In this document: positions 1-42,371 of the stretch, in pieces | Layout of the letters: each line of letters opens with the position of its first letter | Position numbering within the stretch: the first letter of the stretch is position 1 | Assembly (NCBI GenBank): GCA_007134215.1 | Contig: SLLG01000065.1 | Span: 1-42,371 of the forward strand | Source of the DNA: Opitutales bacterium | GTDB taxonomy: Bacteria; Verrucomicrobiota; Verrucomicrobiia; Opitutales; Oceanipulchritudinaceae | DNA length: 42,371 nucleotides | Direction of reading: 5' to 3' | Program-made: the position numbers and the translations under genes | Notes under the pieces: model-generated | What the model was told of the DNA's origin: nothing | The model's database searches: none | What the model saw: the letters and a program-made list of their open reading frames with translations, nothing else

Positions 1-181
1 AGTGGTTGGACAACACGCAGTAGGCGAGCAGCTCCACGCCCGAGAAAGCGGCGGCCCGGCGCATCGCCGCCGCCAGCGCGTCGCGCTCCGGTTCGCCCAG
101 CAGCCCCAGCTGCCGCGTGATTCGGCACACACAGTGGAACGCCGCCCGGTGGGAACTCTTGATCCGTAGATGGTATGCCAT
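1..181 (-). CDS. REP-associated Y1 transposase (RAYT), N-terminal part
   Basis: This is a Y1/IS200-like HUH-endonuclease transposase of the REP-associated (RAYT) type, cut by the left edge of the window; only the first 60 codons are present. The protein starts MAYHLRIKSSHRAAFHCVCR and the visible end reads ELLAYCVLSNH. This is the RAYT hallmark: an early H-C-V-x-R strand, then a Y-C-V-M/L-x-N-H segment leading into the HUH metal-binding motif, whose second His lies beyond the edge. The family nicks single-stranded DNA at REP-type hairpins and is usually a domesticated single-copy gene rather than a mobile IS. I chose the ATG at 181 because the family begins just before this strand. Hairpin-rich intergenic stretches elsewhere in the window are possible targets. 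Family confidence is high; activity cannot be judged from a fragment. Confidence 0.8.
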   Translation of the reverse strand, partial: MAYHLRIKSSHRAAFHCVCRITRQLGLLGEPERDALAAAMRRAAAFSGVELLAYCVLSNH

Positions 182-589
182 AGCGGAAGTAGTTCCATGC
201 AGATAATTCGGTGAGCGCAAGCCATAAACTTAATTCATAGTTAAGAAAACGACAATTATTATCTCAGATTTATATTTTGACAATCATCCGGGCAAGCGGA
301 GGCGTGGGGGGGGCGAGTCTTTGCTTGGTTGATTCCGGCGCGGAAGGGGCGGTAGAGAGCGGAAACAGACAGCGCGCTGCGGGTCGCTCCGGCGGGCACC
401 GGAGGGAGTCAGACCGGGACCGAAGAACGGGCCATGCGTATTTGCGGTGCGAAGAGCGGCGCTCCCGCGGGCCGTGCGGCCTATCCGCGCTCTATCGAAT
501 CCAGCAAGCCGTCTTGGGCAAGCGGTATTCGCCGAAAGCTGCCCGGAGAGGACTTGCGTACCGTCGGCGGCGGCCGCAACCTGCGGGCA
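182..589. other. non-coding gap between the RAYT and exoribonuclease genes
   Basis: The first 100 bases (182-285) are distinctly AT-richer than the surroundings; the rest is GC-rich. The frame upstream of the exoribonuclease stays open back to 434, but its translation is Arg/Gly/Ser-rich and unlike the family N-terminus, so I treat it as non-coding. I see no RNA gene or terminator here. A candidate promoter for the RAYT gene is listed separately. Confidence 0.5.
255..283 (-). promoter_or_regulatory. candidate sigma-70-type promoter of the RAYT gene
   Basis: Read on the minus strand, TTGTCA (283-278) is followed after 17 bases by AATAAT (260-255). That is a good match to -35 and -10 hexamers at ideal spacing, inside the only AT-rich stretch upstream of the RAYT start at 181. 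The implied leader is about 65-70 bases. This rests on sequence match alone; AT-rich DNA gives such matches by chance. Confidence 0.35.
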
Positions 590-1564
590 ATGATGACTGT
601 AGCCGAATTGAAGCAGGCACCGCGCGGGGAAAAGACACCCTTCGAAGCCGTTCTCCTGATCCGCCGCCTCGCGATGAAAAAGGCACGCAATGAAAGCGAG
701 TTTCTCATGGTCGAACTGGGCGACCGCACGGGAATGTTTCATGTCGTGTGTTTTGGAAACTCCGCGAACTTCGGGTTTTTCCAGGAGCTGGGTGAAGGCC
801 GTGTCGTTCGAGTGCAAGGCAACACCGACTACTACCAGGGGCGTTTCTCCCCCAGCCTGGTCCGGGTCGAGGCGGTGCCCGAAAGCGATGTCCCGGGCGT
901 TCTCGAACAACTCGTCGAAACTGCGCCGATGCCGCTGGACGACCTGCGCAAGGAGCTTGAAGAGCATGTCGGGGCCATCCAGCACGATGCGCTTCGTGCG
1001 ACAGTGCGGAACGCCCTTGAGGAGACGGGGCCGGACTTCCACACGAGCCCCGCCGCCGTTTCCATGCACCATGCCTACCGCGGTGGTCTACTTGAACACA
1101 CAGTACGTATGGCGCGCGCGGCGCGCGCCCTCCTCCCCCTCTACCCCGAAGTCGCGCCCGACCTCGCCCTTGCCGGGATTATCCTCCACGACATCGGCAA
1201 GTGCCCCGAGTACACACAGGGGCTCGCCACGGCACGCAGCCGTGCAGGTATATTGCAGGGGCATGTCGTTCTCGGGTACCGGCAGGTCCGGCGCTCGGCT
1301 ATCCAGTCGAAGCTGGATCCCGACCTCGCGGAACGCCTCGAACACATTATCCTCAGCCACCAAGGCGAACTGGAATGGGGCGCGGCGACGAAGGCGGCCA
1401 CCCCGGAAGCCGTTTTCGTGAGCATGGTCGACAACCTCGATGCCAAATTGGGCATGGTCCAATACTTCCTTCGCGCCACGCCCGACGGCGAAGCCTTTTC
1501 CGAGCACGTGCCGGGACTGGGCGCCCCGCTTTTGGTGAACCCGCCCGAGAATCTTTCCTCCTGA
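590..1564 (+). CDS. YhaM-like 3'-5' exoribonuclease (OB fold + HD domain)
   Basis: Predicted cytoplasmic 3'-5' exoribonuclease of the YhaM type, 324 aa, close to the usual 310-330. Residues 15-95 form an OB-fold nucleic-acid-binding domain (FEAVLLIRR, then a GDRTG turn). The HD metal-dependent phosphohydrolase domain follows with His161, His170 in GGLLEHT, the paired HD at 200-201 (ILHDIGK) and a final metal Asp at 281 in MVDNLD. The family degrades RNA and sometimes ssDNA from 3' ends with Mn. The ATG at 590 (or the adjacent one at 593) fits the family N-terminus; the open frame reaches further upstream but looks non-coding. No clear Shine-Dalgarno sequence precedes it. The hydrolase gene starts 42 bases downstream on the same strand, so the two may be co-transcribed without an obvious functional link. 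Confidence 0.85.
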   Translation: MMTVAELKQAPRGEKTPFEAVLLIRRLAMKKARNESEFLMVELGDRTGMFHVVCFGNSANFGFFQELGEGRVVRVQGNTDYYQGRFSPSLVRVEAVPESDVPGVLEQLVETAPMPLDDLRKELEEHVGAIQHDALRATVRNALEETGPDFHTSPAAVSMHHAYRGGLLEHTVRMARAARALLPLYPEVAPDLALAGIILHDIGKCPEYTQGLATARSRAGILQGHVVLGYRQVRRSAIQSKLDPDLAERLEHIILSHQGELEWGAATKAATPEAVFVSMVDNLDAKLGMVQYFLRATPDGEAFSEHVPGLGAPLLVNPPENLSS

Positions 1565-1606
1565 AGCCGGAGAAATCCGGTCTCCTTCCCCAAACGAAAA
1601 TTCCCC

Positions 1607-3610
1607 GTGTCCCCCGAAACACATCTTGCTGCGCCGCGCGCCGAGGGCATTGAGAATTCGCCCGCATACTGCCTTACAATCGCCTGCCGCGGGACCGCTC
1701 CCGGACAGGCCCTCGTCTGGGAGTTCCCCGCGGGGACCCTTGCGGCGGACCGGTGGATCGTATTCGATCTTCACTACGATGAGCCGGACCAGACCACCTT
1801 CCGCCTTGAACTGAGCGAGAACGACGACGGTCCCCGATTTGTCATGACCTTCAGCGTGCTTCCCGGCGTGCGCGCGCGCCTGCGGCTGCCGCTCACCCGG
1901 CTCGACCTCAACCGCTGGGCACTGATGCGGGAGGGAGCGTTGCTCAAGCGCTGCTGCTACGGTGCCCGCGTCCAACCCGCCAAAACCACCCGCCTCGTCC
2001 TCTCCGTAGAACGCATGGCGGAGAGTCCCGTAGCATGGGAGATGACTACACCGACGGTGTGGGCCACCGAGCCTCCGCAGCTCGCGGAGCCCGCGCTTAC
2101 GAACGGTCCGCTCGTCGATCCGCTCGGACAGAGTTTCCACCGGTCCTGGGCGGGCCGGACAAAGGACACCGCTGAGCTGACAGCACGCCTGTGCGATCAG
2201 CGCCGTGCGGCGGCTTCCGCGTCGTGGCCGGAAGCGTATTCGCGCTGGGGCGGCTGGACGGCGAAGCGCTTGGCGCCGACCGGATTCTTCCGGATCGAAC
2301 GGGACGAACGCCGCTTCTGGTTCGTCGATCCTGACGGCCACCCGTATTGGTCCTCCGCTATCGATTGTGTGCGACCGGGGACACCCGCGCTCGTCGAGGG
2401 GATTGAAAATACGATCAAGGATTGGGAGGGGCTGCGGGCGTCCTTTCCGGGATGCGCCGGTCATTCAACACACGCGGGTATCGACGGTGGGACGACATTT
2501 GATTTTGTGCAGGCCAATCTCATACGCGCCTTCGGTCCGGAAGCCTGGAAAGAGTCATGGGCGGACACGGTGGTCGGCGTCCTCCGCAAGGCGGGTTTCA
2601 ACGGATTCGGCAACTGGTCGGAAAGCGCGACCGCAGCAGCGCGGTCATTTCCCTACGTCCATCCGCTCAAGACTTCGTTCGCGCGCACGCCGACGGTCTT
2701 CCGGGACTTCCCGGACGTGTGGCACGACGACTGGGCACAGGATACCCGCGACTTCGCGGCGCAGCTCCTCCCCCTGCGGGAGGATCCTGCTCTGATCGGC
2801 TATTTCCTTATGAACGAGCCAAAATGGGGCTTTGCCACGCAGACCCCCGCGGAAGGAATGCTCCTGAACACGGGAGCCTGTCCCACCCGCGACGCGCTCG
2901 CGGCTTTTCTGGAGGACCGCCACCCCTCCGACGCGGCACTCGCCGCCGCATGGGAGATGTCCGTAGATTTCGCGGAAATCAGGGGCGGACGAATCTTTAC
3001 ATCCTTCGGCGAGCGCGCTCGCGCTGATCTCGCCGCCTTTAGCACGGTAATGGCCCGCCGCTTTTTCACCGACCTATCGGAAGCCTGCCGCGCGACGGAT
3101 CCGGAACATTTGAACTTGGGAGCGCGTTACTACACTTTGCCGCCCGACTGGCTGGCCGACGCGATGGGGGTTTTCGACGTCTTCAGCATGAACGCGTACG
3201 AAGAACGGATACCCGCGGAAGGTCTCGCCCGGCTGCACCGCCGTATCGGACTTCCCGTCCTCATCGGGGAGTGGCATTTTGGCGCGCTCGACGCCGGTCT
3301 ACCCATGGCGGGGATCTGCCGCGTTGCCGATCAAACAGAACGGGGCAAGGCCTACCGCCGCTATCTCGAAGACGCCGCCGCACAGCCGTGGTGCGTGGGT
3401 GCCCATTACTTCCAACTATACGACCAACCTTATCTCGGCCGGTTTGACGGCGAGAACTGGAACATCGGTCTCATCGACATCTGTCATCGCGTCTACAGCG
3501 ATTTCGCGGAAGCCGCCCGCCGCAGCCACGAACGCCTCTACGCCGTGGCCAACGGTGACATTCCGCCCTACGACGGTGTCCCCGGCTACCGTCCGCGGCA
3601 CTTTTGCTAG
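1607..3610 (+). CDS. agarase-like glycoside hydrolase (GH50-type, clan GH-A)
   Basis: Large (667 aa) glycoside hydrolase resembling the beta-agarase GH50/GH-A group. Residues 1-160 look like a beta-rich accessory domain; 205-650 is a TIM-barrel. Landmarks are GFNGFGNWSE (330-339), the acid/base Glu404 in GYFLMNEPKWG, the nucleophile Glu555 in PVLIGEWHFGALDAG, and GAHYFQLYDQPYLGRFDGEN near the end. The last two blocks are characteristic of agarase-type enzymes. No signal peptide is visible, so a cytoplasmic role on imported oligosaccharides is more likely than direct polysaccharide attack. The start is GTG. The substrate cannot be read from sequence: agar or porphyran oligosaccharides or another beta-galactoside are possible. 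The stop lies two bases from the stop of the convergent GGT gene. No sulfatase or sugar transporter gene is adjacent. Confidence 0.75.
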   Translation: MSPETHLAAPRAEGIENSPAYCLTIACRGTAPGQALVWEFPAGTLAADRWIVFDLHYDEPDQTTFRLELSENDDGPRFVMTFSVLPGVRARLRLPLTRLDLNRWALMREGALLKRCCYGARVQPAKTTRLVLSVERMAESPVAWEMTTPTVWATEPPQLAEPALTNGPLVDPLGQSFHRSWAGRTKDTAELTARLCDQRRAAASASWPEAYSRWGGWTAKRLAPTGFFRIERDERRFWFVDPDGHPYWSSAIDCVRPGTPALVEGIENTIKDWEGLRASFPGCAGHSTHAGIDGGTTFDFVQANLIRAFGPEAWKESWADTVVGVLRKAGFNGFGNWSESATAAARSFPYVHPLKTSFARTPTVFRDFPDVWHDDWAQDTRDFAAQLLPLREDPALIGYFLMNEPKWGFATQTPAEGMLLNTGACPTRDALAAFLEDRHPSDAALAAAWEMSVDFAEIRGGRIFTSFGERARADLAAFSTVMARRFFTDLSEACRATDPEHLNLGARYYTLPPDWLADAMGVFDVFSMNAYEERIPAEGLARLHRRIGLPVLIGEWHFGALDAGLPMAGICRVADQTERGKAYRRYLEDAAAQPWCVGAHYFQLYDQPYLGRFDGENWNIGLIDICHRVYSDFAEAARRSHERLYAVANGDIPPYDGVPGYRPRHFC

Positions 3611-3612
3611 CG

Positions 3613-5187
3613 TCAGCACGCCGCCGCGTAGCCGTCTTTGCGGCGGTCCGAGGCTGTGGTGTATGTACCGCCGGGCAGGCGCCGGACCGCCTGCATACCG
3701 CCGAAAACAACATCCGGCGCGCGGCCCGCGACAGGGTGGCCAAGACGGCGCAAGGCTTCGACGCGCTCCCCGGGGTAAGCCTCCTCGAAGATCAGCTGAA
3801 AGTCCTCCCGTACCTGCCAGCGCGGGGCGTCGCAGGCTTCCTGCGGGTCTTCGCCGAGCGCGAGGATACGGCGGGCCATCTGCAAATGACCCTGCGCCTG
3901 CATATGTCCGCCCATGAGGCCGAAGGCCATTTCGGGTGTCCCGTTCCGCGTGACAAATCCCGGAATGATTGTGTGGAAGGGCCGCTTTCCCGGCCCGACC
4001 GCATTGGAGTGGCACGGCACGGTGGAAAAACCGTAGCCGCGGTTTTGCAGGGAAATGCCGGTACCCGGCACGACGACGCCCGAGCCGAACCCGCAGAAAT
4101 TGGACTGGATAAAAGAGACCATTGTGCCCCCGGCGTCCGCGGCGGCGAGGTTCACGGTGCCGAATGCCTTCGGCGGCGTCGCATACACCGTTCCCGCTGT
4201 CCCGCCCTGTATGCAGCGCGCACGCCGTGCGAGAAACGCGGGATCAAGGAGGCACTCCGCGCGCACCTGCATGTGCTCCGGATCGGCGATGTGGGCCGCG
4301 CCCTCGGCAAGACCGATCTTCATCGCTTCGATGAGCCAGTGCGTCGCCTCGTCTGTATCGCCGGGCGGCACATCCGCGGCGCGGCATTCGAGCAGCCCGA
4401 GCGCCACGAGCGTAGAGAGGCCCTGCCCGTTGGGCGGAAGCTCGTGGACGGTATGACCCGCGTAGGCCACCGAGAGAGGCTGCACCCAACTGCCCCCGTG
4501 TTCGGCGAGGTCGGCTTCGCAGAGGGCAGCGCCCGCCGCCCGCGAGGCGGCGGCAATCTCCCGCGCGAGGCGGCCCCGATAAAAGGATTCGCCGCCGGTC
4601 ACCGCAATCTCCTCGAGGGTGCGGGCGACCGCTTCGGACCGGAACACCGCCCCTGCACGCGGTTCGAAGCCCTTTGGAAAGAAGTGTTCGACAAATGCGG
4701 GGAAGCGCCGGGCGAATGCCGATCCCGGCGCGGCCCGCCGGCCCATCGCCGCCCATGAAGACGCCGTCACCGGCCCAATGCAGAAGCCTTCGCGCGCACA
4801 GCGTATGGCCGCCCGGAAGAGATCGGTAAACGGAAGATGCCCGAAACGCCCGTGCAGTGCGCGCCATGTATCGACCGCGCCGGGCACGGTGACGCTCTCC
4901 CAGCCGAGCCGCGGCATTTCCGGTCGACCGAGAAACCTGGCCGGATCAAGCCCGCGCGGGCTCCGCCCCGATCCGTTGTAGCCGTGCAGCGCGCCGTCAT
5001 GCCATACAAGGGCGAAGGCGTCGCTGCCGATCCCGTTGGAAGTGGGTTCGGTGACGGTCAGGCAAATTGCCGCCGCCAGCGCGGCGTCGACGGCGTTACC
5101 ACCTGCCGCGAACATCTCCAACGCGGCTTCCGTCGCAGCGGGCTGCGACGTAGCGACCGCATTTTTCCCGATGGGCGGCGTAATCAA
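3613..5187 (-). CDS. ggt: gamma-glutamyltransferase family protein (YwrD-like)
   Basis: N-terminal nucleophile (Ntn) hydrolase of the gamma-glutamyltransferase family, 524 aa, the length of the YwrD subgroup. The N-terminus (VATSQPAATEAALEMFAAGG) is the family entry motif. PPNGQGLSTL (about 277-286) and GKRPFHTIIPGF are YwrD-type blocks. The autoprocessing nucleophile is Thr344 in FGTVNLAAAD. There is no signal peptide, unlike periplasmic Ggt of enterobacteria, so it should act in the cytoplasm on gamma-glutamyl amides such as glutathione. The start is TTG, preceded by GGAAGG; it overlaps the stop of the upstream histidine kinase gene (TTGA), which implies translational coupling. Substrate specificity and transferase versus hydrolase activity cannot be told apart here. 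Confidence 0.88.
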   Translation of the reverse strand: MITPPIGKNAVATSQPAATEAALEMFAAGGNAVDAALAAAICLTVTEPTSNGIGSDAFALVWHDGALHGYNGSGRSPRGLDPARFLGRPEMPRLGWESVTVPGAVDTWRALHGRFGHLPFTDLFRAAIRCAREGFCIGPVTASSWAAMGRRAAPGSAFARRFPAFVEHFFPKGFEPRAGAVFRSEAVARTLEEIAVTGGESFYRGRLAREIAAASRAAGAALCEADLAEHGGSWVQPLSVAYAGHTVHELPPNGQGLSTLVALGLLECRAADVPPGDTDEATHWLIEAMKIGLAEGAAHIADPEHMQVRAECLLDPAFLARRARCIQGGTAGTVYATPPKAFGTVNLAAADAGGTMVSFIQSNFCGFGSGVVVPGTGISLQNRGYGFSTVPCHSNAVGPGKRPFHTIIPGFVTRNGTPEMAFGLMGGHMQAQGHLQMARRILALGEDPQEACDAPRWQVREDFQLIFEEAYPGERVEALRRLGHPVAGRAPDVVFGGMQAVRRLPGGTYTTASDRRKDGYAAAC

Positions 5188-6623
5188 CGCCCGACCTTCC
5201 CGTCCGTGCCCACCGCGGCCTCAAGTGTCTTCCGCACCGTAGAGAGGAGACCGTCCATGGACAGGGGTTTGCTGAGGCGCGCGTCGATGCCGGCCGCCGA
5301 AAACCGCTCACATCCCTCGCGGTCCGTCGCCGCGCTCACGCCGATGATCGGGATCGACCGGTAGGGATGGCCGGCTTCGCCCGCGCGAATTGCCTTCGTC
5401 GCCTCAATCCCGTCCATGCCGGGCATGCGCATGTCCATAAGCACAAGGTCGAACCGCCCGCTTGCCACCTTCTCCAGCGTCTCGCGCCCGTCCCGTGCGA
5501 TCTCCGCCTCAAATCCGCCGCGCCGCAGGAAGATGGAGCAAACGCGTTGATTCACGGGGTTGTCCTCCGCGACAAGGATACGCGCTCCACACGGCTCCGA
5601 AGGGGAATACTCACCATGACCGGCTTCGTTTTCCTCAATGCGTTTTTCTTCGTTCGACACCTTCATCGTGCTGTCCCTTCTGTCGGACTCTTCAAAAGCG
5701 ATGGTCACGATAAATGTGGTTCCCTCCCCTTCGACGCTGTCGACTTCAATCGAACCGCCATGAAGGTCGACCAACTGTTTCGTGATGGCAAGACCGAGCC
5801 CGCTCCCGCCGTGCAACCGCGTGGTCGAAGCGTCCGCCTGGCGGAAAGGCTCGAAGATCCGCTCGCGGGCGTTTGACGGAACGCCCATCCCTGTATCCCG
5901 GACGACAAACCGGAGCTTCGCATCAGAATCCGCGCCCGCCTCGCCAGCCTCCGCCTCGACCGCAACCTCCACGAATCCCTCTTTTGTGAATTTCACGGCG
6001 TTCGAGATCAGGTTGATCAGGATTTGCCGCAGTCTTGTGGGATCGCCTTTCAAGTTCGCGGGCACGGAGGGAGAAATATGCAGCCGCAAATCCAGTCCCT
6101 TCTTCCGCGCCGAGTCACGCAGGAGCAACATGCAGTCCTCAAGGATCTCCGCGACATTCAGTGGAACTTGCTCCAACTCGATCCCGCCGGCCTCGATGCG
6201 CCCCATCGCAAGCACGTCATCAATGATCTCGAGGAGAAACTCACCGCTGCGGCGGATGGTCGACGCATGCTCGCGGCGCCGGACGTCTTCGCACGTCAAC
6301 TCCAGTTCCTGGGCGATCCCAATGACCCCGTTCATCGGCGTGCGGATTTCATGACTGAGGTGGGCGAGGAAGCGAAAGGTAGCGTCGCGCGCTTCTTCGA
6401 GCTCGCGCGTACGTTCGCGCAAAACCGCCTCCAGGCGCTCGTTCTCGCCGCGCATACGGCGGCGGTGTTCGCGGGCGAGAAAGGCGAAGCCGATGAACGC
6501 AAGCACAGCGAAGACCGCGACCCATTCGGGCCGCGGATACCACGGCATTTGCGCGAGAACCCGCCCGGCATTTTCCGCATAGGAGTGCATGGAGGTCAGC
6601 GTGTCTGTGAGTAAATAGCTCAA
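5184..6623 (-). CDS. membrane hybrid sensor histidine kinase / response regulator
   Basis: Hybrid two-component kinase of 479 aa. One transmembrane helix (about 33-50) with a short N-terminal tail is followed by a coiled-coil linker (52-80) and the dimerisation/phosphoacceptor domain with His91 in FLAHLSHEIRTP. The ATPase domain has an N-box around Asn208, DTGMG (243-247) and GGSGLGLA (272-279). A receiver domain (about 347-470) carries phosphoacceptor Asp397 in LVLMDMRMPGMDG and Lys452 in LSKP. There is no extracellular sensor domain and no DNA-binding output, so the signal is probably sensed in or near the membrane or from a partner, with output through a separate Hpt or regulator protein. 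The TTG start is chosen because AAGGA lies 7 bases upstream; an ATG at 6590 is the alternative. It is the first gene of a two-gene unit with ggt. Confidence 0.9.
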   Translation of the reverse strand: MSYLLTDTLTSMHSYAENAGRVLAQMPWYPRPEWVAVFAVLAFIGFAFLAREHRRRMRGENERLEAVLRERTRELEEARDATFRFLAHLSHEIRTPMNGVIGIAQELELTCEDVRRREHASTIRRSGEFLLEIIDDVLAMGRIEAGGIELEQVPLNVAEILEDCMLLLRDSARKKGLDLRLHISPSVPANLKGDPTRLRQILINLISNAVKFTKEGFVEVAVEAEAGEAGADSDAKLRFVVRDTGMGVPSNARERIFEPFRQADASTTRLHGGSGLGLAITKQLVDLHGGSIEVDSVEGEGTTFIVTIAFEESDRRDSTMKVSNEEKRIEENEAGHGEYSPSEPCGARILVAEDNPVNQRVCSIFLRRGGFEAEIARDGRETLEKVASGRFDLVLMDMRMPGMDGIEATKAIRAGEAGHPYRSIPIIGVSAATDREGCERFSAAGIDARLSKPLSMDGLLSTVRKTLEAAVGTDGKVGR

Positions 6624-6640
6624 TTCAAATCCTTTGCGCT

Positions 6641-6667
6641 CCTTGTCTTTAGATTTTTTTTACAAGG
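6641..6667. promoter_or_regulatory. inverted repeat ahead of the kinase-ggt unit
   Basis: CCTTGT (6641-6646) and ACAAGG (6662-6667) form a perfect 6-base inverted repeat around a 15-base AT-rich core, ending 18 bases upstream of the kinase start. On the minus strand a TTGACC (6671-6666) overlaps the far arm and could be a -35 box. The placement fits an operator or a leader hairpin, but the repeat is short and may be chance. Confidence 0.3.
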
Positions 6668-6855
6668 TCAAGGAGGAGCAGGCCGAGACCGAGGCATAAG
6701 CCCTATTTTTTGCACCTTAATTTAGGCGACACCATGCCGAAAATAAGTTACCCGTCAAGCGTTGATTCGAAAAATTGTCTAATGGGCAAGGCCTATCGCC
6801 GGATGACAGGGATCCTCTTCCATGCAACGAGCCACCGGTCCGCGGATGTCGCAAT

Positions 6856-6926
6856 GCATCATTCGTTACAGACGCGAAGCGCCTTGGAGTGCCATTCGAA
6901 AGGCTCAAAATAGCCCTGAACCATGC
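6856..6926. repeat. dispersed repeat, copy 1
   Basis: This stretch aligns with 9965-10022 over most of its length. GCATCATTCGTTACAGACGC here matches GCATCATCCGCTACCGGCGC there at 16 of 20 positions. A second block (GAGTGCCATTCGAAAGGCTC here, GAGTGCCTTTCGACAGGTTC there) is followed in both by CCCTGA and ATGC. This copy carries a small insertion between the two blocks. Both copies lie between genes. It is a dispersed non-coding repeat or the remnant of an element. Confidence 0.5.
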
Positions 6927-7043
6927 CGGGGGTGGTAACGGAAACCCAAAATGGGGTGCAATCACGAAATATGTCATGGGCTGACTGAAGGAAGGGTCCT
7001 CGTTACGCCGGTCACCGGTAGCTTATAGCTTGCGTCGTAGCCG

Positions 7044-7059
7044 GGCGGCTTCAGCCGCC
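7044..7059. repeat. GC-rich REP-like hairpin
   Basis: GGCGGCT-TC-AGCCGCC is a perfect 7-base stem with a 2-base loop in non-coding DNA. No T-run follows on either strand, so it is unlikely to be a terminator. Its compact GC-rich form resembles REP-type units mobilised or bound by RAYT proteins; a RAYT gene lies at the left edge of the window. Confidence 0.45.
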
Positions 7060-7127
7060 GGTCGGCCAGCGGCGCCGGGCGTTCGGGTACGGCGTCGCGG
7101 TGGAGTGGCGGGGGTGGGAAGTCCCGG

Positions 7128-7163
7128 CCGTTGCGGTCGGGCGATGCATCTGCCCGACAACGG
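7128..7163. repeat. long imperfect hairpin upstream of the oxidoreductase gene
   Basis: CCGTT (7128-7132) pairs with AACGG (7159-7163), and GTCGGGC (7136-7142) pairs perfectly with GCCCGAC (7152-7158). The loop contains the palindrome GATGCATC. The two arms are separated by a 3-base bulge on one side only. No poly-T follows. It could be a structured leader element, a protein-binding site or a REP-type repeat. Confidence 0.4.
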
Positions 7164-7380
7164 AAGGGCCTCTCTCAAATATGGGGACCGGGCCGCATTT
7201 GCGTGTTGTTGACAACTCTCTTGATCACACCCAACTAAAAAAAACGGGGTTGCCCGGCGGCGTTCGGCTGCGGAGGCGAACTACCGTACATCCGCCAATC
7301 CGACCACTCGACCGGGCAGGCGGGGGGCTGGAATAGGCGGATGTTGCTGTCAGCGGCAGCGGCGACATCCTTTCCCAACA

Positions 7381-8658
7381 ATGGAATCCATTGCCGTCAT
7401 CGGAACCGGAATATCTGGAATGGCCGCCGCGCTGCGTTTGCACGAATCGGCACGCCTCACGCTATTTGAGCGAGAAACGTGGATTGGCGGGCACACGAAC
7501 ACGGTGACGGTGCGCGAAGGGACGGAAACGGTGCCGGTCGACACCGGATTCATGGTTTATAACGAAGTCACCTATCCGCGCCTCACCCGTCTCTTCGCAG
7601 AACTGAAGGTGCCCACGATGCCGACAGAGATGTCATTCGGCGTCTACCATGCGGGGGCGGGCCTGTCCTACTGCGGTTCATCGCTCAACCAAGTCTTCGG
7701 CGACCGCCGCAACCTCCTGCGTCCGCGCTTCTACGGCATGCTCCGCGAAATTCTCCGCTTCAACCGTGAAGCGCCCGCTCTTCTCGACTCCCCCGAGAGC
7801 GAGATGATGACCTTGGAGGCATTTCTCGCACGCGGACGCTACGGGCGCATGTTCCGCGACTATTACCTCATCCCAATGACGGGCGCGATCTGGTCGACGC
7901 CGCCCGACCGCATGCTCCGTTTCCCCGCGCGCACGCTCGTGCGCTTCCTGCACAACCACGGTCTCCTCGGAGTGAACACCCACATCCAATGGCGCACGGT
8001 GCGGGGCGGCAGCCGCGAATACCGCGAGCGGCTCATCGCCCCTTTCCGCGACCGCATCCGCACGGGATGCCCCGCCCGCTCCGTCCACGCCGCCCCCGAC
8101 CATGTCGAGGTGCGCGACACCACCGGACGCGCCCACCGTTTTGACCGGGTTGTGATTGCGACCCATGCGGACGAAGCCCTCGCCCTGCGTGCGAATCCAG
8201 CACCCGATGAACAGCGGCTCCTCGGGGTTTTCCGGTACACACAAAATCCCGTTAAACTCCACACCGACGCGTCGGTGATGCCGCCGCACCGGCGCACATG
8301 GGCCTCTTGGAACTACCGCATGGATCCCTCGCCGGACGGCGGACGGGCCTCCACACACTATTGGATGAACCGTCTGCAAAACGTCTCGGAACGCACAAAC
8401 TACTTTGTCTCCGTGGACGACCCCGGCCTCGTCGATCCCGCGAAAGTCCTCTGGGAGAAGGATTTCACCCACCCGACCTTCAATTGCGCGACGCGTGCCG
8501 CGCAGGAGGAGCTACCGCGGCTCAACCGGGGTGGGCGGGTGTATTACGCGGGAAGCTATTTCCGCTACGGCTTTCACGAGGACGGCCTCATGTCGGGGCT
8601 CGACGCCGCCGACGCCGTCCTGCAGGATGGAGGACAAAGTGAACTCGTCGCTGTATAG
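7381..8658 (+). CDS. FAD-dependent oxidoreductase, COG2907 family
   Basis: Flavoprotein of the amine-oxidase/protoporphyrinogen-oxidase-like superfamily, 425 aa. The dinucleotide-binding signature is at the extreme N-terminus (IAVIGTGISGMAAAL, residues 4-18), followed by the FERETWIGGHTNTV block and a C-terminal FAD motif around YYAGSYFRYGFHEDGLMSGLDAA. COG2907 members occur in a widespread gene set with DUF1365 and cyclopropane-fatty-acid-synthase-like methyltransferases, and have been linked to fatty-acid modification; their own reaction is not established. The next gene here is indeed a DUF1365 protein, overlapping by 20 bases, but no Cfa gene follows. The start ATG begins directly at the signature. 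GC content and codon use match the neighbours. Confidence 0.85.
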   Translation: MESIAVIGTGISGMAAALRLHESARLTLFERETWIGGHTNTVTVREGTETVPVDTGFMVYNEVTYPRLTRLFAELKVPTMPTEMSFGVYHAGAGLSYCGSSLNQVFGDRRNLLRPRFYGMLREILRFNREAPALLDSPESEMMTLEAFLARGRYGRMFRDYYLIPMTGAIWSTPPDRMLRFPARTLVRFLHNHGLLGVNTHIQWRTVRGGSREYRERLIAPFRDRIRTGCPARSVHAAPDHVEVRDTTGRAHRFDRVVIATHADEALALRANPAPDEQRLLGVFRYTQNPVKLHTDASVMPPHRRTWASWNYRMDPSPDGGRASTHYWMNRLQNVSERTNYFVSVDDPGLVDPAKVLWEKDFTHPTFNCATRAAQEELPRLNRGGRVYYAGSYFRYGFHEDGLMSGLDAADAVLQDGGQSELVAV

Positions 8659-9427
8659 CTGCACCGTCGCGCACACAAGGCTGCGCCCCGTCCGTCATTC
8701 CTTCTCCACGCGGACCTTTATGTTTTTTCTCGATCTCGACGAGATCGACTCCCTCTGCGCGCGGGTACCCCTCATCAGCCGCAACCGCTTCAACGCCTAC
8801 ACGTTTTCCGACGCGGACCACATCCACCGCGGCAGCTCCGACCTGCGGGCCAACGTGGAAGCTTTCCTCCGCGAGAACGGCGTCGACGAAGCGGTCGGGC
8901 GCATCCGCCTGCTCACCAACCTCCGGGTGTTCGGGTATGTCTTCAATCCGGTCAGTTTCTTTGTCTGCGACGATGCCGCCGGCGAGCCCCTCGCCATGCT
9001 TGTCGAAGTCCACAACACCTTCGGCGAGATGAAACCGTTTCTCCTCACGCGGGAGCATTTCGCCCGCAACCGCTACCGGGATATCCGCGACAAGCACTTC
9101 TACATCTCCCCCTTCAGCGAACTCGATCACCAGCTCGAACTCCGGCTTCCCCTTCCCGGCGAACGCCTCAACCTGCAAGTCATCAACCGCCGCCGGCACG
9201 AGGACACCCCGTTTCTCACCGCGTCGCTCACCGGACGGCGCGTGCCGCTGACAACCTCCCGGCTCGCCGCCTACAGCCTGCGCTTTCCCCTCATCACGAT
9301 GCGGATCATGGCGCAGATCCACTGGCACGCCCTCCGACTCTGGTGGAAAGGCGTGCCCGCCCGCGCCAAAGACGAGCACCCCGAACTCCAGCGCGGCATC
9401 GTCGCCAAAGCCGGCGCGGCGGACTGA
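8639..9427 (+). CDS. DUF1365 family protein
   Basis: DUF1365 protein (COG3496) of 262 aa, a typical length. The N-terminus (NSSLYSCTVAHTRLRPVRHSF) and FMFFLDLDEID are the family opening; NLRVFGYVFNPVSFFVC and EVHNTFGE are further conserved blocks. No enzymatic function is known for the family, which travels with COG2907 oxidoreductases and Cfa-like methyltransferases. I place the start at GTG 8639, 5 bases after GGAGG (8629-8633) and matching the family N-terminus; an ATG at 8627 in the same frame is less likely. The gene overlaps the end of the oxidoreductase gene, so the two are almost certainly one operon. It ends 23 bases from the convergent exbD stop. Confidence 0.85.
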   Translation: MNSSLYSCTVAHTRLRPVRHSFSTRTFMFFLDLDEIDSLCARVPLISRNRFNAYTFSDADHIHRGSSDLRANVEAFLRENGVDEAVGRIRLLTNLRVFGYVFNPVSFFVCDDAAGEPLAMLVEVHNTFGEMKPFLLTREHFARNRYRDIRDKHFYISPFSELDHQLELRLPLPGERLNLQVINRRRHEDTPFLTASLTGRRVPLTTSRLAAYSLRFPLITMRIMAQIHWHALRLWWKGVPARAKDEHPELQRGIVAKAGAAD

Positions 9428-9450
9428 GGAGAGCGGTGGAAACGCTGCCC

Positions 9451-9864
9451 CTACTCAACCGTCGTGATGTTCACCGGCACCTCCGGGTCGCCCATGCGGG
9501 CGTAGTCCATGACGCGTATCATCAAGCCCGCGCGCGCGCCGCGCTCGACCTGCAGGATCACCGGAACATCCGGATGCAGAGAACGCGCCCCCCGCACAAT
9601 CCCTTCAACGCGGGACAACGCGACCTCCATCCCGTCGTGTACTACGTTACCCGCCGCCGTGACACGGAAAATCACGGGTTCCGCCTCTTTCTCTTGCTGC
9701 GGACTCAGCGACGGCATCGGCCTGTCCGCCGGAATGCCGCGCTCGTCGACAAACACCGTCGTCACAATGAAGAAGATCAGGAGGATGAAAACCATGTCGA
9801 TCATCGGCGAGATGTTCAACTTCGTCGGCTCCTCCCGGACCACCAGATGTGCGTGCCTGCCCAT
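9451..9864 (-). CDS. exbD: ExbD/TolR-type energy-transduction protein, without a neighbouring exbB
   Basis: Small inner-membrane protein of the ExbD/TolR family, 137 aa. A short cytoplasmic N-terminus leads into one transmembrane helix with the essential proton-path Asp23 in LNISPMIDMVFILLIFFIVT. A periplasmic domain (about 45-137) follows. ExbD works with ExbB (or TolQ/MotA-like partners) to couple the proton gradient to TonB or Tol. The ATG at 9864 is chosen over the in-frame one at 9882 because AAAGGAGG sits 6 bases upstream of it. It stands alone here: nothing coding lies within 400 bases upstream, and downstream is the convergent DUF1365 gene. ExbB must therefore be encoded elsewhere. 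Confidence 0.9.
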   Translation of the reverse strand: MGRHAHLVVREEPTKLNISPMIDMVFILLIFFIVTTVFVDERGIPADRPMPSLSPQQEKEAEPVIFRVTAAGNVVHDGMEVALSRVEGIVRGARSLHPDVPVILQVERGARAGLMIRVMDYARMGDPEVPVNITTVE

Positions 9865-9964
9865 GGCTAACCTCCTTTGCATGGAGCCTCACACAAGCAG
9901 AAAACCGGGTCAAGACAAAAAGGACCTCCACATCCGCTTTGCTTCCCGGAGACGCTTCCGCGGC

Positions 9965-10022
9965 GCATCATCCGCTACCGGCGCAGAGTGCCTTTCGACA
10001 GGTTCAAGGCCCTGAGTAATGC
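9965..10022. repeat. dispersed repeat, copy 2
   Basis: Partner of the repeat at 6856-6926 (see there for the aligned blocks). The shared core is GAGTGCCTTTCGACAGGTTC, then CCCTGA and ATGC. A weaker partial match, CCTTTCGATAGGCT, occurs at 41787-41800. All copies lie between genes. Confidence 0.5.
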
Positions 10023-10171
10023 GAAGAGCGGCAGAGACCCGCGCCTTCAGCCTCCGGCTCCAACGCAAGGGCGATGGGGTTGCCGACCGGTCCTCTCCAA
10101 GGGGTGAAGAACCAACGCTCCAAGGCGGGCTGCGCCCCCGCGATTTCCGGCCTTACCCGCCCTATCGACGT

Positions 10172-10205
10172 GGAACCGCGGGGAAAGCGGCCAGCCGGCG
10201 GTTCC
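10172..10205. repeat. inverted repeat (hairpin)
   Basis: GGAACCGC (10172-10179) and GCGGTTCC (10198-10205) form a perfect 8-base stem around an 18-base GC-rich loop. No T-run follows. It lies about 90 bases upstream of the methyltransferase gene and could be a REP-type unit or a regulatory site. Confidence 0.4.
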
Positions 10206-10294
10206 GGATGCCACCGGGGTCCGGTCGTCACAGTGGGTGGATTCCATCAAAGTGCGGCTTGCGCCCCCGGCGGTAATGCTGCACGCTCCGGTTT

Positions 10295-11062
10295 ATGCCC
10301 GACAGTATCTACGAATCATCTCCGCTTCTCGCACAGTATTTGCTCTTTCATTACGGCCCGGAGAGCCTTGCGATGCCGTGGGCTTTCGGCCCGCGGGAGG
10401 CACTGGGGTTTCCCGTGCGGTGCGTGACGGAGTGCGTCGACGCGGCGTCGCTTCCGGCGGATGCGCGGGCGCTCGACGCGGGCTGCGCGGTGGGGCGCTC
10501 GACGCTGGAGTTGAGCCGTTTCTGCCGCGAGGCGGTCGGCTTTGACTACTCCCACACTTTCATCGTGGCGGCTTCGACGCTGTGCCGCGACGGCGAACTC
10601 CACTTCGAAGCGCCGGAGTACGGGATGATGACGACACCGGCGGTCGCGCGGTTGCCGGAAGGGATCGATCTTTCGCGTGTGCGGTTCCGCCGGGAGGACG
10701 CCGAACGGCTGCCGGAGGATCTCGGTGTGTTCGACGTCGTTCTGGCCGCGAATCTGCTCTGCCGACTGCCCCACCCCGACCGCTTTCTGGAGCGGCTGCC
10801 GTCGCTTTTGCGCCCGGGCGGGCAGCTCGTCATCACGACTCCGCACACGTGGTCGGAGGACTTCACGGCACCGGCATTCTGGATCGGAGGCACGCCGGAT
10901 TCGGGGGCACCGCTCGACGCCCTGAACCAACGCCTTCACCCGCACTTCGATCTCGCGGAAACGAAGGACCTGCCCTTCTGCATCCGCGAGCACGCGAGGA
11001 AATTCCAATGGTCGGTGGCGCAGACATCGGTCTGGCGCAGGCGCGACACACCCGCGGAATGA
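10295..11062 (+). CDS. stand-alone ovothiol-type (4-mercaptohistidine) N-methyltransferase
   Basis: Class I SAM-dependent methyltransferase, 255 aa, matching the family that forms the C-terminal domain of OvoA, which N-methylates 5-thiohistidine to give ovothiol. Landmarks are the opening YESSPLLAQYLLFHYG, MPWAFGP, SAM-binding motif I LDAGCAVGRS (60-69), FDVVLAANLLCRL and the closing IREHARKFQWSVAQ. These blocks are specific to this family rather than generic to methyltransferases. In OvoA the domain is fused behind a sulfoxide-synthase domain; here it is free, and no sulfoxide synthase gene is nearby. The ATG at 10295 begins right at the conserved N-terminus; the ribosome binding site is weak. 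The stop overlaps the start of the antiporter gene (ATGA). The family is well supported; substrate in this organism is inferred. Confidence 0.85.
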   Translation: MPDSIYESSPLLAQYLLFHYGPESLAMPWAFGPREALGFPVRCVTECVDAASLPADARALDAGCAVGRSTLELSRFCREAVGFDYSHTFIVAASTLCRDGELHFEAPEYGMMTTPAVARLPEGIDLSRVRFRREDAERLPEDLGVFDVVLAANLLCRLPHPDRFLERLPSLLRPGGQLVITTPHTWSEDFTAPAFWIGGTPDSGAPLDALNQRLHPHFDLAETKDLPFCIREHARKFQWSVAQTSVWRRRDTPAE

Positions 11063-12693
11063 CGAAAAAGGGCAAACCACGTTCGTATTCGCTGCGCCGC
11101 CCGCTCTCGTGGGCCGTCGGGCTCACGGCGCTGTGGGCGTTTTCGACGTGGATCGCGCTGGAGGGTTTCCGCATCGCCGCCCTGTGGCCGCCGGTCCTTG
11201 CCCTGCTCTGCATCGTGCTGACGCGGCGGGTGCTTGTGAGCCTCTTTCTCGGAGCGCTCGGCGGGGCGCTGATGATCGAGGAGGGGCGGCTGGGCGAAGC
11301 GCTCTGGTCACTGCCGTTCCGCTACCTGCTTCCCGCACTGGAAAGCCCGTGGAAATGGGGCGCGCTGCTCTTCACGCTTGCTCTCGGCGGGTTCGCCGCG
11401 CTGCTCGAGGCGGGCGGCGGTCTGCGGGGACTGTTCGAACGCTTCATGCAGGACCGGAAGGACGCCCGCAAGCGGCTGCAGTTCTCGGCCATGGGCCTCG
11501 GTCTCGTGTGCTTTTTCGACGGTTTGGCCAACAGCATCCTTGTCGGCCGCGTGAGCCGGAGCCTCGCCGACGCCTGCCGGGTTTCGCGGGCGAAGCTCGC
11601 CTACATCGTGGATTCGACGAGTTCGGCGGTGGCGTGTATCGCGTTTATCAGCACATGGATCGCGACACAGCTTTCGCTCATCGAGGAAGGGCTGCAAGCT
11701 GTCGGCGAGAGCGACCGCTTTCACCCCTACGCGGTATTCTTTGCGTCGATACCGCTGAATTTCTACGTGCTCTTCACCCTCCTGCTCCTCGGGCTGAGCG
11801 TGGCGATGGACTGGAATCCCGGACCGATGCGGCGTTTCGAGGAGCGCGCCCGCGCAGCGAAGACACCCCCGGACAACGGCAAACGGCTTCTCGACGCCTC
11901 CGCCGCACCGCTGCGGACGGCGCTCGTCCCGCTGGGCATCCTTGTCGGCGGAATCATGGTCCTCTTTTACCTGCGTGAAGCGCGCCCCCTCTGGCCGGTC
12001 ACCGTGGAGAAAGCCGCGCTCTCCTTCAGCAGCGCAGACGGCCCCTACATTCTTCTGGCGGGGAGCGCCGCCGCCATCGCCGCCGCCGTTGCACTGTACC
12101 CGCGCGGGCGCGGCACTCCGCCCGTCCTGCCCGCCTTCATCGGCGGCGTGCGCAGCCTTGTCCTGCCGCTCACCGTCCTTCTTTTCGCGTGGATGCTCGC
12201 CGGCGTCATCGCCGAGGCCGGCGCGGCGCAGGTGCTCGGCGACCTGCTGGGGGGCAATCTGTCGCCCGGCCTGCTGCCGCTTGCCGTGTTTCTACTCGGC
12301 GCTCTGGTCTCGTTCACGACCGGGACAAGCTGGGGCACAATGGGGCTCCTCATGCCGCTGGCCGTGCCGCTGGTCTTTCTGCTCGGAGAGCCGCCCGAGC
12401 AGGCATTTCTGCTCTCCGCCGTTGTCGCGGCGGTTTTCAGCGGGGCGGTCTTCGGGGACCATTGCAGCCCCTTCAGCGACACCACGCTGGTCGCCTCAGC
12501 GACATGCGGTCTGCGCCCGATCGACCATGTGCGCACGCAGTTGCCGTACGCACTCACGGCGGCGGCAGCGGCCGCGGTGTTCGGCTTCCTGCCCGCGGGG
12601 ACAGGTTTCCTTCCGGCCTACGGCGCTCTCTTGCTGGGCGGCGCGGCATTGGCGGCGCTCGTCACCCTCGCAACGATGGGCGCACGGCGTTGA
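11059..12693 (+). CDS. NhaC-family Na+/H+ antiporter-like transporter
   Basis: Polytopic inner-membrane protein of 544 aa with about 11-13 hydrophobic helices, belonging to the NhaC/ion-transporter superfamily. Diagnostic stretches are FFDGLANSILVGRVSRSL (about 152-169), the SFTTGTSWGTMGLLMP helix (418-433) and GDHCSPFSDTT (466-476), which contain residues typical of NhaC carriers. NhaC proteins exchange Na+ for H+, but close relatives move amino-acid-like or thiol substrates (for example malate/lactate or tyrosine), so the substrate is not certain. The start ATG overlaps the stop of the methyltransferase gene by four bases (ATGA), suggesting coupled translation. The gene ends 62 bases before the convergent capD-like gene. 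Confidence 0.85.
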   Translation: MTKKGKPRSYSLRRPLSWAVGLTALWAFSTWIALEGFRIAALWPPVLALLCIVLTRRVLVSLFLGALGGALMIEEGRLGEALWSLPFRYLLPALESPWKWGALLFTLALGGFAALLEAGGGLRGLFERFMQDRKDARKRLQFSAMGLGLVCFFDGLANSILVGRVSRSLADACRVSRAKLAYIVDSTSSAVACIAFISTWIATQLSLIEEGLQAVGESDRFHPYAVFFASIPLNFYVLFTLLLLGLSVAMDWNPGPMRRFEERARAAKTPPDNGKRLLDASAAPLRTALVPLGILVGGIMVLFYLREARPLWPVTVEKAALSFSSADGPYILLAGSAAAIAAAVALYPRGRGTPPVLPAFIGGVRSLVLPLTVLLFAWMLAGVIAEAGAAQVLGDLLGGNLSPGLLPLAVFLLGALVSFTTGTSWGTMGLLMPLAVPLVFLLGEPPEQAFLLSAVVAAVFSGAVFGDHCSPFSDTTLVASATCGLRPIDHVRTQLPYALTAAAAAAVFGFLPAGTGFLPAYGALLLGGAALAALVTLATMGARR

Positions 12694-12755
12694 CGCGAGG
12701 CGAGAAGCGGGTTTGGACGGATCTGTCCCGTGTATCTATTTTTTTCGCGCCAGCA

Positions 12756-14630
12756 TCACTCAAGGTGCGGCGTATACTCCGGGACGAGGCGCTGGATGAT
12801 CTCCTTGATCTCGTTGCTCCCGCTCCGGTCGAGCTTGCCCCGCAATTCGGCGAAGATTTCGTCACACATGCCGCAACCCTCCGGATTCGCGATGAGGCGG
12901 CGGATTCGCGGGTGATCGGTGGTCTCGTGCTCTTCGGAAAAGTGTTGCAGCTCTTCGTAGAGTTTTTCGCCCGGTTTGAGCCCCGTGAACTCGATCTCAA
13001 TATCTTCATCCGGACGCAGGCCCGAGAGCAGGATCATCTGCCGCGCGAGGTCGACGATCTTTACCTGCTGCCCCATATCGAGGACGAAAATCTCGCCCCC
13101 GGTCCCCTGCGAGGACGCCTGGAGAACGAGACCGACCGCCTCGGGGATCGTCATGAAATAGCGCGTCACATCGGGATGGGTAACCGTCACCGGCCCGCCG
13201 TCGGCGATCTGGCGGCGGAAAATGGGCACCACGCTGCCGGACGAGCCGAGGACGTTGCCGAACCGCACCGCGCAGAACTTCGTCATGTCGTCCGCCCGGC
13301 GCTGCCGCCCGATGAGGATAAGCTCGGCGAGGCGCTTGGACGCGCCCATGACGCTTGTCGGGTTGATCGCCTTGTCCGTCGAGATAAAGACAAACTTCCG
13401 CACCCCGTGCTTGATGGCGGCATCCGCGAGGTTGAGCGTGCCGAGGACATTGTTTTTCACCGCCTCGCCGGGCTGCCGCTCCATCAGGTAGACGTGTTTG
13501 TGGGCGGCGGCGTGGAAAATAAGCGCCGGCTTGTAGCGCTCCATGACTTCATCGATCCGCGACTCGTCGAGAATGTCCGCCACCACGGCGCTGGCCGGCG
13601 AACCGGCATGGGCACGCTGCAGCTCCTGCTCGATCTGAAAGAGCGCGCCCTCCGACTGCTCCAGCATAATGAGCCGCCGCGGATTGTGGCTCATCACCTG
13701 GCGGCAAAGCTCTCCGCCGATGCTCCCTCCCGCGCCGGTCACGAGAACGACGCGGTTTTCGATCATTCCGCGGATGGAAGCACCGTCGAGGTTCACCGGT
13801 TCGCGGCCGAGCAAGTCCTCCACGTCGACGGGGCGCAGCCGCGAGACCTTCACCTTTCCGGAGGCAATGTCGTGCAGCGACGGGACGATCTCCACCCGGC
13901 GGCCCGCCGCACTCATCATCTCGATGACCTCGCGCGTGCGCTTGGCGGAGGCAGAGGGCATGGCGATGACGACATGCGAAAACGTCACCTTCTTCGAGAC
14001 GCGCTGGAGGTCCTCCGGCGCGCCCGCGACAGGAATCCCGTGGATGATCTTGCCGTGCTTGCGCGGATCGTCGTCAAAGAACACCACCGGGCGGAACCCG
14101 CGCGCGGGCTGGGCCAGCAGTTCGCGGGCAAGCGCCGCGCCCACGTCACCCGCGCCGACAATCGCCAGCCGCAGCAACCCCCGGCTGCGGCCCGACGGGC
14201 GCGAACGGTACCGCTCGTGATACACCCGCAGCCCCACGCGGAACGAAGCGAGCAACGTGACTGCAAGAACAAAGTTGATCAGCACGACGCCCCGCGGAAA
14301 GACGACTTCTTGCGTGTCGACCGTCACCACCTGGAACATCGAGAAGAACAAGGCCGCCGCCGCCATCGCCATCGCCAGGCGCAGCAGGTCCGGCAGGCTG
14401 AAATACGAAAGCAACGTCCCGAACTGCCGCGCGAGAATCAACAGCAGCAGCTCGACCGCTACCACCGGCACGAGCAGCACCAGCCGCGCCACCGCCATGC
14501 GCTCCGGGACGGCGAAGTCGAACCGCAGCTCGAAAGCCGCCCAAAGGGCCGTGACGAGAAGCGCTGCGTAGACCGCGCCGAGGAGCACGAACCGCCCGCC
14601 CTTTCCAAGGTTGAGCACGATGCGCTTCAT
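12756..14630 (-). CDS. membrane nucleoside-diphosphate-sugar 4,6-dehydratase (CapD/WbpM-like)
   Basis: Polysaccharide-biosynthesis protein of the CapD/WbpM/PglF type, 624 aa. Four transmembrane helices (about 13-35, 45-67, 80-100, 113-133) are followed by a first Rossmann-like domain (GAGDVG, 159-164) and the catalytic extended-SDR domain with TGAGGSIG (298-305), STDK (417-420), and Met428 and Lys432 in SVMGASK. The Met in place of the usual catalytic Tyr is normal in this membrane subgroup. It converts UDP-GlcNAc-type sugars to 4-keto-6-deoxy products for capsule, O-antigen or glycans. I start at ATG 14630, where the conserved hydrophobic N-terminus begins, not at the longer Pro-rich extension. 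No other glycan gene is adjacent except uppP nearby, so it appears as an isolated locus. Confidence 0.9.
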   Translation of the reverse strand: MKRIVLNLGKGGRFVLLGAVYAALLVTALWAAFELRFDFAVPERMAVARLVLLVPVVAVELLLLILARQFGTLLSYFSLPDLLRLAMAMAAAALFFSMFQVVTVDTQEVVFPRGVVLINFVLAVTLLASFRVGLRVYHERYRSRPSGRSRGLLRLAIVGAGDVGAALARELLAQPARGFRPVVFFDDDPRKHGKIIHGIPVAGAPEDLQRVSKKVTFSHVVIAMPSASAKRTREVIEMMSAAGRRVEIVPSLHDIASGKVKVSRLRPVDVEDLLGREPVNLDGASIRGMIENRVVLVTGAGGSIGGELCRQVMSHNPRRLIMLEQSEGALFQIEQELQRAHAGSPASAVVADILDESRIDEVMERYKPALIFHAAAHKHVYLMERQPGEAVKNNVLGTLNLADAAIKHGVRKFVFISTDKAINPTSVMGASKRLAELILIGRQRRADDMTKFCAVRFGNVLGSSGSVVPIFRRQIADGGPVTVTHPDVTRYFMTIPEAVGLVLQASSQGTGGEIFVLDMGQQVKIVDLARQMILLSGLRPDEDIEIEFTGLKPGEKLYEELQHFSEEHETTDHPRIRRLIANPEGCGMCDEIFAELRGKLDRSGSNEIKEIIQRLVPEYTPHLE

Positions 14631-15049
14631 GGCTGCGGGCGGAACCGGCGGAGGGGAGGCCGCGCGCACAGGAAAGGACAGACACGGGAAATATAGGGCT
14701 TCGACACGGTTGATTCCATGGATTCAAGTAGGGTTTGGAAAGATAGCTTTCCAAGGCAAAACCCGCAGACTAGCCCTCCTCCGACGTAGAACGAAAGCAA
14801 AAAGAATACGCTCCGGCGGCCTCCGGCGCCCGCACGCGAGAGCTGCGCCGACACGGCACGAAAGGATTGACGCGCGCGGCGGCATTCCCCCTCATCCTCT
14901 CTCCGGATGACTGCTGGCGGCGGCGGGCGCGGCATTTTTCCGCGGGAGTCGGCGCCGCATGACCGTTACATTAGCGAAATTAATGTTGTCAGCTCTCTTT
15001 ATTCGATTTGATTAATACGGTTTTCCACTAACACAAAACACACAACATC
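14631..15049. other. non-coding gap between divergent capD-like and fba genes
   Basis: No supported gene. A compound hairpin lies at 14731-14764. The last 90 bases (14960-15049) are AT-richer and should contain the fba promoter; TTGTCA followed by TGATTA after 17 bases is visible but is a weak match. No Shine-Dalgarno sequence precedes fba. A near-palindrome TTGATTCCATGGATTCAA lies at 14710-14727. Confidence 0.45.
14731..14764. repeat. compound hairpin
   Basis: GGGTTT (14731-14736) pairs with AAACCC (14759-14764), and inside it GGAAAG (14737-14742) pairs with CTTTCC (14747-14752) around an ATAG loop, leaving a 6-base bulge on the 3' side. It is non-coding and not followed by poly-T on the plus strand. 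It may be a leader structure of the capD-like gene or a repeat unit. Confidence 0.4.
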
Positions 15050-16084
<1,035 letters not shown>

Positions 16085-16115
16085 TCGACGCTGGACCAAG
16101 AAAACTGATTTTCAC

Positions 16116-16152
16116 AAAGGCGGAGAGCACAGACTCTCCGCCTTTCTCTTTT
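16116..16152 (+). terminator. rho-independent terminator of fba
   Basis: AAAGGCGGAGAG (16116-16127) and CTCTCCGCCTTT (16134-16145) form a perfect 12-base stem with a 6-base loop, followed by CTCTTTT. It sits 31 bases after the fba stop. The reverse strand has only a short T-run, so the element mainly serves fba, though it could also stop uppP transcripts coming the other way. Confidence 0.9.
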
Positions 16153-16158
16153 CCAGCC

Positions 16159-16986
16159 TCAAAACACCCTGTCCGCCGGAAACGCGAAATAAACGAATCC
16201 CGCGAGCAGCACCAGATAGATGGAGAACCAAAAGAGGCGGCGCTGCTTGAGGAATCCGATGAGCCAGATGATGCTCACCCACGACGCCGCAAACGAAACC
16301 AAAAAACTCACAATCAGGCCGGAAACCCCAAGGGCGAGCAGCTCCCCGCTCGTGACGTCGCGCAGAGCGAGGACCGACGATCCCACAAGGACAGGAATCG
16401 CCAGCAGAAAGGAAAACCGCACCGCCGTGTCGCGGTTCAGTCCGACGGCCAAACCCCCGATCAGCGTCGCGCCGGAACGGGAGATTCCCGGCAGCACCGC
16501 CACCGTCTGCGCAAGGCCGACAAGCACCGCGTCCAGACCCGTCACCTGGCCGACCTCGCGTCCGCCGACACGTTGAATCCGCTCCACCAGCAACAACGCC
16601 ACCGCCGTGCAGAAAAGCGCGCCGGCCACGACCGGCGGCGACTTCAAGGAATCACCCATCATCTTCATCAGGAGCAGACCAAGCCCCCCCGTGATCACCG
16701 TCGCAATGCCGAGGTAGATCGCATACCGCCCCGCCACCGCGTCCTCCGGCCCGCCGCGCCGCAGCACCCAGCGGAAGAAACCCTCCACCACCCACAGGAG
16801 ATCCCGGCGGAAGTAAAGGATGACCGCGAGCAGTGAAGCCATGTGCAGGTAGACCTCGAATCCGAGACCCGGCGTCGAAATCCCGAGAATATACCCCGTG
16901 ATGACAATGTGCGCCGTGCTCGAAATCGGGAGAAACTCCGTCAATCCCTGCACCAACCCGAATAGAACCGCTTCAAAAAAAGTCAT
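16159..16986 (-). CDS. uppP: undecaprenyl-diphosphatase UppP (BacA)
   Basis: Integral membrane phosphatase, 275 aa, that recycles the lipid carrier by converting undecaprenyl diphosphate to the monophosphate for peptidoglycan and O-antigen synthesis; overexpression gives bacitracin resistance. Both family signatures are intact: GLVQGLTEFLPISSTAH (10-26, with Glu17) and PGISRSGAT (166-174, with Arg170). About eight hydrophobic helices are visible. The ATG at 16986 matches the family start (TFFEAVLFG); an upstream in-frame start would add seven atypical residues. It is convergent with fba, and the two are separated by the fba terminator. Confidence 0.96.
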   Translation of the reverse strand: MTFFEAVLFGLVQGLTEFLPISSTAHIVITGYILGISTPGLGFEVYLHMASLLAVILYFRRDLLWVVEGFFRWVLRRGGPEDAVAGRYAIYLGIATVITGGLGLLLMKMMGDSLKSPPVVAGALFCTAVALLLVERIQRVGGREVGQVTGLDAVLVGLAQTVAVLPGISRSGATLIGGLAVGLNRDTAVRFSFLLAIPVLVGSSVLALRDVTSGELLALGVSGLIVSFLVSFAASWVSIIWLIGFLKQRRLFWFSIYLVLLAGFVYFAFPADRVF

Positions 16987-17424
16987 GGCTGCGCAGCGAA
17001 ACGCCACCCCGTCCCGCAGGCAATCCCAACTTCGGGCACTTTCGCCAATGGCTTCCTCCCGCCAGCCTCACGCGGCACGCGGAATGGCAAACCCCCGGCT
17101 TCATTCCGTGAAATTCATACAATAAATCCAAAGTTGCTCATTCCCCAATCAAGCGACCCATTTGCGCCAATTTTCTAATGCCCGCCATGTGTAATATGGA
17201 GTAATAGATGCCGGATTTTCCGTAAATTTCAGATATTTCTCTCTTGGTAGATCATATGTCGATCTATTGCTGGTTTAGAATGCCGGACATTGAATTTGAC
17301 GGGGGAATCGGGGAAGGGGGTGATTCAGGGGTGCGATGCGGGTGACGATGACTTGACTTGCGGGGGTCCATACCCATTTTCAGCGCGTTCAATTCGGCGG
17401 GCAGCCGTCCGCCGACGCACCGGC
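16987..17424. other. non-coding gap between divergent uppP and ileS
   Basis: The part 17100-17300 is markedly AT-rich compared with the rest of the window and probably holds both promoters; a TAATAT at 17192-17197 is a possible -10 box, without a good -35. An inverted repeat TAGATC/GATCTA (17248-17253, 17261-17266) is a candidate operator. I looked for a T-box leader ahead of ileS and found neither its antiterminator bulge nor a terminator. Confidence 0.45.
17248..17266. promoter_or_regulatory. short inverted repeat in the ileS upstream region
   Basis: TAGATC and GATCTA flank a 7-base spacer (ATATGTC). The symmetry and the AT-rich setting would suit a dimeric regulator, but a 6-base arm is weak evidence. 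Confidence 0.25.
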
Positions 17425-20217
17425 ATGGCACAGGATTTCAAGGATACACTCAATTTACCGCGCACGGACTTCCCGATGCGCGGCAACCTCCCGCAGAGCG
17501 AACCCGTCCGGGCACGCGGCTGGGACGAGGCCGGTCTTTACGCGAGGATCGTCGATTCCCGCCGGGAGCAGCCGCCGTATATTCTGCACGACGGCCCGCC
17601 GTATGCGAACGGCGACATCCACATGGGGCACACGCTCAACAAGGTGCTCAAGGACACCGTGGTGCGCTACAAGACGATGCGGGGGCACTACGCACCGTAT
17701 GTGCCGGGCTGGGACTGCCACGGACTGCCGATCGAGCAACAGGTGTTGAAGAAGGCGGGCGACAAGATCCACGACATGGAGCCCGGCGCGCTGCGGCGGC
17801 TGTGCCATGCGTATGCGCACGAGTGGATCGGGAAGCAGCGGGAGCAGTTCAAGCGGCTCGGGATTCTCGGCGACTGGGAGCGGCCCTACGTGACGACCGA
17901 CCGTTCCTACGAGGTGGGCATTTTGAAAGTGCTGGAGGCGCTGGTCGAGAAGGGGCTGGTGCGCAAGGGATTCAAGACAGTGCACTGGGATCCGGTCTTC
18001 CGCACCGCGCTGGCGGAGGCGGAGATCGAGTACCATGAACATGAATCGCCCTCGATCTATGTGGCGTTGCCCGCTGTCGAACCGGAGCGGCACAAGGCGC
18101 TGAAGGGCCTCAAGAACCCGGCTTTCGTGATCTGGACGACGACCCCGTGGACCATGCCGGCGAACCTCGGCATTTGCCTGCACCCGGACTTCGAGTATGT
18201 CGCCCTCACCGCACCGGACGGAGGCCACTATATCGTGGCGGCGGGGCTGAAGGAAGCGTTTGAGAAGGACTGCGGTTTCGAGGCGCTGCCGGTGGCAGCG
18301 AAGTTCGGGGGCCGGGAGCTGGAGCGGGCGGAGGCGGAGCATCCGTTTTTCGGGGAGAAGCGCAGCCTCGTCATGCTCGGGGAGCACGTGACGCTCGCGC
18401 AGGGCACGGGCTGCGTGCACACCGCGCCCGGGCACGGTACGGATGACTTCAACATCGGCCGGCAATACGGCCTGCCGGTCTTCTGCCCGGTGGACCACCG
18501 CGGGCGCTACACCGGCGAATTTCCGGAGATGGAGGGCGAGTTCGTCTTCGACGCGAATCCGAAGATCGTCGAAGCGCTTCACCGCAAGGGCCTCCTTGTC
18601 GGCCACCGCAAGGTCCGGCACGAGTATCCCTACAGCTGGCGCAGCAAGCATCCGATCATCTTCCGCGCCACGGAGCAATGGTTCATGGAGCTGGCCGAGG
18701 GGGGCGTGCGCGACCGGGCGATCGACGCCATCGACAACACGGTGGAGTGGATCCCCCGCTGGGGCTACGAGCGCATCCGCTCCATGGTGGAACGACGCCC
18801 GGAGTGGTGCCTCAGCCGCCAGCGCCACTGGGGCGTGCCCATTCCCGCCGTGCGCTCGAAGGCGACGGGCAAGGCCCTCCTCGACGCCCGCGTCGTCGCA
18901 CGTTTCATCGAGCGGGTGGCGGAGCGCGGCACGGACGCATGGTATGACGAGCCCATCTCCGCGTTCGTGCCGGAGAACCTCGCCGACCCCGGCTCGGATG
19001 CCCGCGGGCCTGACGCCTTCGAAAAAGAATTCGACATCCTCGACGTGTGGTTCGACTCCGGGTCGAGCCATGTAGCCGTGCTGGAGCAGGACGAGCGGCT
19101 GCGTTCGCCCGCCGACCTCTATCTGGAAGGGAGCGACCAGCACCGGGGCTGGTTCCAGAGTTCGCTTCTGCTGGGCATCGGGGCGCGCGGCCATGCGCCG
19201 TACAAGACCGTCCTCACACACGGGTTCGTCCTCGATGGCGAAGGCAAGGCGATGTCGAAGTCGATGGGCAACGTCATTTCCCCGCTCGACCTGATCAAAG
19301 GATTCGGGGCCGACGTGCTGCGGCTCTGGGTTGCGAGCACGGACTACCGCAACGACGTCGGGATTTCCGAAGAGATCATGGCGACGACGCGCGACGCCTA
19401 CCGCACGGTGCGCAACTCGCTGCGCTTCCAGCTGGGCAACCTCTACGATTTCACGCCGTCACGGGACGCCGTGACGCCGGAGCGGCTCAACCCGCTCGAC
19501 AAATGGGCGCTGGCACAGCTCGCCGGCCTTGTCGAAGAGGTGACGGCGGCCTACGAAGCCTACGAGTTCCACCGCGTGCACCAGGCGCTGAACCGCTACT
19601 TCACGGTGACGCTCTCGGCGCGCTACCACGACTTTCTCAAAGACCGGCTTTACACCATGCGGGCCGACAGCGAGGACCGCCGGTCGGCACAAACCGTCCT
19701 GCACCACCACGCCCGCGTTCTCATCCGGCTCCTCGCCCCCGTCCTCGTCTTCACGGCGGACGAAGCCTACGGGTTTCTCCCCGGCGAGGACCGCACGGCG
19801 GGCAGCGTACACGAGACGGACTGGCCGGAGGTGCCGGACGCATGGCGGCAGATGGAAGAATCCGCCGAAGTCCATTCACTTTTCGATTTGCGAGACCGCG
19901 TGAACGAGCGCCTTGAAGCCCTCCGCGCGGAGAAGGCCATCGGCAAATCCATCGAAGCCGCCGTCGAGATAACCGCCTCGCCCGAGGATCCTGTTTTCAA
20001 GCGCCTGCGTTCCCTCGAAGCGGTCCTGCCCGAGCTGTTTATCGTCTCGCAGGTGACTTTGAACGAATCGCCCGCGGCATCGTCTCTCCACATCCAAGCG
20101 CGTCAAGCGGACGGTGTCCGCTGCCCGCGTTGCTGGCGGCGCGTGCCCGCGCTGGTGACCTCCCCTCTCGGGGACGTCTGCCCGCGGTGCGCCGAGGCCG
20201 TGGAAGCCGCCGCCTGA
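17425..20217 (+). CDS. ileS: isoleucyl-tRNA synthetase
   Basis: Class I aminoacyl-tRNA synthetase of 930 aa, bacterial (IleS1) type, charging tRNA-Ile. The HIGH motif is HMGH (66-69) in DGPPYANGDIHMGHTLNK and the KMSKS motif is AMSKS (609-613). The CP1 editing domain lies between, with WTTTPWTMPANL and the GTGCVHTAPGHG block. The C-terminus carries the zinc-binding pair CPRCW and CPRC. The ATG at 17425 is chosen since the family starts with a short FKDTLNLPRTDFPMR sequence; the frame is open further upstream but without similarity. It heads a probable ileS - DksA-like - lspA operon, an arrangement that links translation and lipoprotein maturation genes in many bacteria. Confidence 0.97.
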   Translation: MAQDFKDTLNLPRTDFPMRGNLPQSEPVRARGWDEAGLYARIVDSRREQPPYILHDGPPYANGDIHMGHTLNKVLKDTVVRYKTMRGHYAPYVPGWDCHGLPIEQQVLKKAGDKIHDMEPGALRRLCHAYAHEWIGKQREQFKRLGILGDWERPYVTTDRSYEVGILKVLEALVEKGLVRKGFKTVHWDPVFRTALAEAEIEYHEHESPSIYVALPAVEPERHKALKGLKNPAFVIWTTTPWTMPANLGICLHPDFEYVALTAPDGGHYIVAAGLKEAFEKDCGFEALPVAAKFGGRELERAEAEHPFFGEKRSLVMLGEHVTLAQGTGCVHTAPGHGTDDFNIGRQYGLPVFCPVDHRGRYTGEFPEMEGEFVFDANPKIVEALHRKGLLVGHRKVRHEYPYSWRSKHPIIFRATEQWFMELAEGGVRDRAIDAIDNTVEWIPRWGYERIRSMVERRPEWCLSRQRHWGVPIPAVRSKATGKALLDARVVARFIERVAERGTDAWYDEPISAFVPENLADPGSDARGPDAFEKEFDILDVWFDSGSSHVAVLEQDERLRSPADLYLEGSDQHRGWFQSSLLLGIGARGHAPYKTVLTHGFVLDGEGKAMSKSMGNVISPLDLIKGFGADVLRLWVASTDYRNDVGISEEIMATTRDAYRTVRNSLRFQLGNLYDFTPSRDAVTPERLNPLDKWALAQLAGLVEEVTAAYEAYEFHRVHQALNRYFTVTLSARYHDFLKDRLYTMRADSEDRRSAQTVLHHHARVLIRLLAPVLVFTADEAYGFLPGEDRTAGSVHETDWPEVPDAWRQMEESAEVHSLFDLRDRVNERLEALRAEKAIGKSIEAAVEITASPEDPVFKRLRSLEAVLPELFIVSQVTLNESPAASSLHIQARQADGVRCPRCWRRVPALVTSPLGDVCPRCAEAVEAAA

Positions 20218-20281
20218 CAGCACCGTATCCCGCCCCCTGACCGACACATCCCGGAACCCTCAACACCTTCCCGTAAACTTT

Positions 20282-21259
20282 ATGTCCGCGAAAAAGTCCG
20301 CCGCCAAAAAAAGCAGCAAGAATCCGAAAAAAGCCGCCGCCAAGAAGACCGCCGCGAAAAAAGCGACGGCAAGTAAGCGCGTGAAGAAGGAGGCAGCCTC
20401 CAGGACGGCAAAAAAAGCCGCCGCGAAAGAGGCGGCGCCGTCCGCGGCCGACGCCCCTTCAAAGAAGAGTGCAAACGGCAACTCCAGCGGTGAAAAGCGC
20501 GTGCGCCGCGCCGCCGCCCTCCACCGCGACAAGCGCCACACGCCGCCGATTTTCAAACTACCCTCCCGCCGCCAGGCTCCCATCGTCTTCACCCTTGAGG
20601 ACGTGCGCGACCACCTTGCCAAACGGAAGAAAGATGAGGAAGCCACCGTCGCCGAAAAAAAAGCGGAGGAGGCCAAAAAGACAGCCGCGCCGGCAAACAC
20701 GGGCGGCGCCGCACCGGTGGACGGCACCCCCAAAAGCGGCAAACGCGCGGCGGCCTCGCTTGACGACATCCTCGGCTTCGGCTTCGGGGGCGGGGGTGCG
20801 GCGCGCGGGGGCGAAGTGCCGAACAAATGGAAACGCTTCCACGGGCTCCTTGTCGAACTGCGCGACTCCGTGAAAAGCGGACTCATGCAGCATTCCAACG
20901 ACACCCTGAAGCGTTCGCAGAAGGAAGACGCGGGCGACATCTCGACCTCCGCCGACGCCGGCACGGACAACTTCGACCGTGACTTCGCCCTCAGCCTGCT
21001 CTCTTCCGAGCAAGAAGCGCTCAAGGAAATCGAAGCCGCCATCCGCCGCATCCACGACGGCACGTACGGCGTCTGTGAGATCACGGGAGAGCCCATCGCG
21101 GAGGAGCGCCTCGAAGCCGTGCCCTTCACCCGCTTCTCTCTGGAAGGCCAGCGCCAGCACGAAGCGACGAAGCGACGCAAATCCAACCGCGGGGGCGCCG
21201 TTTTCGCCGAGAGCACCGCCGATATCTCGTTCGGCGGCGACGATGATGGCGACAACTGA
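20282..21259 (+). CDS. DksA/TraR-like protein with histone-like Lys/Ala tail and eroded zinc finger
   Basis: 325 aa in two parts. Residues 1-70 are a Lys/Ala-rich tail of AAK-type repeats resembling histone H1 or bacterial nucleoid proteins; a linker rich in charged residues and Gly follows. Residues 180-300 form a DksA-like coiled coil and finger. The finger reads GTYGVCEITGEPI and LEAVPFTRFSLEGQ. Only Cys265 of the usual four zinc cysteines remains; the others are replaced by Thr268, Ser286 and Gly289. Cys-poor DksA paralogues such as Pseudomonas DksA2 still act on RNA polymerase without zinc, so it may remain functional. It sits between ileS and lspA; its end overlaps the lspA start. A role combining DNA and RNA-polymerase binding is inference. 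Confidence 0.8.
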   Translation: MSAKKSAAKKSSKNPKKAAAKKTAAKKATASKRVKKEAASRTAKKAAAKEAAPSAADAPSKKSANGNSSGEKRVRRAAALHRDKRHTPPIFKLPSRRQAPIVFTLEDVRDHLAKRKKDEEATVAEKKAEEAKKTAAPANTGGAAPVDGTPKSGKRAAASLDDILGFGFGGGGAARGGEVPNKWKRFHGLLVELRDSVKSGLMQHSNDTLKRSQKEDAGDISTSADAGTDNFDRDFALSLLSSEQEALKEIEAAIRRIHDGTYGVCEITGEPIAEERLEAVPFTRFSLEGQRQHEATKRRKSNRGGAVFAESTADISFGGDDDGDN

Positions 21260-21797
21260 GAAAATCCGGGCCGTCTTTCGTCGATATCCCGTTTTCATCT
21301 GGCTCACGACGGGCGTCTTCGCGCTCGACCAGGCCACCAAGCTCTGGATCGTCCATCTCTCCGGCCTGCGCCCGCACGCCTACCCGCCTTTCGGCGGGTT
21401 CGAGATCATCCCCGGCTTCTTCTCCATTGTTCACACGACCAACCCCGGCGCGGCGTGGGGCATCCTCGAGGGCCACTCCTGGTTTCTCGTCTCGGTGGCC
21501 GTCCTCGCCCTCGTCGGCATCCTCCTCTTCCGCAGAGAAATCGAGCTGGAGCGCCGAAGCATGCAATGGGCCTTCGGGCTCATGAGCGGCGGCATCCTCG
21601 GCAACGCCCTCGACCGCCTCGCCTACGGGCACGTCGTCGACTTCATCGACGTGCACCTGCAGTTCTACCGCTGGCCCACCTTCAACGTGGCCGACAGCGG
21701 GATCGTCGTCGGCTGCGCGCTCTTTGTGTGGCTCAGCTTCCGCCCGCCGCGGCAGCCGAGCGCGCGTGAAGGCGAACGTGCGGCGCGGGAGCGGTAA
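21243..21797 (+). CDS. lspA: lipoprotein signal peptidase II
   Basis: Inner-membrane aspartyl protease of 184 aa that removes signal peptides from diacylated prolipoproteins. Four hydrophobic segments are visible. The catalytic aspartates are Asp124 in GGILGNALDRL and Asp151 in FNVADSGI, with LDQATK (28-33) and NPGAAWGIL (67-75) as further conserved blocks. The start is one of two adjacent ATGs (21243 or 21246), inside the end of the DksA-like gene, indicating translational coupling. The C-terminal tail is short and Arg-rich. Confidence 0.95.
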   Translation: MMATTEKIRAVFRRYPVFIWLTTGVFALDQATKLWIVHLSGLRPHAYPPFGGFEIIPGFFSIVHTTNPGAAWGILEGHSWFLVSVAVLALVGILLFRREIELERRSMQWAFGLMSGGILGNALDRLAYGHVVDFIDVHLQFYRWPTFNVADSGIVVGCALFVWLSFRPPRQPSAREGERAARER

Positions 21798-21800
21798 AAA

Positions 21801-21841
21801 GAGCGGGCACCCGCCGCTCACCGCCCGATTCGCCGGGTGAG
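21801..21841. terminator. candidate convergent terminator hairpins (lspA / glyS)
   Basis: Two overlapping hairpins occupy the 64-base gap between convergent genes: GAGCGG/CCGCTC (21801-21819) and CTCACC/GGTGAG (21817-21841). Their arms overlap, so only one can form at a time. An A-run at 21796-21800 would give U residues after the first hairpin when read from glyS. There is no T-run for lspA. A terminator for the glyS side is plausible. Confidence 0.4.
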
Positions 21842-21861
21842 AGCGCCGGAGTTCGCCTGGC

Positions 21862-23415
21862 TTAACCGAGCCGCCCGGCAAGCCACGCCTCGACGCCGTC
21901 GAGGGGGACGCGGACCTGTTCGGTTGTGTCGCGGTCGCGGATCGTCACGGCATTGTCTTTTTCGATGGTGTCGAAGTCCACGGTGATGCCGAAGGGCGTG
22001 CCGATCTCGTCCTGGCGGCGGTAGCGGCGCCCGATCGCACCGGCCACGTCCCAGTCGACACTCCAGCGGCGGCGGAGCTGCTCGTATAGGGCGCGCGCCT
22101 TCTCCACCAGCTCCGGCTTGTTCTTGAGGAGCGGGAAGACGGCGGCCTTGTAGGGCGCGAGGCGCGGGTGGAGCGAGAGGACGACGCGCTTTTCGGGCTG
22201 CCCTTTTTCGTTGGGCACCTCGTCCTCGCGGTAGGCGGCGGTAAGCACCGCGAGGAAAAGCCGGTCGACGCCGAGGGCGGGCTCGACGACATGGGGAACG
22301 TAGCGGAAGGGCTCCTTGCCCGCTTGCTTGCGCGTCTCGTCGAAGAACTCCATCGACTTGCCGCTGTGCTTCTGGTGCTGCGTGAGGTCGAAATCACCCC
22401 GGCAGGCGATGCCCCAAAGCTCCTGCACCCCGAAGGGAAACGCGAACATGATATCGGTCGTGCCCTTTGAGTAATGGGAGAGCTTTTCCTGCGGATGCAC
22501 GTCCTCGCTCAGCATTTCACCGGGGATGCCGATGCTTTTGAGCCAGTCCATGCACCAGTCGATCCAGTAGCGGTACGCCCGCGGCCACGTTTCTTCGTCC
22601 GGATCGATGAAGTACTCCATCTCCATCTGCTCGAACTCACGCGAGCGGAAGACAAAGTTGCGCGGCGTGATCTCGTTGCGGAACGCCTTGCCGATCTGGG
22701 CGATGCCGAAAGGAATCTTCACCCGCCCGGTATCGACAACGTTCTTGTAGTTCTGGAAAATCCCCTGCGCGGTTTCGGGCCGGAGGTAGGCCGTGGCGGC
22801 GGCATCGGCGAGCGGGCCCACCTTTGTTTCGAACATGAGGTTGAACTGCCGCGGGGCCGTGAGCGAACCGGGCTTGCCCGTGGCGGGGCTCGGGATGAGG
22901 GCGTATTCCTCCGGATTCGCCTCGGTGTAGTCGCGCAGAACGAGCGGCGCCAGCTCACCCTGCCTGGCGAGCTTGCGCTTGAGGTCGGCGGCCTTTTCGG
23001 CGGCCTCCGCCTCCATGCCGCCCTTTTCCTCCACGGACACGTAGCCGATGGTCTCGCCGTCCACCACGACGGGCGCGAAAAAGAGCTGGTCGGCGCGATA
23101 GCGTTTTTTCGATGCCTTGCAGTCCACCATGGGGTCGGCGAAGCCGTCCACGTGGCCGGAAGCCTTCCAGATCGACGGGTGCATGATAATGCTCGAGTCG
23201 AGGCCCACAATATCGTCGCGCCGGTGCACCATGTCATCCCACCACGCCGCCTTGAGGTTGCGCTTCAGCTCCGCTCCGAGCGGGCCGAAGTCGAAGAATC
23301 CGGCGTAGCCGCCGTAGATCTCACTCGACTGGAAGACAAATCCCCGCCGCTTGCACAGCGTCACAAGTGTCTCCATCGACACCGCCGCGCCCGCTCCTGC
23401 GTTTTCTTTCGACAT
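21862..23415 (-). CDS. glyS: glycyl-tRNA synthetase (homodimeric type)
   Basis: Class II aminoacyl-tRNA synthetase of 517 aa, the single-chain homodimeric form found in archaea, eukaryotes and some bacteria, not the alpha2-beta2 type. Landmarks: [18 protein letters not shown] near the start, [10 protein letters not shown] (211-220), the motif 2 block [18 protein letters not shown] (244-261), and motif 3 in EPALGVDR. The C-terminal anticodon-binding domain runs from about 410. The insertion rich in Glu/Ala/Lys (about 130-165) is usual for this form. The ATG at 23415 is followed by a short low-complexity lead. The gene is divergent from a DksA/TraR gene and convergent with lspA. Confidence 0.96.
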
Positions 23416-23523
23416 AAGCCGCCCACCTTGGGAAGCCGCCGCGCGGCGGTCAAGCGCCGGACACCGGGGAAAAACGCCCCTTTGCCCTCGCCACGGCGGG
23501 AGCCGGACGGTTTCCTTTCCGTC

Positions 23524-23865
23524 ATGGACCGAAAAGAACAGGAATCCTTCATTCCGGTGATCCGGGACCGGCTCGCGGAAATCCGGCGCGAACTCGAGTC
23601 CGGCTCGGAGGACCGGGCGGCGGTTTCGCCGGACAAATCCATCGGACGCCTCTCACGGCTGGATTCCATGCAGATGCAACAGATGGCCCTCGCGGGCAAG
23701 CGGCGGCTGGAGCAGGAAGCGCGCGACCTCGGAGACGCCCTCCGGCGCATCGAGGCGGGACGCTACGGCCGCTGCCAGCTCTGCGGAAAAGACATCTCGC
23801 GCGAACGCCTCGAGTACCAGCCCGCCGCGACCTGTTGCGTGCCGTGTATCCAGGTTGCTCGCTGA
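23524..23865 (+). CDS. DksA/TraR-family zinc-finger protein
   Basis: 113-residue member of the DksA/TraR C4 family, which binds the RNA-polymerase secondary channel and modulates initiation with ppGpp. A helical coiled coil (about 5-75) leads to the finger: CQLC (84-87) and CVPC (105-108), so all four zinc ligands are present, in contrast to the relative encoded 2.3 kb upstream. The tip residues of the coiled coil are not those of E. coli DksA (no clear DxxDxA), so regulation may differ. The ATG at 23524 lacks an obvious ribosome binding site. The gene stands alone between divergent glyS and the ABC transporter genes. Confidence 0.85.
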
Positions 23866-24044
23866 CCAGTGCCGTCGCCCGCGCGGCTTCGACGCATAGC
23901 ACGGGCGGCCGGAGCGCCTCTTTGCGCGGGAACCGGTTTGCGTTCACGCGGGAGGGGGCTACGGTGGAATATTCTCCGGAGGGAACCGCACGGTGCTAAG
24001 CACCGCCCGCGCCCGGACGGCCCCGGATTGACCGACCACAAACG

Positions 24045-25040
24045 ATGCATACGCCTCTTTTGCGCATTGAGCGCCTGACCAAAACCTACGGCGACCTGAC
24101 CGCCGTCGACGACGTCGATCTCTCGGTCGAGGCCGGCGAGATTTTCGCCCTTCTCGGCCCGAACGGTGCCGGGAAGACGACGCTCATCAGTTGCGTGTGC
24201 GGGATGGTGCAGCGTTTCGCCGGGCGGGTGCGGGTGGCGGGCTTCGACGTGCGCGCCGACTATCCGGTCACCCGCCGCCTCGTCGGCGTGGTGCCCCAGG
24301 AGCTGAATTTCGACGGATTTTTCAAGGCCCGCAAAGTACTCGCCTACCAGGCGGGTTTCTTCGGCAAGCGCCGGGCCAAGGCGCGGGCGCGACGCCTCCT
24401 CGAGGACTTCCGGCTCGCGGAGAAGGCCGACGCTAACACCCGCTGGCTCTCCGGCGGCATGAAGCGGCGGCTGATGGTCTGCAAGGCGCTCATCCACGAG
24501 CCGGTCCTGCTCTTCCTCGATGAGCCGACCGCCGGCGTGGATGTGGAACTGCGCGACGAACTTTGGGCCTACGTGCGCCGCCTGCGCGACGAGGGGACGA
24601 CCGTTTTTCTAACCACCCACTACCTGGAGGAAGCCGAAAACCTGGCCGACCGCATCGCCATCCTGCGGGAAGGGAAACTCGTCCTCCTCGAGACCAACGC
24701 CGGGCTGAAGGCGCGCTTCGGGCAACGCTGGCTGGAGATTCGCTTCCAGGACGCGGTGGGCGACGATGCCGTGGCCCGCCTCGGGGCGGCCACCGTGCAG
24801 CGCCTCGACGACCGCACCTTGCGCTTCAGCTACCGCGAAGACGGCGCGACGCGGACACAGGCGAAACAGCCGGCCATCGAACCGCTGTTGGAGGGAATCC
24901 GCCGCGAAGGCCTCCGGGTCGCCGCCATCGACGGCGGGGCCAGCTCACTGGAGGACATCTTCCGCCAGGTCATGCGCGGCGGGAGGGGCTCGACACCCGT
25001 ACCCTTCCCCGCAGGTCGTCCGTCCACCGCCGATAACTGA
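24045..25040 (+). CDS. ABC transporter ATP-binding protein (ABC-2 exporter type)
   Basis: Nucleotide-binding subunit of 331 aa. Walker A is GPNGAGKT (38-45), Q-loop Gln85, signature LSGGMKRRL (135-143), Walker B LLFLDE (155-160) and the switch His192. After residue 230 there is a C-terminal domain typical of ABC-2 exporters such as YadG/NodI/DrrA. It pairs with the permease gene starting 3 bases downstream. The Lys/Arg-rich signature end (MKRRL) is the YadG/NodI style. Substrate unknown; E. coli YadGH-type systems are poorly characterised. About 180 bases of non-coding DNA precede it. Confidence 0.95.
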   Translation: MHTPLLRIERLTKTYGDLTAVDDVDLSVEAGEIFALLGPNGAGKTTLISCVCGMVQRFAGRVRVAGFDVRADYPVTRRLVGVVPQELNFDGFFKARKVLAYQAGFFGKRRAKARARRLLEDFRLAEKADANTRWLSGGMKRRLMVCKALIHEPVLLFLDEPTAGVDVELRDELWAYVRRLRDEGTTVFLTTHYLEEAENLADRIAILREGKLVLLETNAGLKARFGQRWLEIRFQDAVGDDAVARLGAATVQRLDDRTLRFSYREDGATRTQAKQPAIEPLLEGIRREGLRVAAIDGGASSLEDIFRQVMRGGRGSTPVPFPAGRPSTADN

Positions 25041-25043
25041 GCC

Positions 25044-25931
25044 ATGGATCCCTCGCCCGAAGACAACGCACCGGAGCAGCCCGCCCACCCCGCGCCCTTT
25101 CTCACCGACGCCGTGCGCGCTTCCGCACGGCAACGCGTCGAAGCCAAGGTGGCGGAGGCGACGCAGGCGACCAACGTGCTCGGCACCTTCACGCTCTTCG
25201 TGAAGGAAATGGAGCGGTTCCTCACCTTCGCCCTGCAGAGCCTCATCAGCCCGGCCCTCACGACCATGCTTTGGTTTCTCGTGTTCGGCTACAGCCTCGG
25301 CGGGCAACTCTCGGAAATGGGCGGGATTCCGTATGTCGATTTCCTCGTTCCGGGGCTTGTCATGATGGCGGTCCTCACCAACGCGTTTATCAACAGCTCA
25401 TTCTCCTTCTTTATCACCAAGGTCCACGGCACGGTGGCGGACCTTCTCGTCACGCCGCTCACCCCCAATCAGATCATCCTCGCCTACACGGCGGCCTCGG
25501 TCGTGCGGGCGGTCGCCATCGGTTCCATCATCTGGGGCGTGGCCGCGCTCATGGGCGCGTCGACGATGCACCACGCGGGCTGGACCCTCGGCTTTCTTCT
25601 CCTCACAAGCGCGGGATTCGGTATTCTCGGGCTGCTCATCGGCATCCTCGCGCGGGATTTCGACCACGTGAATTTCATCCCGGCGTTTCTGCTGCTGCCG
25701 CTCACTTTCCTCGGCGGCGTCTTCTACTCGGTCACGCTCCTGCCCGCGCCGTGGGACACCGTCTCGCTCTTCAACCCCATTCTCTACATGATCAACGGCC
25801 TGCGCTACGGGATGACCGGGGTGAGTGACGTCTCCGTCGGCCTCGGACTCGCCATCTCGGCGGGGACCGTCGCGGCGGGATGGGCCGCGACATGGTGGCT
25901 CCTCGCCTCGGGGAAAAAGCTGCGCGAGTAG
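25044..25931 (+). CDS. ABC-2 type permease
   Basis: Membrane subunit of 295 aa, with a cytoplasmic N-terminal segment (1-50) and six hydrophobic helices in the ABC-2 arrangement. Conserved parts include the loop KVHGTVADLLVTPLTPNQI and the stretch LPLTFLGGVFYSVTLLP before NPILYMINGLRYG, which is the ABC-2 signature region and very close to YadH. It starts 3 bases after the ATPase gene and forms with it one exporter. The N-terminal extension before the first helix is longer than in YadH and rich in Pro/Ala. Confidence 0.93.
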   Translation: MDPSPEDNAPEQPAHPAPFLTDAVRASARQRVEAKVAEATQATNVLGTFTLFVKEMERFLTFALQSLISPALTTMLWFLVFGYSLGGQLSEMGGIPYVDFLVPGLVMMAVLTNAFINSSFSFFITKVHGTVADLLVTPLTPNQIILAYTAASVVRAVAIGSIIWGVAALMGASTMHHAGWTLGFLLLTSAGFGILGLLIGILARDFDHVNFIPAFLLLPLTFLGGVFYSVTLLPAPWDTVSLFNPILYMINGLRYGMTGVSDVSVGLGLAISAGTVAAGWAATWWLLASGKKLRE

Positions 25932-25986
25932 GCGGAACACCTGCCCTGAGTTGCCGCCGGGGCGCATTGCCGCTTCCTTCGCCGCC

Positions 25987-26826
25987 ATGCCGGAACTCGC
26001 CGAAGTCGAATACTACCGCCGCCAGTGGCTGCCCGCCCTCGGCGACGCTGTGACGCGCGTCCACCTCCACCCGCGCGCCCGCGTCTTCCGCTCCACCGAT
26101 CCGCGCCAAATCCCGGCGGCAGTAGAGGGGCGCGCCTTCCGCGAAGCGCACGCCCACGGCAAGCAGTTGCTCTTCCGCTTTGGAAGCGACACATGGCTGC
26201 ACGTCCGCCTCGGCATGGCGGGCAAGCTGGAACGGGGCGACCCGGCGATGGTCCCCGGCAAACACGACCACCTCGTGCTCTTCACCGAAGCCCGCGCCCT
26301 CGCCTTCAACGACTACCGCATGTTCGGGAGCGCCGTGTTGCTGCGCTCCGCCGGGCTGCCCTCCTTCTGGCGAGGGCTCCCGCCCATGCCGCACGAGCCC
26401 GGTTTCACCCGCGGCGCCCTTGCCGCCTTCCTCCGTCGACGCGCAAAGGCGCCGATCAAGGCCGTTCTCCTCATGCAGGAACAGTTTCCGGGCATCGGCA
26501 ACTGGATGGCCGACGAAGCTCTCTGGCGCGCCCGCCTCCACCCCGCCTGCCCGGCCGGCGCGGTTGCCGGACGCAAACTCTCCGACCTGCACCGCACCCT
26601 GCGCGAAGTCACCGAAGACGCCCTCCGCGTCATCGCCCCGGACTGGAGCGACCCGCCCGACGACTGGCTCTTCAACCACCGCTGGCGCGACGGCGGCACA
26701 TGCCCCGCCACCGGAAAGCCCCTCCGCCGCGAGACCATCGGAGGTCGCACAACCTGCTACTCGCCCGCCCGCCAGAAACTGCCGCCCGGTCTCTGTCACG
26801 GCGGAATCCCCGGCCGCGAGGCTTGA
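25987..26826 (+). CDS. Fpg/Nei-family DNA glycosylase with partial zinc finger
   Basis: Base-excision repair glycosylase/AP lyase of 279 aa. After Met removal it begins PELAEVE, with Pro2 the Schiff-base nucleophile and Glu3 the general acid. Lys59 (HGKQLLF) matches the conserved lysine. The helix-two-turn-helix is around 157-186 with Asn172 in FPGIGNWMADE. The zinc finger is reduced: Cys239 and Cys257 remain but their partners are Thr242 and Pro260, while Arg254 in GGRTT, which contacts the lesion, is kept. It may use a zincless finger as in NEIL1. The substrate (oxidised purine or pyrimidine) cannot be decided. The start is set by the PELAEVE motif. It follows the ABC genes by 55 bases. Confidence 0.88.
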   Translation: MPELAEVEYYRRQWLPALGDAVTRVHLHPRARVFRSTDPRQIPAAVEGRAFREAHAHGKQLLFRFGSDTWLHVRLGMAGKLERGDPAMVPGKHDHLVLFTEARALAFNDYRMFGSAVLLRSAGLPSFWRGLPPMPHEPGFTRGALAAFLRRRAKAPIKAVLLMQEQFPGIGNWMADEALWRARLHPACPAGAVAGRKLSDLHRTLREVTEDALRVIAPDWSDPPDDWLFNHRWRDGGTCPATGKPLRRETIGGRTTCYSPARQKLPPGLCHGGIPGREA

Positions 26827-26902
26827 ATTTCCGCGGGTAAGCCTTTCAATGGGAGGTTTTTTCAGAATCCGAAACGACAAACCTTTTAGAAAACCCTACG
26901 AT

Positions 26903-28780
26903 ATGAGCACAACAACACCGGAAACCCACACCTTCCAGGCGGAGGTCAAACAACTCCTCGATATCGTTATCCACTCGCTCTACACGGACAAAGAGATTTT
27001 CGTGCGCGAGTTGGTCTCGAACGCGGCGGACTCGCTCTCCAAGCTCCGCCATCTCCAGCTCAAGGGCGAGACGCTCTTCGACGAGGACCTCCCCGCCGAA
27101 ATCAATATCTCCACGGACGACGCCGCGGGCACCGTCACCATCCAGGACTACGGTGTCGGCCTCACACACGACGAGTTGGTGGAAAACCTCGGCACCATCG
27201 CCAAGTCCGGCTCCAAAGCCTTTGCCTCCGCCCTGCGCGAGGCGAAGGACAACCCCGCCGACACCCTCGAACTCATCGGCCAGTTCGGCGTGGGCTTCTA
27301 CAGCGCCTTCATGGTCGCCAAGGAAGTGCGCGTCTACACGCACTCATGGAAAACGGACGCCGGCAACCTCTGCTGGGTGAGCGACGGCTCCGGTGAATAC
27401 CGCATCGAACCGACGGAGGACACGCAGCGCCGCGGCGCGAAGATCGTCCTCAAACTCAAGGACGATGCCAAGGAGTTCGCCAAGGAAGACCGCATCAAGG
27501 AAATCCTGCAACGCTACAGCAGCTTCGTGCCCTACCCCGTCAACCTCAACGGCAAGCGGGTCAACACCGTCGAGGCCATCTGGACGAAGAGCCCCTCCGA
27601 GGTGAAGAAGGAAGCCTACACGGAGTTCTACAAATTCCAGGCCAACGCCTTCGACGAGCCGCTGCAGACCTTCCACTTCGCCGCCGACGCCCCGATTGAG
27701 ATCAACGCGCTCCTCTTCACGCCGACACAGAATATCGAGCGCTTCGGCTTCGGCCGCATGGAGCCCGGTGTCGCGCTCTACTGCAAAAAGGTTCTCATCG
27801 ACCCGCACCCGCGCAACCTCCTGCCGGAGTGGCTGCGGTTCCTGCGCGGGGTCATCGACAGCGCCGACCTCCCCCTCAACATTTCCCGCGAGTCCATGCA
27901 GGACAGCGCGCTTGTGCGAAAACTGAGCAAGGTCATCACCGGACGCTTCCTCAAGTTCCTCGGCGACGAGGCGCGCAAAAACCCCGACAACTTCGCCAAG
28001 TTCTACGACACCTTCGCGATCTTCCTGAAGGAAGGTGCGACGAGCGACCACGAGCACCGCGAGAAAATCGCGCCCCTGCTGCGCTACGAAAGCTCCGCCA
28101 CCGAGCCCGGCAAAACCACCTCCCTCAGGGACTACGTCGAGCGCATGGGCGAGAACCAAAAGGAAATCTACTACCTCCACGCCCCCAAGCGCTCCACCAT
28201 CGAAGGCGGTCCTTACCTCGAAGCCTTCAAGGCGCGCGGTCTCGAGGTGCTCTACCTCTTCGATCCCATCGACGAGTTCGTCATGACCCACCTCGGCGAG
28301 TTCGAGGGCAAGAAGATGGTCGCGGCGGACTCCGCCGACGTGACGCTCGACGAGGCCCCCGCGGGTGAAGGCGAGCCCCTCCCGGAGGACGAAACGAAGG
28401 CGCTCTGCGGTTGGCTCAAAGAACGCTTCGGCGACCGCGTGGAAACCGTTGAGGCAAGCAACCGTCTCGTCGGCAGTCCCGCCGCCGCCCTCAACGCCGA
28501 CCGCTTCATGACCGCCTCCATGCGGCGCGTCCTCAAGTCCATGAACCAGGACACGGGTGCCGCGCCCGGCGTAAAGCTGGAGATCAATCCGCGCCACGCC
28601 CTCGTCAAGCGGCTTGCCGCACTGAAGGGCGACGACACCGACCTCGCGGGCGCCGTGGCCGACCAACTCCTCGACAACAGCCTCATGGCGGCCGGCCTCG
28701 TCGAAGACCCCCGCGAAATGGCGGGTCGCCTCAACGCCCTCCTCGAACGCCTCGCGGGAACCCAGCAGAAGCAGTCATGA
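26903..28780 (+). CDS. htpG: chaperone protein HtpG (Hsp90)
   Basis: Bacterial Hsp90 homologue, 625 aa, the usual length. The GHKL ATPase domain is complete: FVRELVSNAADSL with the catalytic Glu and nucleotide Asn, IQDYGVGLTHDEL, GTIAKSG and GQFGVGFYSAFMVA. The middle domain has LLPEWLRFLRGVIDSADLPLNISRE, and the C-terminal dimerisation domain follows. The ATG at 26903 matches the family N-terminus. Cytoplasmic, ATP-dependent folding of client proteins. I looked upstream for a CIRCE-type operator and found none; the leader contains GGGAGG then T6 at 26850-26864. The stop overlaps the next gene's start (ATGA). Confidence 0.97.
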   Translation: MSTTTPETHTFQAEVKQLLDIVIHSLYTDKEIFVRELVSNAADSLSKLRHLQLKGETLFDEDLPAEINISTDDAAGTVTIQDYGVGLTHDELVENLGTIAKSGSKAFASALREAKDNPADTLELIGQFGVGFYSAFMVAKEVRVYTHSWKTDAGNLCWVSDGSGEYRIEPTEDTQRRGAKIVLKLKDDAKEFAKEDRIKEILQRYSSFVPYPVNLNGKRVNTVEAIWTKSPSEVKKEAYTEFYKFQANAFDEPLQTFHFAADAPIEINALLFTPTQNIERFGFGRMEPGVALYCKKVLIDPHPRNLLPEWLRFLRGVIDSADLPLNISRESMQDSALVRKLSKVITGRFLKFLGDEARKNPDNFAKFYDTFAIFLKEGATSDHEHREKIAPLLRYESSATEPGKTTSLRDYVERMGENQKEIYYLHAPKRSTIEGGPYLEAFKARGLEVLYLFDPIDEFVMTHLGEFEGKKMVAADSADVTLDEAPAGEGEPLPEDETKALCGWLKERFGDRVETVEASNRLVGSPAAALNADRFMTASMRRVLKSMNQDTGAAPGVKLEINPRHALVKRLAALKGDDTDLAGAVADQLLDNSLMAAGLVEDPREMAGRLNALLERLAGTQQKQS

Positions 28781-28980
28781 GCCACCAAGGATCCGCGGGC
28801 AACGTCCTCGCCGCTTTGTGCAGCTTTTTCATTCCCGGCCTCGGGCAGTTGCTGCAAGGGCGGCTGCTGCGGGCGATCATCATGTTCGTCCTCGCGGCGG
28901 CGCTGTGGGTGGTTCTCCTCGGCTGGATCATCCACCTCTGGTCGATCCTCGACGCCGCCCTCTTCCGCCCGCCGGGCTGA
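28777..28980 (+). CDS. small membrane protein (TM2-like)
   Basis: 67-residue protein with two hydrophobic helices (about 8-26 and 33-55) separated by the turn PGLGQLLQGR, which is the hallmark of TM2-like small membrane proteins. Function unknown. Its ATG overlaps the htpG stop (ATGA), so it is translated together with the chaperone. It ends 12 bases before the convergent gene, with the perfect palindrome AGCCGGCCGGCT (28982-28993) in between. Confidence 0.75.
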   Translation: MSHQGSAGNVLAALCSFFIPGLGQLLQGRLLRAIIMFVLAAALWVVLLGWIIHLWSILDAALFRPPG

Positions 28981-28981
28981 C

Positions 28982-28993
28982 AGCCGGCCGGCT
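28982..28993. repeat. 12-base palindrome between convergent genes
   Basis: AGCCGGCCGGCT is a perfect palindrome occupying the whole gap between the small membrane protein gene and the stop codon of the 362-residue gene. No T-run is attached, so termination would need another signal. Confidence 0.35.
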
Positions 28994-30081
28994 CAATCGG
29001 GCATGAGCATATAGACGACATGCAGGCGGTCTTCGCCCTCCTCCTCATCGCCCGGCGGTTCCCACAGCAAGACTTGGACGAGGCAACGGCTGCCCTCAAA
29101 AAACCGGGTAAAGGAGCGAAGCCGGGCGAAAAAGTCGCGGTCTTCCAGAATGGCACGGACAATCGCCCGTTCGTTTTCATCGGCATCGGGAGATTTGAGC
29201 AACTCGCGTCTCTCCTTCTTGTTGAACGCTGCGATGACAAGGCTGTTCGCGAGGAGACGCATCGCCATTCCGCGCAGTGCCTCCCGCTTTACTTCATCGC
29301 CCGTTTCGCCTTGGTAAGCCCTCTCCACCACTTCCGCCATATCGAAAGCGAATGGCTCAAGCGCGTCGGCAAGCTCGTGTTCGTCGGGCTCGAAAACAAG
29401 CTCCGGTTCAAAAGGCATCCCTCCGTCGACCAAAACCTCTACCATCTCCTCGAACGCTTCACGCCGTCCGCCGCCGCCCGCGCACTCGCAATACAGCTTG
29501 ATAGCGGGCTTCGCGGGCTGATCGTCGTCCGAGTCTTCGCTGTCGTCATCGTCGTACGCCTCGTCCTCCGATGCCTCATCACCGAGCCTCACGGCATAAT
29601 GGAATCCATCCTCACCGCAACGCGCCCGCAGGCGGCCAAGGATCCGCTCAACGGTGCGTTCGTCCTCGTAGGGGCCCTGAACATAGTGCGGCTTCCCGTC
29701 CATACCGTATCTAAAGGTCTCCGCGCAATCCGCCGCCTTCACGCCGCCGAACACCCGCGAGGCCTTCTTGTAGTCGCCGTGCGGCGCAAAGCCGAAGCCG
29801 CGCGCATAGTCGACCGCGCCCTCGATAAACTTGCGGCACCGAGCGACGTCCTTCTTCTCCCGCCCGTTCTCAAAAATCCTCCCGAGAATCTCATCGAGTT
29901 CTGCGTCGTCACGCTGCGAGAGGAGGAAGGCGTTTTTGACCCCGAGACAAAAGCGGTCGACAAGGAACACGCCGAGGTCCCACGACCCGCCCCGCCGCCG
30001 CGCGACCACCACGTTGCCGATGCCCGGACCGTCGTCATCGAAAAGTCCGGTTTCAATATACCCTATATGATTTCCGCTCAT
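28993..30081 (-). CDS. uncharacterised acidic protein, 362 aa
   Basis: I do not recognise a named family. Residues 1-150 look like a folded, conserved-type domain: VVVARRRGGSWDLGVFLVDRFCLGVKNAF, then FIEGAVDYARGFGFAPHGDYKKA and YGMDGKPHYVQGPYEDER. I have an impression of similar uncharacterised N-terminal domains in other bacteria. A very acidic Asp/Ser/Glu linker (about 168-187) joins it to a second helical part (200-320) and an acidic end. There is no signal peptide or membrane helix, so it is cytoplasmic. The start ATG has no clear ribosome binding site. It lies downstream of the barrel gene on the same strand, but a terminator separates them. A long open frame on the opposite strand is a shadow of its biased codons. 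Confidence 0.6.
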   Translation of the reverse strand: MSGNHIGYIETGLFDDDGPGIGNVVVARRRGGSWDLGVFLVDRFCLGVKNAFLLSQRDDAELDEILGRIFENGREKKDVARCRKFIEGAVDYARGFGFAPHGDYKKASRVFGGVKAADCAETFRYGMDGKPHYVQGPYEDERTVERILGRLRARCGEDGFHYAVRLGDEASEDEAYDDDDSEDSDDDQPAKPAIKLYCECAGGGGRREAFEEMVEVLVDGGMPFEPELVFEPDEHELADALEPFAFDMAEVVERAYQGETGDEVKREALRGMAMRLLANSLVIAAFNKKERRELLKSPDADENERAIVRAILEDRDFFARLRSFTRFFEGSRCLVQVLLWEPPGDEEEGEDRLHVVYMLMPD

Positions 30082-30122
30082 CTACGCCCGGACAAAATGT
30101 GGAAACGATCGTCCAGGACCAC

Positions 30123-30154
30123 AAAAATCCGGCGCTCCGCAATAATCCGCCGGA
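30123..30154 (-). terminator. rho-independent terminator of the barrel gene
   Basis: On the minus strand TCCGGCG and CGCCGGA (30154-30148 and 30134-30128) form a perfect 7-base stem around a 13-base loop, followed directly by TTTTTG. It lies 25 bases after the stop of the barrel-like gene and separates it from the 362-residue gene. Confidence 0.7.
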
Positions 30155-30178
30155 GAAAAATCCAGGCTCCCGGGCCTC

Positions 30179-31189
30179 TCAGAATTTCCAGGAAGTGCCG
30201 ATCATGGCGCGGAGCGCCTCGTAACGGCTTCCGTTTTCGTAGACGAGCGAGCCTTTGAAGGAGCGTCCGCGGGTGATCCGGTAGCCCGTCCCGATGCCGT
30301 AGGCCTGAAAATTGTCGACGAAGCTGCTGCGGAGGAAGCGGGTATCCATGATATATCCGTGGTGCGTCCACCGCCCCGCGAGGTAGAACACTTGGATTCC
30401 ATTTATCAGCACCTGCTGGTTGTCCCGAACCGGGTCGGGATAATCCTTCCGCCCAGAGTTCCACGCGAGGGACACCGAATTTCCGACATTCACGACCCAA
30501 TGCTCGTCGAGGCGGTAGGCGAAGCTACTGGAGAGCCCCGTATTGTAAACCCACGCGCCTTGATTGAGGTCGGACGATTCGCGCAAAAAGATTCCCGCCG
30601 CCGGAGTCACCTTCCAGCGATAGGGTTTGCCGTCGGTCTTGATGAAGATGTGGTGCGAATAGGCCGCCGAGACACCCCCTCCGTAGATGCTGGCGTTGCC
30701 GGTGCTTATACCGTCGGCCCCGATCACGACATCTTTCGCCCGCGTGATGGAAAGCGGTGCGACAACATTCAGCACACCGCGTTCGCTCATCCGCCGGGAG
30801 TATGGAATCCTCATCGTGTAGAAGTCGAAGTCCACTCCGTCTACCTTGGAAGATCCGAAACCCACATCCACATCGAGAGCCGACATACCCGCCGTCTCCG
30901 CCGCGGTTTCCGCGATCTCCGCGGGTAGCTCCTCCTCGAATTGTTCAACGGCATCGTCCGTGCCGATGAAAGCCCCCAGCATCGCCGCCACCGCCGCCGC
31001 TTCCGCCGTCGTAGACCTCGGGGTACCGTCGGTGAGGCCGACTGCGGAGTGCGGGCCGTCGTAAAATTCTCCGTAGTGATGGTGGTGATCATCCCACCAC
31101 TCTTCCTCTTCCCAGGGAGGGGGCGTCTGCTGCGCAAAGGAAGCGCAGGTGAAAGATAGCAGGACTGCGGTTAAAATCATCTTTCTCAT
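30179..31189 (-). CDS. secreted, probable outer-membrane beta-barrel protein
   Basis: 336 aa with a clear signal peptide (1-19, cleavage after CASFA). The mature N-terminus is odd: PPPWEEEEWWDDHHHHYGEFYD, rich in Trp, Glu, Asp and His, followed by an Ala/Glu helical stretch (about 60-100). From about 105 to the end it alternates polar and hydrophobic residues in strand-like pairs (FDFYTMRIPYSRRM, SIYGGGVSAAYSHH, WVVNVGNSVSLAWN). It ends SWKF, a terminal Phe as recognised by the BAM machinery. I infer an outer-membrane barrel of roughly ten strands. No family is recognised. It is divergent from the AsmA-like gene, with about 140 shared upstream bases. The His-Asp cluster might bind metal. Confidence 0.65.
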   Translation of the reverse strand: MRKMILTAVLLSFTCASFAQQTPPPWEEEEWWDDHHHHYGEFYDGPHSAVGLTDGTPRSTTAEAAAVAAMLGAFIGTDDAVEQFEEELPAEIAETAAETAGMSALDVDVGFGSSKVDGVDFDFYTMRIPYSRRMSERGVLNVVAPLSITRAKDVVIGADGISTGNASIYGGGVSAAYSHHIFIKTDGKPYRWKVTPAAGIFLRESSDLNQGAWVYNTGLSSSFAYRLDEHWVVNVGNSVSLAWNSGRKDYPDPVRDNQQVLINGIQVFYLAGRWTHHGYIMDTRFLRSSFVDNFQAYGIGTGYRITRGRSFKGSLVYENGSRYEALRAMIGTSWKF

Positions 31190-31330
31190 AAAGGATCTCT
31201 TTGTTTTCGGGTTTGGCGCAAAAGCCCCGGCGTGGGCTGATTAGAAGATCGATTTGAACTGACACGCTGGATAAGTTTTGTTTTTATTAATAGCAACCAT
31301 CAGCCGTTGCCGGACAACGATATCAGAAAG

Positions 31331-34300
31331 ATGAAATCCCATTATAAGAAAATCTTTTCCATCCTCGTGCTTTTTCCGTGCATCATCGCGTTCACCGCCC
31401 TCGGCACGCTTGCATTCCCCGGTTGGAACCTGACCCCGCTCCGCGGTTTCATAGCCGCTTCAGTGGAAAGCCAGGTTGAAGGGCTTGAGTTTTCCTTCGC
31501 CGAGGCACGCCTACAACTGAAAGGAGGCACGCAACTGCAAGCAAGAATCCGACACACCACCTTGGGACAGGCCGGGGGCAAACGCACGCTCGAACTGGGC
31601 AACGCCGAGGTAAGCATACCCCTTCGCCGTCTTTTCGGCGGCAGGATCATGCCGGCGTGGTTCGACCTGCACGAAGTATCGGCCTGGCTGGATACCGACG
31701 AGTCCGGAATTCCCGTTCTTCCGCCGTGGCTTCAGGGACTGACCGAGACCGAGGCTGAAACAGTGGACACCACCGCATGGGATCCATTTCGGCTCAGTCA
31801 GATTCCGGTCATCTGGAAAATCACAGAAGGCGAAGCCGCGCGGGTCCGGATCACTGTATACAAAGCGCACCTCATAAGGAACGGGAAGACAGCCATCTTC
31901 TCGCTGCCATCGCTTCACATAGATCTCGACGGACGCGCGGACGGCGCGGAGGTCACTTGGCGGAGCGGTGAAATCGATGTTCCCGACTCCCACTACGTTT
32001 CAGGCCAAATGCGCGTCAACGTGCCGGATGAAAAGGTAGACTGGAAGAATCATCTTCGGCTTCCCTTGACCCCGGACCTCGCCGCATGGCTGGAAACGGG
32101 ATTTCCTTTTCTTCCCGTTCCCTCATTCCTCAACACAACCGCCGAGCTGCATGCGGCAGGGAGGGTTGAACTGCTGGAGTCGCGCATGGATACATCCGGC
32201 CAGCTTACTCTCGCCGCCGGACAGATCGCACCCGTCGGCGATCCCGCCTTCCGACTGAGCCTGCCTCCGGTGACCATGGACTTTGGAAGTGACCTTTATT
32301 TCGGAGACGGCCTACCCCGTCTCCACAGCAACCTCGCGGTCCGTCTCGGGGAAGGAGAACGTGCTTCTGTTGTCACCTTCAACGCCCGTCTCGACAGCGC
32401 GGAAGACTCCCTCGGCATGGAAACCGTCGGCACACTCAAATACGTCGAAGACATCCTCGCCATTCTGCCTCCCGCCCTTCGCCCCGCGTCCATTACCGGT
32501 GACTTCCGCTGGACCGCCGCGCTCGACACCAGTCTCGCCCTTCCCGCACGCGTCCGGCAGGGATCTGTCTCTGTCAGCAGCGGGGGAATCGAACTCCGCC
32601 TCGAGGGTAATCCGGACCAACCCCTCCACATTGAACCGTTCACCTTCTCCGGAATGTTCGAACAATCCGGAAACCTCATAAACGTGTCCCCCTTTCATTT
32701 TCGAATGGGACCGCTTGCCATCGATGGCAGCGGCTTCCATTGGCACGGCAGCGAAGAGACACCCGGCGGAACAGGCACGATAAGTCTCCGCCCGGTCGCG
32801 ACGGCAGACCTCATTCGTCTCATACCCGGCGGACAAGGCTTCATGCCCGATAGCTTCACCGAATGGTTTGAAGAAGTGAATGTCGAAACTGCCGACGTTA
32901 CTTTTACCGTCCAACCCGGAGAAGAAGGCGACAGCTTCATTGAACGAGTTTCGATAACCCCCGCATGGAGGCTGAGCATCCATGGAAAACCGCTCTGCGG
33001 AGGCGGATCGGTCACCGCCGTTATTCCTGAGAATACAATTTCCATCGATCTACGGGCGGCTGAGTTTAACCCCGCCGGAATGCTCGTTCCTGTCATCTCC
33101 GGATACGTCGACATCGACTCCAAAACGACACTCTCCCTGCGCGGCGATATCGACATCCCGACGTTTTCGGGCCAGCTGACGGCGGCGCTTGAAGCCGAGC
33201 CGGGCTGGATCCGCCTCGCTGAGAATCCGGTGCTACGGACGGGTGAAGCTGTGCCGTTGCACGGCATAAGCTCACAACTGTACCTTGCGGGAGGACTGGA
33301 CCACATCAGGAAAGCTGCAGGTGAATTCACTCTGTCCGCCGCGCCCGCACAACTCCACTGCACACTCTCAGCGGCACCCTTCGCCCTGCAAGCCGCCGAC
33401 ACGGAACCACTGCATCTCCACGTTTCGGCAGACATACAGCCGAAACCAACAAGAGAGATTCTCTATTGGCTTCATCCCGAAGTCGTGGCTGCGTTGCCCC
33501 TCCCGGCGGAGATTCTGCACCAGATCGATTTAGAGTCCGCCATGCTTCAGATGGAGATCAGCCTGCAGAACACAGATTCGGGTTCCGGCGTCACTCTTTC
33601 GGTGCCCGAGGCCTCGCTCCGGCTTCGAACAGGGCGTGAACCACTCCCTGTTTCGGCGACGGGCTTCAGCGAAGCAGATGGCTCAACGCGTGTCCTTTGG
33701 TCATCAGAGCCGTGGAATCCCGCGCAAACCGGTATAGAAACCGACAATTTTCTCCCGTTCTCATCCGGCATCCTGCAGCTTCCGCTCTCCTTTCGGGGAG
33801 AACTTCTTCTTCCCGGACCCTTCCTGTTGCACGATCCCGCCCGGCTCTTGCCCGACCTCCGCATCCAGGCACACGTGTCCGGAGAAGACGGTTCGATCCG
33901 CCCGAATCCGTCCCGCGAAGAGGGGTTCGCCCTTACCAAGGTCGACGGGCGGCTCTCCCTCACTCCCTCACCCCCGTCAATGGACGCGGTGCTGCTTGTC
34001 GAAAGCGGGATCGGAACCCTCCGTGTGGAATCAGAGGTCGCCGCCTTCCAAGAGACCGCTCCGAGCGTGCGGCTCAAGGCACAGGTAAGCAGTAACCTCT
34101 CCGCCGTGGACACCATCCTTGATGTGCTCGACCTCACGGAGCAACTTCCTTTGTGGGCGCAGAAGGGAGGATTCCGCGGGACCGTCGATGCAACGGTCGG
34201 CACCCGCGGGTTTCTCCGCGAAGATTGGAATCCCGGTGACTGGCCGTTGGAAATGGAGTTGAAAATGCGCGACATCTGGAGCCCGCTGCCGGACGATTCA

Positions 34301-35689
34301 ACAACTTTCGGGCACCTTGACCATGACCTTTCCGTAGCCTGGGACGGGCGTGCCCTGACGACAAAGCTCGCCGGGCGGATACATCAACTCCGGCACGGCA
34401 CTGTTATGAGCGGTGGCTTTGGATACGGGGGCACGCTCTCCGCATCCGCGGAGGCAGCCACGACGCTTGCGCTGGAGTTTGACCTGAAGGACCTCGCGAC
34501 AAACGTAAGCCACTTCGCGACAAACAAGATTGCCGGGATTCCTGGGTCTCTCCGTCTCGAAGTGACCACACCGGCGTACGGCGTCTTACGGGATAGCCCG
34601 GCGGTCGACCTCAATTTGCACTTGAGAAACCTTTTCTTCGACTACCTGCGATTCCGCGCCAAGGCGCGCTTCAGCAACGGGTTCGCTGGCGAATGGTTCG
34701 GATGCGATGTACTGGATGTCGATTTCTTCGGTATGGACTACTCCGACCTTTCGCTCGCCGTCCGCCGTCAATCGACCGACACATTCACCGTCCGCTTAAG
34801 GAGTCAGACCCTCAACCTCGCGCCCGCAGCCGAACTCCTCGAGCCCTTCGTTCTCAACCTTCTCGAGGAAGCGGGCGGTGCGCCCGTAGCAACGGTGACA
34901 GCGCCGACGGTATTCGTGGATGAAGTGGACGATTACAAACAAACGGCCTCGGTTCCAGATTTGGTGTTCGACGCCGCCTTCGAGAGGATTCAAATCGGCA
35001 ACATCCATAGCTTCGGTCCTGTCGAGGCACGGGGTAAGCTTACGGGAGGGTTGCCCGATACATTCTCACTGCACGCGAACGACACAAACCACTCCATCTC
35101 GTTCGTCGTGGACGCTCCGGATAACGACGGTATTCGGTCCATGGATTTCCGCCTCGCCGAGTTGGGGCATTGGCTGAATGTCGCGGTCTCCCCGCTGCGG
35201 CTCTACCAGAGTGAACGCGCGGCTGAAAACGAAGCGCTCACCACCCTTCTGAAGATTCCGGAGATTCTCGACCGCGGTCATCTGCGATTTGGAGGCGAGT
35301 TCACACTGCACCCAAACCTGTTGGCGAGCTTCAGTTCTGTCAGTCTGGGTGAGGTCGTTCTGCAGACCGAAATCGCCTTCCTCAACCGAATTGCCGCACT
35401 TGCCGACCGGAAGGTCACGCTACTCATTCCTTTCAAGGAGTTCCGCATCGCAGCCATCGACCTCGACGAACATGAAGTAACCGCGAAGGACATCTTCATG
35501 GAGGGGCCGATCAACCTTGCCCTCCAAACCGCGGGCTACGCTTTCGAGACCGGCAACCTGCACATCCTTGGACGTGTCTTCGGTGTTCCGTTCGAAGTCG
35601 TCGGCGTTCCGCCGGACCTTCAGTTTTTCCTGCAGGAGCGAAGCCCGGTCATTCGCGCCCTTACGGTGGAAGATGACTTTGAGTGGTAA
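31331..35689 (+). CDS. very large AsmA-like/DUF3971-type envelope protein
   Basis: 1452 aa. A single N-terminal transmembrane helix (about 8-30) anchors a huge periplasmic part made almost wholly of beta-strand repeats with LxLxxxxL patterns. The opening after the helix (WNLTPLRGFIAASVESQVEGLEFSFAEARLQLKGG) is the AsmA/TamB/YdbH-like start. Such proteins form long hydrophobic grooves that bridge inner and outer membranes and move phospholipids. The length fits an envelope-spanning groove. I prefer ATG 31331; the frame can open earlier at TTG 31307 but without support. No close family name can be assigned, and the role is inference. It is divergent from the barrel-like gene and convergent with the PEPCK gene, 61 bases away. 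Base composition is slightly less GC-rich than the housekeeping genes. Confidence 0.65.
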   Translation: MKSHYKKIFSILVLFPCIIAFTALGTLAFPGWNLTPLRGFIAASVESQVEGLEFSFAEARLQLKGGTQLQARIRHTTLGQAGGKRTLELGNAEVSIPLRRLFGGRIMPAWFDLHEVSAWLDTDESGIPVLPPWLQGLTETEAETVDTTAWDPFRLSQIPVIWKITEGEAARVRITVYKAHLIRNGKTAIFSLPSLHIDLDGRADGAEVTWRSGEIDVPDSHYVSGQMRVNVPDEKVDWKNHLRLPLTPDLAAWLETGFPFLPVPSFLNTTAELHAAGRVELLESRMDTSGQLTLAAGQIAPVGDPAFRLSLPPVTMDFGSDLYFGDGLPRLHSNLAVRLGEGERASVVTFNARLDSAEDSLGMETVGTLKYVEDILAILPPALRPASITGDFRWTAALDTSLALPARVRQGSVSVSSGGIELRLEGNPDQPLHIEPFTFSGMFEQSGNLINVSPFHFRMGPLAIDGSGFHWHGSEETPGGTGTISLRPVATADLIRLIPGGQGFMPDSFTEWFEEVNVETADVTFTVQPGEEGDSFIERVSITPAWRLSIHGKPLCGGGSVTAVIPENTISIDLRAAEFNPAGMLVPVISGYVDIDSKTTLSLRGDIDIPTFSGQLTAALEAEPGWIRLAENPVLRTGEAVPLHGISSQLYLAGGLDHIRKAAGEFTLSAAPAQLHCTLSAAPFALQAADTEPLHLHVSADIQPKPTREILYWLHPEVVAALPLPAEILHQIDLESAMLQMEISLQNTDSGSGVTLSVPEASLRLRTGREPLPVSATGFSEADGSTRVLWSSEPWNPAQTGIETDNFLPFSSGILQLPLSFRGELLLPGPFLLHDPARLLPDLRIQAHVSGEDGSIRPNPSREEGFALTKVDGRLSLTPSPPSMDAVLLVESGIGTLRVESEVAAFQETAPSVRLKAQVSSNLSAVDTILDVLDLTEQLPLWAQKGGFRGTVDATVGTRGFLREDWNPGDWPLEMELKMRDIWSPLPDDSTTFGHLDHDLSVAWDGRALTTKLAGRIHQLRHGTVMSGGFGYGGTLSASAEAATTLALEFDLKDLATNVSHFATNKIAGIPGSLRLEVTTPAYGVLRDSPAVDLNLHLRNLFFDYLRFRAKARFSNGFAGEWFGCDVLDVDFFGMDYSDLSLAVRRQSTDTFTVRLRSQTLNLAPAAELLEPFVLNLLEEAGGAPVATVTAPTVFVDEVDDYKQTASVPDLVFDAAFERIQIGNIHSFGPVEARGKLTGGLPDTFSLHANDTNHSISFVVDAPDNDGIRSMDFRLAELGHWLNVAVSPLRLYQSERAAENEALTTLLKIPEILDRGHLRFGGEFTLHPNLLASFSSVSLGEVVLQTEIAFLNRIAALADRKVTLLIPFKEFRIAAIDLDEHEVTAKDIFMEGPINLALQTAGYAFETGNLHILGRVFGVPFEVVGVPPDLQFFLQERSPVIRALTVEDDFEW

Positions 35690-35750
35690 CCAAGGTCGCA
35701 GGCCAATTGGCGCTTGGATACGGCCGGGCATCGCGCGGGCGCGGCGCGCC

Positions 35751-38700
35751 TCAGCAAAAAAGGTCGCGCCCGATGGTACCGCGCCAGCGCTCGCGCCCGC
35801 TCTCGCCTTTACACTGCGCGAGGAATCGGTCGACACGGGCCTTCGCATCGCTCTTTGCCTCATCATCCAGTTGCACAGAGTCGAGATAACCCGAGCGCGA
35901 CTCCCAGAAGGCACGGAAATAATCCTGCTGGCGGTCGAGCCGTTCGCCGTACCAATCACTCTCCAGCAAGCTCTCCCGCGTGAAGAGCGCACGCACTTCG
36001 GAATCCTGGTAGCCCTTACCCTCCCACTCGCCGCGGGCCATGATGTGCAAGAGCGCCTTGAGCGGCGGGCAGGCGAGTTCGATGCTCCCGTCCTCAAAGT
36101 AATGGCCTGCCACCCGCCGGTGGGTCTCCATGATATTGTGCATGCCGTCGACAAAGTCATCCATGCCCTGCTGCTCCGGCTTGAGCATGTCCTCGTCGAA
36201 GAGGATGCCGGGATTGGCGAAGATCCGACCCATGAAATAGGCGACAAAGGATTCATTGATCCGGTAGCCGAGAAGGCTCGCCGGAACGGTCTCTCCGTTG
36301 TATTCAAAATCTTCCATCCGGTCGAGGAACCCGTTCTCGATGAGCCACTCGGGGTTGCGCTCGAGCAGCCGCATGCGGCACCAGATTTCGGGCACAAGCA
36401 GGCTGATGTCATGGTCGACCCGGAACTTGGGGCCGACATAGCCCGCCGCCGTAATGAATGGTTTGTATCCCGTGAGGATCATCGAGACGAGCGCGTTGTT
36501 CAGGTCGACAATGGGCTGAAGCATGTTGAACGGCCCCTTCGTCAACCCGCCCTCGGATCCCGCGCCGGTCGTCGATGGACTCTTCCCTGTCATGCTGGAG
36601 ATAAACTCCATGAACGCTTCCGGCAGCGGGAGGTAATGGACCGGATTGAAGACAGCGAGGTTGCGTATGGCCCCTTCCGGCGGATTATTGCGGCGCCCCG
36701 GAAGGACGGCGCTCACCGTGAACACGCCTCTCTTCTCCTTCTCCAACCGGCGCAGGAGGCGGTGCCCCACCTCCGCGACGTAGGGATCGCGGGGGTACTC
36801 GAGTGTCGAGACGGTTTGCAGGTAACGGGGATTCTTCGACGGCTTGCCCTCGACAAGGCGCGGGTTGGAAGATGAAACGACATACTTCGGATGCCGCTCC
36901 GGATACTCCACGAAGTCGCGGATGCGTTCTTTCATGGGGTCGGTGAAATAATCGAACCGCACGGCATCCTCCACAATCTCGCGCGCATCTTCGTGGGTAA
37001 GCGGCTGAAAGTTGGAGACAAAACTCCCCGCCCGCGCCAGGTCCTCCTCGGTCTTTTTGTCGTACCCGCGGACGATGGCGTCGTCAGGACGCTGAAAGAG
37101 CCGGTTCTCGCAGTTGAAGACAACCTTTAGGGAGGGATGCTGCTCCGCGAGGCGGGGCGGGACACCGCCAAGGACATCGTTCGGCACGGTGATGGAGGCC
37201 GTGATATCGTCCTCCGCCTGTATCTTGGACGCGGGCGCGAAGTCCTTGCGCAAGCTGAACACACGCCATGAACCGTCGGACTCGTACCCGACGCGCAGGT
37301 AGCTGGCGACGACCTTGGCATTGCGGTACTTCAGTTCGTGGCCGGGATTCCCGTTGATGACGTCGACAGAGAACCGCGAGCGCCAGTTGTCGCCCCAGTC
37401 CTGCTTGTAGAACCGCTTTACAATGAGAACGAGTTCCTTGATGTGGGGCGGTATGGATTCGATGTATTCGTTGTGCTCGTCGGTGAAGTCGGGGCTGGGC
37501 GTGAACAACTTGACGACGGAGCCGAGCGTCCGCTCCGGACTGAGAATTTCCCGCCCTTTCTCACGCCGCCGCGCGGGATCGCGGAACCGGTCGCGGTAGT
37601 CGCGTTTGAGAACCGCCTCGACGGCATCGAAGTCCTTCCGGAAATCCTTCACGTAGAACGGTGCGTGGATAATGGCATCACCGATCGACTTTGAAATCTC
37701 TGATTTTCCACCGCCCGAGACCGTGCAAGGCTTGTGGCAGAGCGTGGCTTCAGGCGTCGTCCCGACAAGGCGCCAGCGGCGCCCGACGGCGGGCTTTTTC
37801 AGCTCCACCTTGTATCCGGTCGGCAGGATGTAAACCCGCCTCGCGAGGAGCTTGATCGTTTGCTCCTCGCCGTTCCGCTGCCATGAAATCCGCTGATTGG
37901 GCAGCGAAAAACGGGCCCCCTCGGGTATGTATGTAATCTCCGGATACACCGTGTCGACACCATACCCTTCCGGCATGACCTCGATGTGGTCACCCTCCCG
38001 TTTGAGCAATCCGTCAAAGTCGTAGCCTTCCTCGCTCATCACGTCGGTGAGCCGGAACTCCTCGCCCAAGTCGTAGCTGGCGAAGGCCAGCGCCCCCCCG
38101 GCGTGCTCCTCCTCGGCAAGGCCCATGAGGTTCGCCGCGAAGCTGATCTGCGTCTTCACCTCCTTTTTGCAGTAGCCAAAGTAGTTGTCGGCGATGAGCG
38201 TGACGACGACACCGCGCGCGTCCCGCGCGGTCAGCTTGAAAGCGCCGCCGTCGTTGTACTTTTCGTCGTCCGACTCCCAGCACATGCCGTCGCGCTTCTG
38301 GCGCTCCGTCGCTTCGGACACATGCGGCAGGCCCATTTCCTTCTTTGTCACGCGAACGAGGTGCGGGGCGAGGACGACGCATCCCGTGTGGCCGCTCCAG
38401 TGCTCGAAGTCCATTCCGGCGTCATTTTCGGGTAGAAACGGGTCGCCCGCGTTACCGAAGATCGACTCAACAAAGTCGAGATTGCTCACAAGATTGCCGG
38501 GCGCGAAGAAGCGCGTCTCCATGCGCTGCTCGTTCAAATAGTCCGGGATCTCCGGCGCCACCACCGGGCGCAGGAGGAGCGACACCCATGCGCGCGCCTT
38601 CTTTTCCTGGTTCGCCGTGAGCGGCAGCTCCATGAGCGACTCCGGCGGATTGAGGGCGGTGCGGAGGAGGCGGGCGAACGTGCGCCTGGGCACGGCCTTT

Positions 38701-39200
38701 TTGTCGCCGGGGATGGGGAGTCCGCCCTCCGCGATGTGGAAGACACCCTCCGTCGTGCGCCGGTCCTTCACGGGATTGTGCAGCACGCCGTTGGCAAGCC
38801 GGTAGCTCTGAACGAGTTCCGACTGGTATTCGTCGGCGTCCACCGGAAGCGAGAGCACCCGCGCGATGCCATGCTGCGGCAGCGCGAACGTGCGGCCCGG
38901 CAGGCGGCTCACCGGTTCGTTGTCGAGGTCCCCGAGGTAATCCTGCAGGAACGCCTCGATGCGCTGGTCGGCGGGCGGCCGGATGTCCTCGAGGTAGCGT
39001 GCCCGCGCGCGGTATTGCGCCACGAGGGTCCGGCCCACCTCGGAGAACGGGTAGTTACTCTCGTCCCCGGCAACGGGCTGTCCCATCGCCGCGAGACGCA
39101 GATTGATCAAGTCCAGTTCCTTCCCCTCATACACCACCGACTGGCGGGTCTCCGGGTCGAATCCGATGGCACGGACGTATTCCTGTGGTTTGAGCGACAT
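35751..39200 (-). CDS. PPi-type phosphoenolpyruvate carboxykinase
   Basis: 1149 aa, about twice the length of GTP- or ATP-PEPCK, matching the PPi-dependent type known from Propionibacterium and Entamoeba. It interconverts oxaloacetate plus PPi with PEP plus Pi and CO2. The most telling block is CHKPCTVSGGGKSEISKS (488-505, Lys499), with RRVYILPTGYKVELKKP and RWRLVGTTPEATL just before it. Further family-like parts are GAGSEGGLTKGPFNMLQPIVDLN and the AGYVGPKFRVDHDISLLVPE stretch. The start ATG is preceded by AGGGAGG at 9 bases, one of the best ribosome binding sites in the window. It is monocistronic and cytoplasmic. The identification is from remembered family motifs, so a database check would firm it up. 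Confidence 0.82.
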   Translation of the reverse strand: MSLKPQEYVRAIGFDPETRQSVVYEGKELDLINLRLAAMGQPVAGDESNYPFSEVGRTLVAQYRARARYLEDIRPPADQRIEAFLQDYLGDLDNEPVSRLPGRTFALPQHGIARVLSLPVDADEYQSELVQSYRLANGVLHNPVKDRRTTEGVFHIAEGGLPIPGDKKAVPRRTFARLLRTALNPPESLMELPLTANQEKKARAWVSLLLRPVVAPEIPDYLNEQRMETRFFAPGNLVSNLDFVESIFGNAGDPFLPENDAGMDFEHWSGHTGCVVLAPHLVRVTKKEMGLPHVSEATERQKRDGMCWESDDEKYNDGGAFKLTARDARGVVVTLIADNYFGYCKKEVKTQISFAANLMGLAEEEHAGGALAFASYDLGEEFRLTDVMSEEGYDFDGLLKREGDHIEVMPEGYGVDTVYPEITYIPEGARFSLPNQRISWQRNGEEQTIKLLARRVYILPTGYKVELKKPAVGRRWRLVGTTPEATLCHKPCTVSGGGKSEISKSIGDAIIHAPFYVKDFRKDFDAVEAVLKRDYRDRFRDPARRREKGREILSPERTLGSVVKLFTPSPDFTDEHNEYIESIPPHIKELVLIVKRFYKQDWGDNWRSRFSVDVINGNPGHELKYRNAKVVASYLRVGYESDGSWRVFSLRKDFAPASKIQAEDDITASITVPNDVLGGVPPRLAEQHPSLKVVFNCENRLFQRPDDAIVRGYDKKTEEDLARAGSFVSNFQPLTHEDAREIVEDAVRFDYFTDPMKERIRDFVEYPERHPKYVVSSSNPRLVEGKPSKNPRYLQTVSTLEYPRDPYVAEVGHRLLRRLEKEKRGVFTVSAVLPGRRNNPPEGAIRNLAVFNPVHYLPLPEAFMEFISSMTGKSPSTTGAGSEGGLTKGPFNMLQPIVDLNNALVSMILTGYKPFITAAGYVGPKFRVDHDISLLVPEIWCRMRLLERNPEWLIENGFLDRMEDFEYNGETVPASLLGYRINESFVAYFMGRIFANPGILFDEDMLKPEQQGMDDFVDGMHNIMETHRRVAGHYFEDGSIELACPPLKALLHIMARGEWEGKGYQDSEVRALFTRESLLESDWYGERLDRQQDYFRAFWESRSGYLDSVQLDDEAKSDAKARVDRFLAQCKGESGRERWRGTIGRDLFC

Positions 39201-39386
39201 ATTCCTGTTCCTCCCTTTAGTGTGTGTTCGGTGTGGTTCGTTCCCTGCACCTCCTCACGGAACCCTTCCCCGGGCCATGGTCAAGGAAAACGCCGGTCAC
39301 CTGCAGAATTCCCCGAAAACGGCCCCCGCCGCCAAAAAAAGCCTTGATCGCCCCCACCCCTTCTGCCTTCCTGAGCCCCTTTACGG

Positions 39387-39463
39387 GCACCCGTAGCTCA
39401 ATTGGATAGAGCACCTGACTACGGATCAGGAGGTTACAGGTTCGACTCCTGTCGGGTGTGCCA
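39387..39463 (+). tRNA. tRNA-Arg (anticodon ACG)
   Basis: A complete cloverleaf of 77 bases with encoded CCA. The acceptor stem GCACCCG pairs with CGGGTGT (one G-U), the D-arm is GCTC...GAGC, the anticodon stem CCTGA/TCAGG encloses CTACGGA with anticodon ACG at 39421-39423, and the T-arm is ACAGG-TTCGACT-CCTGT. A34 would be converted to inosine by TadA to read CGU, CGC and CGA. It lies between the divergent PEPCK gene and the DUF502 gene. Confidence 0.97.
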
Positions 39464-39700
39464 CTTCAAAAGAAGCGCAAGAGGCTGATAAACAGCGGCT
39501 TCGGAACTCAGGCGGATGCGTCGCCGATCTCACCGCAAGAGCGGTTTTCCTATCCGTGCTCCGTTTCAACCCTCACCCGCGCAGGTTCCGCGGGCGCGGC
39601 GACGGCATGTCGCAAACCGTGTCCGTTCTCCGTTTCCATTCGCGCCGAAATCCGTCCTATCCCGCTTGCGCCGTTGGTGCCCTCTGGCATTTTCTGGGGC

Positions 39701-40420
39701 GTGTCACCGGTCATTCGAGGCATTCGCAACGCATTCATCTCGGGCATCCTCCTGCTCGCGCCCGTCGCCGTGACGGTCTTTGTCATCAATTTTTTGATCC
39801 AAAGCATCGGCGGGCCGACGCGGCGGTTCGTCTTTTTTTTCATTCCGGCGGACCCGCGGGACCGCGTGTGGATTGAATACGGGCTGCACTTCGTCTCCTT
39901 CGTCATTGTTCTCGCGCTCATCACCCTGCTCGGGTGGCTCTCCCAGCGCCTCATCGGCCGGGCCTTCATCGCGCTCTTCGAGAAGTTCGTCGACGGCGTG
40001 CCGGGGGTGCGGACCGTCTACAACACGGTGAAGCAGATCCGCGATACCTTCGTGCAACAGGAAAAGGCGGTCTTCCAGCGGGTCGCCCTCGTGGAATTTC
40101 CGCGCCGCGGCCTCTTCGTCCTCGCCTTCCTCACCGGACAAGGCAAGGGCGAGGTGCAGGCGCGCACGACGGAAGACCTGGTCAACCTCTTTGTTCCGAC
40201 CACACCGAACCCGACGAGCGGATTCCTCATCATGGCCCCGCGCGAAGACGTGCATCTGCTGAAGATGTCCGTCGGCGACGGGATGAAGCTGATCATCAGC
40301 GGCGGAGCCGTCGTGCCGGTCTACAATCCCGAAACCGGGGAAATCGAGTCCGTGCGGGTAACGCAGGGAACCGACAACGGCCTCGCCTTTCCGGCCACCA
40401 AACCAACGTCCGGAGACTAA
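39701..40420 (+). CDS. DUF502 family membrane protein
   Basis: 239-residue DUF502 protein (COG2928). Two transmembrane helices (about 10-35 and 65-88) are followed by a cytoplasmic domain with FEKFVDGVPGVRTVYNTVKQIRDTF, the family core, and PTTPNPTSGFLIMAPREDV, another family block. The domain resembles the plant COV1 proteins; the biochemical function is unknown. The frame is open back to 39458, but that would overlap the tRNA and the extra sequence is atypical, so I use GTG 39701, where the conserved VIRGIRNAFISGILLLAPV begins. The RecO-like gene follows by 7 bases. Confidence 0.88.
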   Translation: MSPVIRGIRNAFISGILLLAPVAVTVFVINFLIQSIGGPTRRFVFFFIPADPRDRVWIEYGLHFVSFVIVLALITLLGWLSQRLIGRAFIALFEKFVDGVPGVRTVYNTVKQIRDTFVQQEKAVFQRVALVEFPRRGLFVLAFLTGQGKGEVQARTTEDLVNLFVPTTPNPTSGFLIMAPREDVHLLKMSVGDGMKLIISGGAVVPVYNPETGEIESVRVTQGTDNGLAFPATKPTSGD

Positions 40421-40427
40421 GCCGCCA

Positions 40428-41048
40428 GTGCACGCGGAGAGCGCCATCCATGACGAAGCCATCGTCGTCCACCGTGGCGACGCCGGCGAATCGCACTGGC
40501 GCTACACCGTTCTCACCGCCGGCCACGGATGGGTGTCCGCCCTGCGCCGTAAGCCGGGCAAACGCGCGCAGCGGGCGGCCCCGCCGGATCTCTTCGAATA
40601 CGGCGAAATCTCGGTTCCCGCGAGACGTTCCGGCGCGCCGCTCGTCTTCGACGAGTTCCGGTCGATCCGCGGCCACCGCGAACTGGCGAAACAACCGGCG
40701 GCCCTCGCCGCCGCCGCCCGCCTTGCCAACCTCATGCGCCTGAACCTCGACCACAGCGAGTCGACCGAAAGCGCCTTCCGCCTGCTCGTGGAGACACTCG
40801 GGGCGCTGTGCGCGCGCCCCCGCCCGGACGCCGCCCTCTTCAAAGCGCTCTACCGGCTCGCCCGCGACGAGGGTTACCCCGTGCGCGAGGAATGGGCCGC
40901 CGCCCTCTCGCCGGAGGACCGCGCGGACGCTCTCCGCCTCCTGCGCCAGCCCCTTGATGCCATCCAATCCCCCGCGGAAGCCGCCGGACGCCTCACGGAC
41001 AGCCTCCTCCTCTACCTCGCCGGCAACTGCCACTGGCGCCTGCCGTGA
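40428..41048 (+). CDS. RecO-like DNA repair protein (divergent)
   Basis: 206 aa. The start (IHDEAIVVHRGDAGESHWRYTVLTAGHG) resembles the RecO N-terminal OB fold, where 'AIVL...GE...VLT...G' is typical, and the remainder (about 80-200) is an all-helical segment as in the RecO C-domain. The RecO zinc-binding cysteines are absent, and it is shorter than the 230-250 aa norm. RecO helps load RecA and anneal strands in the RecFOR pathway. I am only moderately sure of the family. The GTG start lies 7 bases after the DUF502 stop, so both are probably co-transcribed. Confidence 0.5.
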   Translation: MHAESAIHDEAIVVHRGDAGESHWRYTVLTAGHGWVSALRRKPGKRAQRAAPPDLFEYGEISVPARRSGAPLVFDEFRSIRGHRELAKQPAALAAAARLANLMRLNLDHSESTESAFRLLVETLGALCARPRPDAALFKALYRLARDEGYPVREEWAAALSPEDRADALRLLRQPLDAIQSPAEAAGRLTDSLLLYLAGNCHWRLP

Positions 41049-41206
41049 GGGCGGTTTCGACAGAGCCTTGGCTCCGTCGCGCAGTGACACGCACTTACGA
41101 ATGCAAGCCCTGATTGACTAAACGCTGCGGACTAGGTGAATTTACCTTGCGCCCTGCCGGGAATTCACCATGATCAGTCCAAAAAAACCAAGGCACGTTG
41201 TTGTAA

Positions 41207-41605
41207 ATGAACCTTATCAAAATACTCGTCCTTGTCGTGGTTGGGCTTCAATTCACCCGCGTTGATGGGGCCACTACCATTCTCGCATACGTCATCAAAG
41301 GTAAAGATCCTTACAGTATCTGGACGACTGATAGAGGGCCTTCAGGGAAAGAGGAAATTGTTTTCGAGGAATTGAGCCTCTGGCTTGATTGTTATGTGGT
41401 GATTACTGTCGAGCCGATTAGATTTGAAGATAAGATTTCCATTATGTATGAACCTGAAAGTAGGGCATACGTTTTGAAAGGCGGCCTGTTCGAATCGGAA
41501 GGACTGATGATTCTTGATAACCGGGAGGACCGTTTGCTTGAAGACATAGATGGTATACTGAAAAGCTACACTGCTGAAAACGATGGCTCCATGAGGCGGC
41601 GGTAA
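41207..41605 (+). CDS. small secreted protein, unknown function
   Basis: 132 aa with a likely signal peptide (1-21: Lys, a hydrophobic run ILVLVVVGL, cleavage near VDGA). The mature part is acidic and strand-rich (VVITVEPIRFEDKISIMYE) and ends SMRRR. No family is recognised. Its AT-rich codon use differs clearly from all neighbours, suggesting recent acquisition or relaxed selection. No strong ribosome binding site precedes it. It lies alone between recO-like and ilvD genes. Confidence 0.55.
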   Translation: MNLIKILVLVVVGLQFTRVDGATTILAYVIKGKDPYSIWTTDRGPSGKEEIVFEELSLWLDCYVVITVEPIRFEDKISIMYEPESRAYVLKGGLFESEGLMILDNREDRLLEDIDGILKSYTAENDGSMRRR

Positions 41606-42037
41606 GCGTCTGGAGAGATTTCAGATCCAAAAATGTACCCACGGCGCGAGCCAATGCCAAAGGGCTTTGGCAACGAAACTTAGGCATAACTCAGAACAGC
41701 GATGCGTCCTCCATGGCTGTGCCGGTGCGCTGGGGGGCACCGCATGCGCTCGCTCAGCAAGTCCCCAATGGCGCTCGGTTAAGCCACCTTTCGATAGGCT
41801 GCACGGCTCCGAAAGCGGGCGAGACGCCCGCGCTCCCAGGGAATCACCTGCTTATCCGAGCGCCATTGCAGCAAGTCCCCACGTCATCTTCAGCCTGGGC
41901 AAGGCGGGCGTTGTGGTTTTAGGGGCATCCGGGTGATGCGTCAGAACACAACAGTCTCGCCGATGGACAGGAACCGGTGCCGCGCGGCGGATTGGAGTTG
42001 CGTCGGGGCCGCCGGGGGCATGGCGTAGGTATCCGAT
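41606..42037. other. repeat-dense non-coding gap before ilvD
   Basis: No supported gene. The segment 41655-41881 is packed with hairpins and repeats, listed separately. The last 150 bases lead into ilvD; I see no terminator-antiterminator leader of the kind that controls branched-chain amino-acid genes in some bacteria. Confidence 0.5.
41655..41881. repeat. cluster of REP-like hairpins and repeats
   Basis: Four separate elements lie within 230 bases. Three are hairpins: TGCCAAAG-GG-CTTTGGCA (41655-41672), CGGTGC/GCACCG (41723-41742) and GCGGGCG-AGA-CGCCCGC (41815-41831). The fourth is a 13-base perfect inverted repeat, CAATGGCGCTCGG (41766-41778) with CCGAGCGCCATTG (41856-41868). Each arm of the last adjoins a copy of the direct repeat CAGCAAGTCCCCA (41755-41767 and 41869-41881). 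No T-runs follow any hairpin. The mosaic looks like a BIME-type cluster of RAYT substrates. Confidence 0.6.
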
Positions 42038-42371
42038 ATGACCGCGCAGAACCGACCCCATTCCTCGACCGTCGTGGACGGTGACGACCGCGCCCCGGCG
42101 CGCGCCATGCTGCGCGCGGTGGGCTTTGGCGACACGGATTTCGAGAAGCCGCAGATCGGCATCGCCTCGACGTGGAGCGACCTGACGCCGTGCAACATGC
42201 ACATCAACGAACTGGCCGAACACGCCGCGAAGGGCACGGAGGCGGCCGGGGGCAAGCCGGTGACCTTCGGCACGATCACGGTGGCCGACGGCATCAGCAT
42301 GGGGACGAAGGGCATGCGCTACAGCCTCGTCTCGCGCGAGGTGATCGCCGACAGCATCGAGACGGTGTGCG
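42038..42371 (+). CDS. ilvD: dihydroxy-acid dehydratase, N-terminal part
   Basis: The first 111 codons of IlvD, cut by the right edge. It makes the 2-oxo acid precursors of valine and isoleucine by dehydration, using an Fe-S cluster and Mg. Visible landmarks are [13 protein letters not shown] near the start, the cluster ligand Cys52 in LTPCNMH, Asp84 in [15 protein letters not shown] and the block [19 protein letters not shown] at the edge. The ATG at 42038 fits the short N-terminus usual for the family. No clear ribosome binding site is visible. The neighbouring genes are unrelated, so whether other ilv genes follow is not visible. Confidence 0.95.

Follow-up and report, generated by a model that had tools for sequence, protein, structure and literature searches.

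A free-standing OvoA-type methyltransferase and an undescribed partner form a conserved verrucomicrobial gene pair that suggests an unrecognised pathway to an ovothiol-like compound

The stand-alone methyltransferase

The C-terminal methyltransferase of OvoA finishes the antioxidant ovothiol. A relative of this enzyme is encoded by itself in the window analysed here, a stretch of 42,371 nucleotides that is an entire contig (C3) of a 4.44-Mb verrucomicrobial genome assembled in 374 contigs. The open frame is complete, running for 255 codons on the plus strand from the ATG at 10295 to the TGA at 11062, and its product was assigned as a free-standing OvoM-like SAM methyltransferase of 255 residues by profile, PDB matches and tree. 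It matched the NCBIfam profile TIGR04345 (ovoA_Cterm) at 188.8 bits (E 1.1e-55; curated cutoff 170 bits) over model positions 1–242 of 242, and its closest PDB matches were OvsM (9bxh; E 7e-51, 44% identity), OvoA (8khq) and OvoM (9bxl). A profile search of the genome found it to be the sole full member of the family.

A preliminary description of this DNA had placed the protein in the OvoA C-terminal methyltransferase family and called it encoded alone. Both points stand: the full-length, above-cutoff profile match puts it in TIGR04345 rather than in an unrelated SAM-methyltransferase family, and a sulfoxide-synthase domain is neither fused to it nor adjacent. The three sequence blocks on which that description drew are all present on the plus strand: YLLFHYG (residues 15–21; 10337..10357), with L16, as in OvsM, at the position of the Cys of fused OvoA domains; LDAGCAVGRS (residues 60–69; 10472..10501), which we take from general knowledge of class I methyltransferases to be the SAM-binding motif I region; and REHARKFQWSVAQ (residues 231–243; 10985..11023), with H233 and W239 where OvoA, OvoM and OvsM carry T and H. 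The protein also has the core conserved among OvoA, OvoM and OvsM, namely F89, A136, N153, R157, P183, T185, W186, W196, R231, E232, K236 and Q238. Membership of the family and the existence of free-standing relatives were already known: OvoM and OvsM, whose structures have been solved (a point that the preliminary description could not see), also stand alone, so that the lack of fusion is no novelty.

The preliminary description had allowed for a split pathway with the synthase elsewhere, to be sought as an OvoA- or EgtB-like protein without a methyltransferase domain. This genome, which is 97.2% complete, gave no match above cutoff to TIGR04344 (5-histidylcysteine sulfoxide synthase), the best score being 33.7 bits for an FGE protein; nor, then, is there an above-cutoff OvoA in the genome that would make the window copy a pseudoparalogue. 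There were eleven FGE-sulfatase matches, and the nine stretches examined further all lacked a DinB domain and fell below the OvoA, EgtB and SenA cutoffs. The best FGE protein (L007, 377 residues) was rejected as a synthase candidate, having no DinB domain and scoring far under every synthase cutoff.

An amine-oxidase-like flavoprotein gene and a DUF1365 gene lie side by side upstream of the methyltransferase (window 7381-9427). They were left aside because only one congener shares the pair, at the same place near the methyltransferase.

A conserved partner gene and its exchange with OvoA

Comparison of neighbourhoods in relatives from several families of the order showed an undescribed protein of about 386–388 residues, A1, encoded immediately upstream of the methyltransferase. 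The window's own genome has the two genes unlinked, with A1 on a different contig (G000:C101:7493-8650, minus strand). Of 55 relatives, 30 have a free methyltransferase, and A1 accompanies it in 27 of these; the three exceptions are G014, which is 84% complete, and G030 and G054, both of which have OvoA. The sample of 383 verrucomicrobial genomes, in which A1 was counted as present above 500 bits, contained 68 genomes with A1, and all 68 had a free-standing TIGR04345 methyltransferase. Six genomes gave weak A1-like matches only (~110 bits), one of them (G382) together with a partial methyltransferase match. Fisher p values for the co-occurrence, uncorrected for kinship, were 5e-66 by genome and 2e-35 by genus.

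Gene order agrees. At 44 loci, a few of them from genomes present twice, the methyltransferase follows A1 in the same orientation at a distance of no more than 0.5 kb, and 37 of the 44 are among the 80 named loci. The gaps run from −1 to 495 bp, four pairs overlapping by 1 bp; at one locus a longer overlap is due to start choice. Seven further loci have the methyltransferase downstream on the same strand at 1.7 to 6.4 kb. No third gene is widely common to these loci. A1 has at least 515 relatives in named genomes, and the best 80 are nearly all labelled Verrucomicrobiota; these named relatives point to a probable verrucomicrobial host of Opitutae type for the window. The link between A1 and the methyltransferase is strong. 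This conserved two-gene module with an undescribed partner, together with the exchange with OvoA described below, is what is new here, and lay beyond what the preliminary description, made from the window by itself, could see.

The wider samples also bear on where a synthase might be. OvoA was found neither in the window genome's two congeners nor in any of the 68 A1-carrying genomes, and no SenA scored above cutoff among the 383. Full-length SenA-like proteins below the cutoff occur in two of the 68 (L298 and L299, in G397 and G004), and similar sub-cutoff proteins occur in two genomes without A1. Selenophosphate synthetase (SelD) is absent from the window's own genome and from 53 of 55 relatives, being present in only two. 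With no OvoA, no above-cutoff SenA-type synthase and no SelD, the genome offers no support for a split OvoA pathway or for one based on selenium. A split ovothiol pathway, whose OvoA- or EgtB-like synthase sits elsewhere in the genome or was lost in assembly gaps, draws on the fragmentation of the assembly; given that no synthase reaches its cutoff here and that OvoA never accompanies A1 in the 383 genomes, we regard it as largely refuted and very improbable. The preliminary description had also raised a selenol substrate. OvsM is indeed the best PDB match, and the window protein has OvsM-like residues at L16, F146 and L171; an OvsM-like enzyme producing ovoselenol is nevertheless largely refuted because SelD is absent, and we hold it to be the least probable of the readings considered.

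OvoA itself, scored as TIGR04344 above cutoff, occurs in 23 of the 383 genomes, none of which has A1; taken alone this exclusion is weak (p 0.02). The free methyltransferases that occur without A1 are more informative. In the 383-genome sample there are nine full-length copies of this kind and all nine are in OvoA genomes of the window's order. G030, from the smaller sample of 55 and 82% complete, is a tenth OvoA genome with a free methyltransferase and no A1. In a tree of fused and free domains, the comparison that the preliminary description had called for, the window protein sits in a clade of free-standing verrucomicrobial copies that a branch with support 100/98 separates from OvoA, OvoM and OvsM, and OvoA and OvoM group together to the exclusion of OvsM (100/96), so that the window enzyme does not group with OvoM and OvoA. 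The free copies of OvoA genomes occupy three places among A1-linked copies (f14, f21 and G030); these are held apart by branches with good support, which require no fewer than three changes.

The fused domains of the order's OvoA proteins have themselves changed at residues that are otherwise invariant or nearly so: F89, A136, P183 and T185 in 11 of 11, E232 in 10 of 11, and K236 and Q238 in 9 of 11. Free copies keep nearly all of these residues, and the OvoA proteins of other families, whose genomes have no free copy, keep them. Since the fused domain is altered while the free copies keep the core, the free enzyme may do the methylation in those OvoA genomes. The plain reading of these sequences is that the free enzyme would serve the order's OvoA genomes as methyltransferase and that elsewhere A1 would stand in for OvoA. 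On the other hand, the altered fused domains agree with one another in a new consensus, so they may reflect a new specificity rather than loss.

In G036 (L016/L080) the OvoA frame is broken into open frames of 561 and 428 residues that overlap in the family match. It is the only OvoA genome of the order, in the samples searched, that lacks a free methyltransferase.

Fold of A1 and putative chemistry of the pair

A1 gave no Pfam or NCBIfam match at 1e-3, and a sequence search against PDB chains returned no useful match. The predicted model of the window genome's own copy (mean pLDDT 95.1) aligned best, by VIA-align, with NicX (7cn3, Z 26.1, rmsd 3.7 over 307 residues, 14% identity; 7cup, Z 25.4), followed by M29 aminopeptidases (Z about 18) and the crocagin proteins CgnE (13.1) and CgnB (11.5); Foldseek ranked M29 aminopeptidases first. 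Profile comparison with M29 (hhalign) gave probability 97.1 and E 6.5e-11 with the metal-ligand motifs aligned. A1 has these motifs as NLPxxE, GELG, GTxH and HxD, and E226, E288, H313, H339 and D341 are invariant in 46 sequences. Such an M29-type ligand set is known from dinuclear hydrolases. A1 is accordingly described, as far as its model goes, as a distant M29 homologue whose predicted fold is nearest NicX, NicX-like in shape and M29-like in ligand set; this candidate metalloenzyme may be either an iron/oxygen enzyme or a hydrolase.

Other verrucomicrobial genomes carry a further A1-like family (L266-L272) that is more distant. It scores ~127 bits to the A1 profile, gives weak PF02073 matches and has A1's ligand motifs.

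The methyltransferase side was examined through conserved residues. All 13 canonical fused domains and the three PDB proteins carry H at residue 239; not one of the 94 free copies does, the position being W (as in the window protein), Y, L, F or V. Residue 156 is D in 16 of 16 canonical rows and C in 77 of the 94 free copies, and the canonical T233 is H in most of them. Free copies keep F89, N153, R157, P183, W186, W196, R231, E232, R235, K236 and Q238 almost without exception. Conservation is our guide to which residues probably line the substrate pocket. Because every free copy lacks the canonical H239, the substrate may differ from that of OvoA, OvoM and OvsM: a 5-thiohistidine-like substrate is plausible, 5-thiohistidine itself is uncertain, and another histidine-thiol-like substrate, as the preliminary description had suggested, may serve instead.

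We propose, tentatively, an OvoA-independent two-enzyme route as the likeliest single reading, though one short of probable. The window gene and A1 would be the two halves of a conserved verrucomicrobial module, the window gene providing the methyltransferase. Computation shows that the two genes co-occur, that they stand side by side as if in an operon in other genomes, that OvoA is missing from every genome in which A1 was found, and that the methyltransferase forms a clade of its own. Beyond this, we infer that A1, metalloenzyme-like and with an M29/NicX fold, would supply a 5-thiohistidine-like substrate, as OvoA does in other genomes, and that the methyltransferase would then N-methylate the imidazole of this substrate with SAM, yielding ovothiol A or a close analogue. 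Supporting this possibility, NicX, to whose fold the A1 model comes nearest by VIA-align (ahead of M29 by Z), belongs to the mononuclear Fe(II) dioxygenases and cleaves a pyridine ring (PMC7910607), and so acts on an N-heteroaromatic ring. The changes at residue 239 and D156, the M29-type ligands of A1, the modest p value of the A1–OvoA exclusion and the incompleteness of G030, one of the three OvoA exchanges, all count against it.

The same substitutions feed a rather unlikely alternative, in which the pair acts on a non-thiohistidine imidazole or another small molecule and the resemblance to OvoM is only ancestral. This would suit both the well-supported split of the free clade from OvoA, OvoM and OvsM and the changes near the conserved core (D156 to C, T233 to H, H239 to W or Y). 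It sits less easily with the near-constant retention of core residues such as F89, N153, R157 and P183, and with the persistence of the free enzyme in OvoA genomes whose fused domain is altered.

Transporters and the M29 homology bear on a salvage reading, which we consider unlikely. Here A1, as an M29-like metallohydrolase, would release 5-thiohistidine or some other derivative of histidine from a conjugate or peptide that has been imported, and the methyltransferase would then methylate it; OvoA would be the de novo source and A1 the alternative source by salvage. The profile homology and the kept ligand motifs are consistent with this, as are the transporters that adjoin the methyltransferase in some lineages. 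In the window, a gene for an NhaC-type Na+/H+ antiporter-family transporter (11059..12693, plus strand; PF03553, E 6.1e-41) starts within the methyltransferase stop, the two sharing ATGA at 11059-11062, and within the window's family six loci have this type of gene beside the methyltransferase. Downstream of the free methyltransferase in those f14 genomes that have OvoA come genes for an apparent ABC transporter of amino-acid type, with periplasmic binding protein, permease and ATPase (L224, L226, L227 and L229, about 6–12 kb into each). No transporter, however, is common across the module, the predicted fold lies by VIA-align nearer NicX than the peptidases, and peptidase activity was not observed for CgnB and CgnE, relatives on the same fold (PMC10070186). 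On the two-enzyme route, the NhaC-type transporter would be coupled to the methyltransferase in the window's own family, as a possible carrier of substrate or product.

LemA-like and DUF2207-like genes adjoin the free methyltransferase in three genomes, with and without OvoA (L078:3060-6529, L225:5529-9265, L073:5361-8962); the names follow from sequence and from the description in PMC12631010 rather than from a profile search. For Proteiniphilum saccharofermentans, PMC12631010 reports LemA and DUF2207 genes beside OvoA and treats them as unrelated.

A more specific form of the two-enzyme route, and a distinctly doubtful one, would make A1 a second, unrelated 5-thiohistidine-forming enzyme, a metal-dependent protein of M29/NicX fold that adds sulfur to the ring of histidine with no sulfoxide synthase involved, after which the window enzyme methylates. 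If that were true, ovothiol-type thiols would have two evolutionary origins, and much of the Verrucomicrobiota would produce them. Genome searches for ovothiol makers rely on OvoA; if the product of this module is an ovothiol-type thiol, they overlook a large part of a phylum that is widespread in water and soil, and A1, a family without a Pfam entry, gains a role. Should the product differ, the pair would still mark an undescribed small-molecule pathway. The pairing is directly testable, with two genes, cultured hosts such as Haloferula rosea KCTC 22201 and Coraliomargarita sp. SDUM461004, and one predicted product class.

Comparison with known systems

Among characterised methyltransferases, OvoM (9bxl), a 5-thiohistidine N-methyltransferase, resembles the window protein in family, size, stand-alone form and conserved core; it differs in sequence (36% identity), in grouping with OvoA in the tree, and in having H239 and D156. 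OvsM (9bxh), a 5-selenohistidine N-methyltransferase, is the closest solved sequence (44%), likewise stands alone, and has L16, F146 and L171 in common with the window protein. It differs in belonging to a selenium pathway, SelD being absent from the window genome, and in having L at the position of W186 as well as H239. The C-terminal domain of OvoA (OvoC) belongs to TIGR04345 and has the same core residues, but is fused to the sulfoxide synthase that is absent from the window genome.

For A1, NicX (2,5-dihydroxypyridine 5,6-dioxygenase) is nearest in predicted fold. NicX holds one Fe(II) through H265, S302, H318 and D320 (PMC7910607), whereas A1 has M29-type ligand motifs, among them an HxD at 339–341. 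The M29 aminopeptidases (AmpT, AmpS and PepS) are homologous to A1 by profile, with aligning ligand motifs and the lower fold score given above; they differ in that a Pfam search with the window genome's own A1 copy yields nothing even at an E limit of 10, so that it does not reach the gathering cutoff of the peptidase M29 family (PF02073), which gives weak matches in 16 of 46 A1 members (best E 8.4e-5). Crocagin CgnE and CgnB are alike to A1 in predicted fold, more distantly than either.
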